Assembly: GCF_000813005.1 (NCBI RefSeq)
Contig: NZ_JSYP01000014.1
Span: forward strand, 124,001-188,000
From: Flavobacterium sp. KMS
Lineage (GTDB): Bacteria; Bacteroidota; Bacteroidia; Flavobacteriales; Flavobacteriaceae
Direction of reading: 5' to 3'
Length of the DNA: 64,000 nucleotides
The notes beneath the pieces were generated by a model, which was not told where the DNA came from, did no database searches, and saw nothing but the letters and a program-made list of their open reading frames with translations. Position 1 is the stretch's first letter; every line of letters starts with the position of its first letter. Of this stretch, positions 1 through 64,000 are shown piece by piece. Made by a program: the position numbers and the translations under genes.

Positions 1-183
1 CGTGAATCGAATGTTGTGTTAAGCCAAAAACGTGCTGACTTTACTAAAAACTATTTGTCTAAAAACGGCATTGATGGTAGTAAAATCGAAACTCAATCAA
101 AAGGTCCAGATGAACCTGTAGGAGATAATACAACCGCCGATGGTAAAGCAAATAATCGTAGAACTGTAGTTACAATAAAATAA
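1..183 (+). CDS. OmpA-family protein, C-terminal end (partial)
   Basis: Only the last 60 codons are in the window; the 5' part lies upstream. The visible residues (RESNVVLSQKRADF near the start, then NGIDGSKIETQSKGP and NNRRTVVTIK at the end) match the last third of an OmpA_C peptidoglycan-binding domain: the Lys/Arg-rich helix, the 'G.....I...S.G...P' segment and the terminal 'NRR' motif before a short beta strand. Such domains tether outer-membrane proteins to peptidoglycan. The next gene starts 21 bp downstream on the same strand, so the two are probably co-transcribed. What precedes the domain cannot be seen. Confidence 0.85.
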   Translation, partial: RESNVVLSQKRADFTKNYLSKNGIDGSKIETQSKGPDEPVGDNTTADGKANNRRTVVTIK

Positions 184-204
184 TTAATCCAAAAAAATAA
201 CATT

Positions 205-762
205 ATGAATATACCTTGTATCTTAATACCAGCTTTAGTTGGGTTAATCTGTGGAATTTTAGGTTACTTGATAGGAAAAATGGCTTCGAAAGGAAACGAT
301 TCTGATTTGCTTTCTTTACAAGCTGATTTAGACGCTTGCAGAGCTAATACTAAGAACTTAAATGCCAAAATATCTTCGCTTGAAGCAGATTTAGCAGCTA
401 AATTAAATAATGCTTCGGCATCTGCACAATCATTTGTGGGTAAAACTACAATTCCAGAAATTGCTTTTGATGCTGCATTGGCAGCAACTGTATTTGGCAA
501 AAAAATAAAGAAAGATGATTTGAAGATAATCGAAGGAATTGGCCCTAAAATCGAAGAGCTGTATCATCAGGCTGGAATCAAAACCTGGTTGGCTTTATCG
601 GAAACACCAACAGAAAAATCTCAAACTATTCTAGATAATGCTGGTGAAAACTATGCGATTCATAATCCTGGAACCTGGGCAAGACAAGCTAAGTTGGCTT
701 ATGAAGGAAAATGGAAAGAATTAAAAGAATGGCAAGATGTCTTAGATGGCGGAAAAGAATAA
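205..762 (+). CDS. Membrane-anchored protein with coiled coil and helix-hairpin-helix-like domain
   Basis: A 185-aa protein of unknown function. Residues 5-25 form one hydrophobic segment rich in Gly, Ile and Leu, a probable N-terminal membrane anchor. Residues 32-70 are a short predicted coiled coil (repeated Leu, Ala, Asp, Glu). From about residue 100 there is a segment with 'IIEGIGPKIEELYHQAGI', which looks like the helix-hairpin-helix-like module (GIGPK.....L...GI) often found fused to membrane anchors or L21-like proteins in Bacteroidota. That module can bind DNA or protein; its role here is not known. It follows the OmpA-family gene closely and is followed by a strong terminator, so it ends the transcription unit. 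Confidence 0.75.
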   Translation: MNIPCILIPALVGLICGILGYLIGKMASKGNDSDLLSLQADLDACRANTKNLNAKISSLEADLAAKLNNASASAQSFVGKTTIPEIAFDAALAATVFGKKIKKDDLKIIEGIGPKIEELYHQAGIKTWLALSETPTEKSQTILDNAGENYAIHNPGTWARQAKLAYEGKWKELKEWQDVLDGGKE

Positions 763-781
763 TTTTTATTCTCTAAAATTT

Positions 782-810
782 AAAAACTGGCTTTATGCCA
801 GTTTTTTTTA
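782..810 (+). terminator. Rho-independent terminator
   Basis: A 10-bp perfect stem (aaaaactggc at 782-791 with gccagttttt at 797-806) around a 5-base loop is followed by a T run. It lies 20 bp after the stop of the helix-hairpin-helix-like gene and closes the OmpA transcription unit. Confidence 0.85.
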
Positions 811-811
811 T

Positions 812-1202
812 TTATAATTTTAAACAGATTATAAAATCTTATTGAAATTTTGAATAAAAACTGCAAAAACTAGCTTTCAGGATTTTATTTTATTTTTATA
901 GAAACGGACACAATATTGTCTTTTGATATGAGGAAACTCAAACAATGTAAATCAATCTAATGGCTAGATACGGATTGTAAACTCAAATAACATTTTATAA
1001 ACATTGCCAACGGTTTCAACCGTTGGAGCGCAATTCATTATCACAGTACCGCACGGTTGAAACCGTGGGCTATAATCAAAAACAGGATAGCTACTCGTGC
1101 AGACCCTCCTGTGTCAGAAATGACAATGATTATGGTGATTTTGTGCAAAACTAAAGCTCCTTGCTTTTAAGTTTTTACAAAGATAATTGTAGCCGTTTTT
1201 AT
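812..1202. other. Intergenic region with two REP-like palindromes; no gene seen
   Basis: No convincing open frame exists in this 391-bp gap between the terminator and the 3' end of menC. It holds two related palindromes (see the repeat entry) and otherwise AT-rich DNA. It lies between genes that converge on it, so it needs no promoter. Confidence 0.6.
1007..1068. repeat. Pair of REP-like palindromes built on CGGTTnnAACCG
   Basis: The first palindrome, ccaacggtttcaaccgttgg (1007-1026), can fold into a near-perfect hairpin. The second, cacggttgaaaccgtgg (1052-1068), has 7-bp arms around a 2-base loop. They share the core cggtt..aaccg and lie 25 bp apart, the arrangement expected of REP pairs (BIME-like). 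Whether copies exist elsewhere in the genome cannot be seen here. No REP-associated transposase is in the window. Confidence 0.6.
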
Positions 1203-2246
1203 TTATAGAGTATCAATATCTATTTCCCAGTTTAAATTTGGGTTATACCATAATTGTCCTTGTGTAACTTCTAACGGACAATCGAAATTGTTCGTGTATA
1301 ATGCTCCTGTTCCTAAACCTTGTGGCATGGTATTGTTTTGCAAAAAAGTCCATTGTGCGATTGCATTAAGACCTATATTGCTTTCCAGAGCCGATGTTAT
1401 CCACCAACCGATATTATACTTCTCTGCCAATGCAATCCATTCCTGAGTCCCTCGAAAACCGCCTATAAAGCTTGGTTTTAAAATAATATACTGTGGTTTT
1501 ATATTTTGCAGTAATTTTTCTTTTTCCTGCAGAGAAAAAACTCCAATCAATTCTTCATCTAGTGCTATAGCAAAAGGTGTTGTCTCACATAAACTAGCCA
1601 TAACCTGTGTATTGCCTGGTTTTATTGGCTGTTCGATACTATGCAACTTATATGCATTAAGCTGAATTAGCTTATTTAAAGCTGTCTCTAAACTAAAAGC
1701 TCCATTGGCATCTACTCGTATTTCTATTTCTTCTGGGCTAAAGTGGCTGCGGATAAAACCCAGTAATTCCAACTCTTTATCAAAATCGATAGCACCAATT
1801 TTAAGTTTTATACAACGAAAACCTGTGGCTAGCTTCTCTTCTATTTGCTGTTTCATAAACTCTGGTTCTCCCATCCAGACTAACCCATTTATTGCAATAG
1901 ATTTCTCTCCCGTAGTAAAAGGTGAAGGAAAGAGTAAAAAGGGCATTTTACTGTGCAATGAACGGAAAGCCATTTCTATACCAAATTGTATTGAAGGGAA
2001 CTCTAATAAGGCTTCCCAAAGGGCTTTTTCGCCAAGATGTATATTATCGCAACTCCATTGCAATTTCTCTTCGTAGTCGTCTCGATCGTCTGCGCTTAGT
2101 CCTCTGAGGATTCCGCACTCGCCTATTCCCTTTTTATTATTTTCTTCAATAACAATGAACCAAGTTTCTTTTTCGTTCATTACACCTCTGGAAGTTCCCG
2201 ATGGGCGCTTAAAATTGAGAATATATTTGTGGTAAGTGGCTTTCAA
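1203..2246 (-). CDS. menC: o-Succinylbenzoate synthase
   Basis: This 347-aa enolase-superfamily enzyme dehydrates SHCHC to o-succinylbenzoate in menaquinone synthesis. The expected residues are present: the Lys pair in CIKLKIG (K147, K149), metal ligands D179 (VDANGAF), E205 (SIEQP) and D230 (ALDEE), and the second catalytic Lys K257 (LKPSFIGG). Length is near the 320-370 aa usual for the family. The start ATG is followed at once by the MKATYHKYILNF beta strand, as in homologues. It is the last menaquinone gene of the minus-strand run menD-menB-menA-menC. A diverged copy of the 76-bp repeat sits just upstream. An enolase-family epimerase is the alternative, but the neighbouring men genes argue against it. 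Confidence 0.92.
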   Translation of the reverse strand: MKATYHKYILNFKRPSGTSRGVMNEKETWFIVIEENNKKGIGECGILRGLSADDRDDYEEKLQWSCDNIHLGEKALWEALLEFPSIQFGIEMAFRSLHSKMPFLLFPSPFTTGEKSIAINGLVWMGEPEFMKQQIEEKLATGFRCIKLKIGAIDFDKELELLGFIRSHFSPEEIEIRVDANGAFSLETALNKLIQLNAYKLHSIEQPIKPGNTQVMASLCETTPFAIALDEELIGVFSLQEKEKLLQNIKPQYIILKPSFIGGFRGTQEWIALAEKYNIGWWITSALESNIGLNAIAQWTFLQNNTMPQGLGTGALYTNNFDCPLEVTQGQLWYNPNLNWEIDIDTL

Positions 2247-2263
2247 GATGATTTTCTTTTTTT

Positions 2264-2341
2264 AAACATATAAGTGATATAAGTCCATATAATAAAGCGT
2301 TTAGAAAAGAGAACTTATATTTGCTTACATCACTATAGGAT
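2264..2341. repeat. Diverged copy of the 76-bp inverted-end repeat
   Basis: This stretch between menC and the TPR gene aligns with the tandem 76-bp elements at 48.1-48.3 kb. Shared blocks are 'catataagt.atataag.ccat', 'taaagcg' and 'aacttatattt.cttaaat.act'. The terminal inverted repeat is eroded, so it is an old copy. Its identity rests on an eye alignment. Confidence 0.5.
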
Positions 2342-2347
2342 TAATTA

Positions 2348-3550
2348 TTAATTAAAAAGGTCTAAAACTCTATCAAAGTTTGCTGAAGGTAAATTTGCTT
2401 TCTTAAAAGCTGCAAAATCAAGTTTTACTTTTTGAATCCAGCTTAAACTATCAGTAACGTTTTGTGTTTGGTATTTTTTATAAATGGCTTTCGCTTCTTT
2501 ATAATCGTCGCTTACCAAATAAGCGTGAGCTAGGTTGAGTTTTAATTGCAACTCTGTTTCATCTAGTTTTTCTCCTTCTTTTAGAAACTTAATCGCTTTC
2601 TCGTATTGTTTGGTTATTATATAACAATATCCAATAGCACTATAATCTAGCGCTGTAGCCTTTTTGTCAGCAATTACAGTGTTTAACAATGTTATCGCTT
2701 CACCATATTTCTGACTTTTAATTAATTTAGAAGCCTGATTTCTTAAATCGTTATAAATGTTTTTAGAGATACTGGTATCGTTATAACAGGTGTTCCCATA
2801 ATCTTTATAAGCTTTGATTTTTTCCATTGCCAATAGCTTATCAAACTCTATGTAACGGTATTGCTTTTGGATTTTTTCGAGGATACAAACGCAAAATTCA
2901 TCAGAACTTGCCATTTTCTGTGCCAGATTTGAGGTCCTGCATTGGCTGATAATTTCTTTTTTATTCTCCTGATTCCAACCACGACTTAGCTTTACATCAA
3001 CCCACGGCACTACTTCTAGCACTATTTTTTGTTTTAAAAGCCAATTCTTGCTTTCGAATCCAAACCAAATTATATTTACATTTGGTTGTAAACAGCTGGT
3101 TTTATCTAATGATAATCGTTTTGCGTCTTTGCTTACTGGTTCTTCTTGTGCATAACAGGCTTTATCGGTTTTTCCTGTTTGTACATAACTTTTGGCAATT
3201 GCCTGATCGGTAAACAAGGCATATTTACACTTATCATCTCCTGATATTTTTGACATTAGGAATACTGCACCGGCTGATCCCTGACTGATTCCTGATGGGT
3301 CTGGAATCGATTTTAATACCGAGACTAAGCTACTTGCCAATTGTTGGTTTTCGTCCAGCAGAGTGATTCTATATATCACTTCGGTGGTTCCTAATGGTAA
3401 ATCTTCGGTTGGAATGACGATTCTGTCGCGGGCTGAAACGATTATTTCTTTTGTAGTGGATCGTTCTTTGTCCCAATATCCTTCTTTTTGTGCAAAAGCT
3501 GAATAAAACGAACTTAATAAAAGTACTAAAATCAGTTTTTTAGATTTCAT
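2348..3550 (-). CDS. Secreted/periplasmic TPR-repeat protein
   Basis: A 400-aa protein with a clear Sec signal peptide (MKSKKLILVLLLSSFYSAFAQ, cleavage after A20). The middle (about 25-190) is not recognised and has several Cys residues. Residues 205-265 include 'CRTSNLAQKMASSDEFCVCILEKIQ'. The C-terminal third holds two to three TPR units ('YGEAITLLNTVI', 'YEKAIKFLKEGEKL', 'YKEAKAIYKKY'), which usually mediate protein-protein contacts. No catalytic motif was seen. It lies between menC and UPF0173 on the same strand, but the spacing and the repeats on both sides argue that it is a separate unit with no evident link to menaquinone synthesis. Confidence 0.7.
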   Translation of the reverse strand: MKSKKLILVLLLSSFYSAFAQKEGYWDKERSTTKEIIVSARDRIVIPTEDLPLGTTEVIYRITLLDENQQLASSLVSVLKSIPDPSGISQGSAGAVFLMSKISGDDKCKYALFTDQAIAKSYVQTGKTDKACYAQEEPVSKDAKRLSLDKTSCLQPNVNIIWFGFESKNWLLKQKIVLEVVPWVDVKLSRGWNQENKKEIISQCRTSNLAQKMASSDEFCVCILEKIQKQYRYIEFDKLLAMEKIKAYKDYGNTCYNDTSISKNIYNDLRNQASKLIKSQKYGEAITLLNTVIADKKATALDYSAIGYCYIITKQYEKAIKFLKEGEKLDETELQLKLNLAHAYLVSDDYKEAKAIYKKYQTQNVTDSLSWIQKVKLDFAAFKKANLPSANFDRVLDLFN

Positions 3551-3578
3551 TTTCTTGACTGGATGTGTGTTTTTTTTT

Positions 3579-3673
3579 AGCCCTGACAGCAGCGATATCC
3601 TTTTCCTGTCCGCCGCGGCGGACAGGAAAAGATAAAGCGTATGGCGGGTCCCGATAGCTATCGGGATAGCTCC
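3579..3673. repeat. Dispersed repeat R1, copy 1 (conserved arms, GC-rich core hairpin)
   Basis: The left arm starts agccctgacagcagcgatat, the right arm ends in atagctcc, and the centre is a long perfect palindrome, cttttcctgtccgccgcg and its complement (3599-3630). The right arm also carries the 18-bp palindrome tcccgatagctatcggga (3649-3666). Arms match copies at 40827-40903 and 56775-56850, but the core hairpin sequence is different in each copy. It lies between the TPR gene and UPF0173. Confidence 0.7.
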
Positions 3674-3705
3674 TAATTCTTCAATTTCTTTTAGAATAAC
3701 GCTAT

Positions 3706-4383
3706 TTACAATTCAATAGATTCTCCAATTTCTATAAGCATTAAGTCTTTTCCTTTATCAAAAAACTTACGTTTTGCTTCGTCATGATTGATTTTGATAT
3801 ATCCGAAGGTATCATAATGATATCCTAAAATTTTATCACATTCGATAAAGTCTGATGCTATAATGGCATCTTCAACATCCATTGTAAAGTTGTCTCCGAT
3901 TGGTAAAATAGCTAAGTCTAGCTTGGTACGCAATGGGATTAACTTCATATCCATCGTAAGGGCTGTATCTCCTGCTATATAGATATTTTTGTGTTCGCCT
4001 TCGATTACAAATCCTCCTGGATTCCCTCCGTTACTACCATCGGGAAACGAGCTTGAATGTATGGCGTTTACATATTTTACTTTTCCGAAATCAAATTGCC
4101 AGTTCCCTCCATGATTCATTGGGTGTGCTTTTAGCTCTCTTTGGGCAAAATAACTCGCAATTTCGGCATTAGACACGATTACTGCTTCGGTACGTTTTGC
4201 AATTGCTTCGGCATCCAGAATATGATCTCCATGCGCATGCGTTAGCAAGATATAATCGGCTTTTAATGTGTTAATATCGATATGTGATGCCAATGGATTA
4301 CCTGAGATAAAAGGATCTACCAGAATGTGCTTTCCTCCTACTTCGATTCCTAATGATGCATGACCGTAAAATGTAATTTTCAT
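3706..4383 (-). CDS. UPF0173-family metal-dependent hydrolase
   Basis: A 225-aa metallo-beta-lactamase-fold protein. The metal-binding motif THAHGDH spans residues 48-54, and the N-terminal MKITFYGHASLGIEVGG plus 'LVDPFISGNP' are typical of the UPF0173 family. Later ligands are visible in 'IHSSSFPDG' and 'YIAGDTALT'. There is no signal peptide, so it is cytosolic. The substrate is unknown for the family. It starts 27 bp after the menA stop on the same strand, so it probably shares the menA transcript; many Flavobacteria place it next to menA. Confidence 0.88.
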   Translation of the reverse strand: MKITFYGHASLGIEVGGKHILVDPFISGNPLASHIDINTLKADYILLTHAHGDHILDAEAIAKRTEAVIVSNAEIASYFAQRELKAHPMNHGGNWQFDFGKVKYVNAIHSSSFPDGSNGGNPGGFVIEGEHKNIYIAGDTALTMDMKLIPLRTKLDLAILPIGDNFTMDVEDAIIASDFIECDKILGYHYDTFGYIKINHDEAKRKFFDKGKDLMLIEIGESIEL

Positions 4384-4410
4384 ATTGATACAATTTTAAA
4401 GTTTAATAAA

Positions 4411-5373
4411 TTATCTTCCTCCTAAGAAGAGGTTTACAATAATGTCTGAAATTAATGATATCATGCACAAAGTCAATAATACTGAAAGCAAAAATGTGCT
4501 AAGTGCTACTCTTTTTAATTCTGGGTCTAGTAATTTAGGTTCTTGGTTTTTATAAACAACAATTAAATGTTTGGTTAATGGTATGTAAGCCAATAAAAAC
4601 AAGTATTGATCAAAGTTATAATCGCTTAAAATAGCAAATGCAACTACCGAAATCATTGCTGTTATGATTAAGAAGTAATGGTATTTTTTAGCAGCTTGTC
4701 CGCCCATTTTTACTACAATTGTGTTTTTGCCCGATTTTCTATCTGAGGCTTCGTCACGCATGTTGTTTAGGTTTAAAACTCCTACGCTTAATAATCCTAT
4801 GGCTACTGCTGGCAGGATTAAAAGCGGATCTATTTCTTTTGAGTATAAAAAGTTAACGCCTAATGTACTTACTAAACCAAAGAATACGAATACAAAAATA
4901 TCTCCAAAGCCTTTATATCCATAAGCTGAGTTTCCTACTGTATAACGTATTGCCGAAACAATTGCCGCAATCCCTAATAGTAAGAAAAAGATTGAATACA
5001 CAAAATTTGTCTCGCCAAAGGCAAAATAAATCAATGTAACTGCCGATAATAAAGTTAACAATGAAGTAATGATTATAGCCTTTTTCATGGCTTGTGGAGT
5101 TATTACTCCGCTTTGTATAGCACGTTTTGGCCCTATTCTGTCTTCGTTATCGGTTCCTTTTACTCCATCGCCATAATCGTTGGCAAAATTGGATAATACC
5201 TGCAATCCTAGCGTTGTTAAAAGTGCAAAACCAAAAATTTTCCAATTAAAAACTTCTGTAGGCGTATAAACGTTTTCTGTGGGATTTGCCAAAGCATACA
5301 TACTACCGACGATAATCCCAGAAACTGATAAGGGTAATGTTCTTAATCTAGCGGCTTCAATCCAATGTTTCAT
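4411..5373 (-). CDS. menA: 1,4-Dihydroxy-2-naphthoate polyprenyltransferase
   Basis: This 320-aa integral membrane enzyme attaches the polyprenyl chain to dihydroxynaphthoate, giving demethylmenaquinone. It belongs to the UbiA superfamily: the first Asp-rich motif is NDYGDGVKGTD (65-75), the second lies around 'LNNMRDEASDRKSGKNT', and there are eight to nine hydrophobic segments. 'RLRTLPLSVSGI' near the N-terminus is typical of MenA. The gene lies 103 bp downstream of menB on the same strand, with UPF0173 immediately after, consistent with a menB-menA-UPF0173 unit. Confidence 0.93.
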   Translation of the reverse strand: MKHWIEAARLRTLPLSVSGIIVGSMYALANPTENVYTPTEVFNWKIFGFALLTTLGLQVLSNFANDYGDGVKGTDNEDRIGPKRAIQSGVITPQAMKKAIIITSLLTLLSAVTLIYFAFGETNFVYSIFFLLLGIAAIVSAIRYTVGNSAYGYKGFGDIFVFVFFGLVSTLGVNFLYSKEIDPLLILPAVAIGLLSVGVLNLNNMRDEASDRKSGKNTIVVKMGGQAAKKYHYFLIITAMISVVAFAILSDYNFDQYLFLLAYIPLTKHLIVVYKNQEPKLLDPELKRVALSTFLLSVLLTLCMISLISDIIVNLFLGGR

Positions 5374-5476
5374 TCTTATGTTTTATTTAATTTAAAGTTT
5401 GTTATAAAAAAGTTTTCAGTCTCAGTCACAGAATTTCAGTTAAAACTGAAACTGAAAACCGATACTGCAAACTAGT

Positions 5477-6310
5477 TTATGGCAACCATTTATTTTCGCC
5501 AAAATTAGGCTTTCTTTTTTCCAAAAAGGCATTTCTTCCTTCTTTGGCTTCTTCGGTCATATACGCTAAACGGGTTGCTTCTCCAGCAAAAACCTGTTGC
5601 CCTACCATACCGTCATCTGTAAGGTTCATGGCAAATTTTAGCATTTTTATAGATGTAGGCGATTTTTGTAATATCTCTTGCGCCCATTCGTAAGCAGTAT
5701 CTTCTAGTTCATCATGAGGAATAACGGCGTTTACCATTCCCATATCCATTGCTTCCTGAGCTGAATAATTGCGTCCTAAGAAGAAAATTTCACGTGCTTT
5801 TTTCTGTCCTACCATTTTGGCCAGATAAGCTGATCCATATCCGCCATCAAAACTAGTTACATCGGCATCTGTTTGCTTAAAAATAGCGTGTTCTTTACTC
5901 GCTAATGTCATATCGCAAACTACGTGTAAACTATGTCCGCCACCTACTGCCCAACCTGGAACTACGGCTATGACAACTTTTGGCATAAAACGAATTAATC
6001 GTTGTACTTCTAGAATATTTAAACGATGTTGACCATCTTCTCCAACATATCCTTGATGTCCTCTTGCGTTTTGGTCTCCACCACTACAAAAAGAATATAC
6101 TCCGTCTTTGGTCGAAGGTCCTTCGGCAGATAATAAAACTACTCCTATCGAGGTATCTTCTTGTGCATCGTAAAATGCCTGGTATAATTCGGATGTTGTT
6201 TTTGGGCGGAAAGCGTTGCGTACATTAGGTCTGTTAAATGCTATTCTTGCAACTCCATTACATTTTTTATAGGTTATATCTTCAAATTCTCTGGCAGTAA
6301 TCCAATCCAT
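5477..6310 (-). CDS. menB: 1,4-Dihydroxy-2-naphthoyl-CoA synthase
   Basis: A 277-aa crotonase-fold enzyme that closes the second naphthoquinol ring from o-succinylbenzoyl-CoA. Seen motifs: CSGGDQ (75-80), the oxyanion-hole segment GWAVGGGHSLH (119-129), and the MenB signature 'TDADVTSFDGGYGSAYL' (147-163), whose Asp and Ser/Tyr residues separate MenB from other crotonases. Length fits the family (270-290 aa). It sits upstream of menA. menE, menF and menH are not in the window. Confidence 0.94.
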   Translation of the reverse strand: MDWITAREFEDITYKKCNGVARIAFNRPNVRNAFRPKTTSELYQAFYDAQEDTSIGVVLLSAEGPSTKDGVYSFCSGGDQNARGHQGYVGEDGQHRLNILEVQRLIRFMPKVVIAVVPGWAVGGGHSLHVVCDMTLASKEHAIFKQTDADVTSFDGGYGSAYLAKMVGQKKAREIFFLGRNYSAQEAMDMGMVNAVIPHDELEDTAYEWAQEILQKSPTSIKMLKFAMNLTDDGMVGQQVFAGEATRLAYMTEEAKEGRNAFLEKRKPNFGENKWLP

Positions 6311-6548
6311 TAGATGTATTTTTAATTAATTATAGTGTAAAAATAAATCATTTTTTACACTTTAGACTACACAATCATCATGAAGTCTATTCTAAAAAAA
6401 ATTTGATCAAATGTTAAATATTGTTTTTCAATTAAAAACGGCAATCATTTTATAGTGTATTCTATTTTTTATTTTTATCTTTACCTTCTATTAATCAATG
6501 TGATACATTATTTTTCGTACACATTTAAGATTGATCTTCTTTCACTGA

Positions 6549-6683
6549 TTTATTAACCTAAAAAATGATTTTTTGAGAAAATTTAAAAAATTTGTCGCTC
6601 ATTTTTCTATGGTTTTAAATTTAAAACCTTTAGACAAAGAGCAAATGAGATTAGCATTTGTCGAAATTGCAAAAAAGAGATAG
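6549..6683 (+). pseudogene. Short open stretch, possible gene remnant or 24-aa peptide
   Basis: The frame is open from just after a TGA to a TAG and reads FINLKNDFLRKFKKFVAH, continuing into MVLNLKPLDKEQMRLAFVEI and AKKR. The composition (charged helix, ordinary codon use) looks more protein-like than random AT-rich DNA. The only ATG is at 6609, giving 24 aa. It could be the tail of a lost gene or a small peptide. I do not recognise it. Confidence 0.2.
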
Positions 6684-6990
6684 TAACACCTACGGTTAAC
6701 AAGAAAGATATATTAAACTACTCTACAAATGGGTATTTATTATTGTTTAATCATCTTTAAAAATATTAAAAATAAACCAAAGGTTCTGCCGTGAAATCAA
6801 TTTCAGCATGTAAGAAATTGTTATCCCATTCAAGACAAACCCATCTGAAGAAGTAGTAAGTCACACGCAACAAGATTAAGTACAGTATTACATATTGTGT
6901 GGTTCTATTCACTTTTCGTGATGAAAGTAGATTTATTTTTATTTTTGTTTTTTTTTAATTACAATTTTTTTATAAAACTAGAATAAAAAG

Positions 6991-7021
6991 AAAAAGGCTA
7001 ATCGTAATGATTAGCCTTTTT
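6991..7021 (-). terminator. Intrinsic terminator of the CvfB gene
   Basis: A 13-bp perfect stem (aaaaaggctaatc at 6991-7003 with gattagccttttt at 7009-7021) has a 5-base loop. It lies 12 bp past the CvfB stop and has a run of A before it on the plus strand, that is, U residues after it in the minus-strand transcript. Confidence 0.85.
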
Positions 7022-7033
7022 TGTTGTAGTAGC

Positions 7034-7894
7034 TTAGTATTGCTCTTTTACCAAGTAAATACCGTCTTCTTTTATCTCGATTAGTTTCTCTCTGTATAGA
7101 GCTCCAATCGCTTTCTTGAATGTTTTCTTACTCATTTTAAGCACCGTTTTAATGTCTTCTGGATGTGAGTTGTCTGTAAGTCTTAAAAAACCACGACTTG
7201 CTCTTAATTCGTCCATTATTTTCTCGGCATTTGGTTCGATACTTTGGTATCCTTGCACTTGCAACGAAACATCTATTTTATTATCAGGACGTACAGTCTT
7301 GATGTAGCCTCTCATACGGTCTCCTGTACGAATGGCATCATCATAAACCTCATCTTTGTACAACAACCCTTTATGTTTCTCATTAATGATTACATTGATT
7401 CCTATCTCGGTAATATGCGAAACGATTAAATCTACTTCTTCGCCTTTTTCTACCGTTAGGTTATCATTACTTAAGAATTGGTTCGTTTTACTTGAAGCTA
7501 CCAATCGATTGGTTTTTTCGTCCATGTATAAATAAACCAAATAACGCTTTCCTTTTTCCATAGGGCGCGCTTGTTCTTTAAACGGAACAAGAATGTCTTT
7601 TTCCATTCCCCAATCCATAAAAGCACCAATCTGGTTAATGTAATTTACTCGTAAAAGAGCAAACTCGTTCAGCAAAATATATGGTTCTAGGGTTGTTGCA
7701 ACTGGACGCTCTTCGTGATCTAAATAAACAAAAACGATAAGTTCTTCGCCTATTTCAAATTCGTTTGGAACATATTTGTTTGGTAATAGTATGTCGTGGA
7801 TTCCTTCTGGATCTTTCTCGGGGTTACCCAAAAACAATCCTACTTTGGTATCACGTAATATAGTTAGGGTGTTGTATTTTCCTATTTCAATCAT
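7034..7894 (-). CDS. CvfB-family S1 RNA-binding protein
   Basis: A 286-aa cytosolic protein of the CvfB/YitL family. It begins with MIEIGKYNTLTILRDTKVGLFLGN, a typical first S1-like domain, followed by further S1-type beta barrels (about 70-135 'INQIGAFMDWGMEKDILVPF' and 140-215 'ITEIGINVIINEKHKGLLY'). A winged-helix-like C-terminus (about 220-286) ends in 'GALYREKLIEIKEDGIYLV'. Family members bind RNA and affect expression of other genes; the targets here are unknown. A -7 element lies about 46 bp upstream of the ATG, and a terminator follows, so it is monocistronic. Confidence 0.85.
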   Translation of the reverse strand: MIEIGKYNTLTILRDTKVGLFLGNPEKDPEGIHDILLPNKYVPNEFEIGEELIVFVYLDHEERPVATTLEPYILLNEFALLRVNYINQIGAFMDWGMEKDILVPFKEQARPMEKGKRYLVYLYMDEKTNRLVASSKTNQFLSNDNLTVEKGEEVDLIVSHITEIGINVIINEKHKGLLYKDEVYDDAIRTGDRMRGYIKTVRPDNKIDVSLQVQGYQSIEPNAEKIMDELRASRGFLRLTDNSHPEDIKTVLKMSKKTFKKAIGALYREKLIEIKEDGIYLVKEQY

Positions 7895-7939
7895 CTTCTT
7901 TAAAGTTCTGTATTGCTATTTAAGCAAGTTTCTAAGTCG

Positions 7940-7947
7940 CAAAGGTA
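7940..7947 (-). promoter_or_regulatory. -7 promoter element TACCTTTG for the CvfB gene
   Basis: Read on the minus strand this is TACCTTTG, a full match to the Bacteroidota -7 consensus TANNTTTG. It would place the transcript start about 38 bases before the CvfB ATG. No clear -33 TTG was found at the usual spacing. Confidence 0.5.
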
Positions 7948-7985
7948 CGAAGTTTGAAAATGAGAAGCATAAAAATTATTCTATT

Positions 7986-8015
7986 AAAAGAGGTCGTCTT
8001 TTAACAACCTCTTTT
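7986..8015 (-). terminator. Intrinsic terminator of the lipase gene
   Basis: The stem aaaagaggt (7986-7994) pairs with acctctttt (8007-8015). It lies downstream of the lipase on the minus strand. The sequence resembles the hairpin at 9936-9963 (both are built on AAGAGGTTGT), which suggests a reused terminator family. Confidence 0.6.
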
Positions 8016-8207
8016 TAAAATTTTAACATTTTAAAATTACGAATTGAAATAGAGTAACAAATTTTGATCGAAAATCTATTTCCATCCGCTATTTTATAAG
8101 TATAATTCCTCTTTTAGTAATAAAAAGAGATCCAAAATAAAACATAGACACAAAGTTGCCTCCGTTTTTCTTATTGAATTGAAACCTTCTTAACAAAATG
8201 CACATTA

Positions 8208-9488
8208 TTATTTAGGATATTGACGCACTGTTTTTGCGATATTCAAATAAAAGTCATTCAGGTAATCAATAGAAATTGTTTTATCTGGCATTACTATACT
8301 TAAATGGTCCGGACCACCTGAAATAATTGGATTTACATACCATATACCTTTACTTCTCCCGCTAGCATTTTTAGCCGTATTTGCGTCTTGGTAAGGTTGA
8401 CCTATAGGATACATAGCACTGGCTTTTTGGATGGCCCCATCGTTATAACGCCATTCCATGTAGCCCAAAGGTAGATCCCTATCTGTCATACCCATTCTTG
8501 CTGCGGTTATTTTTAGCATTGGATTCATACTTTCCTGAGGTAGTCTTATGTCGCTATTTCCTAAGCCTGGAACTGTGGCATCCAATGTATAGGTTTGATA
8601 ATATACATTTGGCGATATGCTGCAATAGGCATTTTGTTCACGAGAAGCAGTAATAGTCAAATCATAACTACTGTTATCGGTAGTTGTCCATAGCCTGCTT
8701 TTTATTACCTGCTCCCAATAATCATCAAAACTTTGTCCTTGTTTCTTTTCAATACCCCATTGTTGGAGATTGAAGTCATAAAAGTTTTCGGAAGTTGATA
8801 CTCCTGCCACTACTGCCACTTCGTATAGAAAGTCTTTTAGTTGGCTAAATGGTAATATATTACCATCATCGGCGGTGATAGTACCGTTATGGCATCCGCA
8901 AATAGAAGTAAAGCTGTTTACCCAGCCTTTTTTACCACCTTTAAACAAATCCGAAGTAGGCGCTTCATCATTTGTTTTAGGCACAAAAGCCATTTCTTGC
9001 GGATCTCCATTCTCTAATAACTGGATCAGAAAGCGAGGAGTAGGACCTCCCATACTATGTCCTATCAAGTGTATTTTACTTTTACCATCCCAGTTAGGAT
9101 ACAATCCCTCGTAAAACTTACCATATCGGGCATGCCCATATTTTGCCGAATGTACTGCACCATAATCAACCTGACCTCCTTTGATATAATAATAAAGCTC
9201 AATAGCTCTGTCCCAATTACTGGATAAAGGACCTACAGATGCAGTATAAGTTTCATAACCTTGTGACTTAAGATACTCTTGGATATCGCCCTTGCCACCC
9301 CAATAATGATATCCATTCATTTCATCTCTGCCCCACCCCATAAAGCCATGTACGAGTACAATGGGATAATCATTTTGTTTAACATTGAGATTTTCACTAT
9401 CGTCAGAAGAATCATTCTTACTGCAACCTGTAAATAAAACAATAGCAATAATAAATACTGCTACAGGTAAATAAATCTTTTTTTTCAT
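8208..9488 (-). CDS. Lipoprotein lipase, family I.5-like (triacylglycerol lipase)
   Basis: A 426-aa secreted alpha/beta hydrolase. I chose the ATG at 9488 because it begins a lipoprotein signal peptide (MKKKIYLPVAVFIIAIVLFT, then GC with Cys22 in a lipobox). The 18 codons in front of it add a second, unneeded hydrophobic stretch. The oxyanion segment 'IVLVHGFMGWGRDEM' (43-57), the 'ASVGPLSSNWDRA' strand-helix, the 'HSAKYGHARYGKFYEGLYP' segment and the nucleophile elbow GHSMGG (Ser145) match family I.5 lipases of Gram-positive bacteria (Staphylococcus, Geobacillus). The likely catalytic His is in 'GGPDHLSIV'. It should act on lipid esters at the cell surface. Confidence 0.85.
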   Translation of the reverse strand: MKKKIYLPVAVFIIAIVLFTGCSKNDSSDDSENLNVKQNDYPIVLVHGFMGWGRDEMNGYHYWGGKGDIQEYLKSQGYETYTASVGPLSSNWDRAIELYYYIKGGQVDYGAVHSAKYGHARYGKFYEGLYPNWDGKSKIHLIGHSMGGPTPRFLIQLLENGDPQEMAFVPKTNDEAPTSDLFKGGKKGWVNSFTSICGCHNGTITADDGNILPFSQLKDFLYEVAVVAGVSTSENFYDFNLQQWGIEKKQGQSFDDYWEQVIKSRLWTTTDNSSYDLTITASREQNAYCSISPNVYYQTYTLDATVPGLGNSDIRLPQESMNPMLKITAARMGMTDRDLPLGYMEWRYNDGAIQKASAMYPIGQPYQDANTAKNASGRSKGIWYVNPIISGGPDHLSIVMPDKTISIDYLNDFYLNIAKTVRQYPK

Positions 9489-9930
9489 AATAATGGTTTT
9501 AAGTACAATCGGAAAGTTAAATAATATCTTTTTCAACATCACTTCTTATATATTGCATGTATTTTTTGATCTTTATTCACAATCAATATTTGTCTATAAT
9601 AGTAGCAATAGTTTCTAAAGACTTCCTACGACGGATAATATTAAACTGAGTTAAAAAATATGTCAAAATTTTATGGTTTGCATAATATTTACTGTATGCG
9701 TTCAAAAATTATTTAATAAAAATATGCACTAAAAAAAAATTATTTAACCTCTAAAAGGCAAAAGAATATTAAAATAAGGTGAATTATTTATCTGATTAAA
9801 AAACCTTTACGTATTTTTATATATTAGACATTCCGAAATTATTCTTTAAAAGCACTATAATTAATTCGTAAGATCTTGTTAAAGCTTATTTTAAGATTCT
9901 GTTTTTTTATTATAACTCCGATTTGTATAA
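9489..9930. other. Intergenic region without recognisable genes
   Basis: AT-rich DNA between the lipase start and the terminator of the decayed transposase. It must contain the lipase promoter, but no clear TANNTTTG box was found. No protein-like frame was seen on either strand. Confidence 0.5.
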
Positions 9931-9935
9931 TAAAA

Positions 9936-9970
9936 AAGAGGTTGTCTAAAAAGACAACCTCTTGTGGTTT
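9936..9970 (-). terminator. Hairpin terminator downstream of the transposase remnant
   Basis: A 12-bp perfect stem (aagaggttgtct at 9936-9947 with agacaacctctt at 9952-9963) has a 4-base loop. A T run follows on the minus strand. It lies 44 bp beyond the transposase stop and may be the original IS terminator or part of the IS end. Confidence 0.6.
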
Positions 9971-10006
9971 AAATATCATTTAATTTACAGAATGTTTCTT
10001 GAAAAT

Positions 10007-10734
10007 TTAAATTTGGCTAAAATAGTCTTCTATAAACTCGCCTAAGACTTCTACGAGGTCAAAAATGAGGTTGAAATTGCCCAAACGGGTTTTTGCTACC
10101 CTTTTAGAAAAGTTATGAGCAATAGCAATCAGACCAAATTCAATATTTACTTTGGCTGTTTTGGTAAGTGTAAATCTTTTAAATCCTTTGTTTTACTTGA
10201 TGTTTCCAAAAATCAGTTCTGGTTCAATACATCTTTTACTATAATTTCCCCTTGCCAACACACTTTCTGAATCCCATATTACATTGAATTTAAGTCTTTT
10301 ATCTTAAGATTGTATTTTATTTCTATCCTACTATTGACCTGCGCTTTAAAACATTGCCCACGCAAAGGACTAAAATATTTAGTGTGGTAAAATCAGTAGA
10401 AGTATGGTTGGTTGAGGAATATGTAATGATTAGATTTTCTGTAAAAATCTGAACATTATAACCCGTTTTTAATTGTCCGTTGCGCAAATGATCTTCTTTC
10501 ATGCGCATAAAAGTAATGCTACCCGTGAAAAAGTATTTTCAATATCATTTTAGGATGATAGCTGAATTTTACCCCCGCCCGCCTTTAAACTATGAAATAA
10601 TGTCTGAAATTTCTAACTGTTCAACAATACTAATCTATTAATCGGATAAAATAATTCTCTGGGATCAGATCATTTAAATTCAATGGAAAAAAATCTTGCT
10701 GATAAACCGAATGTAGTTTAAAAACTGGCTGCAT
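10007..10734 (-). pseudogene. Decayed IS1182-family transposase
   Basis: Conceptual translation on the minus strand starts MQPVFKLHSVYQQDFFPLNL and continues NDLIPENYFIRLID, then a stop. After a frame change it reads SIVEQLEISDII, and after a further change [13 protein letters not shown]; all of this is the N-terminus of IS1182-type transposases. It then jumps directly to [20 protein letters not shown] (10508 downward), a late part of the protein, so the central catalytic region is deleted. After further breaks and one in-frame stop it ends with GFKRFTLTKTAKVNIEFGLI and AIAHNFSKR. It has at least four inactivating changes and is not functional. Terminal inverted repeats were not resolved. Confidence 0.8.
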
Positions 10735-10838
10735 AATCATTGATTTTTAGTACCTAGATATAGGAAAAATCAAACCAAAAACAAAAAACTGCTCGAAATT
10801 ACTTTACGGACAGCTTTCTATATTTGGAAGTTTAAATA

Positions 10839-11180
10839 CTATTTATAAACACTTTCTTTTTTAAAGTGTAGCGTTAATAAGTAGTATACTACTGCTCTGT
10901 ATTTATGTTTGTTTGAGCGCCCGTATTTTTCTAATACTGCATCAATTCCTGCATCTAAAGCGGGACCATCTGGCAAGCCTAATTTTTTGATTAAAAAATT
11001 ATTCTTTACAGTATCTAATTCCGATTTTTGAGTTCCTGCAACTGTAGCTGCATCTGCGTTATATATTGACGGCCCACAACCGATGGTTACTTTTGTCAAT
11101 AAATCCATATTCGGAGTTACGCCGCATTTATCTTTTAAGTCAGCAGCATACTTTACAATTAATTCGTCTCTTGCGCTCAT
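10839..11180 (-). CDS. DUF2853-family protein
   Basis: A 113-aa cytosolic protein beginning MSARDELIVKYAADLKDKCG and containing 'IGCGPSIYNADAATVAGTQKSELDTV', which matches the DUF2853 family of small alpha-helical proteins in Bacteroidota and Proteobacteria. The function is unknown. It lies 102 bp downstream of menD on the same strand and may share its transcript. The ordinary composition and intact frame contrast with the transposase remnant right after it. Confidence 0.8.
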   Translation of the reverse strand: MSARDELIVKYAADLKDKCGVTPNMDLLTKVTIGCGPSIYNADAATVAGTQKSELDTVKNNFLIKKLGLPDGPALDAGIDAVLEKYGRSNKHKYRAVVYYLLTLHFKKESVYK

Positions 11181-11282
11181 AAATAAAATTTTAATATTTG
11201 ATTAATACTAGTTTATATTCTCAAATTTAAGCATTTATTCTATACAAGCCTTTATTTTAAGTAATTTTTATGAAAATTAAAC

Positions 11283-12944
11283 CTACAATAACTCTTTAAA
11301 AAACTGAAGTAATATTTTATCGTTTTCGACTGTTGGTGTAAAGATTTCTAAAATAGCTGGTGCCTCATTTACATTATACAGTGTTTCTAGTCCTGATTGT
11401 AACGAACTTTCATTGTCTGCTTTTATGTAATTCATCTTAAACATTCCCGCCAAATACTCAGCGGTTAAATGATGTGATGTTTCAAAAAAGGTATTAAACA
11501 CTGGTTGTTCCTGATGTCCTGGCAAAATACGGAAGATTCCTCCTCCTCCATTATTTATGATTATAATCTTAAAATTATTAGGGATATAACTGTTCCATAA
11601 AGCGTTACTATCGTACAAGAAACTAATATCTCCTGTAATAAAAACTACTGGTTTAGAATTGCCAACTGCAGCTCCTATGGCTGTCGATGTACTACCATCG
11701 ATACCACTTGTACCACGATTACAGAATACACTAATAGATGAATCGATATCTATTAATTGTGCATATCGAATGGCTGAACTGTTACTTATTTGTAACTGAC
11801 TATCCTTAGGCAATGATTCTATTACTTTTTCGAATACTTTAAAGTCCGAAAACGGGATTTTACTTAAATATTCCTTTGCTCTTACTTTTCTTAAATCATT
11901 TATTTTATTAATTCTTAAGAAGTAATCGCTCTCTATAGTTTCCGTTTGTGGTAAAAAGGCTTTAAAAAAATCATTTGGGTTTGTTTTTATATGCTTCGAT
12001 AAAGCTCCAAATGTATCATAAGCTCTTAATGTATCTATATGCCAATGTTGTTTTGGTTTGTACTTTCGTAAAAACGCCTTTATACGTTTAGAAACGATCA
12101 TTCCTCCAAAAGTTACTAAAATTTCAGGCTGAAAATCTTCAAAATCGGTGGCTGTAAATGGTGTAATTAAAGTATCGATGCTATTGATAAAACTCGGATG
12201 ATGTAAATTAGACGTTGTTTCGGTTAAAACTACTACTGATTTATCATTTGCCAATCCTTCGATTATTTCTTTATTAATTGTGTCTGGCTCGTTTACTCCC
12301 ACAAGTATCATCTTACGAGTCGATTTGTTCCAAGCAGCAACCATATCGGCTAAATCTCCAATTGTTTCTGGCTGGTTTTCTTTTACGTAAGTGTTTATTA
12401 TAGGTTTTACGGCAAGTTCTGAAACGGTTTCATACAATGGCTCTTCAAAAGGTGCATTAATATGTACTGGTCCTTTTTGGGCTCTGGCCGTATCTATGGC
12501 TTCGTTTATTTTCTTATCGTTATCAAACGAAACATCTTCATGTAAATTAGCGTTGTATAAAGAATGGTTTATATACACGTTTTCCTGACGAATGGTTTGC
12601 CCGTCGCCAATATCTATCTTGCTTTGCGGACGGTCTGCCGAGATTACTATTAACGGAATCTGGCTATAAAATGCTTCTGCAAAAGCGGGATAGTAATTTA
12701 ATAATGCTGAACCCGAAGTACATACTAAAGCTGTTGGTTGCCCAGTTTGTTGTGCGATTCCTAATGCAAAAAATGCAGCACATCTTTCGTCGGCTATGCT
12801 ATAGCACTGAAAAGCCGGATTACTAACAAATCCTATGGTTAAAGGTGCATTTCGTGATCCTGGAGATATAATTATGTTGGTGATTCCTTTTTCTAAACAA
12901 ATCTGAATGATACTCTGAGCCAGAGGTATTTTGGGGTAAATCAT
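11283..12944 (-). CDS. menD: SEPHCHC synthase (2-succinyl-5-enolpyruvyl-6-hydroxy-3-cyclohexene-1-carboxylate synthase)
   Basis: A thiamine-diphosphate enzyme that joins isochorismate and 2-oxoglutarate in the first committed menaquinone step. I start it at 12944 (MIYPKIPLAQSIIQICLEKG, 553 aa): this matches the usual MenD N-terminus, and a -7 promoter box lies only 22 bp upstream, so a longer product could not be made from that promoter. The 'IISPGSRNAPL' motif is MenD-specific. 'GDISFLYDSNALWN' followed by 'IIINNGGGGIFRI' forms the ThDP/Mg binding segment. DUF2853 follows. menF is not adjacent. Confidence 0.94.
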   Translation of the reverse strand: MIYPKIPLAQSIIQICLEKGITNIIISPGSRNAPLTIGFVSNPAFQCYSIADERCAAFFALGIAQQTGQPTALVCTSGSALLNYYPAFAEAFYSQIPLIVISADRPQSKIDIGDGQTIRQENVYINHSLYNANLHEDVSFDNDKKINEAIDTARAQKGPVHINAPFEEPLYETVSELAVKPIINTYVKENQPETIGDLADMVAAWNKSTRKMILVGVNEPDTINKEIIEGLANDKSVVVLTETTSNLHHPSFINSIDTLITPFTATDFEDFQPEILVTFGGMIVSKRIKAFLRKYKPKQHWHIDTLRAYDTFGALSKHIKTNPNDFFKAFLPQTETIESDYFLRINKINDLRKVRAKEYLSKIPFSDFKVFEKVIESLPKDSQLQISNSSAIRYAQLIDIDSSISVFCNRGTSGIDGSTSTAIGAAVGNSKPVVFITGDISFLYDSNALWNSYIPNNFKIIIINNGGGGIFRILPGHQEQPVFNTFFETSHHLTAEYLAGMFKMNYIKADNESSLQSGLETLYNVNEAPAILEIFTPTVENDKILLQFFKELL

Positions 12945-12965
12945 TTTCTTGGAAATTATAAAGTA

Positions 12966-12973
12966 CAAAGTTA
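12966..12973 (-). promoter_or_regulatory. -7 promoter element TAACTTTG for menD
   Basis: Read on the minus strand it is TAACTTTG, a full match to TANNTTTG. The transcript would start near 12958, about 14 bases before the menD ATG at 12944. This supports the short start and excludes the 25-residue extension. Confidence 0.55.
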
Positions 12974-13039
12974 GTAAGTTCAGAAATGATTTAGGGTATA
13001 AATAACAATATATTACCATCTAATTATAGAAAAAGGAAA

Positions 13040-13047
13040 TATATTTG
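13040..13047 (+). promoter_or_regulatory. -7 promoter element TATATTTG for the thioredoxin-like gene
   Basis: A full match to TANNTTTG, 33 bp before the ATG of the thioredoxin-like gene. It is divergent from the menD promoter, and the two -7 boxes are 66 bp apart. Confidence 0.5.
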
Positions 13048-13079
13048 TAACTATTATCTTTACTAAAAACAGTAGAATC

Positions 13080-14249
13080 ATGCGTTTTATTTATCTATCC
13101 TTACTTATCCTTTTTATTCATACCGGAAATGCTCAAAAACAATTTGTTCACGATGATATTACTTATAAAGATGCATTGGTTAAGGCTAAACAAGAAAACA
13201 AACCTGTTTTTATTATGCTTTATGCTACTTGGTGCCCGCATTGTAATGCAATGAAAAATAGCACTTTTCAGGATGCTACGGTAATGGCTTTTTTAAAGGA
13301 TAATTATATTTGTGTCTGGAAAGATATTGATAAAGAAGAAGGTCTTGCTCTAAAAACGAAGTTTGACACTAAATCACTACCTAGTTTTTTGATTGTTGAT
13401 GCTAATGAAACTGTTTTATATAATTTGAAAGGTGAAATAAAAACTCCTGAATTTTTAAACGAAATTAAAAATGCCTTAAATCCAAAAATGCAATTGCCTT
13501 ATTTGGAGTCTGTTTTTATGGCTGATCCAAGTAATGCTAATAAATGTTTGGCTTATTTAAATACGTTAAGAAAAGGCCGTGAAAGAGTCGATTTATCTAA
13601 AGCTACTCATACTTATCTTGCCACACAATCAGACGCTCAATTGCTTACCGAAATGAACTGGCGTATTATTGCAAATGGTGTGAGTGATATACAATCGCAT
13701 GAATTTCAATATGTATTACAACACCAAAAAGAGTTCGGAACTGTTGCTTCTGCTGATCGTGTAGAGAAAAAAATAATTAATATCGTTACCGAATTGCTTC
13801 GTCCTTATACTGAAAGCCTGGATACTATTAATTACTACAAACAGAGGGAAATTGCTAAGACGATTAAGCTTCAAAAAACTGATTCTCTTATTTTTTCTTA
13901 TGATTTAACCATTGCTGAAAGAAGTACTAATTGGGGATATTATAAGAAAACAACTTTAGATGGAACTCAAAAATATGTGTGGAATACTCCGAGTATCTTA
14001 AAAGAAATCGGTGAAGTATACTTAAAAAACATTACTGATGTTGAAAGTCTTAAAAAATCAATAGAATGGGTAAAACGCTCGTTAGAACTAAATGATTCTT
14101 ATGATGGTAATTTACTGTTATCCCGCCTTTATATTAAAATTAAAGACAAAAAATCGGCTTTGGTATATGCTAAGAAAGCAAAAGCTATTTGCAAGGAAAT
14201 GGATTGGGACTCTAAAGATGCCGATGCTTTACTAGCAGAACTTAAATAA
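13080..14249 (+). CDS. Periplasmic thioredoxin-fold protein with C-terminal helical repeat region
   Basis: A 389-aa protein with a Sec signal peptide (MRFIYLSLLILFIHTGNAQ). Residues 22-130 form a thioredoxin domain with the redox motif C52-P-H-C55 in 'ATWCPHCNAMKNSTF' and a 'SLPSFLIVD' cis-Pro loop. The Cys pair and 'F.D..V..FL...Y..' pattern resemble DUF255/Thioredoxin_7 proteins. Residues 150-389 are helical and end with TPR-like units ('NLLLSRLYIKIKDKKSALVYAKKA'). It probably reduces or oxidises disulfides in exported proteins; substrates are unknown. The GNAT gene follows after 23 bp. Confidence 0.82.
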   Translation: MRFIYLSLLILFIHTGNAQKQFVHDDITYKDALVKAKQENKPVFIMLYATWCPHCNAMKNSTFQDATVMAFLKDNYICVWKDIDKEEGLALKTKFDTKSLPSFLIVDANETVLYNLKGEIKTPEFLNEIKNALNPKMQLPYLESVFMADPSNANKCLAYLNTLRKGRERVDLSKATHTYLATQSDAQLLTEMNWRIIANGVSDIQSHEFQYVLQHQKEFGTVASADRVEKKIINIVTELLRPYTESLDTINYYKQREIAKTIKLQKTDSLIFSYDLTIAERSTNWGYYKKTTLDGTQKYVWNTPSILKEIGEVYLKNITDVESLKKSIEWVKRSLELNDSYDGNLLLSRLYIKIKDKKSALVYAKKAKAICKEMDWDSKDADALLAELK

Positions 14250-14272
14250 AACCACAAATAATACAACTCAAT

Positions 14273-14770
14273 ATGTCTGTTACACTTCGACAAGCCACCT
14301 CTGAGGATTTAGAAAAAATTCTTGATATTGTTAACTATTCTATTTTACATACTACGGCTAATTATAGCTATGAAATTCAGACTATTGATGTTCAGCAAAA
14401 ATGGTTTGAAGATAAGAATGCTAAAAACCTGCCCGTTATTGTAGCTGAGCTAGACGGTGAAGTTATTGGTTTTGGTAGTTATGGTCCGTTTAGAGAAAAA
14501 ATTGGCTATCAATACACCGTAGAGCATTCTGTGTACGTTACAGAAAACACAATTGGCAAAGGTATTGGTTCTAAATTATTGACTGAATTAATTCGGCTTG
14601 CTAAGGAACAGGGATATCACGTTATGATTGGTGCAATTGATGCTGACAATGCAGGAAGTATTACTTTTCATGAGAAGTTCGGATTTGTAGCAACTGGAAC
14701 TATTCGTGAAGTTGGGTATAAATTTGACCATTGGCTGGATTTGGTTTTCATGCAATTGATTCTTAAATAG
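14273..14770 (+). CDS. GNAT N-acetyltransferase, phosphinothricin-acetyltransferase-like
   Basis: A 165-aa single-domain GNAT enzyme. The acetyl-CoA-binding motif A appears as 'VYVTENTIGKGIGSKLLTELI' (R/Q-x-x-G-x-G/A type). The later 'IDADNAGSITFHEKFGF' and 'GTIREVGYKFDHWLDLVFMQ' are typical of the Pat/Bar/MnaT subgroup that acetylates phosphinothricin-like or methionine-derivative substrates. The real substrate cannot be read from sequence. It is flanked at 23 and 7 bp by its neighbours, so the three genes form one operon. Confidence 0.85.
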   Translation: MSVTLRQATSEDLEKILDIVNYSILHTTANYSYEIQTIDVQQKWFEDKNAKNLPVIVAELDGEVIGFGSYGPFREKIGYQYTVEHSVYVTENTIGKGIGSKLLTELIRLAKEQGYHVMIGAIDADNAGSITFHEKFGFVATGTIREVGYKFDHWLDLVFMQLILK

Positions 14771-14777
14771 AAATCTA

Positions 14778-15695
14778 TTGGAACAAAACTACACTATCGA
14801 AAAAGGTTTTCTTGAGGTCAGTAAACTTCATAAAATATATTATGAGGTTTGCGGAAATACAAATGGAGTTCCATACCTATTTGTTCACGGAGGGCCTGGT
14901 GCTGGTTTTTCTGAAAATGATAAACGTTTCTTTGATTTTAAAAAACATAAAGTGATTTTTTTTGACCAAAGGGGCTCTTCTAAAAGTGAACCTTTTGGCT
15001 GTATAGAAGAAAATAACACTCAACATTTAATCGATGATATCAATACACTTTTAAATCATCTGAATATTGATAAAATCAACATTTTTGGCGGTTCTTGGGG
15101 AACAACTTTAAGTCTTGTATATACCATTAAGAATCCTCAAAAAACTAAAAGTCTATTGCTTAGAGCTATTTTTCTGGGAGACAAAAAATCAATTGACCAT
15201 TTTACTAATGGCGGTATCAAAGATAAGTACCCAAAAGAATGGAATCGGTTTGAAAATAATGTCCCCGTAAACTCTAGACAAAAAATATCTGAATATTATC
15301 TATCACAGATGTTAAACGGAACAGCCGAAAACAAAGAATTCTATTGTTACGAATGGGCATTCTACGAAATATCTATTTTTAAACAAGAATTATCAGATAA
15401 GGAAATTGATGCTATTGTAAAACAAATTCCTTATCATTCTCTTTCAATATTAGAAGCACACTATCTTGGTAATAATTGTTTTATTGAAGAAGACTATATT
15501 ACTAAAAATGTGGATAAACTAGATAGCATACCAATAACTATAATTCATGGAGAAAACGATGTAATTTGCCCAATTGAATATGCTCAGGAACTACATGAAA
15601 AATTAAATAATTCTGTCTTATATATTGAAAATGCAGGGCATTCTGACACCGAACCTGCAATTGAAAATAGAATTATTACATTTTTAAACAACTAA
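14778..15695 (+). CDS. Proline iminopeptidase-like alpha/beta hydrolase
   Basis: A 305-aa S33-family hydrolase predicted to remove N-terminal proline from peptides. The oxyanion motif HGGPG (37-41), 'FFDQRGSSKSEP' (61-72) and the nucleophile elbow GGSWG (Ser106) are clear. The likely catalytic Asp is in 'IHGENDVICP' and His in 'NAGHSD'. The start is a TTG 7 bp after the GNAT stop: no ATG is near, and the peptide EQNYTIEKGFLEVSKLHKIY must be included because homologues contain it. No signal peptide is present. Confidence 0.85.
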   Translation: MEQNYTIEKGFLEVSKLHKIYYEVCGNTNGVPYLFVHGGPGAGFSENDKRFFDFKKHKVIFFDQRGSSKSEPFGCIEENNTQHLIDDINTLLNHLNIDKINIFGGSWGTTLSLVYTIKNPQKTKSLLLRAIFLGDKKSIDHFTNGGIKDKYPKEWNRFENNVPVNSRQKISEYYLSQMLNGTAENKEFYCYEWAFYEISIFKQELSDKEIDAIVKQIPYHSLSILEAHYLGNNCFIEEDYITKNVDKLDSIPITIIHGENDVICPIEYAQELHEKLNNSVLYIENAGHSDTEPAIENRIITFLNN

Positions 15696-16159
15696 AAATT
15701 GCTAGATAGAATTTCTAAACTTTGCGTGCTTTGCGTATCCCGAAGCGCAATATCATTAAGTTAAGCTCTTTTTTAGCCAGTCATGGTTAATTGTATTCTC
15801 GACAAAGATTGTCTATAAGGGAACGCGGATGACACAGATTCGCTAAAGCGAAAACACAGATAAAAACGGATTTTCTCTCGTCCTGACACTCAATGTCATT
15901 AAGTTAAGAAATTTCAGATTGAAGGTATGGTGTTTGTAAATAGTAAGATTGTCGATTTTTCTGAGGTTTCATTCATCTGAAATCAATCCCGACGCTTCGA
16001 GACGTTAATCAAAAATCATCAATCATTTTTCTCTATTTTCCCTTAACTTAATAACATTTAACGTCGGGATTGTGATCTTTGCGGTTAATTTTCTGTCACC
16101 AATTTTCACTAATTCATTTATTTAAAAAAGTTTGTTTGAATTAGCATCAAACTGTTCAA
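15696..16159. repeat. Intergenic repeat mosaic
   Basis: No gene is seen in this 464-bp gap between converging genes. It is built from pieces found elsewhere in the window: 'ctttgcgtgctttgcgta' (the CTTTGCG/AAAGGTT family), the 52-bp R4 repeat (15823-15874), and a 'cattaagttaag' motif at about 15752 and 15893 that returns inverted as 'cttaacttaat' near 16043. An inverted pair caatcccgacg/cgtcgggattg (near 15983 and 16062) frames the right half. Confidence 0.6.
15823..15874. repeat. Dispersed repeat R4, copy 1 (52 bp)
   Basis: Starts acgcggatgacacagattcg and contains a small hairpin ttcgctaaagcgaa. It aligns without gaps to 40554-40605 with 11 differences. The compensating change in the hairpin loop (ctaaag versus cttggg), with the ttcgc/gcgaa arms kept, suggests that the stem matters. 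Confidence 0.6.
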
Positions 16160-16381
16160 TTAGGTCCTATTTTTTACATTATTGATGTTATATACTGCTT
16201 TAATATGTTTTTTTATTCTTGAATTCTTTATAATCAATTTTTCATAGAGTTTAAAAGCTTGAAGTTCTTTGTTTGACAAATCATCTTTGCAGGACCAGTT
16301 CCAGAGCCTGTCTCTATAGACTAAATGTTCATTGACCATATATTTTTCGTGATCTACTATTGGTTTTATAATAATACTCAT
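16160..16381 (-). CDS. Small hypothetical protein
   Basis: A 73-aa basic protein with no signal or membrane segment. I do not recognise it. Residues 1-45 contain an unusual Trp/Tyr/His-rich stretch ('HEKYMVNEHLVYRDRLWNW'), and the rest is predicted helical. It ends 32 bp downstream of the histidine kinase on the same strand, so it may be the last gene of that unit. An ordinary intact frame and good spacing support a real gene. Confidence 0.5.
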   Translation of the reverse strand: MSIIIKPIVDHEKYMVNEHLVYRDRLWNWSCKDDLSNKELQAFKLYEKLIIKNSRIKKHIKAVYNINNVKNRT

Positions 16382-16413
16382 CTTACTACATTTATATTTT
16401 TATCTCTGAAGAA

Positions 16414-17649
16414 TCAATCATTAAATACAATTTTAAAAGTTGCTCCTTCACCTACTTTACTACTTACACTTACTTGCCCTTTCATGGCTTCGATTTGATT
16501 TTTTGCAATATATAAACCTAATCCTTGTCCGTCTTTATGTCTATGAAATGTTTTATACATTCCAAATAATAAATCTCCATATTTATCCAGATCAATTCCT
16601 AAACCGTTATCGGCTATGGTCAGCGTTTTTTTTTCGTTTTCTATAAAGAAGTTTAATTTAATTATCGGAAAACGATTGGGGTGTGCATATCTAATTGCAT
16701 TTGTAAAAAAATTCAACAACACACTTTCTAAATAGGCCGGATTAAAATTAACAACAGTTCCTACGGGAATATTGTTTTCTATAGCTACTTTGTTTTTATG
16801 ATTATATCCATTAATTAAAGACAAAACTTTCATGAAATAAAAATTTATATCTAATGGCTTAACCACTATGTTTAGGTTATTCTGAATATTAACTATCTGA
16901 GACAAATCGGTTAATGTCTCGTTTAGGTCATTAGAAACTGTTCGAAGATTCATTAAAGTTTCGATATCGTTTTTATTTCCTTTTAATTCATTAATATCCA
17001 AAAGCAATTTAATATTACTTATATGGGTGTTTAAATTATGTGAAACGATATATGAAAAATTCAACAAACGATGTTTTTGCTTGCGGTATAATTCTATCTT
17101 ATTTTTTAATTCTAATTCTTTCTCTTTTTGGGAAGAGATATCAATATGAGTTCCTATAACTCTTAATGGTCTCCCGTTTATATCCCGTTCTATAACTTTA
17201 CCTTTGTCCAGAATCCATTTATACTCTCCATCTGAAGTTATTATTCGATGGTAATTTTCGTAAAAGGGTATTTTCTTATCAAAGTGTTTTTGAATGGTTG
17301 CATAATATTTTTCTAAATCATCTGGATGGACTATTTTATCCCAACGTTGTGAATTATCAAAAGTATCTGTCAATTTTAAGTCGAGTATTTTCATTGATTG
17401 CGACGAATAAAAAACGGTATTTGTTCTTATATCCCAGTCCCAAACTCCTATGGAGGACGCTTCTAATGCAAATTGAAAATGCTCTTCTGATAGTTTAAAT
17501 TTTGCTTTTTGTTTTCTTAAAGCAATTGCTTTGGGGATTCTTTTAGATAAAAACTTATCTATAAATAGGTATATAGCTTTTAGCTTATCAAGCTTTATTT
17601 TATATAAATTAGTATTTCTGTATTTAACTTTATCAAAGAGTAACGGCAT
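16414..17649 (-). CDS. PAS-domain sensor histidine kinase (cytosolic)
   Basis: A 411-aa kinase without membrane segments. Residues 54-175 are a PAS fold with PAC motif ('FQFALEASSIGVWDWDIRTN', 'GEYKWILDKGKVIERDINGR', 'GTHIDIS'). A coiled linker leads to the H-box 'FSYIVSHNLNTHISNIK' with His204, a divergent HisKA-type site in which the usual HE/HD-x-[RK] is H-N-L-N. An HATPase_c domain follows with N-box 'NFFTNAIRYAHP', G1 'IADNGLGIDL' and G2 'GQGLGLYIAKNQ'. It likely senses a soluble cue. The gene upstream encodes a small receiver-like protein (30 bp apart) that is its probable partner. Confidence 0.85.
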   Translation of the reverse strand: MPLLFDKVKYRNTNLYKIKLDKLKAIYLFIDKFLSKRIPKAIALRKQKAKFKLSEEHFQFALEASSIGVWDWDIRTNTVFYSSQSMKILDLKLTDTFDNSQRWDKIVHPDDLEKYYATIQKHFDKKIPFYENYHRIITSDGEYKWILDKGKVIERDINGRPLRVIGTHIDISSQKEKELELKNKIELYRKQKHRLLNFSYIVSHNLNTHISNIKLLLDINELKGNKNDIETLMNLRTVSNDLNETLTDLSQIVNIQNNLNIVVKPLDINFYFMKVLSLINGYNHKNKVAIENNIPVGTVVNFNPAYLESVLLNFFTNAIRYAHPNRFPIIKLNFFIENEKKTLTIADNGLGIDLDKYGDLLFGMYKTFHRHKDGQGLGLYIAKNQIEAMKGQVSVSSKVGEGATFKIVFND

Positions 17650-17678
17650 ACTTGTTTTTTACTTTATTATAACCCCTT

Positions 17679-18023
17679 TTATGCAACTATATTTAGATAG
17701 AACTTTAATTCGGCTCTCATTTCTGATTTAACTTTGGTTGGATCAAATAATAGTATATCCTCTATTTTTTCAAGTTTTGATTTCATTTCTTCATTTAGTG
17801 TCGAAACTATTAATGGAACTCCTCTTCTATGTATTTGCATTAAATCTATTAACTCTTTATCCGAATAAACCACAAATAACATTACGGCATATTCTTCTAC
17901 TTCTCCATCGAAGTTTTTAAAATTTTTATATACATCGAATGCAAAATGTTCTTTGAATTCATATTTTAAGAATCTCGAAAAACATTTCTGACTATCATAT
18001 ACCAATCCTCTTTTTTTCTTCAT
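17679..18023 (-). CDS. Small receiver-like protein upstream of the histidine kinase
   Basis: A 114-aa protein whose length and strand pattern fit a stand-alone response-regulator receiver. A first strand 'GLVYDSQ' carries Asp9, a third strand 'YAVMLFVVYSDK' is present, a fourth 'GVPLIVSTLNEE' is followed by helix, and a last strand 'DILLFDPTKV' precedes the C-terminal helix. The acidic pair and the conserved Lys of true receivers are not clearly in place, so it may be a pseudo-receiver. The family assignment is inference. It is the first gene of the kinase unit, 30 bp before it. Confidence 0.5.
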   Translation of the reverse strand: MKKKRGLVYDSQKCFSRFLKYEFKEHFAFDVYKNFKNFDGEVEEYAVMLFVVYSDKELIDLMQIHRRGVPLIVSTLNEEMKSKLEKIEDILLFDPTKVKSEMRAELKFYLNIVA

Positions 18024-18184
18024 CGTTTCCTTATAATTTAGCTCTGAGCAAAACCCAAAACTGTTATTATATTCTTATAGTATTGATTTGTATCCTTACT
18101 TATCAATACAAATTGAGAAACAAAAACTGTTCAAAATCATTTATTGAACAATTTTTGTTTTATAATCTAATCTTATTGCTGGGC

Positions 18185-21100
18185 TTAATTAATATATAAA
18201 TACCCGCTTTTTTCAATTCTTGATTCTGTATTTGTTTTATAACGCAGAATATAAAAATACGTTCCAGCTGGTACGATATCTCCATTTTTAACCGTTGATC
18301 TTCCTTCAGATATACCACGGAATACATTATTGTTTAATCCGTATCCATTAGCTTCATAAATCTTTACTCCCCAGCGATTATAAATCTCTACGGTATTGTC
18401 TGGATAATGCTGCAGCCCTTCTATTTTAAAATAATCATTTAATCCATCTCCATTGGCAGAAACTGCATTATAGATCACTACACCTGTAGGAACAACTGCT
18501 GCTTCTGCACGGTTATTATCTGGATTAGGATCTGTAGGTGTTGAATTCTTTAAATAAGCTACATTAAGATAATCTCCTGTTTCCAGTACTTTTGCTGTTA
18601 GCGTTAATGTTTCGGTTGTTCCCGCAGCTAAAACTGGAAGATTCCAAACACCATTGGCACTATTATAATTGCCTGAAGTAGTTGTTGCCATTACGTAACT
18701 ATACCCCGATGGTAACATTTCGTCAATGCTTACGTTTTTAAAATCACCTGTTCCAATATTGGTTGTTGTTATTGTAAATATTACGTTTCCTCCAATTGTT
18801 GGTGTTGGATTGTTTACCACTTTTCCTATTACTATATCTGAACAAACCGCTATTGTTACTGGAAAATGTATCGTAACAATCGGATTACAATTAGAAACAT
18901 TGATAAACTCTACTCCGATTGAACCATTTCCTGCTGCTGTCCATGTAACAGTCACGAAATCATCATTTAATTGTCCTCCTGCCTTAATTACACCTCCTGT
19001 AACAATCCAATTATAATCGGACATCGCTGCTGTTGTTTTGTAGGTTACCTCATCGCCAATACATGCTGTAGTATTCCAACCAATGGTTTCTCCTGGTAAA
19101 TCGGTTTTAATAATTGCTGTTACAGCTAAACGCACTACGTTTTCACAAGCTCCAACTCTTAACGAACCATAATAAATTGCTCCATGATTTAATGCTCTTT
19201 TAGTCGAAATTATATTTCCTGCAATTGGTGCATCATACCAAATAACGTTGCTTTCATTAGTAACCAAATCTCCAACTGTAGCTTTTTCATTTAAACAGAA
19301 TTCTTGGTTAGCATCTCCTGTTGGTGTTCTTGCATCATTAATTATTGCCGTTACGGCTAAACGTGTGGCACTTTCACACGTTCCAACGGTTAAGGATCCG
19401 TAATAAATAGTTCCATTTATTAATGCTGTTCCTGTCGGAATTATATTCCCTGCAATTGGAGCATCATACCAAATGACATTGTTTTCATTAGTAACTAAAT
19501 ATGAAACTGTAGCGTTAGATGCTAAACAAAATCCCTGAGTAGCATCTCCAGTTGGAGGTACTGTTTCGTTAACAGTTACCATCACTGCCATACCTGTATT
19601 CGCTTCACATGCATTATCACCTTTAACTGTTACATAATAAATTTTATCAGCTGTTAATACAGGTGTAGTAAAACTAACTCCAACGCCTAAAACATCTGTC
19701 AAAGCTGCATCTCTATACCAAGTAAATACTGGATTGATAACTGTAGAACTACTTGCTGTTAATACTGCTGTTTCTCCTACACAAATTTTCTGGTTTTCTA
19801 TTTTATCTATCACTCCTTCAGGATTTACCTTAATAGTAAATACAACTGGAATACCTGTGCAGCCAGCAGCTGTAGGTATTACTGTAATTGTAGCAATTTC
19901 TGTAGAATCACTAGTATTAATCGCTGTAAAATCAGGTATATTTCCTGTACCAACAGCAGCTAAACCAATTCTAGGATTATCATTTGTCCAACTATAAGTA
20001 GTTCCTGCTATATTACTATCAAAAATAATTTCTGAAACTATATTATTGGTACAAACCTCTTTACCAGTTGGTTTAGTCAAGATTATATCTGGATTTACAG
20101 TAATGGTAAATGTAAAAGACCCCGTTCCGCAAACAGTCCCAATTGGATGGACCGTTACTGTTGCTGTTACTGGCTTTGTTCCACTATTAATTGCTTTAAA
20201 AGAGGGTATATTAGGGCTTGAAATCCAATTATCTTCTAAACCAATACTCCAATCATCAACGCTCCACACATATAAAGTCCCGGGATCATTACTATCAAAA
20301 TTAATATCTGGAAAAATACATTGGTTGCCTGAGATCTGTGGAACTGGTGGCGTTACCACCAAAGCAGGATAAATTGTTGCCGTTACTGCAAGACGAATTT
20401 CGCTTTCACAAAGTGGGTAAACATGTGAAGCTGCGTAATAAGTTGTTCCATTAACCAAAGGAGTATTCGGCGCAACAAACCTACCAAACTCTGGGCTATC
20501 ATACCATTCAACATTAATTCCCGATACTACTAAATCGGAAACTGTAGCTGCTTCACAAAAGGATTGATTGGCATCTCCAATAGGTGTGTCAGGATGTGGA
20601 TTTACAATAATTGTAAACGGTTTAGCGGTACCCGGCAAATTTTCACAAACACCATCTCCTTTTACAGTTATATAATAAGTTGTTGTTACAAGAGGTTCTA
20701 ACCATATTGGCGAGGTACCTATTGGGTTTGTTAGCGCTTCATCATCATACCAAGTAAAAATAGGATTGCTTATTGTTGTGTAAGGTGGCAACGTAATACC
20801 TATACCCGGGCATATCGTCTGGTCAAGAATACTAATATCAGCAGCAACTGCTAATCGCTTTATTGTAACTGTTACAGCTAATCTAGAGATACTAGCACAA
20901 ATACCCGATTGTAATTCCCCATAATAAGTTCTTCCATTTATTAAAGATGTATTATTAGGTATTGCAATACCTCCTGTTGCCGTAGTAAACCAAATAACTC
21001 CTGTTTCATTGGTTACAAGATTGGCTATCGTAGCTGCTCCACAAAAAGATTGTACTACATCTCCCGTTGGTATTTCAGGTGTTGGGTTTACTGTTATTAC

Positions 21101-23812
21101 AATCTCTTTGGCAGTATTAGGTGCATTTTCGCAAACTCCATCACCTTGCACAGTAACATAATATGTTGTTGTAATAGTTGGAGTAACGCCATAATTTTCG
21201 CCTGTAGCAATTACATCTGTCAAGGCAGCATCACTATACCAAGTAAATATTGGATTAGCAACGCTGGATAAAACAAGCATATCAGCCCCCATTCCTTCGC
21301 AAATTGTCTGACTAAGTCCTGTAATATCGGCTGCAGTGGCTCTTCTCTTAACTTTTACCTCTATCTTATCTGTCACAACACAGCCGGAACGTGTGAGAAC
21401 TCTCACTGAATATTCTCCAGATTGAGGATTATCAAGTATCAAAGTATTAAAAGTTTTAGTAGTTCCATCTGGCAGCCTCCATTCGGCACTAGTTATCGGA
21501 CCTATTGATTTAACAGATAAATTCAATGTATCTGTATCACATAAAACATTGGTTCCCGTAATAACATGCCCTAAATTACTAACATAATCCATTTTAAAAG
21601 AAGCTTCCAATGCTGTTGGATAACAAGCCGTTTCTACTTTTACCATATAATCACCTGCGGTAAGATTAAGAAAATCAGAGAAACTTTGTCCTACTACAGG
21701 ATAATCGGTATCTGTAGACTTTTTTAAGTAATACATTGGCGATGTTGCATTTTTCACCACAACACTTAGTGTCCCCGTTGTAGATCCAGTACAAATTACT
21801 CCTCCTGATCCATTCATGTCAAACACAGGAAATTCTGATTTTACATCAAGTTCCCAAGGTCCTCCATACACATTTGTTGGAGTATAATAATCGACCAGGT
21901 TTATTTTATAAAGTCCTGTAATGTCACCTCGAAAAGCTGCTGTTACAGTTTCGCGGAAAGACATTGGCCAACTATAACTACTATCTACTATTGCATTAGT
22001 TTCAGTATAACCTGCTGGACCATCAATTACTTTAAAACCTATTTGGGGAACATTGAACATAGATTCAAAACTCGTACTGGGATAAGGTCTTAATAATCCC
22101 TGATTACTAATTTTATAATTAAATGTTTTTATATAACGATCACAAGATACAGGATCTGGTGTAATGGTTGAAGTAACCGAAATACTATCTATTACTCTAT
22201 CTAACGTAGTTGTAAAAGTCCTGTCATAACATCCTGTTGCCGAAGTAATATGAACAGAATAATTGCCCACTTCCAGATTATCACTAATCAATGTACCACT
22301 ATAGCTCATCGTGTTAACCGTTTTCTCTAGATAAAAGCCATTGGGCCCTGTAACTGCTATAGTATAAGGCATTGGCATATAATAATCTAATTTAATACCA
22401 AGCTGACTCTTACCAAAGTTTTTAAAATCGGCCATACTAGCCAATTCAAGCGGTAATTCATCTTGATTATAGTAACGAAAATTAGCTGGATCTATAAACA
22501 CTTCTGTTCTTGAATTCATGTTTATCCATTGCCCTCTTGTTACGTTTACAAAAGAAAGTCTGTTTAATTCACTTCCATTAATATCTGTAAGTTTAAAAGT
22601 ATAAGTATTTCCTATCGCTAACTGTGCTTCAAAATCATTTTGGTTTGCTGCCGTTATAGTGTATTGTTTTGGAGGTACTACTCCATTTTTTTCAGTAATA
22701 GTTAAAGTAAGTGGATCACAAAAACCCGAAAGTAATGATAATCTTGATAATGTAACTAAACCTGTTGGGGTACAAAGCGTACTTGCTTTATCATCGGCTA
22801 AGTAAAATGTTAATCCCGCATTTGCGATAAGCTTAGGCAAAAATTCATTTTTACGAGATGGCAGATTATAAATAGTCGATTTTTCTATTCCGCAAATAGA
22901 GACCCACAAAGTCATAGATTTCCACGCATTTATATCCAATGGCAAAGGTTGCTTATAAGCTATAAGCTCATTATAAGTCATATAAGGCGTTTTTACACCA
23001 TCATATTCTACAGCATACATTCTTGTCATTCCTGGTACTTGCGAAATAGGAAACACATCATTACCTGTAATTACAGGAATCCCACCAGAATAACTAAAAT
23101 CATAATAAGCATCAGTAACAGGGTCACATATTGTTCCTGCACCACCATGAGCAACTTTAACATTATTATCCCAATACCAGTATGTAGGCGTAGTAACAGT
23201 AAAATTATAAACAATATTTGGGGCAATAACATAAGGACTATTACTGTTTACAATTGTCCCGCAATTGTCTTTTACTCTTATTTTATAAGTGCCAGCAGGC
23301 ATACCTTGAAAATTATAACTACTATATGAAATTTCTTCTCTTACTATTACATCATTAGTATCTAATATTGTTATTGTATAAGGAACAGCACCTCCATTGG
23401 GAACAACTGTTAATCTTGCCCCAGGATTTGTATCCGTAGCACAATAAGCCAATCGGTTAGAATAAATATTATTTATTGTTAATGTCCTTCCTGATCCATA
23501 ATCTGGCACAATAACCTCTTTGGTTATTGGAGTCGATGCATTGTTGTCATCATATACTCCTACAGTATAAGTACCCGGTGCCAAATTTAAAAAAACAGGA
23601 TCATCTTGTGGAGTACCAATTACTGATCGGGTTACTTTATAATCTACCAGTTCATATTGTACTCTCCCAACTGCATTAGTCGCCGTTACTGTAATCGAAC
23701 CATCGTTTACACAAAAGGCTGGTGTACTCACTGTCGTAAAATCAAGCACTTGAGCTCCTCCTACTAATGGCAGAAAACCCAAAAGCAATATTAGTAATTT
23801 TATATTCTTCAT
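18185..23812 (-). CDS. Giant T9SS-exported surface protein with gliding-motility C-terminal domain
   Basis: An 1875-aa secreted protein: signal peptide MKNIKLLILLLGFLPLVGGAQ, then many Ig-like and beta-sandwich repeats with paired Cys. The centre (about 900-1600) is built from repeated modules ending 'RLAVTA' with a 'ITGLSQTICEG..ATLP..TWY' pattern (CHU_C-associated Ig-like domains). About 1655-1775 is a DUF11-like domain ('GGNVIFTITTTNIGTGDFKNV'). The last 95 residues ('VSANGDGLNDYFKIEGLQHY', 'VEIYNRWGVKIYE', 'PAGTYFYILRY') are the type B T9SS sorting/gliding-motility-associated C-terminal domain. It should be a cell-surface adhesin comparable in kind to SprB. Downstream partners in the same unit are an OmpA protein and a PorP/SprF protein. 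Confidence 0.88.
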   Translation of the reverse strand: MKNIKLLILLLGFLPLVGGAQVLDFTTVSTPAFCVNDGSITVTATNAVGRVQYELVDYKVTRSVIGTPQDDPVFLNLAPGTYTVGVYDDNNASTPITKEVIVPDYGSGRTLTINNIYSNRLAYCATDTNPGARLTVVPNGGAVPYTITILDTNDVIVREEISYSSYNFQGMPAGTYKIRVKDNCGTIVNSNSPYVIAPNIVYNFTVTTPTYWYWDNNVKVAHGGAGTICDPVTDAYYDFSYSGGIPVITGNDVFPISQVPGMTRMYAVEYDGVKTPYMTYNELIAYKQPLPLDINAWKSMTLWVSICGIEKSTIYNLPSRKNEFLPKLIANAGLTFYLADDKASTLCTPTGLVTLSRLSLLSGFCDPLTLTITEKNGVVPPKQYTITAANQNDFEAQLAIGNTYTFKLTDINGSELNRLSFVNVTRGQWINMNSRTEVFIDPANFRYYNQDELPLELASMADFKNFGKSQLGIKLDYYMPMPYTIAVTGPNGFYLEKTVNTMSYSGTLISDNLEVGNYSVHITSATGCYDRTFTTTLDRVIDSISVTSTITPDPVSCDRYIKTFNYKISNQGLLRPYPSTSFESMFNVPQIGFKVIDGPAGYTETNAIVDSSYSWPMSFRETVTAAFRGDITGLYKINLVDYYTPTNVYGGPWELDVKSEFPVFDMNGSGGVICTGSTTGTLSVVVKNATSPMYYLKKSTDTDYPVVGQSFSDFLNLTAGDYMVKVETACYPTALEASFKMDYVSNLGHVITGTNVLCDTDTLNLSVKSIGPITSAEWRLPDGTTKTFNTLILDNPQSGEYSVRVLTRSGCVVTDKIEVKVKRRATAADITGLSQTICEGMGADMLVLSSVANPIFTWYSDAALTDVIATGENYGVTPTITTTYYVTVQGDGVCENAPNTAKEIVITVNPTPEIPTGDVVQSFCGAATIANLVTNETGVIWFTTATGGIAIPNNTSLINGRTYYGELQSGICASISRLAVTVTIKRLAVAADISILDQTICPGIGITLPPYTTISNPIFTWYDDEALTNPIGTSPIWLEPLVTTTYYITVKGDGVCENLPGTAKPFTIIVNPHPDTPIGDANQSFCEAATVSDLVVSGINVEWYDSPEFGRFVAPNTPLVNGTTYYAASHVYPLCESEIRLAVTATIYPALVVTPPVPQISGNQCIFPDINFDSNDPGTLYVWSVDDWSIGLEDNWISSPNIPSFKAINSGTKPVTATVTVHPIGTVCGTGSFTFTITVNPDIILTKPTGKEVCTNNIVSEIIFDSNIAGTTYSWTNDNPRIGLAAVGTGNIPDFTAINTSDSTEIATITVIPTAAGCTGIPVVFTIKVNPEGVIDKIENQKICVGETAVLTASSSTVINPVFTWYRDAALTDVLGVGVSFTTPVLTADKIYYVTVKGDNACEANTGMAVMVTVNETVPPTGDATQGFCLASNATVSYLVTNENNVIWYDAPIAGNIIPTGTALINGTIYYGSLTVGTCESATRLAVTAIINDARTPTGDANQEFCLNEKATVGDLVTNESNVIWYDAPIAGNIISTKRALNHGAIYYGSLRVGACENVVRLAVTAIIKTDLPGETIGWNTTACIGDEVTYKTTAAMSDYNWIVTGGVIKAGGQLNDDFVTVTWTAAGNGSIGVEFINVSNCNPIVTIHFPVTIAVCSDIVIGKVVNNPTPTIGGNVIFTITTTNIGTGDFKNVSIDEMLPSGYSYVMATTTSGNYNSANGVWNLPVLAAGTTETLTLTAKVLETGDYLNVAYLKNSTPTDPNPDNNRAEAAVVPTGVVIYNAVSANGDGLNDYFKIEGLQHYPDNTVEIYNRWGVKIYEANGYGLNNNVFRGISEGRSTVKNGDIVPAGTYFYILRYKTNTESRIEKSGYLYIN
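19110..19570. repeat. Two near-identical Ig-like module repeats inside the adhesin gene
   Basis: Two adjacent modules share long identical protein stretches (VIWYDAPIAGNII, 'YYGSL.VG.CE...RLAVTAII') and clearly related DNA, so they arose by recent internal duplication. Further, more diverged modules lie between 19.5 and 21.3 kb. Such repeats allow length variation of the adhesin by recombination. Confidence 0.7.
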
Positions 23813-23847
23813 ATTTTTATATTGTAATTCTTTGAACTAAATAATTT

Positions 23848-25785
23848 CTATTTACCCATATTTATAATAAACTCACTACGCCTATTGGCTAGATGTTGCT
23901 CTTCTGTACACGATACGCCATCATTACAACCATTTATCAATTGTGATTCTCCATATCCTTTTGCCGTTAGTCGGCTTTTATCAATCCCATTTTTAATCAT
24001 GTATTTCATCGTAGCCTGCGCTCTTTTTTCTGATAGTTTTTGGTTGTAAGCTATACTTGCGCGGCTGTCTGTATGAGAACGAATATCAACTTTCATTGTC
24101 GGGTATTCATTCATAACAGCTATAATCTTGGCTAAATCATGCTCTGCAATTGGATTAATATCCGATTTATCCAATTCGAAATGAATATTAGAGATCCCAA
24201 AAACTTTTGCTAAATCATCTCCTGTAGTAATTGTTTTTACTTTTTTACTTAAAGCAAAATCTTGTTGTGTTTTTCCTGTAATTTGAGAAGTCGTAACATT
24301 AACTTCTTTTGTTTCGTAGTCTTTCTGTAAAACACGTACATAATAATTTTCTTCGCATACAACTTCATGAGTATATGCTCCGTTATCATTGGAATAAACC
24401 TCTTTTAATAAATTAAATTTCGAGTCGAATAATTGTACTTGTACATTAGCCAAAGGCGTCCCTGCAACATCATCGGTAATAATACCTACAAGTTCTTGGT
24501 CACAATTATAGGTTAAGGGAAGTTTCTCTTTTAGTTTGAAGATATCATCATAACCAATAGTTTCTTCTCTATTTGTCGAAAAAAAACCATGTTTGGATTG
24601 CGAATTAATCCAAAAAGCAAAATCATCATTACTGCTATTTACTGGTGCCCCAATATTAAATACTCTTTGGTAGGTATTGTTTTTTTCTAATGGGGATACA
24701 AAAATATCCAGTCCGCCTAATCCAGGATGTCCATTTGAAGCAAAATACAATTCATTTGCCTCTGAAATAAAAGGGAATGTTTCTTTTCCTTCAGTATTAA
24801 TTTTATCTCCTAAATTTTCTGGGGTTCCAAAACTTCCATCAGCATTAATCGATACTTTAAATATATCTGAATCCCCTTTGGTTTCGGGCATATTCGAAGC
24901 AAAGTAAAGTGTTTTCTCATCTGGACTAAGCGCCGGATGTGCTACACTATATTCATTGGAGTTAAAAGGCAATTCGACAATATTTGTCCATTTATTATCT
25001 TTTAAAACTGCTCTGTATATTTTTAAAAGAATCGTTTTGTCTTTGCTTTTTTGATTCTTCCCGTCCAAGAAATTATTTCGGGTAAAATACATCGTTTTCC
25101 CATCTTTGGTAAATACTGGAGTTGACTCGTTTACATGAGTGGTTATTACTTCCGAAAATCGTTTCGGAGTACTTAGATTTCCATTATCATCTACAATTGA
25201 AGTATATAAATTGGTAAACGATTGATTTGTCCATTTATCTCTGCGCTTTACAAATCCCATTGTATCTCTTGCCGAAGTAAAAACCAGTTGATTACCTAAA
25301 AAACTAGTTCCATAATCAGAATATTCCGAGTTGATTCCTGCATTCTCTACAGTATATCTCCCTGAGTTTTTCTTAATCACTTCCAGATAGTCCTTTTGCT
25401 TATTATACAATTGAGCTCTGCTATCCTGACCCGATTTCAGGCTGAATTGATCCAGTATTGCATCAGCTTCTTTATAATCTCCAATCGCTTTTAAACTTTG
25501 TGCATAACGATAGTAATACTCTGTTGGTATGGTTTCTTTTAAATCAAAAAGTGCTGTGTACCATTTTTCGGCTTTGGCCAATTCACCATTGAAATAATAT
25601 GCATTTCCTAGTTTCTGAAATAAGTCCGTCGATTTATATCCTTTCCCGGCTATATTTTCGTAAACCTTTATAGCATCGATATAAGCAAATTGATCATAGT
25701 TTTTATCTGCTGTTTTAACTTCTCTCTTTTGAGCAAAAGCAATACTGATACTGAACAGAAATATAAATAGTAATTTTAGTTTCAT
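23848..25785 (-). CDS. OmpA-family protein with TPR, PD40 and peptidoglycan-binding domains
   Basis: A 645-aa outer-membrane-associated protein: signal peptide (MKLKLLFIFLFSISIAFAQ), TPR-like helices (about 25-130), a PD40/WD40-like beta-propeller ('TPVFTKDGKTMYFTRNNF', 'HPALSPDEKTLYFASN', 'FPFISEANELYFASNGHPG'), a carboxypeptidase-regulatory-like fold (about 440-510, 'VGIITDDVAGTPLANVQVQL') and a C-terminal OmpA domain ('NIHFELDKSDINPIAEHDL', 'DIRSHTDSRASIAYNQ', 'LANRRSEFIINMG'). It lies 35 bp upstream of the adhesin and 30 bp downstream of the PorP/SprF gene, so the three form one operon. It probably anchors the surface complex to peptidoglycan. Confidence 0.88.
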   Translation of the reverse strand: MKLKLLFIFLFSISIAFAQKREVKTADKNYDQFAYIDAIKVYENIAGKGYKSTDLFQKLGNAYYFNGELAKAEKWYTALFDLKETIPTEYYYRYAQSLKAIGDYKEADAILDQFSLKSGQDSRAQLYNKQKDYLEVIKKNSGRYTVENAGINSEYSDYGTSFLGNQLVFTSARDTMGFVKRRDKWTNQSFTNLYTSIVDDNGNLSTPKRFSEVITTHVNESTPVFTKDGKTMYFTRNNFLDGKNQKSKDKTILLKIYRAVLKDNKWTNIVELPFNSNEYSVAHPALSPDEKTLYFASNMPETKGDSDIFKVSINADGSFGTPENLGDKINTEGKETFPFISEANELYFASNGHPGLGGLDIFVSPLEKNNTYQRVFNIGAPVNSSNDDFAFWINSQSKHGFFSTNREETIGYDDIFKLKEKLPLTYNCDQELVGIITDDVAGTPLANVQVQLFDSKFNLLKEVYSNDNGAYTHEVVCEENYYVRVLQKDYETKEVNVTTSQITGKTQQDFALSKKVKTITTGDDLAKVFGISNIHFELDKSDINPIAEHDLAKIIAVMNEYPTMKVDIRSHTDSRASIAYNQKLSEKRAQATMKYMIKNGIDKSRLTAKGYGESQLINGCNDGVSCTEEQHLANRRSEFIINMGK

Positions 25786-25815
25786 ATGTAGTTCTATTTT
25801 GTAATAAATTGGATC

Positions 25816-26739
25816 TTAAAAGAATCGAGGAGAAACGATTCTGGTATAATTTTTAAAAAGCTCAAACCGTAGAAAAATCTCATGTGAACCTGAGTTGTAA
25901 TTTGCCAACCTGGTTGTTTCGGCATCATAAGCATAGCCAATCAACAAACCATCAGATACCTGAAAACCTACCATTGCACTTAAAGCTGCGCTCCAGCGAT
26001 AAGCAACTCCGGCAGTGAATTTATCATCGAATAAAAAATTAGCCGATATATCTACTTGTAAAGGAGCTCCATCAACCATTTTTGTCAATAAGGAGGGTTT
26101 GAATTTTAAATTGTAGTCTAAATCGAAAACATATCCTGCCATTAAATAATAGTTTATGCGCTCTTTGGCAACATAACTATAGGCACTTTTATCAAAATAA
26201 CTATTCTCTAATATTTTTGGAATCGATAATCCAACATAAAATTTATCTGAGTGTAAATAAACTCCTGCTCCAATATTTGGAGAAAACTTATTATTGATAT
26301 TATCTTGAAAATTAGGATCTAAAGGATCATAAATATTTAGTTTGGTGTAATCGACATTAAGTAAACCTGCCGTAGCTTTTAACCCAAAAGATAATTTATA
26401 GTTAACCGAAGTATTAATTGTATAAGAGAAATCGGCCGCAATATCATTCTCTGTCATTGGTCCTATCTGATCATTGATAACCGATATTCCTAAACCAACA
26501 TTACTATTGTTAATAGGCGTATTAAAAGATATGACATTGGTAAGCGGAGCGCCATCTAACCCAACCCACTGATTCCTATGCAAACCAAAAATACTCATTA
26601 CGCCACGTGAACCCGCATAAGCAGGATTTATACTTGTTGTATTGTACATGTATTGTGTGTATTGCGAATCTTGCTGCGCCCAAGCAGCACTATATACCAA
26701 TAGTGCTACTAGTATTAGCCTTATTCTTTTATTTCCCAT
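25816..26739 (-). CDS. PorP/SprF-family T9SS membrane protein
   Basis: A 307-aa outer-membrane beta-barrel partner of T9SS type B adhesins. I start it at 26739 (MGNKRIRLILVALLVYSAAWAQ, a good signal peptide). The 10-codon extension upstream would begin before the predicted transcript start. Family marks: 'QDSQYTQYMYNTTSINPAYAG', 'SIFGLHRNQWVGLDGAP', 'NVGLGISVINDQIGP' and a barrel ending 'HEIFLRFELFKNYTRIVSPRFF'. PorP/SprF proteins are needed to attach SprB-like proteins to the surface, so it is the expected partner of the 1875-aa adhesin in the same operon. Confidence 0.92.
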   Translation of the reverse strand: MGNKRIRLILVALLVYSAAWAQQDSQYTQYMYNTTSINPAYAGSRGVMSIFGLHRNQWVGLDGAPLTNVISFNTPINNSNVGLGISVINDQIGPMTENDIAADFSYTINTSVNYKLSFGLKATAGLLNVDYTKLNIYDPLDPNFQDNINNKFSPNIGAGVYLHSDKFYVGLSIPKILENSYFDKSAYSYVAKERINYYLMAGYVFDLDYNLKFKPSLLTKMVDGAPLQVDISANFLFDDKFTAGVAYRWSAALSAMVGFQVSDGLLIGYAYDAETTRLANYNSGSHEIFLRFELFKNYTRIVSPRFF

Positions 26740-26753
26740 TACTAAATAATTTA

Positions 26754-26819
26754 GAATGCAAAATGACACAAACTTTTTGACACAATATGTTTAAAAAGTA
26801 ACAGAATAAGACATACTTT
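26754..26819. repeat. 66-bp duplicated upstream segment, copy 1 (PorP/SprF promoter)
   Basis: Begins gaatgcaaaatgacacaaac and includes caatatgtttaaaaa. It aligns without gaps to 29083-29148 with about 12 differences and the same orientation relative to the minus-strand genes. It carries the promoter-like boxes of the adhesin operon. Confidence 0.65.
26759..26785 (-). promoter_or_regulatory. Promoter of the PorP/SprF-OmpA-adhesin operon
   Basis: On the minus strand the -7 box is TCATTTTG (26759-26766), one base off TANNTTTG, with a -33 TTG at 26783-26785 and a 16-bp spacer. It would start the transcript about 13 bases before the ATG at 26739. The box lies in a 66-bp segment that also occurs at 29083-29148. 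Confidence 0.45.
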
Positions 26820-26914
26820 GAATATTCAACAAACAACAAGCGTCTAAATATCAAATAAATGCGATTTATTTATTAAACAAAAAGAAGTAGTAAAACAGAG
26901 TAGAATAAAAAGAT

Positions 26915-27919
26915 TTAATAAGAGGCTTTAACAAAATCCTCAGAAGGTTTCCTTCCGAATTGCTGAGCATATTTTGAAGTAAAATAACTTAGCTTGGTAT
27001 AATTTAGTTCTTGAGAAATATCCAGCAATGAATCAAACTTGCCGCTTTTAAGAAGTTCACTGGCAAGAATCATTTTTTCTCTTACAAAGAAATTATTCGG
27101 GGGACTAATAAACATTTTTTTAAACAAAGACATATATTTTGAAACTGACATTCCTGCCATATCAGCCAAAAATTCAACTCCAACAAACCCTGTATATAAA
27201 TTATCCAACAAATAATCTTTGGTAGTATTCAAAATTTCCGCCTCTCTTTCTGGTATATGATGAAGCATGGGTGCAAGATTAGAATACCGATCGATAAATG
27301 TTGCCAGTAATCTAAGCGCTACTCCTCGTAAATATATTTCAAAAGCAGGATCCAGAAAGGATTTACTTTTAATAGCGTGCATAATGACCTTGCTTTCACT
27401 ATCTATATGATCATAAAAAAAAAGTGTGTTTTTTCCGCTTTTTATTTTACGCTTATTAACATCTTTTATAGCTCCGTTTACTACCGAAAATTTTAATAAA
27501 TCCTTAGCAACCAATAATCGCATCGCAAAAACCCTTTCTCCCACAACAGGTTGAAAAACCTTATCGATAGCATTATCAAATACTCCTAAACCTAAATTTG
27601 CTTTATATCCTATTTTATGTTTTATCCCCTGAATATGAATTAGATTCATCTCATCGCTAAAATCATAATGAATTATATATAAAGCCTCATCGGATTTAAG
27701 TTTTCTTATAAGAATAGTTTCTTTAAATATTAAATCCCAAATTACAACAGATAGTCCAGGAACAACCTCGGTATAGTAAAAACCTCCATCTCCAACTTTT
27801 TTAGGCATCTGCAAGAATTTATCATCTATTAACTCTGCTCCAAGTTGCTCAATAAGTTGTTTTACAAGTTGTTTTTGCCATACCGATGTTAAAGTATAAG
27901 TGTGACTAATTTCGATCAT
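26915..27919 (-). CDS. AraC-family transcriptional regulator (tandem paralogue 2)
   Basis: A 334-aa protein whose last 100 residues are an AraC double helix-turn-helix ('GVEFLADMAGMSVSKYMSLFKKMF' and 'SLLDISQELNYTKLSYFTSKYAQQFGRKPSEDF'). The 230-residue N-terminal region is not a recognised cupin but resembles that of the gene just upstream: both begin with 'I.H.Y....W...L..QL' and share the block order. The start ATG overlaps the stop of that gene by one base, so the two are translationally coupled and arose by tandem duplication. It lies upstream of the adhesin operon on the same strand and may control it; that is inference. Confidence 0.8.
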   Translation of the reverse strand: MIEISHTYTLTSVWQKQLVKQLIEQLGAELIDDKFLQMPKKVGDGGFYYTEVVPGLSVVIWDLIFKETILIRKLKSDEALYIIHYDFSDEMNLIHIQGIKHKIGYKANLGLGVFDNAIDKVFQPVVGERVFAMRLLVAKDLLKFSVVNGAIKDVNKRKIKSGKNTLFFYDHIDSESKVIMHAIKSKSFLDPAFEIYLRGVALRLLATFIDRYSNLAPMLHHIPEREAEILNTTKDYLLDNLYTGFVGVEFLADMAGMSVSKYMSLFKKMFISPPNNFFVREKMILASELLKSGKFDSLLDISQELNYTKLSYFTSKYAQQFGRKPSEDFVKASY

Positions 27920-28902
27920 TATTGCAGTTGTTTAATAAAATCCTTTGGAGACATTCCGAATAATTCCTTGAACTTAGCAGTAAAATAAGAATTGTTGGTA
28001 AAATTTAATTCATGTGAAACTTGAGCTATCGTTAATTGTTTTTCATGTAAAAGTCGTTTGGCTTCTAAGAGTTTATTGGTTAAGAAAAAAGAATTAGGAG
28101 TCATTCCTGTAATCTTCTTGAATAGGCTTTTATATTTAGATTCAGACATATTTGCCTCTTGCGCCAAGAAATTGATACTTGGAAAGGTGTGATTTAAGTT
28201 TTCGATTAAATAGGCTTGTGATTTTATGATACTCCCCAAATCAATCTCATTGACAGTGTCGACTACAATCTCATCCAGAATCATTTTTTCTATATATTCT
28301 GCCAGAAGATTTTGTACCGTACCTCTTAAGTGTAGCTCAAAAGATCCATCCTCAGGCTTCTGAGCCTTTAAATTCATCAAAAGATTATAACTTTCATTAG
28401 TCATCCTTGTTAATTTAACTATCGTATTAAGCTCTGGATTAAAAATATCATCCGCATGATCTTTTATAGAAGGGTTGTTTTTAAAATACCCTTTTATCAC
28501 TTCTTTTTTTATAAAAATACAAAGCGAAAGCACCTGACTACCTGATTTAACAAAGTAATCATGATATAAGCTACTGTCTACAAAAGCTAAATTATAATTC
28601 CACCTGCCAATAGGACTCGATAAACCATTTGATACAAAAACAGCTTCTCCTTCGGTAAGATTATAATAAACACCAATAAAATCATCTGTTTTATTCTCTT
28701 GCCTGTAATGAATGTCTGAATGATACAAAACATCCAGATAAAGTGCTGAGATTCCAAAGTCACAACTTAAAAAATACCTATAACCTGTATGAATATGATC
28801 TGGTACCACAATAAAATTACCATCAACCTTTCCTTCAAGTTGATTTGCCAGGGGCTCTACCCAGTCCAACTCTACCCCGTAATGATGTGTGATTTTCTTC
28901 AT
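27919..28902 (-). CDS. AraC-family transcriptional regulator (tandem paralogue 1)
   Basis: A 327-aa protein with a C-terminal AraC DNA-binding domain ('SINFLAQEANMSESKYKSLFKKITGMTPNSFF', 'TIAQVSHELNFTNNSYFTAKFKELFGMSPKDFIKQ'). The N-terminal 220 residues are related to those of the next gene and probably bind an unknown ligand. It is the first gene of the two-gene unit. A 66-bp segment about 180 bp upstream closely resembles the promoter region of the PorP/SprF operon. Confidence 0.8.
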   Translation of the reverse strand: MKKITHHYGVELDWVEPLANQLEGKVDGNFIVVPDHIHTGYRYFLSCDFGISALYLDVLYHSDIHYRQENKTDDFIGVYYNLTEGEAVFVSNGLSSPIGRWNYNLAFVDSSLYHDYFVKSGSQVLSLCIFIKKEVIKGYFKNNPSIKDHADDIFNPELNTIVKLTRMTNESYNLLMNLKAQKPEDGSFELHLRGTVQNLLAEYIEKMILDEIVVDTVNEIDLGSIIKSQAYLIENLNHTFPSINFLAQEANMSESKYKSLFKKITGMTPNSFFLTNKLLEAKRLLHEKQLTIAQVSHELNFTNNSYFTAKFKELFGMSPKDFIKQLQ

Positions 28903-29082
28903 GAATTTTTTACTTAAGCCTTTTACAAAACAAAGTTGGTTTTGCGTTAATTTAATTTCAAAAAACCTCCATATTTAAATGAAAAATCTAATGGATTGTA
29001 TTTTATTAATCAACTATCGCGGGGCAATGATAGAGTCAATACTACTTAATCTGGTTATTTATCTTCTATTTCTAAAAAACCA

Positions 29083-29148
29083 GACTGCAAAATGAAACAA
29101 TATTTTCGGCTCAATATGTTTAAAAAATATCAGATTAAGACATTTTTT
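29083..29148. repeat. 66-bp duplicated upstream segment, copy 2
   Basis: Begins gactgcaaaatgaaacaata and contains caatatgtttaaaaa. It is collinear with 26754-26819. On the minus strand it keeps the TCATTTTG box, so it may be a promoter for the AraC pair or a remnant of a lost PorP/SprF-type gene. Confidence 0.6.
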
Positions 29149-29199
29149 AAATGCACTACGTAAATATAAAAATTATTCATACAAGTATTACAATAAAAA

Positions 29200-29224
29200 A
29201 AGAGCCCTTAAAACAAGAGCTCTT
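29200..29224 (-). terminator. Intrinsic terminator of the AraC gene at 29.3-30.1 kb
   Basis: On the minus strand aagagctc (29217-29224) pairs with gggctctt (29200-29207), with one G-U pair, followed by a run of T. It lies about 76 bp beyond the AraC stop. Confidence 0.65.
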
Positions 29225-29300
29225 AAAGTAATGACCTGATACAACACCTCTTATTCATGAAGAATAAACTTTATTGATACCCGAAATTATTAAATTAAGG

Positions 29301-30068
29301 TTATTGAAAATACTTCATTGGTGTTGCTCTTAAATATTTTTTGAAGAATTCGATAAAAGCGCTATCACTTGAAAATTCGAGAGCATAAGCCGTTTCGCCA
29401 ACATTTTTACCTTCAGCCAGTAATTCAATTGCTTTTTGAAGGCGCCATTGTTGCCTCCATTCCTGATATGACATGCCAGTCTCTTTTAAAAAGATACGAC
29501 TTACTGTTTTTTCGCTTACAAGAGCATCTATGGCTAATTTTTTTAAAAAAGGTGGTAACGATTCTCCTAGATTCCAATGTTCTACAAATGGTTTAATTCT
29601 TAAATCCTGAGGAACTATTAATGTTAGGTTTTCTTTTGCTGCACTATAAAACTCTTCCCAAAAAACCGATAATACATTTTTTTGCAAATCAAAAGGCATA
29701 TCCCATTCCCAAAAAGAGATTTTTTCTATTATCTCTTTTAATAAATTATTTACATTCAAAATTGTTAATCCTACAGGTATTTCCGGAAACAAAACGGTAT
29801 CAAAATATATAGAGCGATAAGCCACAACATTTCGGGTAATGACTCTATGTGGAAAATTTGCAGGAAGCCATACTCCCATAGTGGGAGGCAAAATACTTTT
29901 TTTGTTTTCACTAATAACTGTAATACAACCACTTGGAGCATATAAAAATTGTGCCTTTTCATGCTGATGCAACCCCGAATCATGATTAGTAAAATCTGAT
30001 GCAATACCAATAACTGATGCCTCTAAATCATCAGGATTAAAATAACTGTCTTTTAAAATAAATGCCAT
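29301..30068 (-). CDS. AraC-family regulator with N-terminal cupin, divergent from the MFS exporter
   Basis: A 255-aa regulator. Residues 30-110 look like a cupin sensor ('HQHEKAQFLYAPSGCITVIS', 'GVWLPANFPHRVITRNVVAYRSIYFD'). Residues 165-255 are the AraC DNA-binding domain ('LVSEKTVSRIFLKETGMSYQEWRQQWRLQKA', 'VGETAYALEFSSDSAFIEFFKKYLRATPMKYF'). It is divergently placed 101 bp from the MFS exporter, the usual layout for a local regulator of an efflux gene. The short N-terminal cupin and the 'SY.EWRQQWRL' helix match the subgroup that often controls Bcr/CflA-type pumps. Confidence 0.87.
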   Translation of the reverse strand: MAFILKDSYFNPDDLEASVIGIASDFTNHDSGLHQHEKAQFLYAPSGCITVISENKKSILPPTMGVWLPANFPHRVITRNVVAYRSIYFDTVLFPEIPVGLTILNVNNLLKEIIEKISFWEWDMPFDLQKNVLSVFWEEFYSAAKENLTLIVPQDLRIKPFVEHWNLGESLPPFLKKLAIDALVSEKTVSRIFLKETGMSYQEWRQQWRLQKAIELLAEGKNVGETAYALEFSSDSAFIEFFKKYLRATPMKYFQ

Positions 30069-30128
30069 TTGTCCTTATTTTGATGTTTTTGGTCTTAATG
30101 TCGTTAATAAGATACTAAATCATAAAGA

Positions 30129-30136
30129 TACTTTTG
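30129..30136 (+). promoter_or_regulatory. -7 promoter element TACTTTTG for the MFS exporter
   Basis: A full match to TANNTTTG, 33 bp before the MFS ATG, in the divergent AraC-MFS intergenic region. No -33 TTG was found at normal spacing, which would suit a promoter that needs an activator. Confidence 0.5.
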
Positions 30137-30169
30137 CTAAAAATAAAAAAAAATTACAATTGAACCACA

Positions 30170-31312
30170 ATGAAAAAGAAACCAACTATAACTATATTGA
30201 TTGTTTTAATAATGTTTCCTCAATTTGTAGAGACAATTTATAGCCCTGCGCTACCAAGTATAGTCGAGCAATTTGATGTTAGTAATAAAGAAGCTTCCCA
30301 AACCATATCAATATATTTTATCGCTTTTGCACTTGGAGTTGTATTTTGGGGGATCCTATCTGATAAAATTGGAAGGCGGAAGTCTATGCTTTCTGGCTTA
30401 ATCATCTACACAATTGGGTCAATTCTTGCCATATTAGCCAGCAATTTTAATATAATCCTAATTGCCCGAATAATATCGGCTTTTGGAGCAGCAGTTGGTT
30501 CTGTAGTAACACAAACTATCCTCAGAGATATCTATGATAAAAAAGAACTTGGTAAAGTATTTTCGATAGTGGGAATCGCTCTTTCCATTAGTCCTGTCAT
30601 TGGGCTTATAACTGGAGGAATAGCTGCTGAAAAATATGGACATATTGGAGTTTTTTCAATTCTCCTGCTACTAGCTTTTATATTGAGCTTAATGTCCTTT
30701 AAATTTCTTCCTGAAACAAAAAATGATTCAGCAAACAAGCTTAACTTCAAAACAACCTTGATTGAGTTACTTAATGATAAATCTATTTGGTTAAACACCT
30801 TTTTGGTTAGTGCCTTTAACATAATGTTATTTAGCTATTATTCGCTTGCTCCATTTATCTTTGAAAAATTAGGATGCAATTCAACTCAGTTTGGATATAG
30901 TGGGATTATCTTAGCGATAAGCTCTTTTATAGGTAGTATGATAAATAAAAAACTGATTCATAATAACATTTCTGCTGATCGTCTAATTCTAATTGCGACA
31001 ATAATTGCATCTTTAGGAAGTTTAGGAGTTCTATTATTACAACATAGTTTATACTTTTTAATACCTATGATGCTAATTATCGTAGCATATGGTCTGGCAA
31101 TTCCAAATATATTAAGTCAGGCTCTAATTAAATACAGAGGCGTTGCAGGTACTGCAGGTGCTTTATTTGGGCTAATGTATTATGTTCTAATAGGAATAGG
31201 GTTGGCTATTTCTGGATTAGTTCAAAATTTTGGTTTAATACTCATCACATTATCCTTACTTTCTATTTTGTTTGCAATTAAAAATAAGAATCTAAATCAC
31301 TTAAATAAATAG
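30170..31312 (+). CDS. MFS multidrug exporter, Bcr/CflA type
   Basis: A 380-aa inner-membrane transporter with about 12 hydrophobic segments. The first loop carries MFS motif A ('GILSDKIGRRKSMLSGLIIYTIGS'), and the N-terminal 'FPQFVETIYSPALPSIVEQFDVSN' and 'VGSVVTQTILRDIYDKKELGKVFSIVG' segments are typical of Bcr/CflA drug:proton antiporters. The drug is not predictable. Regulation is probably by the divergent AraC protein. A bidirectional terminator follows. Confidence 0.88.
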   Translation: MKKKPTITILIVLIMFPQFVETIYSPALPSIVEQFDVSNKEASQTISIYFIAFALGVVFWGILSDKIGRRKSMLSGLIIYTIGSILAILASNFNIILIARIISAFGAAVGSVVTQTILRDIYDKKELGKVFSIVGIALSISPVIGLITGGIAAEKYGHIGVFSILLLLAFILSLMSFKFLPETKNDSANKLNFKTTLIELLNDKSIWLNTFLVSAFNIMLFSYYSLAPFIFEKLGCNSTQFGYSGIILAISSFIGSMINKKLIHNNISADRLILIATIIASLGSLGVLLLQHSLYFLIPMMLIIVAYGLAIPNILSQALIKYRGVAGTAGALFGLMYYVLIGIGLAISGLVQNFGLILITLSLLSILFAIKNKNLNHLNK

Positions 31313-31326
31313 ACTTTTACCCATAA

Positions 31327-31362
31327 AAAAAGCGATTTCCAATATCTTGAAAATCGCTTTTT
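31327..31362. terminator. Bidirectional terminator between MFS and glutathione peroxidase genes
   Basis: A 12-bp stem (aaaaagcgattt at 31327-31338 with aaatcgcttttt at 31351-31362) lies between two converging genes. A runs precede it and T runs follow, so it can serve both strands. Confidence 0.85.
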
Positions 31363-31382
31363 ATTTATTCTTTAAACGTTAA

Positions 31383-31970
31383 TTAGCTTTTAATCCAATT
31401 GATAATTTCTGGATCAGTTGGCAATGTTTTAGGAGAGATTACTTTTACTAATTCACCTTTTTCGTTGATTAGATATTTCTGAAAGTTCCACTCTACTTCT
31501 GAATCTTGCACTCCGTTTTTAGATTTTTGAGTCAAGAACTTATATACTTCATTCATATCATCTCCTTTTACTGAGATTTTGTCCATCATAGGAAAAGTAA
31601 CGCCGTAATTTTGTTGGCAAAAAGCGCCAATTTCTTCATTTGTACCTGGTTCTTGTGATGCAAAGTTATTTGCAGGAAACCCAACAATTACAAAACCTTT
31701 ATCTTTATATTCTTTGTAAATTGCTTCTAAATCCTTGTATTGTGGCGTTAATCCACATTTTGAAGCTGTATTTACAATCATTATCTTTTTTCCTTTTAAA
31801 GAAGCAAAATCAAACGGATTTCCTGATAAGTCTTCTACTTTAAACTGATAAATGGTTTGTTTTTCCATGACATTTTCGCTTTTGCTGTTTTTATTTTTTT
31901 TAGTTTGTGCTTGATTCTGACAGCTAAATAAAAACATAACTCCACAGAATAGAAACAATATATTTTTCAT
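31383..31970 (-). CDS. Glutathione peroxidase-family lipoprotein
   Basis: A 195-aa thiol peroxidase. I start it at 31970, where MKNILFLFCGVMFLFSC gives a lipoprotein signal with Cys17; the 9-codon extension upstream adds nothing. The catalytic residues are visible: Cys in 'IVNTASKCGLTPQY', Gln in 'FPANNFASQEPG' and Trp in 'EVEWNFQKYLIN'. The Cys (not selenocysteine) form usually takes electrons from thioredoxin rather than glutathione. It should detoxify peroxides at the periplasmic face of a membrane. The gene is monocistronic. Confidence 0.88.
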   Translation of the reverse strand: MKNILFLFCGVMFLFSCQNQAQTKKNKNSKSENVMEKQTIYQFKVEDLSGNPFDFASLKGKKIMIVNTASKCGLTPQYKDLEAIYKEYKDKGFVIVGFPANNFASQEPGTNEEIGAFCQQNYGVTFPMMDKISVKGDDMNEVYKFLTQKSKNGVQDSEVEWNFQKYLINEKGELVKVISPKTLPTDPEIINWIKS

Positions 31971-32057
31971 AATTAAATTTTTTATAAAATTAATCAAATT
32001 TGATTTACCTGATTTCGTTCTTCACTTTATTTTATGATGAACAATTGTTAATTAACC

Positions 32058-32092
32058 AAAGAAGCCTAACGCTATAAACGTTAGGCTTCTTT
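32058..32092 (-). terminator. Intrinsic terminator of the TonB-dependent receptor gene
   Basis: A 14-bp perfect stem (aaagaagcctaacg at 32058-32071 with cgttaggcttcttt at 32079-32092) has a 7-base loop, 24 bp past the receptor stop. Confidence 0.85.
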
Positions 32093-32115
32093 AACAAACA
32101 AATTAAATTATTTTA

Positions 32116-34329
32116 TTAAAATTTGTATATAATTCTTCCTTTCATAAAAAAGGGAGTTCCCGGCGTAAAGTGTATTTCTTCGACACTTTCTGGCTCATTT
32201 TTTAATCTCGATTCCGTTGCAAACTGGGTTTCATTCCATGCTGTATTAAATAAATTATCGATTGAAATTCCAAAAGTGAATTTTTTATAATCATAATTCA
32301 CATTCATATCACATACAAAATAACCTGCTGCAACAATAGAATTATCCTCATTGGCAGGACGATTCTTTAAGTAACGGTAACGTATTCCTCCCGAAAACCC
32401 ATTCCATTTATGAAAACTTAATCCTCCTGTTGTAGTAAAATCTGGTGCTAACGGAATATAGTTTTCTCCCTTAGGTTCATCAATACTACGGGCATAGGTA
32501 TAATTTCCGTCAAAATCAAAATACAACCATTGGTTTAATTGGTAACGCAATCCTAAATCTGCTCCCATACGTCTGGTTTTACCACTTGGCTCAACAATTC
32601 CTGCATCACCTACATACACAAACTCTTGTTGTAAATATAAATACCATAAAGCCGAGTTTACGATTAAATTAGGGAATGGTTTCCAGATTGTTCCTAAATC
32701 TGCTCCAACAGAAATAGGTAGGATATCTGTTCCTTTATTAGCCACTACTACCCTGGTATCATTAGAGTGAAAACCAACACCTGATTTAAGATAATATTGC
32801 AAATTATTGTTTTGAGTATAAATAAAATTAAGCTTAGGCGAAACTCTCACTTTATTCTCTGATTGTGTTTTGTAATCTGTCGTTAACTTATCCTGATAAT
32901 TAAACTTAAAATAATCGATTCTTACAGCTGGGTTTATAATTAATTTCCCAATGTTTATCTCAGAGTTTAAATAAGTAAAAAGATTAGACTCATCGATATC
33001 TCCTAACTTAATTTGTTCTAAAACGGTTCTTCTGTTTAGTGTATGCGAAAGTTCAGAATCGGTTGTAGCGTCACTACGAAATCCAACTCCCCATTGAAAT
33101 CCTAAATCTAATTTATCTGTTTTAACCTTTTTGTTCAATTCAGCATTCATTCCATAAATATTTCTATTTTCTTTTTGCTTAATCTGATCGCCATTTACTG
33201 GGTCATTTAAGAAAAAAGTAAAATTCGAATACAATTCAAACTCATAATTGGTATAAAAAGCATTGGCTTTTAAGAATGTATTTTCGTCAATTATTTTATG
33301 AATAGAAGCATTAAAGTTTGTTCTCGATGTGTTTCCTCCTTCTGTATCATCTACAGATCCAAATCTCGAAATTATCCCTTGATCTACCAATCGTTGCGGA
33401 ATTTGTCCTGATGCATCCCATTTGCTCGAAAAACGTGAGGCTAAAATCGATATTTTGCTATTATCATCAAGTATCGCCGAATATTTACCTAATAAATTTA
33501 CTCTATTAAAGTTTTGAGGAGAATCAAAAGGACCATCGGTTATAATATATTCGGTAGCAATATAAGCGCTTTGCTTTTTTTGTTTTCCTAGTAAGTCAAA
33601 TAAACCAACGGTTCTAAAGGTATTAAACTGCCCTACTTCTACACCAATACTACTGTTCTCTAGTTTGTCTTTGGTTTTAAAATCAACATATCCTGTTGTT
33701 GCAAAATCGCCTTTATTGGCATAATATGCTCCTTTACCAAAATCTATTTTATCTACCGTTTCTGGAATCACAAAATGCAAGTCTGAGTATCCTTGTCCGT
33801 GTGCATGCGAAACCATATTTACAGGCATTCCGTCAACCGAAATTGCAATATCGGTTCCGTGATCGATATCAAACCCTCTTAAAAACATTTGCTCGGCTTT
33901 TCCTCCTCCAGCATGCTGTCCAATAAATAATCCTGGCACTTTACGTAAAATTTCTTGCGAAGAGTTTACTGGAGTTACCTCCAAATCTATCTTCGAAATC
34001 ACATTCATAGCTAGTACTTTAGGCTGAATTACAACTTCATCTAATTTAAAACTATCGTCTTCTAGCGCAATTATGATATCTGAGTCAGTTATTGTGTAGG
34101 TTGTCTTTTTATATCCCAAAGCGCTAACCTTTAAAACATCTCCAATGGTAGATTTCTCGATACTAAAATTTCCAATTTCGTTAGTATGTGCGTGACTTTC
34201 GGATTTTGTATTAAAAATATAGGCATTTTCAATAGTGTTTCCATTTACATCAACCACAATACCTTTTAAAATTTGACTGTAACTTTTTAACCCAAAGGTC
34301 ATCAGGAGTATTAATAAATATTTTTTCAT
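32116..34329 (-). CDS. TonB-dependent outer-membrane receptor
   Basis: A 737-aa active-transport receptor. It has a signal peptide (MKKYLLILLMTFGLKSYSQ), a carboxypeptidase-regulatory-like domain (20-95, 'LKGIVVDVNGNTIENAYIF'), a plug domain (about 105-215, 'ILRKVPGLFIGQHAGGGKAEQMFLRGFDID') and a 22-strand barrel ending in 'FTPGTPFFMKGRIIYKF', with the terminal aromatic residue of outer-membrane barrels. The plug loop 'VNMVSHAHGQGYSDLHFV' is His-containing; I cannot assign a substrate. The TonB box is not evident. No SusD-like partner is adjacent. A decayed fragment of a related receptor lies directly upstream. Confidence 0.88.
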   Translation of the reverse strand: MKKYLLILLMTFGLKSYSQILKGIVVDVNGNTIENAYIFNTKSESHAHTNEIGNFSIEKSTIGDVLKVSALGYKKTTYTITDSDIIIALEDDSFKLDEVVIQPKVLAMNVISKIDLEVTPVNSSQEILRKVPGLFIGQHAGGGKAEQMFLRGFDIDHGTDIAISVDGMPVNMVSHAHGQGYSDLHFVIPETVDKIDFGKGAYYANKGDFATTGYVDFKTKDKLENSSIGVEVGQFNTFRTVGLFDLLGKQKKQSAYIATEYIITDGPFDSPQNFNRVNLLGKYSAILDDNSKISILASRFSSKWDASGQIPQRLVDQGIISRFGSVDDTEGGNTSRTNFNASIHKIIDENTFLKANAFYTNYEFELYSNFTFFLNDPVNGDQIKQKENRNIYGMNAELNKKVKTDKLDLGFQWGVGFRSDATTDSELSHTLNRRTVLEQIKLGDIDESNLFTYLNSEINIGKLIINPAVRIDYFKFNYQDKLTTDYKTQSENKVRVSPKLNFIYTQNNNLQYYLKSGVGFHSNDTRVVVANKGTDILPISVGADLGTIWKPFPNLIVNSALWYLYLQQEFVYVGDAGIVEPSGKTRRMGADLGLRYQLNQWLYFDFDGNYTYARSIDEPKGENYIPLAPDFTTTGGLSFHKWNGFSGGIRYRYLKNRPANEDNSIVAAGYFVCDMNVNYDYKKFTFGISIDNLFNTAWNETQFATESRLKNEPESVEEIHFTPGTPFFMKGRIIYKF

Positions 34330-34912
34330 TGGGGAATTTTATAATCTGAATTATTTTTGCATGCAAGATTTTGAATTGATTATTCTTACATTTTTTTTGG
34401 CAAAAATATTCTTTTTATAACTCATCGCCAAGTCGAACTTTAATTTAAAACCTTAAACGACATTAATAACTCAATTTTAAGCGTTTTGTGGTTAAATCTA
34501 ACTTTTGGTGATTGGAATTTTGAAGTAAAATGTAATTTAATTAGGAAAAGGTTTCCGAATTCGTTCCTTCGTCTGCTCTGTAGAAAATGGCAAAATATTA
34601 TCCCCCATATTTACCATTACTATCCTAAATACATTAGAATGGAAACCTATCCCTGATTAAAAACAAATATTTAAGTCTAAATTATCCCCCATTCAGACCT
34701 TCATTATTTTGTATATACGAGATTGGTTTGAGTTTGGTTTTAAAAAAATAAAAAAAAGGTAATATTTTATTTTTCATGTATTTAGGAAGTTTTCTTGTTA
34801 GAAATAAATTACAATTTCTTTAAATTTTTGAATTATATTTATACCAACTTTACCAATATTCCCCATTTATAAACTAAAGTTCATGCGTTTATTCACCCAA
34901 AATCTATAGAAT
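34330..34912. other. Divergent intergenic region with a decayed receptor fragment
   Basis: This 583-bp gap lies between the divergent TonB-receptor and ECF sigma genes and must hold both promoters. Its middle (about 34540-34680) is a degenerate piece of a TonB-receptor gene (listed separately). No clear TANNTTTG box was found for either gene. Confidence 0.5.
34546..34665 (-). pseudogene. Fragment of a TonB-dependent receptor gene
   Basis: On the minus strand one frame reads IGFHSNVFRIVMVNMGDNIL, then PFSTEQTKERIRKPFP. This aligns with VGFHSNDTRVVVANKGTDIL, then PISVGADLGTIWKPFP, in the intact receptor next door. The upstream 'KYLFLI' resembles its 'QYYLKSG', with a one-base frame shift between. 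About 40 codons remain. The DNA motif attatcccccat is repeated at 34598 and 34681, so there may be two partial copies. Confidence 0.6.
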
Positions 34913-35443
34913 ATGAGTCAAGAAGAGTTATTAGTATTAATTTATAAGAAAGACGAAAAAGCTTTTACACATCTCTACGATATGTATTCCAAAAGTTTAT
35001 TTGCAGTAATTAATGTTCTTATAAAAAATAGAGAAGAAGCCGAAGATGTGCTTCAGGAAGTATTTGTTAAAATTTGGAAAAACATCGATTCTTACCACGA
35101 AAGTAAAGGTCGATTTTATACCTGGATCCTTAATATTGCCAGGAATACATCCATTGATAAACTTCGATCAAAAAATTTCAATAACAGTCAAAAAAACCTT
35201 TCTTCAGATAATTTCGTACATCTACTTGACGACAGTAACAAACTCGTCAATAAAATAGATACTATTGGTATTCATGAGTTTGTAAAAAAACTAAAACCTA
35301 AATGTATTGCAATAATCGATTTATTATTCTTTAAAGGATATACGCAACAAGAAGCTTCAGAAGAGCTTGCGATGCCTTTGGGAACAATAAAAACGCAAAA
35401 CAGAAATTGTATTAACGACTTACGAATTTATTTGAAATTATAA
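34913..35443 (+). CDS. ECF-type RNA polymerase sigma factor
   Basis: A 176-aa sigma-70 family factor. Region 2 is seen in 'FTHLYDMYSKSLFAVINVLIKNREEAEDVLQEVFVKIWKNIDSY' (residues 18-60 approx.; quoted in part), with the 'DVLQEVF.K.W' motif. Region 4 is 'IIDLLFFKGYTQQEASEELAMPLGTIKTQNRNCINDLR' with the 'Y.Q.EASE.L..P.GT.K' helix-turn-helix. It ends TAATG, overlapping the start of the anti-sigma gene by one base. This tight coupling and the RskA-like partner suggest the SigK/RskA type of ECF factor rather than a FecI iron-uptake factor. The signal is unknown. Confidence 0.9.
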   Translation: MSQEELLVLIYKKDEKAFTHLYDMYSKSLFAVINVLIKNREEAEDVLQEVFVKIWKNIDSYHESKGRFYTWILNIARNTSIDKLRSKNFNNSQKNLSSDNFVHLLDDSNKLVNKIDTIGIHEFVKKLKPKCIAIIDLLFFKGYTQQEASEELAMPLGTIKTQNRNCINDLRIYLKL

Positions 35444-36231
35444 TGGAAACAAAAGAATATATAGAATCAGGAATTTTAGAGCTTTATGTTTACGGATTAC
35501 TTACAGAATCTGAAAGCATAGAAGTAGCCGCAATGGCTAAAAAACATGACGAAATTAATGATGAGATTATTGCAATTGAAAAAGCAATAGTAGCATTATC
35601 CTCAAGTTTTTCTCCTTTTCATTCGGTAGCTAATTTTGAAAAAATTAAAGCTAAACTAGAACTTAAACACGGCAAGGTTGTCGATATGAAACCAGCTTCT
35701 ACTTGGTCTCAATATGTTGGTTGGGCAGCGGCTGTACTCTTCTTATTAGGTTTTGCTTATCAGTATGTGCAACTTACCCAAACTAAACAAGCAATAGAAG
35801 TTGTAGGTAGTGAAAAAGATAAATTAAAAAGTGAATATGCACTCTTAGACCAAGAAAGCAAAATCACTGAGAAAAACTTATCGATTGTAAGGGATATAAA
35901 AAATACTGGAGTTACACTAGGCGGACAAGCAGTTGCGCCACAATCTTTTGCAAAAGCATATTGGAATAAAGACACTAAAGTAACTTATATTGATGCTGCT
36001 GGATTACCAAAACCTCCAAAAGGAAAAGTATATCAGGTTTGGGCTTTAAAATTAAGTCCTGTACTTACTCCTACAAGCATTGGTTTGTTGACTGAATTTG
36101 ACTCTAACAATCAAAAAATATTCAAGGTAGAAAATACTGGTTATGCCGAAGCTTTTGGAATCACACTCGAACCTGAAGGCGGAAGCCCAAGTCCTACAAT
36201 GGATCAATTATATACTTTAGGAAAGGTTTAA
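35443..36231 (+). CDS. RskA-like anti-sigma factor
   Basis: A 262-aa inner-membrane protein. The N-terminal cytosolic part (1-80) resembles an anti-sigma domain ('YIESGILELYVYGLLTESESIEVAAMAKKH'), one membrane segment lies at about 88-105 ('YVGWAAAVLFLLGFAYQYV'), and the periplasmic C-terminal domain has the RskA/anti-sigma-K pattern 'AYWNKDTKVTYIDAAGLPKPPKGKVYQVWALK' and 'FGITLEPEGGSPSPTMDQLY' (quoted in pieces). It should hold the sigma factor inactive until a cell-envelope signal releases it. Translation is coupled to the sigma gene. Confidence 0.87.
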   Translation: METKEYIESGILELYVYGLLTESESIEVAAMAKKHDEINDEIIAIEKAIVALSSSFSPFHSVANFEKIKAKLELKHGKVVDMKPASTWSQYVGWAAAVLFLLGFAYQYVQLTQTKQAIEVVGSEKDKLKSEYALLDQESKITEKNLSIVRDIKNTGVTLGGQAVAPQSFAKAYWNKDTKVTYIDAAGLPKPPKGKVYQVWALKLSPVLTPTSIGLLTEFDSNNQKIFKVENTGYAEAFGITLEPEGGSPSPTMDQLYTLGKV

Positions 36232-36254
36232 AAACCAACTTATTATAAAAATTT

Positions 36255-36292
36255 AAAACGCATATTAAAACAAATTAATATGCGTTTTTTTA
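36255..36292 (+). terminator. Intrinsic terminator of the sigma/anti-sigma operon
   Basis: A 13-bp stem (aaaacgcatatta at 36255-36267 with taatatgcgtttt at 36276-36288) is followed by a T run, 23 bp past the anti-sigma stop. Confidence 0.85.
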
Positions 36293-36332
36293 TTATTTTT
36301 AAAATCTAAACTAACCAATAATAAACCAATTT

Positions 36333-36719
36333 ATGAACAGTACATTAATCTTAAGAGTTGCAGTTGCTATTATCTTACTCACACACAGCGTTTTCGGAAT
36401 ATTCGATAATGGTATTAATAATTTCGGGAATCTCTATTTAAACCAAATTGGGTTTGCTCCTTTTGGTGTATTTCTCGCTTGGTCTATAAAACTATCGCAC
36501 ATTGTAGCTGCTGTACTTTTGCTTATTAATAAATACATCAACTTTGCTGCAATCGTTACTATTTTAGTTCTTATTATGGGGATTATTCTGGTTCATTTTC
36601 AAGAAGGATGGTTTGTTGTAGGTGGCGGAAGAAACGGAATGGAATATAACTTTTTACTGATTTGCGTTTTATTGGCAATTATGTTTCCAAAAGGATTTTT
36701 TGGAGGTTCTGAGAAATAA
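36333..36719 (+). CDS. DoxX-family membrane protein
   Basis: A 128-aa protein with four hydrophobic helices, in the range of the DoxX/SURF4 group. The N-terminal 'LRVAVAIILLTHSVFGIF' and 'WSIKLSHIVAAVLLLINKYI' fit the family. DoxX proteins are linked to redox or thiol stress in some bacteria, but no specific function can be assigned here. It is separated from the anti-sigma gene by a terminator, so it is a separate unit. The stop codon touches the left arm of a 38-bp inverted repeat. Confidence 0.75.
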   Translation: MNSTLILRVAVAIILLTHSVFGIFDNGINNFGNLYLNQIGFAPFGVFLAWSIKLSHIVAAVLLLINKYINFAAIVTILVLIMGIILVHFQEGWFVVGGGRNGMEYNFLLICVLLAIMFPKGFFGGSEK

Positions 36720-36930
36720 AGGTACTGAGGTACTAAGAGACAAAGGTTCAAAGGTTTTTTAAAGGAGCTAAGGTTTTGAGTTGCAAAGGTTCAAAGGTTG
36801 CTTAGTTTGCACATAAAATAATCACAATAGCTTTGCGAACTTTGCGTAAAACCTTGCGCCCTTTGCGATTAATTTTTTTACACAAACTAAGCAACCTTTG
36901 AACCTTTGTCTCTTAGTACCTCAGTACCTT
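36719..36930. repeat. Long nested inverted repeat between converging genes
   Basis: Arms of 38 bp are perfectly complementary (36719-36756 and 36893-36930; left arm starts aaggtactgaggtactaag). A second arm of 26 bp (36784-36809, caaaggttcaaaggttgctt onward) is also perfectly complementary to 36883-36908, overlapping the right arm, so two alternative hairpins compete. The loop contains 'ctttgcgaactttgcgtaaa'. It fills the gap between DoxX and the SUKH gene and could terminate transcription from both sides. Confidence 0.85.
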
Positions 36931-36939
36931 ATAAAAAAA

Positions 36940-37581
36940 TCAATCTAAATCTGAAAAACCGAACTCTTCTTCCATCTTTAAAAAGTCTTCTTTGGTTGGA
37001 GTTGAAACAAATAAGGGATAATCTTCTGATAAGTTTCCATTATCATCTGTGAAATACCAAATTAGCTTTCTGTCATTTTCATAAATAATCCAGTTATTAT
37101 GATCTACAACTTTTTGCCAATCTTTAGTGGTTATCTCTTCTATAAATTCTGTTAACTCATCCTGATCCATGTCATAAATTGCACCCGAAAATGGATAGCC
37201 ACCTTCTGCGCATTGTCCGTACATTATCATTTGTAAAAAATCTGGAAGCAATATTTCTTCTGAATACCAAACCGCATTATCTATACTTTGAGTTTGATAA
37301 ACTAAAGTATCTGCTATATTAACTCCCCAATAACATACATTCTGGTTTTCTTCTAGAAAAACTAATTTTCCATCTTCATAAAACAAATCTTCGGGTTTTA
37401 GAAATCGCTGAAATGAAGACATAAAAATATCCAATTTACCTACGGTAATATAAAACTCTTTCAGTATTGCTGGTATTGATTGTCCTAGTTTCGTTTCTGC
37501 ATTTTCAATTGTTTCTACATCAAATCCGTCATAGTTTGTTAATGAACGCCCTAATAATTTTTCGGCAATTTCTCTTATCAT
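36940..37581 (-). CDS. SMI1/KNR4 (SUKH) family protein
   Basis: A 213-aa acidic cytosolic protein. The opening 'DVETIENAETKLGQSIPAILKEFYITVGKL' is the classic SUKH start (helix, 'G..IP..LKEFY...G'), and the 'VNIADTLVYQTQSIDNAVWYSE' and 'DFLQMIMYGQCAEGGYPF' segments continue the fold. Many SUKH proteins are immunity proteins against contact-dependent toxins or regulators of such loci. No toxin gene is adjacent here, so it may be an orphan immunity protein or a housekeeping member. Confidence 0.75.
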   Translation of the reverse strand: MIREIAEKLLGRSLTNYDGFDVETIENAETKLGQSIPAILKEFYITVGKLDIFMSSFQRFLKPEDLFYEDGKLVFLEENQNVCYWGVNIADTLVYQTQSIDNAVWYSEEILLPDFLQMIMYGQCAEGGYPFSGAIYDMDQDELTEFIEEITTKDWQKVVDHNNWIIYENDRKLIWYFTDDNGNLSEDYPLFVSTPTKEDFLKMEEEFGFSDLD

Positions 37582-37818
37582 ATTTTTTGAATTAAGAATA
37601 TCTATATATTTTTTAGTCTATGAATAATCTTTTTAAATCTGTAACAAAAATACTTAATTTCGAATTTATTTCTCCCCAGAATAACTACTATTATCGCCTA
37701 AAATCGATTTAAATAATGCTGTTTTTCATACTCTATTTTTTAAGTCTACACACATCAATACAAACCAATTATAATAAATTCTTCTTAATTTTATTTATTT
37801 TCTAAAATCTATATCGTA

Positions 37819-37830
37819 ATATTGCAATAT
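37819..37830 (+). promoter_or_regulatory. Palindrome atattgcaatat, candidate ArsR operator
   Basis: A perfect 12-bp palindrome sits 13 bp before the ArsR ATG, inside the likely promoter (the preceding 'taatattg' resembles the -7 box). Position and symmetry fit autorepression by ArsR. The link is inference. Confidence 0.45.
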
Positions 37831-37842
37831 AAAAATATAACA

Positions 37843-38175
37843 ATGGGAGCAACTAAATCAGATTTCTTTACTGACAACCAAAACGAACTTGCTATTCTGG
37901 CAAAAGCATTGGGTCACCCTGCAAGAATTGCCATTATAGAATACTTACTAAAGGTTAACGCATGCATTTGCGGTGATATCGTAAACGAATTACCCCTATC
38001 GCAGCCTACGGTTTCTCAGCATCTTAAAGAGCTTAAAAATGCAGGTTTAATAAAAGGTAATATCGAAGGAAACGCTATTTGCTATTGCATTAACGAATCG
38101 GGATTTGAAAAAATTAAAGTCTTTTTCCAACATGTTGAAACGCATTTGGAGAAAAGAAATAATGAATGTTGTTAA
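37843..38175 (+). CDS. arsR: ArsR-family metalloregulator
   Basis: A 110-aa winged-helix repressor that probably releases its promoter when it binds arsenite. I start it at 37843 (MGATKSDFFTDNQNELAILA); the TTG seven codons earlier lies in the palindromic operator. The metal-binding helix has Cys in 'NACICGDIVNEL', which corresponds to the ELCVCDL box of ArsR. The recognition helix is 'LSQPTVSQHLKELKNAGLI'. The C-terminus ends in CC. It is the first gene of the arsenic operon, with the next gene 19 bp away. Confidence 0.88.
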   Translation: MGATKSDFFTDNQNELAILAKALGHPARIAIIEYLLKVNACICGDIVNELPLSQPTVSQHLKELKNAGLIKGNIEGNAICYCINESGFEKIKVFFQHVETHLEKRNNECC

Positions 38176-38194
38176 ATATTAAAAAATAAAAATT

Positions 38195-38680
38195 ATGAAA
38201 CTTTCAGAAATTAAAAACATCTTAAAAACAGTTGAAGCTATTAATTTTCAGCTTCCAAATGGGACTTTTGTACCCGAATATTTTCACGTAACTGAAGTTG
38301 GTTTAATAACCAAGAATTTTATCGATTGTGGCGGAACTGTGCGCAAGGAAACGGTTGTAAACTTCCAACTTTGGGACGCCAATGATTATGAACATAGATT
38401 AAAACCTCAAAAACTGGTTCATATCATCGAACTTTCGGAAAAGGTTTTAGTCCCGATAGCTATCGGGATCGAAGATTTTGAAATTGAAGTTGAATATCAA
38501 GATACTACTATTGGCAAATATGATTTAGGTTTTAACGGTAAAGATTTTGTTTTACTAAACAAACAAACGGCTTGCTTGGCTCAAGATCAATGCGGAATTC
38601 CATCTGAAAAACCAAATGTTCGCCTTTCGGATATATCAAATCAATCAAGCTCTTGTACTCCGGGCAGTAGTTGTTGCTAA
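38195..38680 (+). CDS. DUF6428-family protein of the arsenic operon
   Basis: A 161-aa cytosolic protein of a family repeatedly found between arsR and arsC in Bacteroidota. The middle contains 'YFHVTEVGLITKNFIDCGGT' and 'NFQLWDANDYEHRLKPQKL'. The C-terminus is Cys-rich ('SSSCTPGSSCC', with further Cys at 'TACLAQDQCGI'), suggesting metalloid or thiol binding. Biochemical function is unknown. Its coding region contains the 18-bp palindrome tcccgatagctatcggga (38451-38468), read in frame as VPIAIGI. Confidence 0.78.
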   Translation: MKLSEIKNILKTVEAINFQLPNGTFVPEYFHVTEVGLITKNFIDCGGTVRKETVVNFQLWDANDYEHRLKPQKLVHIIELSEKVLVPIAIGIEDFEIEVEYQDTTIGKYDLGFNGKDFVLLNKQTACLAQDQCGIPSEKPNVRLSDISNQSSSCTPGSSCC

Positions 38681-38699
38681 TTTTTGAATGTCATAAAAT

Positions 38700-39320
38700 A
38701 TGAGCTTACTATTTCCCGAAATCGAAAACGTTATTCGTTCTTTTGATTTTAAAACTATTACTGATGAACGAAAGCATATTTTATTGCCTTTAATAGTTTA
38801 TGTGCAAGGTAGAGTAAATGCGCTACAAGAAATTAGACTTAATTTTATTTGTACCCATAATTCGAGAAGAAGTCATCTGGCTCAAGTTTGGGCGCAGACT
38901 GCAGCTGCACATTTTGATATAAAAAATGTTTCTTGCTATTCGGGTGGAACGGAAGCAACTGCTTTATTTCCTGTAGTGGCTAAGACCTTGGAAGAATCGG
39001 GGTTTAAAATCGAAGCTATTTCGGAAGGTAAAAATCCGGTTTATTCCATAAAATTTGCATCGAATGAGCATCCTATTATTGGATTTTCTAAATCATTTGA
39101 TGCAAGTTTTAATCCTGTAAGCAAATTTGCGGCTATCATGACGTGTTCACAAGCTGATGGCGATTGTCCATTTATTGCTGGTGCAGAAAAACGTATCCCG
39201 ATTACGTACGATGATCCTAAAGCATTTGATAATACGCCTTTACAACTCGAGAAATATCAGGAACGCAGTTTACAAATTGCTACCGAAATGTTTTATGTTT
39301 TCTCGCAAATAAACAAATAA
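38700..39320 (+). CDS. arsC: Low-molecular-weight phosphatase-fold arsenate reductase-like protein
   Basis: A 206-aa protein with the LMW-PTP/ArsC loop '[18 protein letters not shown]' (C-x5-R at the start of the fold) and the later '[13 protein letters not shown]', which supplies the further Cys residues of thioredoxin-coupled arsenate reductases. The extra N-terminal 45 residues are helical. It is placed between the DUF6428 and ACR3 genes with 19 and 1 bp gaps, so it should reduce arsenate to arsenite for export. The symbol arsC is by context and motif. Confidence 0.85.
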
Positions 39321-39321
39321 T

Positions 39322-40380
39322 ATGTCTGCAAATACTTGCGCTCCAGCTGCTGAAAGAAAAAAGTTGGGTTTTCTTGACCGTTTTTTAACGCTTTGGATTT
39401 TTCTTGCTATGGCAATTGGGGTTTCAATTGGTTATTTTGTTCCATCTAGCGGAGATTTCATCAATTCTTTCTCTAGCGGAACTACCAATATTCCGCTTGC
39501 AATTGGATTGATATTAATGATGTATCCTCCGCTAGCAAAAGTTAAGTATGAACTTATGGGTGAGGTTTTTAAAAACACTCGTGTATTGGGTGCTTCTCTT
39601 TTTCTTAACTGGATTGTAGGCCCTTTTTTAATGTTTGGTTTGGCATTATTATTCTTAAATGGCTATCCTGAATATATGATTGGTTTAATCTTAATAGGTT
39701 TAGCCCGATGTATTGCAATGGTTGTTGTATGGAATGATCTTGCCGATGGAAACCGCGAATATGCCGCTGGTTTAATTGCGCTGAACAGTATTTTTCAGGT
39801 TTTGCTTTATAGTGTTTATGCTTGGTTTTTTATTACTGTTTTACCTCCTTATTTTGGATATACTGGTTTTAATGTAAACATATCCATTGGTCAAATTGCC
39901 GAAAGCGTTGGTATTTATTTGGGTATTCCTTTTACGCTTGGCATTGGTAGCCGTTACATTCTTATTAAGCTAAAAGGTATCACTTGGTTTGAGAACAAAT
40001 ACATACCTGCAATTTCGCCTATTACCTTGATTGCTTTACTTTTTACCATCTTAATCATGTTTAGTCTAAAAGGGGAATTAATTGTACAAATTCCGATGGA
40101 TGTTATACGAATTGCTATTCCGCTGGTGCTTTATTTTGTTATAATGTTTGTAATTAGCTTTTTGGCAGGGAAATATTTTGGTGCCGATTATTCTAAAGCT
40201 ACTGCAATTGCATTTACAGCTACTGGAAACAATTTTGAACTGGCGATTGCTGTTGCTATTGGGGTTTTCGGAATCAATAGCGGACAAGCTTTTGCTGGCG
40301 TAATTGGCCCGTTGGTCGAAGTTCCTGCTTTGATTGCTTTGGTTAATGTTGCTTTTTGGTTTAGAAAAGTTCTTTTTTAA
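39322..40380 (+). CDS. ACR3-family arsenite efflux transporter
   Basis: A 352-aa inner-membrane transporter with about 10 hydrophobic segments. '[18 protein letters not shown]' and '[20 protein letters not shown]' contain the conserved ACR3 Cys, and '[20 protein letters not shown]' the conserved Asn/Glu pair of the bile-acid:sodium symporter superfamily. It exports arsenite made by the preceding reductase. It is the last gene of the arsR-DUF6428-arsC-ACR3 operon. No clear terminator follows; a repeat mosaic starts directly after the stop. Confidence 0.92.
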
Positions 40381-40553
40381 GCCGCTAAGGCTCTAAGTTG
40401 CAAAGGTTCAAAGACTGCTTAGTTTGTGTATAAATCTTTGTACACTTTGCAACTAGTTTTACCACAGCGTCTCTCAATCTTGTCACCCTGACGGAGGAAG
40501 GGTCTCCTCTCGAAACTTTACACAGCTTGCAGAGCAACTTACTTTGATTTTGG

Positions 40554-40605
40554 ACGCAGATTAAACTGATTCGCTTGGGCGAAAACGCGGATAAAAACAG
40601 ATTTC
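40554..40605. repeat. Dispersed repeat R4, copy 2 (52 bp)
   Basis: Starts acgcagattaaactgattcg and contains the hairpin ttcgcttgggcgaa. It is collinear with 15823-15874 (11 differences in 52). The arms of the small hairpin are conserved while its loop differs. Confidence 0.6.
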
Positions 40606-40826
40606 TTTTTTTAAGGTGCTAAGTAACAAAGGTTCAAAGTTGCTTGGTTTGCGTAAGATCTTTGTGAACTTTGCGTAAATCCTTGCGCTCTTTGCGGTTA
40701 ATTTTATACCGTTTAGTATTAGTAACCCGTTTGATATCGCTGAAGCCTCATTTCTCAATGTCTCTCGCAGATTTGGCTGATTGAGCAGATTTATATTGAT
40801 TGTTTTATCATGAAAACGAATGTCCT

Positions 40827-40903
40827 AGCCCTGATGGGAACGGCATCCTTTTTATTTTTTCTTTAAAAATAAAAAGATATAGTGGACAGCAGGAAGCAGC
40901 TTC
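40827..40903. repeat. Dispersed repeat R1, copy 2 (AT-rich core hairpin)
   Basis: The left arm (agccctgatgggaacggcat onward) is identical over 26 bases to the inverted copy at 56775-56850. The right arm (aaaagatatagtggacagca onward) differs from it by a few bases. The core between them is tattttttctttaaaaata, unrelated to the cores of copies 1 and 3. Confidence 0.75.
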
Positions 40904-41002
40904 TAATTTTAGGAATAAAGATACTAAGTCGCTAAGAGGCTAAGGTTCTAAGTTTTTTTTAACCGCAAAGCTGTACTGTTACTAACAAAAATGCTAAATA
41001 AA

Positions 41003-41034
41003 AAAAAGGTTCAACCGCAAAGTTGAACCTTTTT
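41003..41034 (-). terminator. Intrinsic terminator of ccsBA
   Basis: A 13-bp perfect stem (aaaaaggttcaac at 41003-41015 with gttgaaccttttt at 41022-41034) sits 17 bp past the ccsBA stop. It reuses the 'aaaggttcaa' word of the surrounding repeats. Confidence 0.8.
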
Positions 41035-41051
41035 ATGTGAATTAATAATTG

Positions 41052-44000
41052 TTATTTTTTATAATACTTGCGGTATTTTGGGTAAGTCACTGCTCCAATT
41101 AAGGTGATTACTCCTAATGAATACCAAATCCAATCTAATGAATGCGCTTCTCCGCTTGCGTATGAGTGTAACCCTACTAAGTGGAAGTTTACTCCGTAAT
41201 ACGTAAATAAGATTGAAATAAACGCAAACATACTCATTAGGTTAAATATCCATTTTCCGCGTAGGGCTGGTACAAAACGAGCGTGAATTACAAATGCGTA
41301 AATCATGATACTAATTAATGCCCAAGTTTCTTTTGGATCCCATCCCCAGTAACGTCCCCAGCTTTCGTTGGCCCATTGTCCTCCAAGGAAGTTTCCTATG
41401 GTTAACATTATCAATCCGATGGTTAATGCCATCTCGTTGATGTATGTGATTTCCTGAATGTTTAAATCCATTTTGGACTTGTTACTCTTATTGGTAAAGA
41501 AAATTAATACCAACGATACAAATCCTAATATCATTCCTAAGGCAAATGGTCCGTAACTAGCAACAATTACCGCTACGTGTATCATTAACCAGTATGAGTT
41601 AAGAACTGGCTGCAAATTGGCTATTTCTGGGTCAATCCAGTTCATGTATGCTGCCATTAATATCATTGCTGTTACAAATGCTGATGATGCTACGGTAAGT
41701 TTAGATTTTCTATCAAAAGCCAACCCGAAGAACATTGTTGCCCAAGCTACATATATAATAGATTCGTAAGCATTACTCCATGGTGCGTGACCTGAAATGT
41801 ACCAACGTGCTATTAATCCTAAGGTATGCAACCCAAATAAGGCTCCGATAATTATATGGAAAACATTAACTGTTATTCTTAATGATTTTTTCTCGAAGAA
41901 GATATTCAGAATTGTAAAAATAAGCATCAGGATTGAAGCTGTAATATACCAATACGGAAGCTTTTTAAATACATCGTACTTATTATACAATAACTCTGAT
42001 GTAATTTTCTCTTCGCTTGGTCGTACTTTGCTTCCAAACTTCTTCTGGAATCCATTAATACTTTCTAGTAATTCATCGGCTTGTTTAAAATCTTTGGTTA
42101 TCGAAGCGTTGTTTAAAGCTGCAAAATACATTGGTAAAATTTGCTTTACATACGTTTCGTCCATTCCTTTTAAACCTGCATTGCTAATTTCTAGGTAGGA
42201 AATCCATTTGTTGTTTGGATCATTTGGTATCGGGAAAATCTTTAAGATGCTTCCGCTTAAAGCCGATTCCATAAGGTTTACTTTTTTATCGGTTTCGATA
42301 AAATCTTTCTCAAATTGATTCGGATTTGCTGCTTTGTAAGCTGCATCTAAATATGGTGATAATTTATAATTTCCTTTTTCATCAAAAAACTTAATAAAAG
42401 GTGCAAATCCTGCATCTTTATCAATTCCGATAATTTTACGGATACTATCATTTCCTGATTTTATGTAGATAATCGGGATTTCTATCCAAACCTGAGCGTA
42501 TTGTGTCATTGACAAAAATACCTGATCTGAGTTCATTCCGTTATACTTATCGTCATGGCTTACTTTTCTCAATAATTCTGATGAGAAAGTATTAATAGGC
42601 TTCATTCTTCCGCCTGCATCCTGAATAATTAAACGTCCGAATTTAGCAGCGTGTGCTTCTGGCGCTTTATAAATACTGATTAACGAATCTAGTTGTTTCT
42701 GACTTGGTGGTCTCGTAACGTGATTTGCATGATTGTTTGGATCTTTGCTTTGTGGAGCATGCTCATGTTTGTGATCTTTCTCATGGTCATGATTTGGATC
42801 TGTACTATGTGCTGCATGATCGTGGTCGTGGTCATGATCATGGTCGTGTTGTTCTTGTGCAAATCCGTTAAAGCTCAACATTAATACTAAAATAGTAATT
42901 AGTTTTGCTTTTTTGTTTTTCACTACTTCTAACTTGCGTTTTAAGTCGGCAAAACGAGAATGTTTAGTAAACATGATCGCCATTAACCCAAAGAACAACA
43001 TAAAGTATCCTAAATAAGTTATAGATGTTCCCCAGAAATCGTGGTTTACAGATAATACTGTTCCTTTTTCGTCTGGATCAAATGAAGATTGGAAGAATCT
43101 ATATCCTCTGTAATCTAATACGTGGTTCATGTAAATTCTAGCGTCGAATGTTTTATTAGAGTCTATAACGGTAACTTTACTTTCGAATGAAGAATAACTT
43201 TTCTCGGTTCCTGGGTATTTCTGAGCAATAAAATCATTCAATTTAACCTTAAATGGCAATACATAAGCTTTACTTCCGTAGAAGAATGTGTAATCGATAT
43301 TTCCGATTTTAACTGTTTTAAAGTCTCCAATTTTACCTTTAGATCCTAATAATGTTACTTCTTTTTCTTGTCCTTCGGCTTTTAATTTTACTATCAAAGC
43401 ATCTTCGTGAGTTTTGGCTTTATAATCATTATTAGATTCGTAAGCAATAACTCCTTTTACAGCTGGATCTGGGAAAACAATTCGGATATCCCCAATACTG
43501 TATAATGAACGCATCATTAATGGCTGTACATTATCCTTTGTTACTTTTCCTTTTAGTTTATCGGCCATACGCATAAAATCTCCTTCAAAAGGGGTTTGTA
43601 TCGTATAAGTTTCGCCTGTTGTATTAATATTGATTGCTCCGTCTGTAGGTTTATTCAATGCAAACAGAACGTTGTGTATGTTTTGAACTTCTCCGTCTTT
43701 AAGGAAATGTTCTTCTCGCCCGCCTTCGCCAGCTTCTACTAGTTTTAAATATACGATTCCGCTAGGATCTGGTTTTATAACTTCTTTGGCTCCCATGATA
43801 AAATCTTTGTACTCTACTTCAAATGGAGTTTCGTTGAATTTACCCGAAATACTAAAATCGTTATCGGCAACTGGAGATAATAATAAACTTTTCTCGAAAA
43901 CACGGCGTTTCATCTCGCCTTTGTACTCTCCATCGGCAAAAATGGTAATAAATGTTTTATCTGAATATATTTGGTTTTCAGCCGCTCCTTCGCGTATTGG

Positions 44001-44315
44001 CATCATTCCTTCGTAACTAATGTAACGTGTTATGAATGCTCCTAAAAGGATGAATATAAAAGCTAAATGCACCATTAATGTAGCCCATTTTTCTTTTTTG
44101 TGTAATTGATATCTTTTTATATTTCCGAAGAAGTTAATTAAGAAGAAGACCATTATGACCTCAAACCACCAAGAGTTGTATATGAAAATTCTAGCTGTAT
44201 CGGTATTATATTTACTTTCTATAAAGGTCCCGACTCCCATTGCAATTGCAAATGTTAAAAAAAGGACAGCCATTAATCGTGTAGAAAACAAAAAGGAGAA
44301 TATTTTTTTATCCAT
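41052..44315 (-). CDS. ccsBA: Fused cytochrome c biogenesis protein CcsBA
   Basis: A 1087-aa membrane protein of system II cytochrome c maturation, which carries and attaches heme to apocytochrome c. I start it at 44315 ([20 protein letters not shown]). The N-terminal third is ResB/CcsB-like ('[20 protein letters not shown]', then periplasmic domain to about 430). The C-terminal part is CcsA-like with the WWD-type motif '[21 protein letters not shown]' (quoted in part) and conserved His in '[15 protein letters not shown]' and '[16 protein letters not shown]'. Between them is a signal-peptide-like stretch ('[17 protein letters not shown]') followed by a His/Asp-rich run. It is divergent from the DUF2520 gene. 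Confidence 0.92.
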   Translation of the reverse strand: [1087 protein letters not shown]

Positions 44316-44338
44316 TATTGAGGAATTACATTTTATAA

Positions 44339-44476
44339 AGTGGCACAAAAGTACTTAAAAATGTTGATTCAGATATTCGTGGATTTGTTAATAATATCCA
44401 AAATAAAGCACTTGAGGAAGCATTAAAACGCTATTTTTCTTACCAAAAAGAGTTTCTGTACGAACTTACTTTGTAA
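44339..44476 (+). pseudogene. Start-less open stretch upstream of the DUF2520 gene
   Basis: The frame is open over 45 codons and reads SGTKVLKNVDSDIRGFVNNI, QNKALEEALKRYFSYQKEFL and YELTL, then TAA. The composition is clearly protein-like, but no ATG, GTG or TTG lies in frame near the start, and the region also has to carry the ccsBA promoter. It is probably the tail of a lost gene. I do not recognise the family. Confidence 0.3.
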
Positions 44477-44500
44477 CGAGAGTCCTTTAAAAAAAAATGC

Positions 44501-44508
44501 TAATTTTG
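44501..44508 (+). promoter_or_regulatory. -7 promoter element TAATTTTG for the DUF2520-KdsC unit
   Basis: A full match to TANNTTTG only 4 bp before the ATG at 44513. The transcript would begin at or next to the start codon, so the mRNA may be leaderless. No -33 TTG was found at 17-23 bp. Confidence 0.4.
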
Positions 44509-44512
44509 CAAT

Positions 44513-45274
44513 ATGATTAAAATAACACTAATTGGCTCGGGAAATGTGTCCCAACATTTAATAAATGCTTTCGCAAAAAGTAGTGCGATTGAACTTATTC
44601 AGGTGTATTCCAGAACAAAAAAAGTGATATCTCCTCTGCTCGATTCTAGCAAAATTGTAACTGATTTGGCTCTTTTAAAAGAAGCCGATTTGTATATTAT
44701 TGCTGTTTCTGATGATGCTATTTCTACTATTTCGGAGCAATTACCTTTTAAAAATAAATTGGTTGCTCATACATCAGGAACTGCTCCATTACAAGCAATT
44801 AATATAAAAAACCGAAGTGGGGTGTTTTATCCTTTACAAACATTTACAAAAAATAAAGAAGTCAATTTTAAGGAGGTTCCGCTTTGTTTGGAAGCCGAAA
44901 ACAGAACCGATTATTTAGTACTCGAAAAGCTTGCTAAGATCATTTCGAATGCCGTATATCCTATCAATTCTGAACAAAGAAAAGCATTGCACGTAGCTGC
45001 CGTTTTTGTAAATAATTTCACCAATCACCTATACCAAATCGGACAGGAAATTTGCACGGAGCATAGCGTTTCTTTCGAAATCCTTAAGCCTTTGATAGCC
45101 GAAACAGCTAATAAAATCAATACGCTTCCTCCTATTGATGCTCAAACAGGACCTGCAAAACGTAAAGATGCAACAACAATTAAAGCTCATTTAAGTTATT
45201 TATCTGATGAAAATCAAAAAAACATATATACATTACTAACAAAATCTATACAAAATAATGGCAAAAAGTTATAA
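44513..45274 (+). CDS. Rossmann-fold / DUF2520-domain protein
   Basis: A 253-aa cytosolic protein. Residues 1-110 form a Rossmann fold ('IKITLIGSGNVSQHLINAF', a GxGNV nucleotide-binding loop, and 'ADLYIIAVSDDAI'). Residues 130-253 are the all-helical DUF2520 domain ('LHVAAVFVNNFTNHLYQIGQEI', 'TGPAKRKDATTIKAHL'). The fold is that of 6-phosphogluconate dehydrogenase-like or F420-dependent oxidoreductases; the substrate is unknown. It overlaps the next gene by 17 bp, and this DUF2520-KdsC-UbiA-Maf order is a common Flavobacterial cluster. Confidence 0.85.
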   Translation: MIKITLIGSGNVSQHLINAFAKSSAIELIQVYSRTKKVISPLLDSSKIVTDLALLKEADLYIIAVSDDAISTISEQLPFKNKLVAHTSGTAPLQAINIKNRSGVFYPLQTFTKNKEVNFKEVPLCLEAENRTDYLVLEKLAKIISNAVYPINSEQRKALHVAAVFVNNFTNHLYQIGQEICTEHSVSFEILKPLIAETANKINTLPPIDAQTGPAKRKDATTIKAHLSYLSDENQKNIYTLLTKSIQNNGKKL

Positions 45275-45785
45275 AGAAATAATGAACGACATCACTACTT
45301 TTATTTTTGATGTTGACGGAGTACTTACTGATAGTTCGGTTTTTGTAACCAATGAAGGAGAAATTCTTCGTACGATGAATATTCGTGATGGTTATGCTAT
45401 GAAAGCGGCTGTAGAAAGTGGGTATAACGTATGTATTATTTCTGGCGGAAGCAATGAAGGTGTGCGCGTACGATTACGCAATCTTGGAATTAAAGATATT
45501 CATTTGGGAACTCCGGATAAAGTTGAAACGTTTAAGGAATATACTGAATTATATAACATTAATCCTGAGCACGTATTATACATGGGTGATGATATTCCTG
45601 ATTACCACGTAATGAAATTGGTAGGATTACCTACTTGCCCGCAAGATGCTAGCCCAGAAATAAAAACAATTTGTCGTTATATCTCACACGTAAAAGGAGG
45701 AAAAGGTTCTGCACGCGATGTAATAGAACAAGTTATGAAAGTACAAGGGAAATGGATGGAGCATTTTAATGGAAAACACGATTAG
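45258..45785 (+). CDS. KdsC-like HAD phosphatase
   Basis: A 175-aa HAD hydrolase of the C0 type. The catalytic loop is 'FIFDVDGVLTDSSVFV' (DxDGVLTD), followed by 'IISGGSNEGV' and 'YMGDDIPDYHVMKLVGLPTCP' with the metal-binding GDD. Length and motifs match 3-deoxy-D-manno-octulosonate 8-phosphate phosphatase, which supplies KDO for lipopolysaccharide. An alternative is the YrbI-type phosphatase of another nonulosonate. It overlaps the DUF2520 gene by 17 bp, so the two are coupled. Confidence 0.88.
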   Translation: MAKSYKEIMNDITTFIFDVDGVLTDSSVFVTNEGEILRTMNIRDGYAMKAAVESGYNVCIISGGSNEGVRVRLRNLGIKDIHLGTPDKVETFKEYTELYNINPEHVLYMGDDIPDYHVMKLVGLPTCPQDASPEIKTICRYISHVKGGKGSARDVIEQVMKVQGKWMEHFNGKHD

Positions 45786-46072
45786 AGTCTAGTATACAGT
45801 AACAGTGTTCAGTATCAATCTGCAGTACCTGTATTACACATTAAGAATTGAGTTTTACATTATAGACTTCGTAACAAAACCATGTAGTATATAATCTATT
45901 ATTGTGATTTATGTAGTGTATAATCTAAACACCCATGATTTAGACAATATTGTAACCTTTGAATCTCTTATAAAGACGCACTGCGGTGCGCCTCTACAAA
46001 AAACCTTTGCCACTTAGAACCTTAGTGCCTTTAAGAAAAACCTTAGTACCTCAAAAAAGTACCTCAAAAAAA
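45786..46072. repeat. Intergenic repeat-rich region before the UbiA gene
   Basis: No gene is seen. It holds a short direct repeat (atgtagtatataatct / atgtagtgtataatct near 45880 and 45914), a hairpin cgcactgcggtgcg (about 45976-45989) and an 'aaacctttgccacttagaac' block of the AAAGGTT/CTTAG family. The block is open in frame with UbiA and can be misread as its N-terminus. Confidence 0.65.
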
Positions 46073-46999
46073 ATGAAATACCTCAAACTCATTCGCTACC
46101 AAAACCTACTGATGCTTGCATTTATGCAAATACTATTTCGTTATGGTTTCTTAAAATTGCAAAATATACCGTTGGCATTAGCCGATTGGCAGTATGGTTT
46201 ATTGGTTTTAAGCACTGTTTTAATTGCGGCAGCCGGATATGTTATAAATAATATTTTTGATCAGGAAACTGACTTAATTAACAAACCAAGCGATGTTGTA
46301 GTTGGCAAAAGTATTTCTGAAACTGCTGCATATAACATATACGTAGCGCTTAATATTACAGGAGTTGCTATTGGGTTTTATTTATCTAATGTAATTATGA
46401 GACCAGGTTTTGCAACCCTTTTTATTCTAATTGCTGCCAGTCTTTATTTTTACTCTACAACTTTAAAACAAATCATGATTTTGGGCAATGTTGTTGTTGC
46501 CTTAGTATTATCTTTTAGTGTTATAATAATCGGAGTTTTTGATATTTTTCCTGCTACAGACGTGGGCAATAGAGCACAAATGGCGAGTATGTTCTCTATT
46601 CTTTTAGATTATGCCATATTTGCTTTTATAATTAATTTTATACGTGAGATTGTAAAAGACATCGAAGATGCAAATGGCGATTATAATCAAGGGATGAAGA
46701 CATTACCTATCGCAATTGGCACAAGCCGAACTGCCAAAGTAGTTTTTGCGCTTGCACTTATTCCAATTGTTTTATTACTAATTTATATCAACAATTATTT
46801 TGTAGCTTATAATCTGTACATCGCTACATTATATGCTTTTGTATTTGTGCTGGCGCCACTATTTTACTTTATAGCAAAAATAATCACTGCCAAAACAAAT
46901 AAAGAGTTTCATCATTTGAGCGCAGTTTTAAAATGGATTTTATTCTTCGGGATTCTATCTATCTTAATCATCAATCTTAATATTAAATACAATGCTTAA
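46073..46999 (+). CDS. UbiA-family prenyltransferase
   Basis: A 308-aa membrane enzyme. I start it at 46073 (MKYLKLIRYQNLLMLAFMQI): the 29 codons before it translate repeat DNA (KKPLPLRTLVPLRKTLVP) and are not part of homologues. Asp-rich motif 1 is 'NNIFDQETDLINKPSD', and motif 2 is around 'FIREIVKDIEDANGD'. These are the features of geranylgeranylglycerol-phosphate geranylgeranyltransferase-like or protoheme farnesyltransferase-like UbiA members. In Flavobacteria this member is usually annotated by the first name; the true acceptor is not known. It overlaps maf by 8 bp. Confidence 0.87.
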   Translation: MKYLKLIRYQNLLMLAFMQILFRYGFLKLQNIPLALADWQYGLLVLSTVLIAAAGYVINNIFDQETDLINKPSDVVVGKSISETAAYNIYVALNITGVAIGFYLSNVIMRPGFATLFILIAASLYFYSTTLKQIMILGNVVVALVLSFSVIIIGVFDIFPATDVGNRAQMASMFSILLDYAIFAFIINFIREIVKDIEDANGDYNQGMKTLPIAIGTSRTAKVVFALALIPIVLLLIYINNYFVAYNLYIATLYAFVFVLAPLFYFIAKIITAKTNKEFHHLSAVLKWILFFGILSILIINLNIKYNA

Positions 47000-47576
47000 G
47001 CAAAAATTAGAAAAATATACTTTAATACTGGCTTCAGGTTCACCTAGACGTCAGCAATTTTTTAAAGACCTGGATCTAGATTTCGAAATTAGATTAAAGG
47101 ATGTAGAAGAAATCTTTCCTCCAGAATTAAAAGGAAGCGAAATTACCGATTATCTGGCTGAACTTAAAGCAGCAGCTTTTGACGGTCAATTAAAACCAAA
47201 CGAAATCCTGATTACAAGTGATACAATTGTTTGGCATAATGACAAAGCTTTGGGTAAGCCAAAAGATGAAGAAGATGCATTTAATATATTAAAATCATTA
47301 TCGAATACAACTCATGATGTAATTACTTCTGTTTGTTTTAGGACCAATGAAAAATCGGTTGTTATAAACGAAACTACAAAGGTTACCTTTACAGTATTGA
47401 GCGATGAAGCCATTTTATATTATCTCAAAAATTACAAACCATACGATAAAGCTGGTGCATATGGCATTCAGGAATGGATTGGTTTTGTAGGAGTTGCAAA
47501 AGTGGAAGGGTCTTACTCCAATGTTATGGGACTTCCTACACATAGAGTTTATGAATATTTAAGTACATTAGATTAA
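46992..47576 (+). CDS. Maf-family nucleotide pyrophosphatase
   Basis: A 194-aa cytosolic enzyme that hydrolyses non-canonical nucleoside triphosphates such as dTTP/UTP or m5UTP. The family signature is 'LILASGSPRRQQFFKDLDL' at the N-terminus, then 'LITSDTIVWHNDKALGKPKD' with catalytic Asp, and 'YKPYDKAGAYGIQEWIG' with the KAGAYGIQ motif. It overlaps UbiA by 8 bp and is followed by MscS after 12 bp, one operon. Confidence 0.93.
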   Translation: MLKQKLEKYTLILASGSPRRQQFFKDLDLDFEIRLKDVEEIFPPELKGSEITDYLAELKAAAFDGQLKPNEILITSDTIVWHNDKALGKPKDEEDAFNILKSLSNTTHDVITSVCFRTNEKSVVINETTKVTFTVLSDEAILYYLKNYKPYDKAGAYGIQEWIGFVGVAKVEGSYSNVMGLPTHRVYEYLSTLD

Positions 47577-47588
47577 AAATATACAATT

Positions 47589-48122
47589 ATGACTACTTTT
47601 TTTACCGATTACGCCAAAGAAATATTTGCAACAGGAATCCTTATTGTAATAACGGCTGCGGTAAGAGTTACTATTACCCAACTGGTACGCCGATATGCTA
47701 AAAAAGAGCATTTCTTAGAGCATAGAACCAATTTGATAATCAAATACATCCATTTACTAACCAATATCTTGTTTGTAATAGGTTTATTTGTGGTTTGGGG
47801 TGTTCAAACCGATGATATTTTCCTTACCGTATCTTCTATAGCAACCGTTATTGGTGTGGCAATGTTTGCACAATGGTCTATATTAAGTAATATAACTTCA
47901 GGAATTATTTTGTTTTTCTCCTTTCCGTTTAAAATAGGAGATTCAATAAAAATTCATGATAAAGATTTCCCTATCGAAGCCGAAATCGAAGATATAAATG
48001 CATTTCACGTAAGTTTAAAAACCAAAGAAGGGGAAAAAATAATCTATCCTAATAATTTGCTTCTGCAAAAAGGAATCTCAATTATACCAGCTCATTTTGA
48101 AGATAAAGAGTTTTTTGATTAA
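47589..48122 (+). CDS. MscS-family mechanosensitive channel
   Basis: A 177-aa small MscS protein. It has two to three membrane helices (about 10-30, 55-75, 80-105), with the pore-lining type segment 'IATVIGVAMFAQWSILSNITSGIILFF' and the beta domain 'PFKIGDSIKIHDKDFPIEAEIEDINAFHVSLKTKEGEKI' (in pieces). The C-terminal domain of full-length MscS (about 286 aa) is missing, but this short form is common in Bacteroidota. It should release solutes under hypo-osmotic stress. Last gene of the UbiA-maf unit; repeats follow at once. Confidence 0.85.
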   Translation: MTTFFTDYAKEIFATGILIVITAAVRVTITQLVRRYAKKEHFLEHRTNLIIKYIHLLTNILFVIGLFVVWGVQTDDIFLTVSSIATVIGVAMFAQWSILSNITSGIILFFSFPFKIGDSIKIHDKDFPIEAEIEDINAFHVSLKTKEGEKIIYPNNLLLQKGISIIPAHFEDKEFFD

Positions 48123-48128
48123 AAAGCT

Positions 48129-48327
48129 AACCATATAAGTTATGTAATCCCATTTAAGCAAAGACTTTTTAAAACTTATATTTACTTAAATAACTTATAT
48201 GGTTCAAAAAAAATATTGTTTGCCTAAAAAAAGATAACCATGTAAGTTATATAAGCCCATTTAAGCGAAGACTTTTTAAAACTTATATTTACTTAAATAA
48301 CTTATATGGTTCAAAAAAAATATTGTT
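48129..48327. repeat. Tandem pair of 76-bp elements with 15-bp terminal inverted repeats
   Basis: Copy A is 48129-48204 and copy B 48236-48311, each 76 bp, with four differences. Each begins aaccatataagttat (B: one base changed) and ends ataacttatatggtt, its exact complement. A shared 16-bp tail (caaaaaaaatattgtt) extends the direct repeat to 92 bp with a 107-bp period. The structure is that of a small palindromic-ended element (MITE-like) or a repeated terminator. A diverged third copy lies at 2264-2341. Confidence 0.85.
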
Positions 48328-48481
48328 GCTTAAACTCCTTAATGTGGTTTTAAATTTTAATGGGAATTTTATAAGCTGAAAATAAAAAACTAAAACGTAA
48401 AAAGACAAATAAAGCATAACATTTGTTTAACTTAGCTTTTATTAGTGGTAATAAAAGCTTTTTAACCTCAACAAATCAGTT

Positions 48482-49579
48482 ATGGAATCAATTAAATTGC
48501 CTTTTTATGTAAAACTTGTGTGTGTTTTAATAAGTATAATTTGTATTGGTTTTATATTTGTTATTGGTAAAGACATCATAACATCAATACTATTAGCCTT
48601 TTTATTCTCAGTATTATTACTACCCTTATTTTCATTATTGCATTTAAAGTTACGCTTTCCACATTTTTTAGCATCTATAGTTACAGTTCTTATTTTTGTA
48701 CTTGTAATAATAGGGATACTCACATTTATCTCGTATCAGATTAGTGATATTGCCAATGATTTTTCTATAATTAAGAAAAATGCAATTGCCGTTTTTAATG
48801 ATTTGCAGAATTTTATAAAAGCAAATTTTAATATCAGCAATGGAGAACAAAAAAAATATATTGAAAACGTTACTTCTGATTCTGTAAAAAATGGAGGAGA
48901 AAAACTAGGAACAGCATTAGGATCTCTTTCAGATGTTCTTTTGGATTGCACTATAATACCTATTTTTATATTCCTGTTTCTTTTATATAAAAAACACTTT
49001 ACCCTTTTCTTGGCTAAATTGTTTAAGAAAGAACATCATACTAAACTAAAAGAGATATTAACTCAGATAAAAGTATCGATAAACAATTATATTGTAGGTC
49101 TTATTATAGAAATGATTGTAGTGGCTGTATTAACAAGTTTAGGTCTTTATATTATTGGGGTAAAATATTTTGTTTTATTAGGTCTTATTACAGGGATTTT
49201 AAACATGATTCCGTACATAGGGATTTTTATTGCAGGCGTATTAACCGTTTTAGCATCACTTACAGGAACTCCCGAAATTTCTATAATACTGGGGATTCTT
49301 ATAGTAAATATAATTGTTCAGCTAATAGATAATAACGTACTTGTACCATTGATTATAAACACCAAGGTCGAAATAAATGCACTATTCTCTATAATTGGGA
49401 TAATTGTCGGTGGCGGAGTTGCAGGCATATCAGGAATGTTTCTGGCAATACCTTTACTGGCTATTCTTAAAATAATTTTTGACAGGATAGAATCTTTAGA
49501 ACCTTGGGGATATTTAATAGGGAATGATTTGCCGAAAAAATTTAGCTGGAAAATAAAGAAAACAAAATTAAAAGAATAG
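48482..49579 (+). CDS. AI-2E family transporter
   Basis: A 365-aa inner-membrane protein with about eight hydrophobic segments and the family's central soluble loop (about 90-150). The C-terminal 'FVLLGLITGILNMIPYIGIFIAGV' with the IPYIG motif and 'IVGGGVAGISGMFLAIPLLAILKII' (in pieces) identify the AI-2E/UPF0118 family. Members transport autoinducer 2 or act as sodium/lithium antiporters, so the substrate cannot be fixed. The OMP gene follows after 49 bp. Confidence 0.87.
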   Translation: MESIKLPFYVKLVCVLISIICIGFIFVIGKDIITSILLAFLFSVLLLPLFSLLHLKLRFPHFLASIVTVLIFVLVIIGILTFISYQISDIANDFSIIKKNAIAVFNDLQNFIKANFNISNGEQKKYIENVTSDSVKNGGEKLGTALGSLSDVLLDCTIIPIFIFLFLLYKKHFTLFLAKLFKKEHHTKLKEILTQIKVSINNYIVGLIIEMIVVAVLTSLGLYIIGVKYFVLLGLITGILNMIPYIGIFIAGVLTVLASLTGTPEISIILGILIVNIIVQLIDNNVLVPLIINTKVEINALFSIIGIIVGGGVAGISGMFLAIPLLAILKIIFDRIESLEPWGYLIGNDLPKKFSWKIKKTKLKE

Positions 49580-49628
49580 AATGCCGTTTTATATACTATT
49601 TAAAATGAATTCATAAAAATTACCTAAC

Positions 49629-51452
49629 TTGATAATAAAACTATTTCAATATAAAACATACCTATTACTCATCATAGTATGTTTTTGCTATACTAGTTCT
49701 TTTTCGCAGGTAAATGAGCCTAAAAAAGATAGTACCGAAATGTATTCTAAGCTTAAATCATATACCAAGAAACATAAGTTCACTAATTTCTTTCATCGGT
49801 TTGTTTTTAGAACTACACGTCCGAAAAAAAATCAGGAAATAATCCAAAAAATAGATACTACCAATTATGATGGAAAAATTATACGCAAAATTACCATTGT
49901 AACCCTAGATCCTTTTGGATATTCTGAGAGTGACTCGACAGTTACACCTAGAAATTGGGGAGAAAGAACCGGAAATAGGCTTCACCTAAAAACAAAACAA
50001 TTCGCAATACGTAATTTATTATTATTCAAAAAAAATACGCCTTACGATGCCTACAAAGTACAAGAATCGGAGCGTATCATCCGATCTCAAAAATATATTA
50101 ATACTGTAAGTATTTCAGAGCAATTAACCAGCGTACAATCTGATTCGGTAGATGTTACAATTCGAGTTCTGGATTCCTGGAGTTATATTCCTAAGTTTTC
50201 TATTTCTAGTAATCAGATTGGTGTGGGAATAAAAGATAAAAACTTCTTCGGAACAGGTCAGCAATTAGAATATAAATTTACAAACCGTTTTAGTGATGGA
50301 AAAAATGCCAATGATTTTACCTATACAGTTCCTAATATAAAAAATACCTTTATCAATGCCACTGCAAAATATAATATCGATTTAGATGATAATTATAATA
50401 AAAGTATTGCGGTTGAGCGTCCATTCTACTCCCCTTTAACAAGATGGGCAGGTGGGGTTTATATTGGTCAGCAATTTAGACGAGATTCCTTGCAAGGACC
50501 TGATCTTAAGTATAGCTTTCAGAATTTTAAATACAATACGCAAGATGCATGGTTAGGAAAAGCATTTCCTATTTTTAAAGAAAAAGAAAGAAAAACCAAC
50601 TTAATTATCTCAGGGCGTATTTTAAATGTAGACTATATAGAATCTCCCGAGCCACAATACGACCCTATTAGCTTTTATTCGGATGAAAAATTATTGCTTA
50701 CCGGAATCGGAATCAACACCCGAGAGTTTGTTAAAGACAATTATATATTTAGAAATGGGGCTACCGAAGATGTCGCCACAGGAAGAATCTTTGGGATAAC
50801 AGCCGGATATCAATATAAAAATACATTTTGGCGTCCTTATATAGGCGCTCAGGCATCATTTGGAGATTATCATAAATGGGGATTCTTTAGTGCCGATTTT
50901 GAATTTGGGACTTTCTTTCATCAATCTAAAACATACCAAAGCGCATTTGCTTTTGAAGCCAATTATTTTACAAACCTAGTAAAAATAGGGAACTGGAAAC
51001 TAAGACAGTTTGTAAAACCTGCATTAGTTATTGGTGCTAATCGAGAAAATACTGTCGGTGACCAACTTAATATTAATGGAAATAATGGTCTGCAAGGTTT
51101 TAACAGTCCAATATATGGCACTAGCAAAATGGTATTGTCATTACAAACCCAAACCTATGCGCCACATGCAGTAGTAGGTTTTCGTGTGAATCCCTTTTTT
51201 AATTATACCGCTGCAGTATTAGGAAGTACTGGCGATGCAATGATGAGAAATAAAGTATATTCTAAAATAACTCTGGGATTACTAATAAGTAATGACTATT
51301 TAGTTTTTAGTTCCTTTCAGTTATCTATTTCTTACTACCCAACAATTCCTTTTGAAGGCGATAATGTTTTTAAAACAAACACATTTGAAACCACCGATTT
51401 TGGATTACAAAATTTTGAATTAGCTAAACCAAGATTAGTCGAGTATAGATAG
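49629..51452 (+). CDS. Outer-membrane Omp85-like beta-barrel protein
   Basis: A 607-aa protein starting with TTG (signal peptide MIIKLFQYKTYLLLIIVCFCYTSSFSQ; no ATG fits). Residues 70-190 look like one or two POTRA domains ('GKIIRKITIVTLDPFGYSES', 'YDAYKVQESERIIRSQKYINTVSI', 'VDVTIRVLDSWSYIPKF'). The rest is a beta barrel with alternating aromatic strands and an end 'SYYPTIPFEGDNV'. This resembles BamA/TamA (Omp85) proteins but is smaller than BamA. It may help export or insert an outer-membrane partner. The exact role is unknown. Confidence 0.75.
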   Translation: MIIKLFQYKTYLLLIIVCFCYTSSFSQVNEPKKDSTEMYSKLKSYTKKHKFTNFFHRFVFRTTRPKKNQEIIQKIDTTNYDGKIIRKITIVTLDPFGYSESDSTVTPRNWGERTGNRLHLKTKQFAIRNLLLFKKNTPYDAYKVQESERIIRSQKYINTVSISEQLTSVQSDSVDVTIRVLDSWSYIPKFSISSNQIGVGIKDKNFFGTGQQLEYKFTNRFSDGKNANDFTYTVPNIKNTFINATAKYNIDLDDNYNKSIAVERPFYSPLTRWAGGVYIGQQFRRDSLQGPDLKYSFQNFKYNTQDAWLGKAFPIFKEKERKTNLIISGRILNVDYIESPEPQYDPISFYSDEKLLLTGIGINTREFVKDNYIFRNGATEDVATGRIFGITAGYQYKNTFWRPYIGAQASFGDYHKWGFFSADFEFGTFFHQSKTYQSAFAFEANYFTNLVKIGNWKLRQFVKPALVIGANRENTVGDQLNINGNNGLQGFNSPIYGTSKMVLSLQTQTYAPHAVVGFRVNPFFNYTAAVLGSTGDAMMRNKVYSKITLGLLISNDYLVFSSFQLSISYYPTIPFEGDNVFKTNTFETTDFGLQNFELAKPRLVEYR

Positions 51453-51677
51453 GCACAGAATATTCCCTCATTTTATTTTATTTTTCAGAAAAAAACTAAA
51501 AATAAAAACCAACCTAACACTTTATATATCAGCGTTTTTATTTTTAAATAAATAAATATTGTCTTTTTTTATCATTTTAAAAACTTTTTGTGGCACAACT
51601 TTTGGATTTCACAAATCAGATATCGAAATAGTCAAACATTTCAATATTGAAATTAAGAATCCAAAACCCCAGAAAAA

Positions 51678-52187
51678 ATGAAAACACTAAAATTAATTAC
51701 TTTCGGAATATTACTATTTATTTCAAGTACCATGCATTCTCAAGTTTCGATAAACGTAAACATAGGCTCACCGCCACAATGGGGACCAGTTGGATATGCT
51801 GAAACAGAATATTATTATTTACCAGACGTTGAGGCTTATTATGACGTTCGTGCCACACAGTTTATTTATTTTGGTGGAGGAAGATGGATTAGATCAACCA
51901 GTTTACCAAGACAATATAGAAATTATGATTTGTACGGAGGATACAAAGTAGTTTTAAATGATTATCACGGTAGAACTCCGTATGCTTATTTTGACAGACA
52001 TAGAGTTCAATATTGCAAAGGGTATCGTGGTAAACCGCAAAGAACATACGGTTATTATAAAAAAGATCGTAATGATTACTACAAAAAAGACAAACACAAT
52101 CGCCATGACAGACATGACCGTGATGACGACCATGATGATGATGATGACCACGGTAGAGGACATGGTCGTGGACACGGAAGACACTAA
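51678..52187 (+). CDS. Secreted protein with His/Asp/Gly-rich C-terminal tail
   Basis: A 169-aa protein with a signal peptide (MKTLKLITFGILLFISSTMHSQ). The body is Tyr/Gly/Pro-rich ('SPPQWGPVGYAETEYYYLPDVEAYYDVRATQFIYFGGGRW' in pieces), similar to small Flavobacterial periplasmic proteins of unknown function. The last 40 residues are a highly charged run (KHNRHDRHDRDDDHDDDDDH and GRGHGRGHGRH) that could bind divalent metals. Any metal role is inference. It is monocistronic and ends at a strong terminator. Confidence 0.75.
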   Translation: MKTLKLITFGILLFISSTMHSQVSINVNIGSPPQWGPVGYAETEYYYLPDVEAYYDVRATQFIYFGGGRWIRSTSLPRQYRNYDLYGGYKVVLNDYHGRTPYAYFDRHRVQYCKGYRGKPQRTYGYYKKDRNDYYKKDKHNRHDRHDRDDDHDDDDDHGRGHGRGHGRH

Positions 52188-52204
52188 ACAATATTTCGCA
52201 ATTA

Positions 52205-52240
52205 AAAGAGAGTGCCTGGATATGGCACTCTCTTTTTTTT
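52205..52240 (+). terminator. Intrinsic terminator of the His/Asp-rich protein gene
   Basis: A 12-bp perfect stem (aaagagagtgcc at 52205-52216 with ggcactctcttt at 52224-52235) is followed by a T run. Confidence 0.88.
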
Positions 52241-52297
52241 TAACAAATACTTTAACATCTTTACATGTCATTAACAATTACCAGTTTCTATTATTAC

Positions 52298-52305
52298 TAT
52301 TTTTG
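52298..52305 (+). promoter_or_regulatory. -7 promoter element TATTTTTG for the PIG-L gene
   Basis: A full match to TANNTTTG, 32 bp before the ATG of the PIG-L deacetylase gene, just after the terminator of the preceding gene. Confidence 0.45.
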
Positions 52306-52337
52306 AAAACAATCTTAAAAAATTAAATAATTCTCAG

Positions 52338-54869
52338 ATGCACCGACTCCTTCTAAAGATTATCCTTTTAGTTCTTATTAGCTTACAAGCTGCTTTTGCC
52401 CAAAAACCACAAAAACCAAATTCGGTTGAAATTTACAATCAGATAAAAAAAGTAAATTTCTTGGGCTCGGTACTATATATAGCTGCACATCCAGATGATG
52501 AAAACACAAGATTAATTTCTTATTTATCTAATGAAGTAAATGCAAGAACTGGCTACTTATCTTTAACCCGAGGCGATGGTGGTCAAAATTTAATAGGACC
52601 ACAATTAAGAGAATTATTAGGAGTAATTAGAACACAAGAACTTATCGAAGCCAGAAAAGTTGATGGTGGCGAACAGTTTTTCTCACGTGCCAATGATTTT
52701 GGTTACTCAAAAACACCAGATGAAACATTAACTCTTTGGGATAAACAAAAAGTACTTGCCGATATCATATGGACAGTTCGTAAGTTTCAACCCGATGTAA
52801 TCATTAATCGTTTTGATCATCGCACACCCGGTACAACACATGGTCATCATACCTCATCGGCAATGTTAAGCGTCGAGAGCTTTGATCTGGCCAATAATCC
52901 CAGCATATATCCCGAACAATTAAAATATGTAACGCCATGGCAACCTAAGCGCCAATTCTTTAATACTTCTTGGTGGTTTTACGGCAGTCAGGAAAAATTT
53001 GAAGCAGCCAATAAATCTAAATTTACAACATTAGAAACTGGGGTTTATTATCCCGGAATAGGAAAATCTAATCAGGAAATCGCAGCCTTAAGCCGCAGTC
53101 GTCATCAATCACAAGGATTTGGAGCAACTGGAAGCCGTGGTCAGGATACCGAATATCTGGAACTTATTAACGGAGATACTCCAAAAGACCCGTCTAATAT
53201 TTTTGACGGAATCGATACTACTTGGAACCGTATTAAGGGAGGAAAACCTATTGGAGAATTAATAAATACAATCCTGACACAATACAATTTTAATAATCCA
53301 TCGGCAAGCATACCCGATTTGGTAAAAGCCTACACAATGATTCAGTCTTTAAATGAAAATCATTGGAAAGCATTAAAATCTGAAGAAATCAAAAAAATAA
53401 TAGCAGCCTGTTCTGGTTTATATCTGGAAGCAGTTGCACAACAGCAAGAAACAACACAAGGAAGCACTGTAAACCTAAAACTAGAAGCTATTAATCGTAC
53501 TTCGATTCCTATGCAATTAGTAAGCATAACAACATTGCCTGACCAAAAAACAACACCTCAAAACATTGATTTAATTAATAATAAAGATCAAAAAATCAAT
53601 TTAAAAACTCAATTACCAACTACAATTCCTTACACACAACCGTATTGGTTAGCCGAAAAAGCAACTATAGGAATGTACACCGTTTCTAATCAGGAAAACA
53701 TAGGTGTTCCTGATATTATTCGCGATGTAAAAGTTATTTTTAATATTAAGATAAACAATGTTGAAATTCCATTTGAGCGTACCGTAGTTTATAAATATAA
53801 TGACGATGTAAAAGGCGAAATGTATGATTTCTTGGATATTGTTCCCGAAGTTACAACCACAATTCTAGAAAAAGTATTACTATTTAAAGATACTCAGACC
53901 AAAACAGTTGCTGTAAAAATAAAAGCAGGAAAAGATGGTGTAAGTGGTAATTTACAATTAGAATTACCTAAAAGCTGGATAATTTCTCCAAAACAAATAC
54001 CATTTACCTTAGCCAAAAAAGGAATAGAACAAATTGTTTATTTTGAGGTAACACCACCAGTAAACCCAGAAAACGCAATAGTAAAAAGCGTAGCGATTCT
54101 AGGCAATAAACGCTACGATAAAGACCAAACCATCATCGATTACAGTCATATCACCAAACAGCAGGTTTTAGCCCCAGCAGAAGCCAAATGCATTCGATTT
54201 GACCTAAAAACAACAGGAGATTCAATTGCCTATATCATGGGCGCAGGCGATGAAGTTCCTAATAGTCTGGCACAAATGGGGTATAAAGTAACCATCTTAA
54301 AACCCGAAGAAATTACACCAACAAGACTAGATAATTTTGATGTCGTAATAACAGGAATCCGTGCCTACAACACCATTCAGGCACTTGCTAATAAACAAGT
54401 TGTATTATTTGACTTTGTCAAAAACGGAAAAACAATGATAGTACAATACAATACAGCAGGCGATCTTGTAACCGATACTATTGCGCCATATCCTCTAAAA
54501 ATTTCCTCAGATAGAGTAACCGAAGAAAACGCCGAAGTTACATTTCTGGCACCAAATCATCCTGTTTTAAGTACACCTAATAAAATTACTTCCAAAGATT
54601 TTGAAGGCTGGAAACAAGAACAAGGGTTGTATTACCCAAGTGAATATGACAAAGCCTTCACTCCTATCCTATCCTCCCATGACAAAGGAGAATCGGCTAA
54701 AAAGGGCGCATTATTAGTCGCCCCATACGGAAAAGGATATTATATTTACACCGGCTTAAGCTTCTTTAGAGAATTACCCGAAGGAGTTCCTGGAGCCTAT
54801 CGATTATTATCAAATATAATCTCATTAAAACAACCAGTACAAATCCCAAATAAAGAAATTAAGAATTAA
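52338..54869 (+). CDS. Secreted PIG-L family deacetylase with C-terminal GATase1-like domain
   Basis: An 843-aa protein with a signal peptide (MHRLLLKIILLVLISLQAAFAQ). Residues 40-280 are a LmbE/PIG-L zinc deacetylase: HPDDE at 51-55 and the later His in 'RTPGTTHGHHTSSAMLSVE'. PIG-L enzymes remove N-acetyl groups from GlcNAc-type sugars. Residues 370-640 are beta-rich. Residues 645-843 resemble a glutamine-amidotransferase-like/ThuA-type fold ('GYKVTILKPEEITPTRLDNFDVVITGIRAYN' in pieces). Such three-part proteins in Bacteroidota are linked to periplasmic glycan use. The next genes, a small membrane protein and an SSS symporter, follow closely. Confidence 0.85.
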   Translation: MHRLLLKIILLVLISLQAAFAQKPQKPNSVEIYNQIKKVNFLGSVLYIAAHPDDENTRLISYLSNEVNARTGYLSLTRGDGGQNLIGPQLRELLGVIRTQELIEARKVDGGEQFFSRANDFGYSKTPDETLTLWDKQKVLADIIWTVRKFQPDVIINRFDHRTPGTTHGHHTSSAMLSVESFDLANNPSIYPEQLKYVTPWQPKRQFFNTSWWFYGSQEKFEAANKSKFTTLETGVYYPGIGKSNQEIAALSRSRHQSQGFGATGSRGQDTEYLELINGDTPKDPSNIFDGIDTTWNRIKGGKPIGELINTILTQYNFNNPSASIPDLVKAYTMIQSLNENHWKALKSEEIKKIIAACSGLYLEAVAQQQETTQGSTVNLKLEAINRTSIPMQLVSITTLPDQKTTPQNIDLINNKDQKINLKTQLPTTIPYTQPYWLAEKATIGMYTVSNQENIGVPDIIRDVKVIFNIKINNVEIPFERTVVYKYNDDVKGEMYDFLDIVPEVTTTILEKVLLFKDTQTKTVAVKIKAGKDGVSGNLQLELPKSWIISPKQIPFTLAKKGIEQIVYFEVTPPVNPENAIVKSVAILGNKRYDKDQTIIDYSHITKQQVLAPAEAKCIRFDLKTTGDSIAYIMGAGDEVPNSLAQMGYKVTILKPEEITPTRLDNFDVVITGIRAYNTIQALANKQVVLFDFVKNGKTMIVQYNTAGDLVTDTIAPYPLKISSDRVTEENAEVTFLAPNHPVLSTPNKITSKDFEGWKQEQGLYYPSEYDKAFTPILSSHDKGESAKKGALLVAPYGKGYYIYTGLSFFRELPEGVPGAYRLLSNIISLKQPVQIPNKEIKN

Positions 54870-54879
54870 AAGCTTTAAT

Positions 54880-54987
54880 ATGGCAACGAAAAAAATAAAA
54901 ACATGGAAAAAAAGCTACACCTATGTGCTTGTAGCCAACGCCATCTATATTCTGATTTTTTATTTAATAATGCACTTATACTCATAA
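54880..54987 (+). CDS. 35-aa single-pass membrane protein upstream of the symporter
   Basis: A small gene with ATG start and TAA stop: MATKKIKTWKKSYTYVLVAN, then AIYILIFYLIMHLYS. A Lys-rich N-terminus (positive-inside) is followed by one membrane helix (about 14-33). It begins 10 bp after the PIG-L stop and ends 3 bp before the symporter ATG, so it lies in the operon. Other SSS-family symporters have small membrane partners encoded just before them (for example DUF4212 and DUF997/YhdT types), though this one is shorter and not of a family I recognise. Confidence 0.65.
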   Translation: MATKKIKTWKKSYTYVLVANAIYILIFYLIMHLYS

Positions 54988-54990
54988 CAT

Positions 54991-56715
54991 ATGCAACTAT
55001 TTGATTGGATTGTACTCATAGTTACACTTTTATTTATTGTTGGTTACGGCTCTTGGAAAACCAAAGGAAGCAAAAATGTCGAAGATTTTATTCTAGGCAA
55101 TAACGAAACTCCTTGGTACACCGTAGGACTTTCGGTAATGGCAACACAAGCAAGCGCCATTACCTTTTTATCAACTCCGGGACAAGCATATCATGACGGA
55201 ATGGGTTTTGTGCAATTCTATTTTGGATTACCAATTGCTATGATAGTCATTTGCGTAACCTTTATCCCTTTATACCACAAATTCAAAGTATTTACAGCCT
55301 ATGAATTCTTAGAGAAACGATTCGATTTAAAAACCCGATCACTTGCAGCAATACTATTCTTAGTTCAGCGAGGTTTAGGAACAGGTCTTACCATATATGC
55401 GCCAGCAATTATCCTATCAGCACTTTTAGGCTGGAATCTAACTTTAATGAATGTCATGATCGGATTACTGGTAATTATCTACACCTTCTCAGGCGGTACA
55501 AAAGCAGTAAACGTAACCCAAAAACAGCAAATGTTTGTCATCATGTCGGGAATGTTTATTACCTTCTTCCTGATATTACATTACCTGCCAAACGATATGA
55601 CATTTACCAATGCCATGCATATTGCTGGAGCAAATGATAAGATGAATATCGTAGATTTCTCATTTAACCCAGAAGAAAAATATACTTTTTGGAGCGGAAT
55701 CACAGGAGGTTTTTTCCTTGCCCTTGCCTATTTCGGAACCGACCAATCGCAAGTAGGACGGTACTTATCGGGTAAATCGGTAAAAGAAAGCCAAATGGGA
55801 TTAATCATGAACGGACTTTTAAAAGTTCCTATGCAATTCTTTATTTTGTTAACTGGAATAATGGTTTTTGTATTCTTTCAGTTCAATCCAGTTCCTTTAA
55901 ATTTTAATCCAAATAACAAAGTCATAATCGAGAAATCGGCGTATAAAGACGAATATCATGCGCTCGAGAAAAAACTCAACGTACTTTCTGAAGATAAAAA
56001 AGTAATCAATTTATTATACATCGATCAGTTAAATCAGGATTACGACAATCCGATTCTACGCAAAGAACTGGTAACATTATCTAATAAAGAAAGAGATTTG
56101 CGTGAGCGAGCCAAAGAAATCATTATAAAAGCCGACAGTAATAGCGAAACCAACGACAAAGATTATGTATTCTTCCACTTTATCCTGCACTATTTACCAA
56201 AAGGATTAATAGGGTTGTTATTGGCAGTAATCCTTTCGGCAGCCATGTCATCTACCGCTTCAGGGCTAAATGCATTGGCATCGACAACAGCAATCGACAT
56301 TTACAAACGTAATCTTAAAACCGAAAAATCAGACAAGCATTACCTGTATGCAACCAAGTTTTTTACTTTATTCTGGGGGATTATCGCTATCCTTTTTGCT
56401 TGTGTAGGAACCTTATTTGAGAATTTAATACAATTAGTAAATATCATCGGATCCATATTTTACGGAACAGTTTTAGGTATATTCCTGGTTGGTTTTTATA
56501 TCAAACACGTACAGTCTAAAGCCGTTTTTTATAGCGCACTTATTAGCCAGATCACCATATTTATCATCTTTTATTACTCAATTTGGATTTATCCAAGCGG
56601 GCAAGAAAAATTAGGTTATTTATGGCTCAACTTTATCGGAGCAATATTAACCATATTCCTTTCCTTACTAATGCAACTTACAATCTTTAGAAAACAAAAA
56701 GCCATAGTAGCTTAA
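54991..56715 (+). CDS. Sodium:solute symporter (SSS family)
   Basis: A 574-aa inner-membrane transporter of the SSS family with about 13 membrane segments. 'SYGSWKTKGSKNVEDFILGNNETPWYTVGLSVMATQASAITFLSTPG' (in pieces), 'YTFSGGTKAVNVTQKQQMFV' and 'GTDQSQVGRYLSGKS' are the family's core. A hydrophilic loop of about 90 residues (about 310-395), rich in Lys, Glu and Asn, separates helices 8 and 9 and is typical of Bacteroidota SSS members. The substrate is probably a sugar or sugar acid, guessed from the PIG-L context only. A terminator follows. Confidence 0.88.
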   Translation: MQLFDWIVLIVTLLFIVGYGSWKTKGSKNVEDFILGNNETPWYTVGLSVMATQASAITFLSTPGQAYHDGMGFVQFYFGLPIAMIVICVTFIPLYHKFKVFTAYEFLEKRFDLKTRSLAAILFLVQRGLGTGLTIYAPAIILSALLGWNLTLMNVMIGLLVIIYTFSGGTKAVNVTQKQQMFVIMSGMFITFFLILHYLPNDMTFTNAMHIAGANDKMNIVDFSFNPEEKYTFWSGITGGFFLALAYFGTDQSQVGRYLSGKSVKESQMGLIMNGLLKVPMQFFILLTGIMVFVFFQFNPVPLNFNPNNKVIIEKSAYKDEYHALEKKLNVLSEDKKVINLLYIDQLNQDYDNPILRKELVTLSNKERDLRERAKEIIIKADSNSETNDKDYVFFHFILHYLPKGLIGLLLAVILSAAMSSTASGLNALASTTAIDIYKRNLKTEKSDKHYLYATKFFTLFWGIIAILFACVGTLFENLIQLVNIIGSIFYGTVLGIFLVGFYIKHVQSKAVFYSALISQITIFIIFYYSIWIYPSGQEKLGYLWLNFIGAILTIFLSLLMQLTIFRKQKAIVA

Positions 56716-56734
56716 CATAAATCACATTTAGTAT

Positions 56735-56772
56735 AAAAATGCTGTAAGACTTAGTTTTACAGCATTTTTTTT
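56735..56772 (+). terminator. Intrinsic terminator of the PIG-L/symporter operon
   Basis: A 13-bp perfect stem (aaaaatgctgtaa at 56735-56747 with ttacagcattttt at 56757-56769) has a T run after it. It touches the R1 repeat copy 3. Confidence 0.85.
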
Positions 56773-56774
56773 TT

Positions 56775-56850
56775 GGAGCTATTTCCTGCTGTACACTATA
56801 TCTTTTATGGCAAACCCTGCCATAAAAGGATGCCGTTCCCATCAGGGCTA
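56775..56850. repeat. Dispersed repeat R1, copy 3 (inverted; core hairpin atggca..tgccat)
   Basis: Read on the minus strand it starts tagccctgatgggaacggca and ends acagcaggaaatagctcc, with the core atggcagggtttgccat. It lies directly after a terminator. It is open in frame with the next gene and gives it a false 75-codon extension. Confidence 0.75.
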
Positions 56851-56997
56851 AAACCTAAAAATCATACTTCTATTTTTCACTTTAGGAAAATACCTTATTA
56901 TATCATTCTTATAATTTATTTGGGTTACAGCCAAACAGCCTTAAACATATTTTTACCTCAACCTTACAGTCAATCAACTGTACCTAAAGTAATTATT

Positions 56998-57468
56998 ATG
57001 CAAATAGAAAAAAAGGTAACCGAATTACTGACACAAAAATACACTTCAGAAATAGCTGTTTTTGCTAGTAATCGAGATATTAGACGTAAATGCATTCTCG
57101 ATACCGATAATGGTACTTTATTTACAGTATCAGATAATGCTATATACAGTTATAGAGATAAAGACCAAAACTATTGGGTAACAGTTCCCAAATCTTTCAT
57201 TATCAATCAAACCGTTCACTATCCAGTAGTTGGAGATGAGTTTACGCTTAAAAATGGTGTAAAATATTATTTCACTACCAAAGAAGCAGTTATAGCAATT
57301 GCAACAACCTATTTTGAAAAGTTTACAGACAACAATTACGGAATAAAAAAGAAATTCAGTTATCTGATTTTCCTGGACGAAAGTTGCACAAGTAAATACT
57401 ATGCCGAATTCAAGCGCTTTAAATCAAAAACACACGAAAAAATAGAAGCCTATTTGTCATATAATTAA
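56998..57468 (+). CDS. Hypothetical protein
   Basis: A 156-aa cytosolic protein. I start it at 56998 (MQIEKKVTELLTQKYTSEIA): the in-frame stretch before it translates repeat DNA (for example MPFPSGLKPKNHT). I do not recognise the family. It is beta-rich in the middle ('GTLFTVSDNAIYSYRDKDQNYW', 'KNGVKYYFTTKEAVIAIATTYF') with a basic C-terminus. A fragment of a VgrG-like gene starts 12 bp downstream. That makes an immunity or effector-related role conceivable, but it is not shown by sequence. Confidence 0.6.
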   Translation: MQIEKKVTELLTQKYTSEIAVFASNRDIRRKCILDTDNGTLFTVSDNAIYSYRDKDQNYWVTVPKSFIINQTVHYPVVGDEFTLKNGVKYYFTTKEAVIAIATTYFEKFTDNNYGIKKKFSYLIFLDESCTSKYYAEFKRFKSKTHEKIEAYLSYN

Positions 57469-57479
57469 ACTAAGAAATC

Positions 57480-57647
57480 ATGTCAAAATTTTCAGAACAA
57501 GTACATATAACAATTGATGAATTTACCCAAAATGTAGTTTATTATGACTTAAAGCTTTCGCAAACTATGATGGATCATCATCATTTTTCGTTTGTATGCC
57601 AATGTATAGACGAAAAGACTTCATTACTTTATATTCCTCATAAGTAA
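57480..57647 (+). pseudogene. VgrG-like N-terminal fragment (55 aa)
   Basis: An ATG-to-TAA frame reading MSKFSEQVHITIDEFTQNVV, then YYDLKLSQTMMDHHHFSFVC, then a short tail QCIDEKTSLLYIPHK. The first 40 residues match in style the N-terminus of type VI secretion VgrG proteins of Bacteroidota ('LKLSQ...DHHHFSFVW'); full-length VgrG has about 600 residues, so it would be a truncated remnant. It could also be a small independent protein. No other T6SS genes are in the window. Confidence 0.45.
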
Positions 57648-57819
57648 ATAAAAATTTCGATACATATAATCAAAGAAAAGAGTAGTCATAGAGAGATTAC
57701 TTAACATTCTTACTTTCAATCATTATAGTGCAATTGAAAGAATTTTCAACATAATAATTAAGGTATTATGTTTTAAAAAACTAATAAAGAAATAAAAACT
57801 TACAAAAATATTTTATAGG

Positions 57820-58659
57820 ATGATAAAAAAAAGTATCTTGCCCAAATTAATAATAAAAAAAGTCTCATTGAAAGCAAATATATTTTCACGCAATATCCTG
57901 TTTTTTTTTGCATTTACATTGGTCTCATTTTCTGACCCGTATACCATAAAAAGAATTTCTGATAAAGATTTTAGATATGAATTTTATACCACAGATAAAA
58001 AAATAAAGCCTGAAAAAGATAAAATTTATCATTGGTTTAAAGGTGGTTTAATTCATGAAGCTCAAGGAGGTGCTGCTGGAGATTTACTAAACGATAAGTT
58101 TATTAAAATGTATCACAGTAATCAATTAGCAGAACAAGGTAAGTATAAAAATGGTCTTCGTGTTGGTCTTTGGAAAACCTGGTATCCCAATGGAGTCATA
58201 GCCACTACACAAATGTGGGTTAATGGTTTACGATCAGGTATATATTCTCGATATGATAAAAATGGAGATTTAATAGAAAACGGAGATTACACTGCTGATA
58301 AAAAGACCGGAAAATGGACAAACACAGAAAGCAAGGACACTCTTATTTATAAAAAAGGTGTTATTGTTATAAAAAAACAATCCCTATTAAAGTCCGAAAA
58401 ATACAAATTAAAACAAGATAAACTAAAATTAGAAGAATCAATTAAAGAACAAAAAAAATCAGAAGCAACTATTGATGCTGCTAAACTTACAGAATACAAA
58501 ACAAAAACAGAAAACGAAAAAAAATTAGCAAAAGAAAAAGCTAAAAAGGAAAAGGAGCAAGATTCGTTGAATAAAAAAATGAGCGAACCTAAAAAAGAGT
58601 CGAAGATAATTAACTTTTTTAAAAATATTTTTAAAAAGAAAGATCGATTAGCGCAATAA
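57820..58659 (+). CDS. MORN-repeat protein with Lys/Glu-rich coiled-coil tail, first gene of the pilus-like operon
   Basis: A 279-aa protein. The N-terminus has a hydrophobic stretch (about 25-40, 'NILFFFAFTLVSFS') that may be a signal or anchor. Residues 85-175 hold variant MORN/YwqK repeats ('QLAEQGKYKNGLRVGLWKTWYPNG', 'MWVNGLRSGIYSRYDKNGDL', 'ENGDYTADKKTGKWTN'). Residues 185-279 are a very charged helical tail (KEKAKKEKEQDSLNKKMSEP) ending in a basic patch. The stop and the next ATG share one base (TAATG), so it belongs to the filament operon. Its function is unknown; MORN-type repeats bind lipids or proteins. Confidence 0.72.
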   Translation: MIKKSILPKLIIKKVSLKANIFSRNILFFFAFTLVSFSDPYTIKRISDKDFRYEFYTTDKKIKPEKDKIYHWFKGGLIHEAQGGAAGDLLNDKFIKMYHSNQLAEQGKYKNGLRVGLWKTWYPNGVIATTQMWVNGLRSGIYSRYDKNGDLIENGDYTADKKTGKWTNTESKDTLIYKKGVIVIKKQSLLKSEKYKLKQDKLKLEESIKEQKKSEATIDAAKLTEYKTKTENEKKLAKEKAKKEKEQDSLNKKMSEPKKESKIINFFKNIFKKKDRLAQ

Positions 58660-59873
58660 TGGTAAAGGCTCACAGTTTATTATATGCTATTTATATTTGC
58701 TTGATTGTATCTATAATTTGTGGGGCATTATTATATTTTGCTAATTTATATAATCAACTCAATTTGTATTACAATTTGCAAGAAGAATTATATATCCAAA
58801 ATCAATCTTTAGTAAATTTTGTCTTAGGTAATAAAATGGTTCCAGTTGAAATTGAAAAAGAGCAACATTCTGGGATCGAAGGTAATTTTGAAACAAAACC
58901 TCATGGTCTCCTTACAATTATTTTAGCCAAATCATACATCGCAAACGACACAGTAGCTTCAGCTCATTTTGTAGGAGCATATAACAGTAATAAAACTGCT
59001 ATCTATCTTACCAATTTATCAAAGTCTCTCTCCTATTCGGGAAGGGTAAAACTTGTTGGTAACAATCAATTACCAAGTACTTTTATTGAAACATCCTACA
59101 TAAACAACGCTAAAAACCAACTTCTTGTTGAAGGAAAAAACACAGTATCTGAGTTACAATTACCAATAATTAACCCTGCTTTTAAAGAAATTTTTAAAAA
59201 AATGAAGTCTGAAAAAGCAAAACTATCTGATATCGAAAAACCAATGGATTCACTCTACTACAATTCCTTTTTTAATGAAACAAAAGAGATTTATGTAAAA
59301 AATTCAACACTAGGGAATATTATTTTTAAAGGTAATTTTATTCTGCGTTCGACAGATTCAATCCGGATAAAAAAAAGTAGTGTTTTAGAAGATGTAATTT
59401 TAATAGCACCCAAAATAACTTTTGAAGAAGGCTTTAAAGGAACTGTCCAGGCCTTTGCAACTCTAGGAATTGAACTAGAAAAAAAAGTAATTTTAAAGTA
59501 TCCATCTGTTGTTTGTGTTTACAATAATAGTTCTGAAGAGAGTAAAATAAAAATAAAAAAAGAATGCCAAATAGTAGGTGCAATTGTTTTGTTTGGAAAT
59601 AGCCCTGAAATGATTGATAAAAATACTATTGAAATAGAAGAAGATGGTTTATTATTTGGTGATTTATATTGTTCTGGAAAAGTAATGCTTAAAAGTAATG
59701 TTTATGGCTCTGTTTACACCAATAGATTTTTTTTAAAAAATAGTTCTACAACTTACGACAATATGATTAGTGACATTGAAATCAATACAGAGAAACGTCA
59801 TAATTATTTTATTTCAATACCAATGTTTAAATCTCAAGAAACAACATATAATGTTATCAAAAAAGTATTATAA
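58659..59873 (+). CDS. GspK/PilX-like protein with bactofilin-like beta-helix domain
   Basis: A 404-aa inner-membrane or pilus-tip protein. The N-terminus 'MVKAHSLLYAIYICLIVSII' looks like a prepilin: Ala4, then H-S-L-L-Y, with Tyr where pilins have Glu at +5, as in GspK/PilX-type proteins that lack Glu5. The long middle (about 40-210) is unrecognised. Residues 215-385 show repeated short beta strands ('VKNSTLGNIIFKGNFILRS', 'KSSVLEDVILIAPKITFEEG', 'CQIVGAIVLFGNSPEMIDK', 'EEDGLLFGDLYCSGKVMLKSNVYGSVYTN' in pieces) like a polymer-forming bactofilin-type beta helix. It overlaps the next gene by 23 bp. The combination is unusual. Confidence 0.65.
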   Translation: MVKAHSLLYAIYICLIVSIICGALLYFANLYNQLNLYYNLQEELYIQNQSLVNFVLGNKMVPVEIEKEQHSGIEGNFETKPHGLLTIILAKSYIANDTVASAHFVGAYNSNKTAIYLTNLSKSLSYSGRVKLVGNNQLPSTFIETSYINNAKNQLLVEGKNTVSELQLPIINPAFKEIFKKMKSEKAKLSDIEKPMDSLYYNSFFNETKEIYVKNSTLGNIIFKGNFILRSTDSIRIKKSSVLEDVILIAPKITFEEGFKGTVQAFATLGIELEKKVILKYPSVVCVYNNSSEESKIKIKKECQIVGAIVLFGNSPEMIDKNTIEIEEDGLLFGDLYCSGKVMLKSNVYGSVYTNRFFLKNSSTTYDNMISDIEINTEKRHNYFISIPMFKSQETTYNVIKKVL

Positions 59874-60180
59874 ACTACCCGCCAATTCAATATTGGAATC
59901 TGTTATAGCCTTAACAATTATTTCTATCTGCCTGTATTTTGCAGTTATGATATTTGCCAGCGTCTATACTTCAAAAACATCAGCAAATTTTTATTGTACC
60001 CAAAATATGGTAAATGAAATCTTTTTTCTAAAAGAAATAGAAAATGATTCCCTACCAAATAAAAACATTTTAATAGAAGAAGAACTACTTAGTAAAGATT
60101 TAAAAAAGATCTCTGTTACATTTAAAGATAGTACACGATTTAAATTTGAAAAAAGTTTCTATGTGCAAAGCAATTTTTAA
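59851..60180 (+). CDS. Minor pseudopilin, GspI-like
   Basis: A 109-aa protein. I start it at ATG 59851 (MLSKKYYKLPANSILESVIA): the frame is open for 27 codons before this, but they overlap the previous gene. The prepilin motif is P-A | N-S-I-L-E, with Ala11 at -1 instead of Gly and Glu16 at +5, followed by a hydrophobic helix ('SVIALTIISICLYFAVMIF'). The short globular part has two to three beta strands. Size and 'ESVIALTI' resemble GspI/PilV. It overlaps the previous gene by 23 bp and the next by 20 bp, so translation is coupled. Confidence 0.72.
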   Translation: MLSKKYYKLPANSILESVIALTIISICLYFAVMIFASVYTSKTSANFYCTQNMVNEIFFLKEIENDSLPNKNILIEEELLSKDLKKISVTFKDSTRFKFEKSFYVQSNF

Positions 60181-60661
60181 TAATCAAAAATCAGTTCCTG
60201 CCTTCTCTATCATTGAAGCAATTGTAGGCATGGCAATAACTGCAATTATAATGGGAGTTATATTCATGATTTTTACCATTATTACAGATAGAATGCTAGA
60301 TTTTAAAAATCAAAATCAACTAATAAATGATTTGAATCGATTAACATACTGTCTTAATAAAGATATTTTTGAAAAAGAACAAATGACACTTGTTGACAAC
60401 ACAATATTCTTTAATGGATACTCCGGTTTGAAAAGTAGCTATCAATTCTCAAATAATTATATTTTAAGAAGTAATGATACATTTATAGACACCTTTCAAA
60501 TCAAATTAAATACTATAGTTGTGGATACAATAAGAAGTAAATCAGGAAAGCTTTTTTTTCAAAAAATTAAATTAAACATAGAACCAAATGAAAAAGTAAT
60601 GGATCTAAAATTTTATAAAAGAATCTATCCTAATGAATTATTACAAACAATAAACCAATAA
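60161..60661 (+). CDS. Minor pseudopilin, GspJ-like
   Basis: A 166-aa protein. I start it at ATG 60161 (MCKAIFNNQKSVPAFSIIEA). A TTG 15 bp earlier is possible but less likely. The prepilin site is V-P-A | F-S-I-I-E, with Ala14 at -1 and Glu19 at +5, then the helix 'AIVGMAITAIIMGVIFMIFT'. A beta-rich C-terminal domain follows ('NTIFFNGYSGLKSSYQFSNN'). It resembles GspJ/PilW-type proteins. It overlaps the GspF gene start by one base (TAATG). Confidence 0.75.
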   Translation: MCKAIFNNQKSVPAFSIIEAIVGMAITAIIMGVIFMIFTIITDRMLDFKNQNQLINDLNRLTYCLNKDIFEKEQMTLVDNTIFFNGYSGLKSSYQFSNNYILRSNDTFIDTFQIKLNTIVVDTIRSKSGKLFFQKIKLNIEPNEKVMDLKFYKRIYPNELLQTINQ

Positions 60662-61782
60662 TGAGTTTTGATTTATCAACATACAAAACAAATAAATCTA
60701 AGAGTAACGATTTTAAGATTAAAACTAAATCATTTCAGTTTTCAAAAAAACTTCCCGACAAAAGAAAGGAAATTTTTTATAGAGAATTAGGGATGCTACT
60801 AAAATCTGGTGTTGACTTTAAAAAAGCACTTGAAATACTAAGCAATCAATCAAGTAATAGATTTGAAAAAGAAATTATCCTTCAAATAAAAGAAAAAATA
60901 GTAGAAGGAAGAAGCATTTATGAGTCTATGCGTGAAAGCAATCAATTTTCTGCGTACGAATATTATAGTATACAAATAGGTGAAGAAACAAGAAAACTTG
61001 AGGAAGTTTTAGGAGAACTTCAAAAATATTTCAATCAAAAAATTCAGATGAAAAGGCAAATTATTTCGGTAATGACCTATCCTACCATTATTATGTTAGT
61101 CACAGTTCTGGTTCTTTATTTTATGTTGAATAAAGTAGTTCCTATGTTTAGCTCCGTTTTTAAGCAATTTGGAAGTGAATTACCTAAAAGCACCCAAATT
61201 ATTATAAAAATTTCAAATCACTCAGGAATAATTTTTTCAATAATAATTGGCATTATACTAGGTTTTATATTCATTCATATTCTTTTAAAAGAAAGAAGTA
61301 GTTATAGATTACTTACCTCTCATATAGCATTAAAAATACCTTATTTTGGAAACCTGATTAAGAAGATTTACATCTCCCGTTTTTGCCAAGCCATGAATTT
61401 ATTGATTACTTCTAAAACTACATTAATTAATTCTTTAACCTTAACGGCTAAAATGATTAGTTTTTATCCAATTGAAATTGCTATACATCAAATAAAAGAA
61501 GATATTACAAGAGGTGCTTCATTAAACGAAAGTTTAAAAAAACATACTGTATTTGAAAATAAAATGGTCTCTATGGTAGAGGTCGCCGAACAAGTTAACC
61601 AACTAGAAACAATGTTTGAGCGCTTAACTGAGCAATACAACGAAGAAATAAATCATCAAACAAAAATGATAGGAGTAATTCTTGAACCAATGATTATCAT
61701 TGTGATTGGTATTATTGTAGGAATAATTATGGTCTCTATGTACGCTCCAATGTTTGATTTAAGTAAAATTATAAATAAATAG
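60661..61782 (+). CDS. GspF/PilC-family inner-membrane platform protein
   Basis: A 373-aa protein of the type II secretion / type IV pilus platform. It has two GspF domains (about 35-155 and 235-360): 'FYRELGMLLKSGVDFKKALEIL', 'EGRSIYESMRESNQFSAYEYYSIQIGEETRKLEEVL' (in pieces) and 'YISRFCQAMNLLITSKTTLINSL', 'GASLNESLKKHTVFENKMVSMVEVAEQ'. Membrane segments are at about 132-155, 182-208 and 345-365. It connects the cytosolic ATPase to filament assembly. Family and role are clear; the cargo or pilus type is not. Confidence 0.9.
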   Translation: MSFDLSTYKTNKSKSNDFKIKTKSFQFSKKLPDKRKEIFYRELGMLLKSGVDFKKALEILSNQSSNRFEKEIILQIKEKIVEGRSIYESMRESNQFSAYEYYSIQIGEETRKLEEVLGELQKYFNQKIQMKRQIISVMTYPTIIMLVTVLVLYFMLNKVVPMFSSVFKQFGSELPKSTQIIIKISNHSGIIFSIIIGIILGFIFIHILLKERSSYRLLTSHIALKIPYFGNLIKKIYISRFCQAMNLLITSKTTLINSLTLTAKMISFYPIEIAIHQIKEDITRGASLNESLKKHTVFENKMVSMVEVAEQVNQLETMFERLTEQYNEEINHQTKMIGVILEPMIIIVIGIIVGIIMVSMYAPMFDLSKIINK

Positions 61783-61802
61783 TATTATCGAAATTGAATT
61801 TG

Positions 61803-61810
61803 TACTTTTG
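61803..61810 (+). promoter_or_regulatory. -7 promoter element TACTTTTG before the GspG-like gene
   Basis: A full match to TANNTTTG, 39 bp before the ATG of the GspG-like gene, in the only sizable gap (67 bp) of the operon. It could give the major pseudopilin extra transcription. Confidence 0.45.
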
Positions 61811-61849
61811 TCAATTAACACTTTTTAACAAGTAAAATGACATATTAAA

Positions 61850-62278
61850 ATGACAAAACACAAACATAAACCTACAAAAAACAAACTAATGCTTAAAGCT
61901 TACTCTTTAACAGAAATATTGATTGTGTTATGTATCATTGGTATTTTATTACTTATGGTATTACCAAACCAAACTTCTGTAATTGGCCAAGCAAAAGCTA
62001 TTGAAGCACAAGCTATGCTCAATCAAGTTTATGGTTTAGAGAAAAGTTATTTTTATAGACACTCAAAATATTCTAACAGTCTGGACGAAATTGGTTTCGA
62101 GCAAGAAAAAACTACTGATGAAGGTGGGCAAGCTATTTACAAAATTGAAATCCTAGAAGCCTCTAATGATTCTTTTACAGCTAGGGCAACTGCTACTTCT
62201 GACTTAGATGGTGATGGAAATTACAACACTTGGGAGATTGACAATAAAAAAGTATTAACTGAAGTAATAAAAGAATAA
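61850..62278 (+). CDS. GspG/PilA-like major pseudopilin
   Basis: A 142-aa filament subunit. The prepilin motif is L-K-A | Y-S-L-T-E: Ala17 at -1, Glu22 at +5, followed by a typical helix 'ILIVLCIIGILLLMVLPNQ'. The globular part has the GspG-like order 'AIEAQAMLNQVYGLEKSYFYRHSKYSNSLDEIGF' (in pieces) and ends with 'TSDLDGDGNYNTWEID', an Asp-rich loop like the Ca-binding loop of GspG. An alternative start at Met14 would give a 4-residue leader (MLKA). It lies between GspF and the prepilin peptidase. Confidence 0.87.
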   Translation: MTKHKHKPTKNKLMLKAYSLTEILIVLCIIGILLLMVLPNQTSVIGQAKAIEAQAMLNQVYGLEKSYFYRHSKYSNSLDEIGFEQEKTTDEGGQAIYKIEILEASNDSFTARATATSDLDGDGNYNTWEIDNKKVLTEVIKE

Positions 62279-62279
62279 A

Positions 62280-62756
62280 TTGAAAACTGCTTTTACAATC
62301 TTACTATTTAGTTTAATGATAGTCTTCGTTCAAGATTGGAAATACCGAAAAATACATCTTATTTTACCAATAACTATTTTCTCTATTTCCTTCTTTATAA
62401 TCAAAAACAATGATTTATTAAAAATCACAATTTTAAATCTGAGTTTTTTTTTAATCACACTAAGTGTATTGATAATATACATGAGTTTTAAATCTAAAAA
62501 AATTATAAATCCATTCCAGCATTATTTTGGAATAGGTGATTTATTATTTTATGTTTCTATTACTCCGCTATTTTCACAACAAAACTACATTCTATTTTTT
62601 GTCCTTTCAATGTTATTTGCGATTGGGCTACAACTTAGTTTAAAAAAAATATCTACAGAAGAAACGGTTCCTTTAGCAGGATTTTCAGCTTTACTTTTAT
62701 GCCTCGTCTTTTTAAAAGACCACTATTTTTTGTTTCATAAAATGACTTTATTATAA
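62280..62756 (+). CDS. Type IV prepilin peptidase-like protein (short form)
   Basis: A 158-aa membrane protein of about five hydrophobic segments. It starts at TTG, one base after the pseudopilin stop; the encoded MKTAFTILLFSLMIVFVQDW gives the first helix. The two catalytic Asp of A24 peptidases appear as D19 ('VQDWKYRKIHL', D-x3-R-x-I) and D87 in 'FGIGDLLF' (GxGD). The N-methyltransferase/Cys-rich domain of PilD is missing, so it is a short peptidase-only form. It should process the Ala-type prepilin leaders in this operon. It ends with TAATG shared with the ATPase gene. Confidence 0.82.
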   Translation: MKTAFTILLFSLMIVFVQDWKYRKIHLILPITIFSISFFIIKNNDLLKITILNLSFFLITLSVLIIYMSFKSKKIINPFQHYFGIGDLLFYVSITPLFSQQNYILFFVLSMLFAIGLQLSLKKISTEETVPLAGFSALLLCLVFLKDHYFLFHKMTLL

Positions 62757-64000
62757 TGAAACAGGATATTATAATTCTTTCCGAAAATCATCATATCGTT
62801 ACTAATGATCTTGCCAATCAGTACCGAATATTGCCAAAATCAATGTATGAAAACACATTAGAACTATATGTAGATAATTCTAGTGATAATGAAGATAACA
62901 AAGAAGAATTAGAGCTTTTTTTGGGGAAAAATATCATTTTTCACCCTATAAATACTTCTGAAATAGAAAAAGCTTTATCTACTTATTACCGAAAAGAGCG
63001 TCCTTTAAGCTCCAATAAATCCTTAAATGTAGATAAAGGGGACTTTCTTGAAAATTTACTATTTGAAGCTAAATCATTAAAATGTAGTGATATACATTTT
63101 GAAGTTTATGAAGATTTCTCACGCATCCGCTTTAGGATAGATGGGCAATTAATAGAACGTTATAAAATAGAACATGATAACTATTTAGAATTAGTCAATA
63201 AAGTTAAAATTAGAGCCAAATTAAATATAACTGAAAAAAGACTACCACAAGATGGAAGAATTACCAATGATGCATTTGATATAAGAATTTCAATTTTGCC
63301 CACTCTATTTGGTGAAAAAATAGTAATGCGTCTTTTAGGTCAAGATGCATCAAATATTGATTTGAATACATTGGGCCTTAAAAAAGAAGAATTAGAAAGT
63401 TATCTGGAAGCTGTAAAAAAACCAAATGGAATCATATTAATAAGTGGTCCAACTGGCTCTGGAAAAACTACGACTCTTTATGCTACATTAAAATTACTAA
63501 ATCATAGCAGAAGAAACATTGTAACTGTTGAAGATCCAATAGAATATACTTTAAAAGGGATTAATCAAGTACAATTAAAAGAAGACATTGGCTTAACTTT
63601 TTCATCGGCATTAAAATCATTCTTACGCCAGGATCCGGATATAATCATGTTGGGGGAAATTCGCGATTCCGAAACAGCCTTAATGGCAATTCGAGCATCA
63701 CTAACAGGTCATCTCGTTTTATCAACTATACATACCAACTCGGCAATAGGAACAATCTCCAGATTAATAGATATGGGAGTTCCTTCCTATTTAATTGCCG
63801 AAACTTTAAATCTATCTGTAGCACAACGATTGGTTAGGAAACTTTGTGATAATTGCAAAAAAGAAACAAATTGTAATCCTTTAGATTTTCCGCTAAATTT
63901 TAAATTCCCATATGAAATTTCTTCTTATTATAAGCCAATTGGATGCAATAAATGCTTCCATACAGGATATAAAGGCAGAACAGCAATCTACGAAATCTTA
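62756..64000 (+). CDS. GspE/PilB-family assembly ATPase (partial, 3' end outside)
   Basis: 415 codons are visible; the gene runs off the right edge. It begins MKQDIIILSENHHIVTNDLA; the ATG overlaps the peptidase stop. Motifs: Walker A GPTGSGKT (231-238), the Asp box 'VTVEDPIEY', Walker B 'IIMLGEIRD' (from 296), the His box 'STIHTNSAIGTISRLIDMG', and a Zn site with Cys364-x2-Cys367 and Cys397-x2-Cys400. The short N-terminal domain (about 95 residues before 'LLFEAKSLKCSDIHFEVY') and the four Cys match GspE/PilB extension ATPases rather than PilT. It drives pseudopilin assembly. Confidence 0.92.
   Translation, partial: MKQDIIILSENHHIVTNDLANQYRILPKSMYENTLELYVDNSSDNEDNKEELELFLGKNIIFHPINTSEIEKALSTYYRKERPLSSNKSLNVDKGDFLENLLFEAKSLKCSDIHFEVYEDFSRIRFRIDGQLIERYKIEHDNYLELVNKVKIRAKLNITEKRLPQDGRITNDAFDIRISILPTLFGEKIVMRLLGQDASNIDLNTLGLKKEELESYLEAVKKPNGIILISGPTGSGKTTTLYATLKLLNHSRRNIVTVEDPIEYTLKGINQVQLKEDIGLTFSSALKSFLRQDPDIIMLGEIRDSETALMAIRASLTGHLVLSTIHTNSAIGTISRLIDMGVPSYLIAETLNLSVAQRLVRKLCDNCKKETNCNPLDFPLNFKFPYEISSYYKPIGCNKCFHTGYKGRTAIYEIL

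What the first reader, a model, noticed from the sequence alone, without database searches (positions are those of the whole stretch)
57820..64000. Compact type IV pilus / type II secretion-like operon in a Flavobacterium-type genome
Seven or eight tightly coupled genes (mostly 1-23 bp overlaps) encode a GspK-like protein, two minor pseudopilins, GspF, a GspG-like pseudopilin, a short prepilin peptidase and a GspE ATPase. Flavobacteria move by gliding and secrete through T9SS, and filament systems of this type are poorly studied there. The first two gene products (MORN/coiled coil and bactofilin-like) are not standard parts. A role in DNA uptake or secretion is inference.
Basis: partly seen in the sequence, partly recalled or inferred. 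Interest (0 to 1): 0.72.

Follow-up and report, generated by a model that had tools for sequence, protein, structure and literature searches.

The report
Pilus-like pump beside giant toxin genes
The genes are the first half of a complete secretion machine built from pilus parts; every genome found here to carry it also has genes for large Rhs-type toxins, often right beside it, which suggests that exporting those toxins is its job.

Summary
The window ends inside a 13-gene operon; the genome continues with the rest of GspE, a secretin, and L-, M- and C-position genes. A second full paralogous operon lies on another contig in cyclically permuted order; all 13 gene pairs are under purifying selection. 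This is the Bacteroidota 'T2SS' reported from Cytophaga and F. johnsoniae; its cargo is unknown and others place it with type IVa pili.

New here is a link to Rhs/YD-repeat polymorphic toxins. Of Flavobacteriaceae with this secretin 61 of 61 carry an Rhs core, against 50 of 238 without it; in a phylum sample 32 of 32 against 110 of 363. Rhs-type genes lie in the same ~20-kb stretch in 49 of 80, 17 of 20 and 15 of 20 loci, and in 0 of 20 control windows. A ~2000-aa partner occurs in 11 of 11 tested carriers of this subtype and in 1 of 50 Rhs genomes without the machine, that one with an in-frame stop. The 404-aa protein is modelled as a pilin with a ComZ-like beta-solenoid head.

Best reading: a pilus-derived exporter of giant Rhs toxins. 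Secretion is untested.

The parts
57820..58659 (+). MORN-repeat / coiled-coil protein, first gene of the operon (279 aa)
   Evidence: ORF; PF07661 MORN_2 27.8 bits, cut-off 29.6; gene order MORN to C as here in 47 of 80 named loci
58659..59873 (+). GspK-position minor pilin with beta-solenoid head, ComZ-like (404 aa)
   Evidence: AF2 pLDDT 89.6, helix 2-57 then beta-helix; Foldseek best 6qvi ComZ E 1e-4, but TM-score only 0.20; VIA Z 12.3 over 207 residues, level with ice-binding solenoids
59851..60180 (+). minor pseudopilin, I-position (109 aa from ATG; 136 aa from an upstream GTG)
   Evidence: ORF; Glu5-type leader pattern in 64 of 65 complete I proteins of the named loci; no Pfam pilin match
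60161..60661 (+). minor pseudopilin, J-position (166 aa from ATG; 171 aa from TTG at 60146)
   Evidence: N_methyl E 0.0022, under cut-off; Glu5-type leader pattern in 60 of 70 complete J proteins
60661..61782 (+). GspF/PilC inner-membrane platform (373 aa)
   Evidence: PF00482 1.6e-45, two stretches
61850..62278 (+). GspG/PilA-like major pseudopilin (142 aa)
   Evidence: TIGR02532 prepilin leader 17.2 bits, over its cut-off 16.3; PilA_Myxo 4.5e-12, ComGC 1.7e-7 and GspG 1.2e-5 under theirs; leader pattern in 77 of 77
62280..62756 (+). short prepilin peptidase, GspO/PilD-like (158 aa)
   Evidence: PF01478 6.5e-5, 23.8 bits, cut-off 26.5; GxGD pattern in 68 of 77 complete O proteins
62756..64000 (+). 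GspE/PilB assembly ATPase, cut by the window end; the whole gene is 468 aa and ends 162 bp beyond the window
   Evidence: PF00437 9.8e-119; full ORF L003:8757-10163; Walker A pattern in 79 of 80 complete frames

Best explanation
The window holds the 5' half of a Bacteroidota type-II-like secretion operon. Inferred mechanism: Rhs/YD proteins and their partners cross the inner membrane by Sec (their N-termini look like signal peptides by eye) and are held in the periplasm by helpers encoded in the same neighbourhood (OmpH/Skp-like, LolA-like and lipoprotein-like genes). GspE then drives GspF to assemble a short, non-retracting pseudopilus of G with I and J and a beta-solenoid tip pilin (K), which binds or pushes the giant Rhs cargo out through the secretin. 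Shown: the parts, their conservation, the genomic link of the machine to Rhs genes. Inferred: that the Rhs proteins are the cargo, the role of each helper, the piston mode, and antibacterial action of the toxins.
For: Complete machine, duplicated, dN/dS 0.05-0.18 in 13 of 13 gene pairs. Co-occurrence: Rhs core in 61 of 61 carriers v 50 of 238 non-carriers (Fisher p 4e-33), and 32 of 32 v 110 of 363 in the phylum sample, 21 of the 32 outside Flavobacteriaceae (p 5e-16). None of the 50 Rhs-positive non-carriers has a secretin match. Adjacency: Rhs core or Rhs N-half gene in 49 of 80 type A, 17 of 20 type B and 15 of 20 other-family loci v 0 of 20 control windows; where present, median distance 1317, 1535 and 775 bp. 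The ~2000-aa partner occurs in 11 of 11 tested type A carriers and 1 of 50 Rhs genomes without the machine, that one with a stop. No T9SS sorting domain was matched in the Rhs protein or in three giants. No PilT-like ATPase over cut-off in this genome.
Against: No secretion experiment. 50 of 111 Rhs-positive Flavobacteriaceae have no secretin, so Rhs proteins as a class do not need it. 31 of 80 named type A loci show neither Rhs marker in the stretch held; 14 of the 80 are shorter than 17 kb. Giants are not always beside the machine: in the window's genome both copies lie elsewhere, one about 70 kb from the second operon, and G195 has five on five contigs. The published phenotype of the Cytophaga system is cellulose use, with no mention of Rhs. 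The tip pilin resembles a DNA-binding competence pilin. Another paper lists a PilT homologue in F. johnsoniae at 43% identity; whether that is this ATPase was not checked. Genomes in a sample are related, so the Fisher values overstate independence; genome size was not controlled.
Confidence: 0.67

Rival explanations
1. General type-II-like exporter of many surface or hydrolytic proteins; the Rhs genes are neighbours because both belong to a mobile or competition-related island.
For: Cytophaga mutants in the D, F and G genes are defective in cellulose use. Other large surface-type genes (a VWA/PKD protein, tail-fibre-like proteins) also lie near some loci.
Against: Co-occurrence was complete in both samples (61 of 61, 32 of 32), spans ten families, and Rhs-type genes lie near the machine in 81 of 120 loci held; the giant partner is nearly confined to type A carriers.
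Confidence: 0.18
2. A type IV pilus for DNA uptake, with K as a ComZ-like DNA receptor at the tip.
For: K is closest by Foldseek to ComZ, a DNA-binding pilin of Thermus argued to sit at the tip. Another group read F. johnsoniae homologues as a possible T4P-type uptake system, including a PilT homologue.
Against: No PilT-like ATPase over cut-off in this genome. F. johnsoniae, listed with this cluster, gave no transformants under the conditions tried. It would not explain the Rhs link.
Confidence: 0.06
3. A surface filament for adhesion or motility rather than secretion.
For: Published trees place the Bacteroidota system with type IVa pili; most of the G, I and J pilins have Glu5-type leaders.
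Against: No retraction ATPase seen in this genome; Cytophaga mutants show no noticeable motility change; the Rhs link stays unexplained.
Confidence: 0.05
4. The Rhs proteins leave by the Bacteroidota T6SS and the filament operon is unrelated.
For: Rhs toxins are known T6SS cargo elsewhere (recalled); one genome (G036) has Rhs cores within 10 kb of its TssC gene.
Against: TssC occurs in only 14 of 61 carriers and 11 of 50 Rhs-positive non-carriers.
Confidence: 0.04

Closest known systems
Bacteroidota 'T2SS' (Cytophaga hutchinsonii CHU_3191-3201, F. johnsoniae Fjoh_0611-0622; PMC5553014, passages seen)
   Same: Same parts list (D, E, F, G, O, minor pseudopilins, L/M/C candidates); the published F. 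johnsoniae locus-tag order fits the window operon.
   Different: That paper reports clusters in four other members of the phylum and a cellulose phenotype; 'rhs' does not occur in it. Here MORN, ComZ-like tip and Ig-like genes are described and the machine is tied to Rhs genes.
Proteobacterial type II secretion system
   Same: Secretin, ATPase, platform, pseudopilins, no retraction ATPase seen, operon layout.
   Different: NCBIfam equivalog scores for GspE, GspD and GspG are under cut-off; K has a beta-solenoid head, unlike GspK (recalled); helper genes added.
Type IVa pilus / Thermus competence pilus with ComZ
   Same: The PilQ model scores slightly above the GspD model on the secretin; ComZ-like tip pilin; published trees cluster the Bacteroidota system with T4aP.
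   Different: No PilT-like ATPase over cut-off in this genome; Rhs genes beside the locus.
Rhs polymorphic toxin systems (Zhang 2012, PMC3482391, passages seen)
   Same: Rhs repeats and core, core-bearing C-terminal cassettes in a row, HINT pretoxin domain in 2 of 10 cassettes scanned.
   Different: There, 'T2SS/Sec-dependent' is defined by a signal peptide, with no signature neighbour genes. Here a specific outer-membrane machine is tied to them.
Tc toxins (TcB/TcC cocoon)
   Same: The split into a large protein without Rhs core and an Rhs protein recalls TcB/TcC; the N-terminal motif looks SpvB-like (both from memory).
   Different: No Pfam, NCBIfam or PDB sequence match of the giant and a poor structure model; likeness only.

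Membership tests
Type II secretion system | Secretin encoded with the inner-membrane parts | tested here: met
   PF00263 1.3e-33, gene 4 bp after gspE
Type II secretion system | Assembly ATPase and GspF platform | tested here: met
   PF00437 9.8e-119, PF00482 1.6e-45
Type II secretion system | GspG/H/I/J/K pseudopilin set | tested here: inconclusive
   Leaders present, but GspG model 25.3 bits v cut-off 88.85; K fold is ComZ-like
Type II secretion system | GspL, GspM, GspC | tested here: inconclusive
   L: PilN domain 21.2 v 22.8 bits; M and C: no Pfam family; assigned by position
Type II secretion system | NCBIfam equivalog cut-offs for GspE and GspD | tested here: not met
   477.5 v 630.25 and 112.6 v 351.35 bits
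Type II secretion system | Phylogenetic place inside T2SS | not tested
   Denise et al. 2019 report that it clusters with T4aP (passages)
Type IVa pilus | Retraction ATPase PilT | tested here: not met
   Only two T2SSE hits over cut-off in this genome, both the operon ATPases; other carriers not checked
Type IVa pilus | NCBIfam cut-offs for PilB and PilQ | tested here: not met
   468 v 675.65 and 124.3 v 284.35 bits
Bacteroidota 'T2SS' of C. hutchinsonii / F. johnsoniae | Same gene set and order | tested here: inconclusive
   Order agrees with the published table for Fjoh_0611-0622; sequences of those genes were not compared directly
Rhs polymorphic toxins (the neighbours) | Rhs repeats, core and variable C-terminal cassettes | tested here: met
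   3571-aa protein: RHS_repeat 50.8 bits over cut-off, core 27.0 bits, under cut-off 32.5; two core cassettes beside it over cut-off
Rhs polymorphic toxins (the neighbours) | Toxic activity and cognate immunity | not testable with these tools
   Small genes follow the cassettes; no activity shown

The most novel reading that the evidence does not exclude
A separate kind of secretion system: a type IVa-pilus-derived, non-retracting exporter that evolved independently of the proteobacterial T2SS and is dedicated to giant, multi-chain Rhs toxins in Bacteroidota, with its own tip pilin, periplasmic chaperone and lipoprotein helpers.
Probability: 0.5. Interest if true: 0.88.

Novelty: new variant of a known kind. 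Interest (0 to 1): 0.75.

Why it matters
The cargo of the Bacteroidota 'T2SS' is unknown, and the system was flagged in 2019 as a possible novel secretion system derived from T4aP. The exit route of signal-peptide Rhs toxins in these two-membrane bacteria is also open, as far as the papers seen here show. The link found here would answer both with one hypothesis that a deletion strain and its secretome can test. It would add an export route for Bacteroidota besides T9SS and T6SS, with giant proteins as cargo of a pseudopilus machine.

Tried and rejected
DNA uptake was considered because of the ComZ-like tip and rejected as leading idea (no PilT seen here, no explanation of the Rhs link). A T6SS control with PF05943 was useless: 0 of 299, and that model does not see the Bacteroidota T6SS; it was repeated with PF17541 on 61 and 50 genomes. 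The model of the giant's first 1100 residues was poor (pLDDT 54.8) and its fold search gave no match below E 0.001, so no fold claim is made. PDB profile search of the giant: no hit. Pfam on ten Rhs cassettes (10 of the 20 listed): 8 without any family, 2 with PT-HINT. Paper searches for a link between the Bacteroidota T2SS and Rhs showed none in the listings seen; only open-licence full texts were searched. An ATPase tree with reference systems was not built for lack of reference sequences.

Rows left out: weak secretin hits (29 of the 61 genomes, E 1e-10 to 1e-21, 28 of them in family f18) were not counted as carriers; 4 of these 29 have an Rhs core. One carrier, G507, has only a marginal Rhs core (E 6.9e-6). 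The other-family set took 20 loci from 19 of the 21 carriers outside Flavobacteriaceae (G638 and G649 left out for the 20-region limit); the secretin profile labelled 19 of these 20 loci. The type B set is 20 of the 44 type B carriers; four more type B loci had been looked at earlier and are not in the count. Control windows were 20 round-coordinate stretches, one each from 20 carrier genomes, on long contigs. The giant-partner test used 11 of 17 type A carriers, the six others having helped to define the giant family (A2 or A7), and 19 of 44 type B carriers; G084's match is partial (E 1.6e-60). An earlier count said 10 of 19 weak type B hits; the table gives 9, which is used here.
Full report
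WHAT IS THERE. The window's last 6.2 kb carry eight tightly packed genes on the + strand. Pfam matches T2SSF at 1.6e-45 and T2SSE at 9.8e-119, with weaker matches for the prepilin peptidase, an N-methylation motif and a MORN_2 repeat. The window is stretch 124001-188000 of contig C14 of a 5.6-Mb genome in 58 contigs. Reading on past the window end (L003) gives the rest of the ATPase (468 aa), a 635-aa secretin four bases later, then genes of 396, 174, 314 and 166 aa, all co-directional. The secretin has PF00263 1.3e-33, the 396-aa protein a PilN domain just under cut-off, the 314-aa protein Ig-like domains; the 174- and 166-aa proteins have no Pfam family and are called M and C by position. 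So the operon has 13 genes: MORN, K, I, J, F, G, O, E, D, L, M, IgL, C.

A SECOND COPY. Contig C21 holds a second full set (L004:4294-15635, - strand) in the order G, O, E, D, L, M, IgL, C, MORN, K, I, J, F, a cyclic permutation of the first. The two secretins are 88% identical and sister to each other in a tree of 83 rows (SH-aLRT 86, under the 95 mark). All 13 gene pairs have dN/dS between 0.05 and 0.18, with dS 0.76 to 2.5, so both copies have long been kept. The genome has two secretin matches at E up to 1 and two T2SSE matches over cut-off, those of the two operons; no PilT-like ATPase was seen.

THE TIP PROTEIN. The 404-aa protein was modelled with an alignment of 38 at pLDDT 89.6: one helix from residue 2 to 57, then a beta-helix. 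Foldseek's only match below 0.001 is ComZ of Thermus thermophilus (6qvi, E 1e-4), with low TM-scores of 0.20 to 0.26 for its three chains; VIA gives Z 12.3, rmsd 3.5, 207 residues, level with ice-binding beta-solenoids (best 12.9). ComZ is a pilin with an inserted beta-solenoid, argued to sit at the pilus tip and shown to bind DNA (PMC6561018, passages seen). The Glu5-type leader pattern was found in 0 of 69 complete K proteins; GspK also lacks Glu5 (recalled).

WHERE ELSE. Among 299 Flavobacteriaceae genomes the secretin is found in 61: 17 with the ~640-aa form of the window (type A), 44 with a ~740-aa form (type B). The gene order of the window, MORN to C, is seen in 47 of the 80, and in a further 13 only the MORN label is missing.

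THE RHS LINK, 1: CO-OCCURRENCE. The Rhs core (TIGR03696) is in 111 of the same 299 genomes. All 61 carriers are among them; of the 238 non-carriers 50 are (Fisher p 4e-33). None of these 50 has a secretin match. In 395 genomes of the phylum, 32 have a strong secretin match (E below 1e-60) and 32 of 32 have an Rhs core, against 110 of 363 others (p 5e-16). One of the 32 (G507) is marginal. Four carriers occur in both samples, so 89 different carriers were seen, 89 with Rhs; 21 of them lie outside Flavobacteriaceae, in nine other families. A built-in control: 29 genomes with a weak, distant secretin match have an Rhs core in only 4. These genomes are related, so the p-values are guides only.

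THE RHS LINK, 2: ADJACENCY. I labelled open frames with profiles for the Rhs core and for the N-terminal Rhs-like motif. One or both occur in 49 of 80 named type A loci, 17 of 20 type B loci, 15 of 20 loci from other families, and 0 of 20 control windows of carrier genomes. Where present, the median distance to the nearest machine gene is 1317, 1535 and 775 bp. In one distant genome (L192) the secretin gene and the next gene lie between two Rhs-type genes on the same strand. In the window's genome a 3571-aa Rhs protein lies convergent to the operon, about 7.9 kb past its end, with two core-bearing cassettes in between, and a cassette also stands near the second copy.

THE RHS LINK, 3: ONE RUN OF GENES IN PART OF THE GENOMES. 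A lipobox pattern is in 27 of 35 of the ~200-aa family and 35 of 77 IgL proteins. In 31 of 75 named loci with a C gene a helper or giant gene follows on the same strand. In the window's genome the gene before the Rhs gene is LolA3 family (227 bits, over cut-off). The giant is found at E 2e-60 or better in 11 of 11 tested type A carriers (G084 only in part), in 0 of 19 type B carriers (9 of 19 have weak matches, E 1e-30 to 1e-38), and in 1 of 50 Rhs-positive non-carriers, which has an in-frame stop; a second non-carrier has a weak match (p 3e-11). The one broken copy looks like a cargo gene decaying after its exporter was lost. Giants also lie away from the machine: the window's genome has two, one about 70 kb from the second operon, and G195 has five.

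HOW IT LIKELY WORKS. The Rhs protein begins with a stretch that looks like a signal peptide (by eye) and neither it nor three giants matched a T9SS sorting domain, so Sec export followed by an outer-membrane step is needed (inference). The machine beside them offers a secretin, a pseudopilus and an assembly ATPase, without a retraction motor in this genome. I infer that the K-tipped pseudopilus pushes the giant/Rhs complex through the secretin, with the Skp-like, LolA-like and lipoprotein-like products as periplasmic or surface helpers. HINT pretoxin domains in 2 of 10 cassettes support a polymorphic-toxin nature of the neighbours.

AGAINST. Rhs genes also occur without the machine (50 of 111). 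31 of 80 named loci show no Rhs marker, some because the contig ends. The only published phenotype seen is cellulose use in Cytophaga (PMC5553014, passages seen). PMC7965970 (passages seen) lists a PilT homologue in F. johnsoniae, not checked here, and reports no natural transformation there under its conditions. T6SS is no better partner: TssC in 14 of 61 carriers and 11 of 50 Rhs-positive non-carriers.

WHAT IS KNOWN. PMC5553014 lists the F. johnsoniae cluster Fjoh_0611-0622, in an order that fits the window operon. PMC6668835 (passages seen) reports that the Bacteroidota system clusters with T4aP and may be a novel secretion system derived independently; its guilt-by-association screen over its system types found no systematically associated proteins. 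PMC5395568 (passages seen) states that flavobacteria do not have a T2SS. PMC3482391 (passages seen) assigns many Rhs toxins to 'T2SS', but defines this by a signal peptide with no signature genes. The listings of my searches showed no paper that ties the machine to Rhs. Membership: not a T2SS or T4aP by the curated NCBIfam cut-offs tested, and no PilT here; best filed as the Bacteroidota type-II-like system.

VERDICT.

Noticed in passing
L004:4294-15635 (own genome C21) and L082: The second operon is a cyclic permutation of the window operon; [Flexibacter] sp. ATCC 35103 (L082) has the same permuted order, although the two copies of the window's genome are each other's nearest relatives. Repeated permutation or gene conversion is possible.
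   Followed up: partly
L090 (F. gawalongense) and L097: Rhs-core cassettes stand inside the secretion operon itself, between O and E in L090 and between F and G in L097.
   Followed up: no
L074/L075 (G056) and L076/L077 (G229), type B loci: Rows of about 280-420-aa proteins with secretion-like N-termini that share a C-terminal pattern like LLEKIEE stand beside the machine, five in a row in G056; possible further cargo.
   Followed up: no
G274:C1:364684-368016: A giant-partner gene with an in-frame stop in a genome that has no secretin match.
   Followed up: no
L115-L118, L120, L122-L124, L128, L134, L152 and several type B loci: A response-regulator-like protein of ~225 aa (named by eye, no family search) stands directly beside the machine, in type A loci in the place of the MORN gene.
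   Followed up: no
Phylum sample, family f18 (28 genomes) and one f31 genome: A distant secretin (E 1e-10 to 1e-21) with an Rhs core in only 4 of 29; probably a different filament system.
   Followed up: no
Own genome C46 and C14:197406-199432: Rows of Rhs-core cassettes followed by small genes that may be immunity genes; one small-protein family (F31) recurs beside both machine copies.
   Followed up: partly
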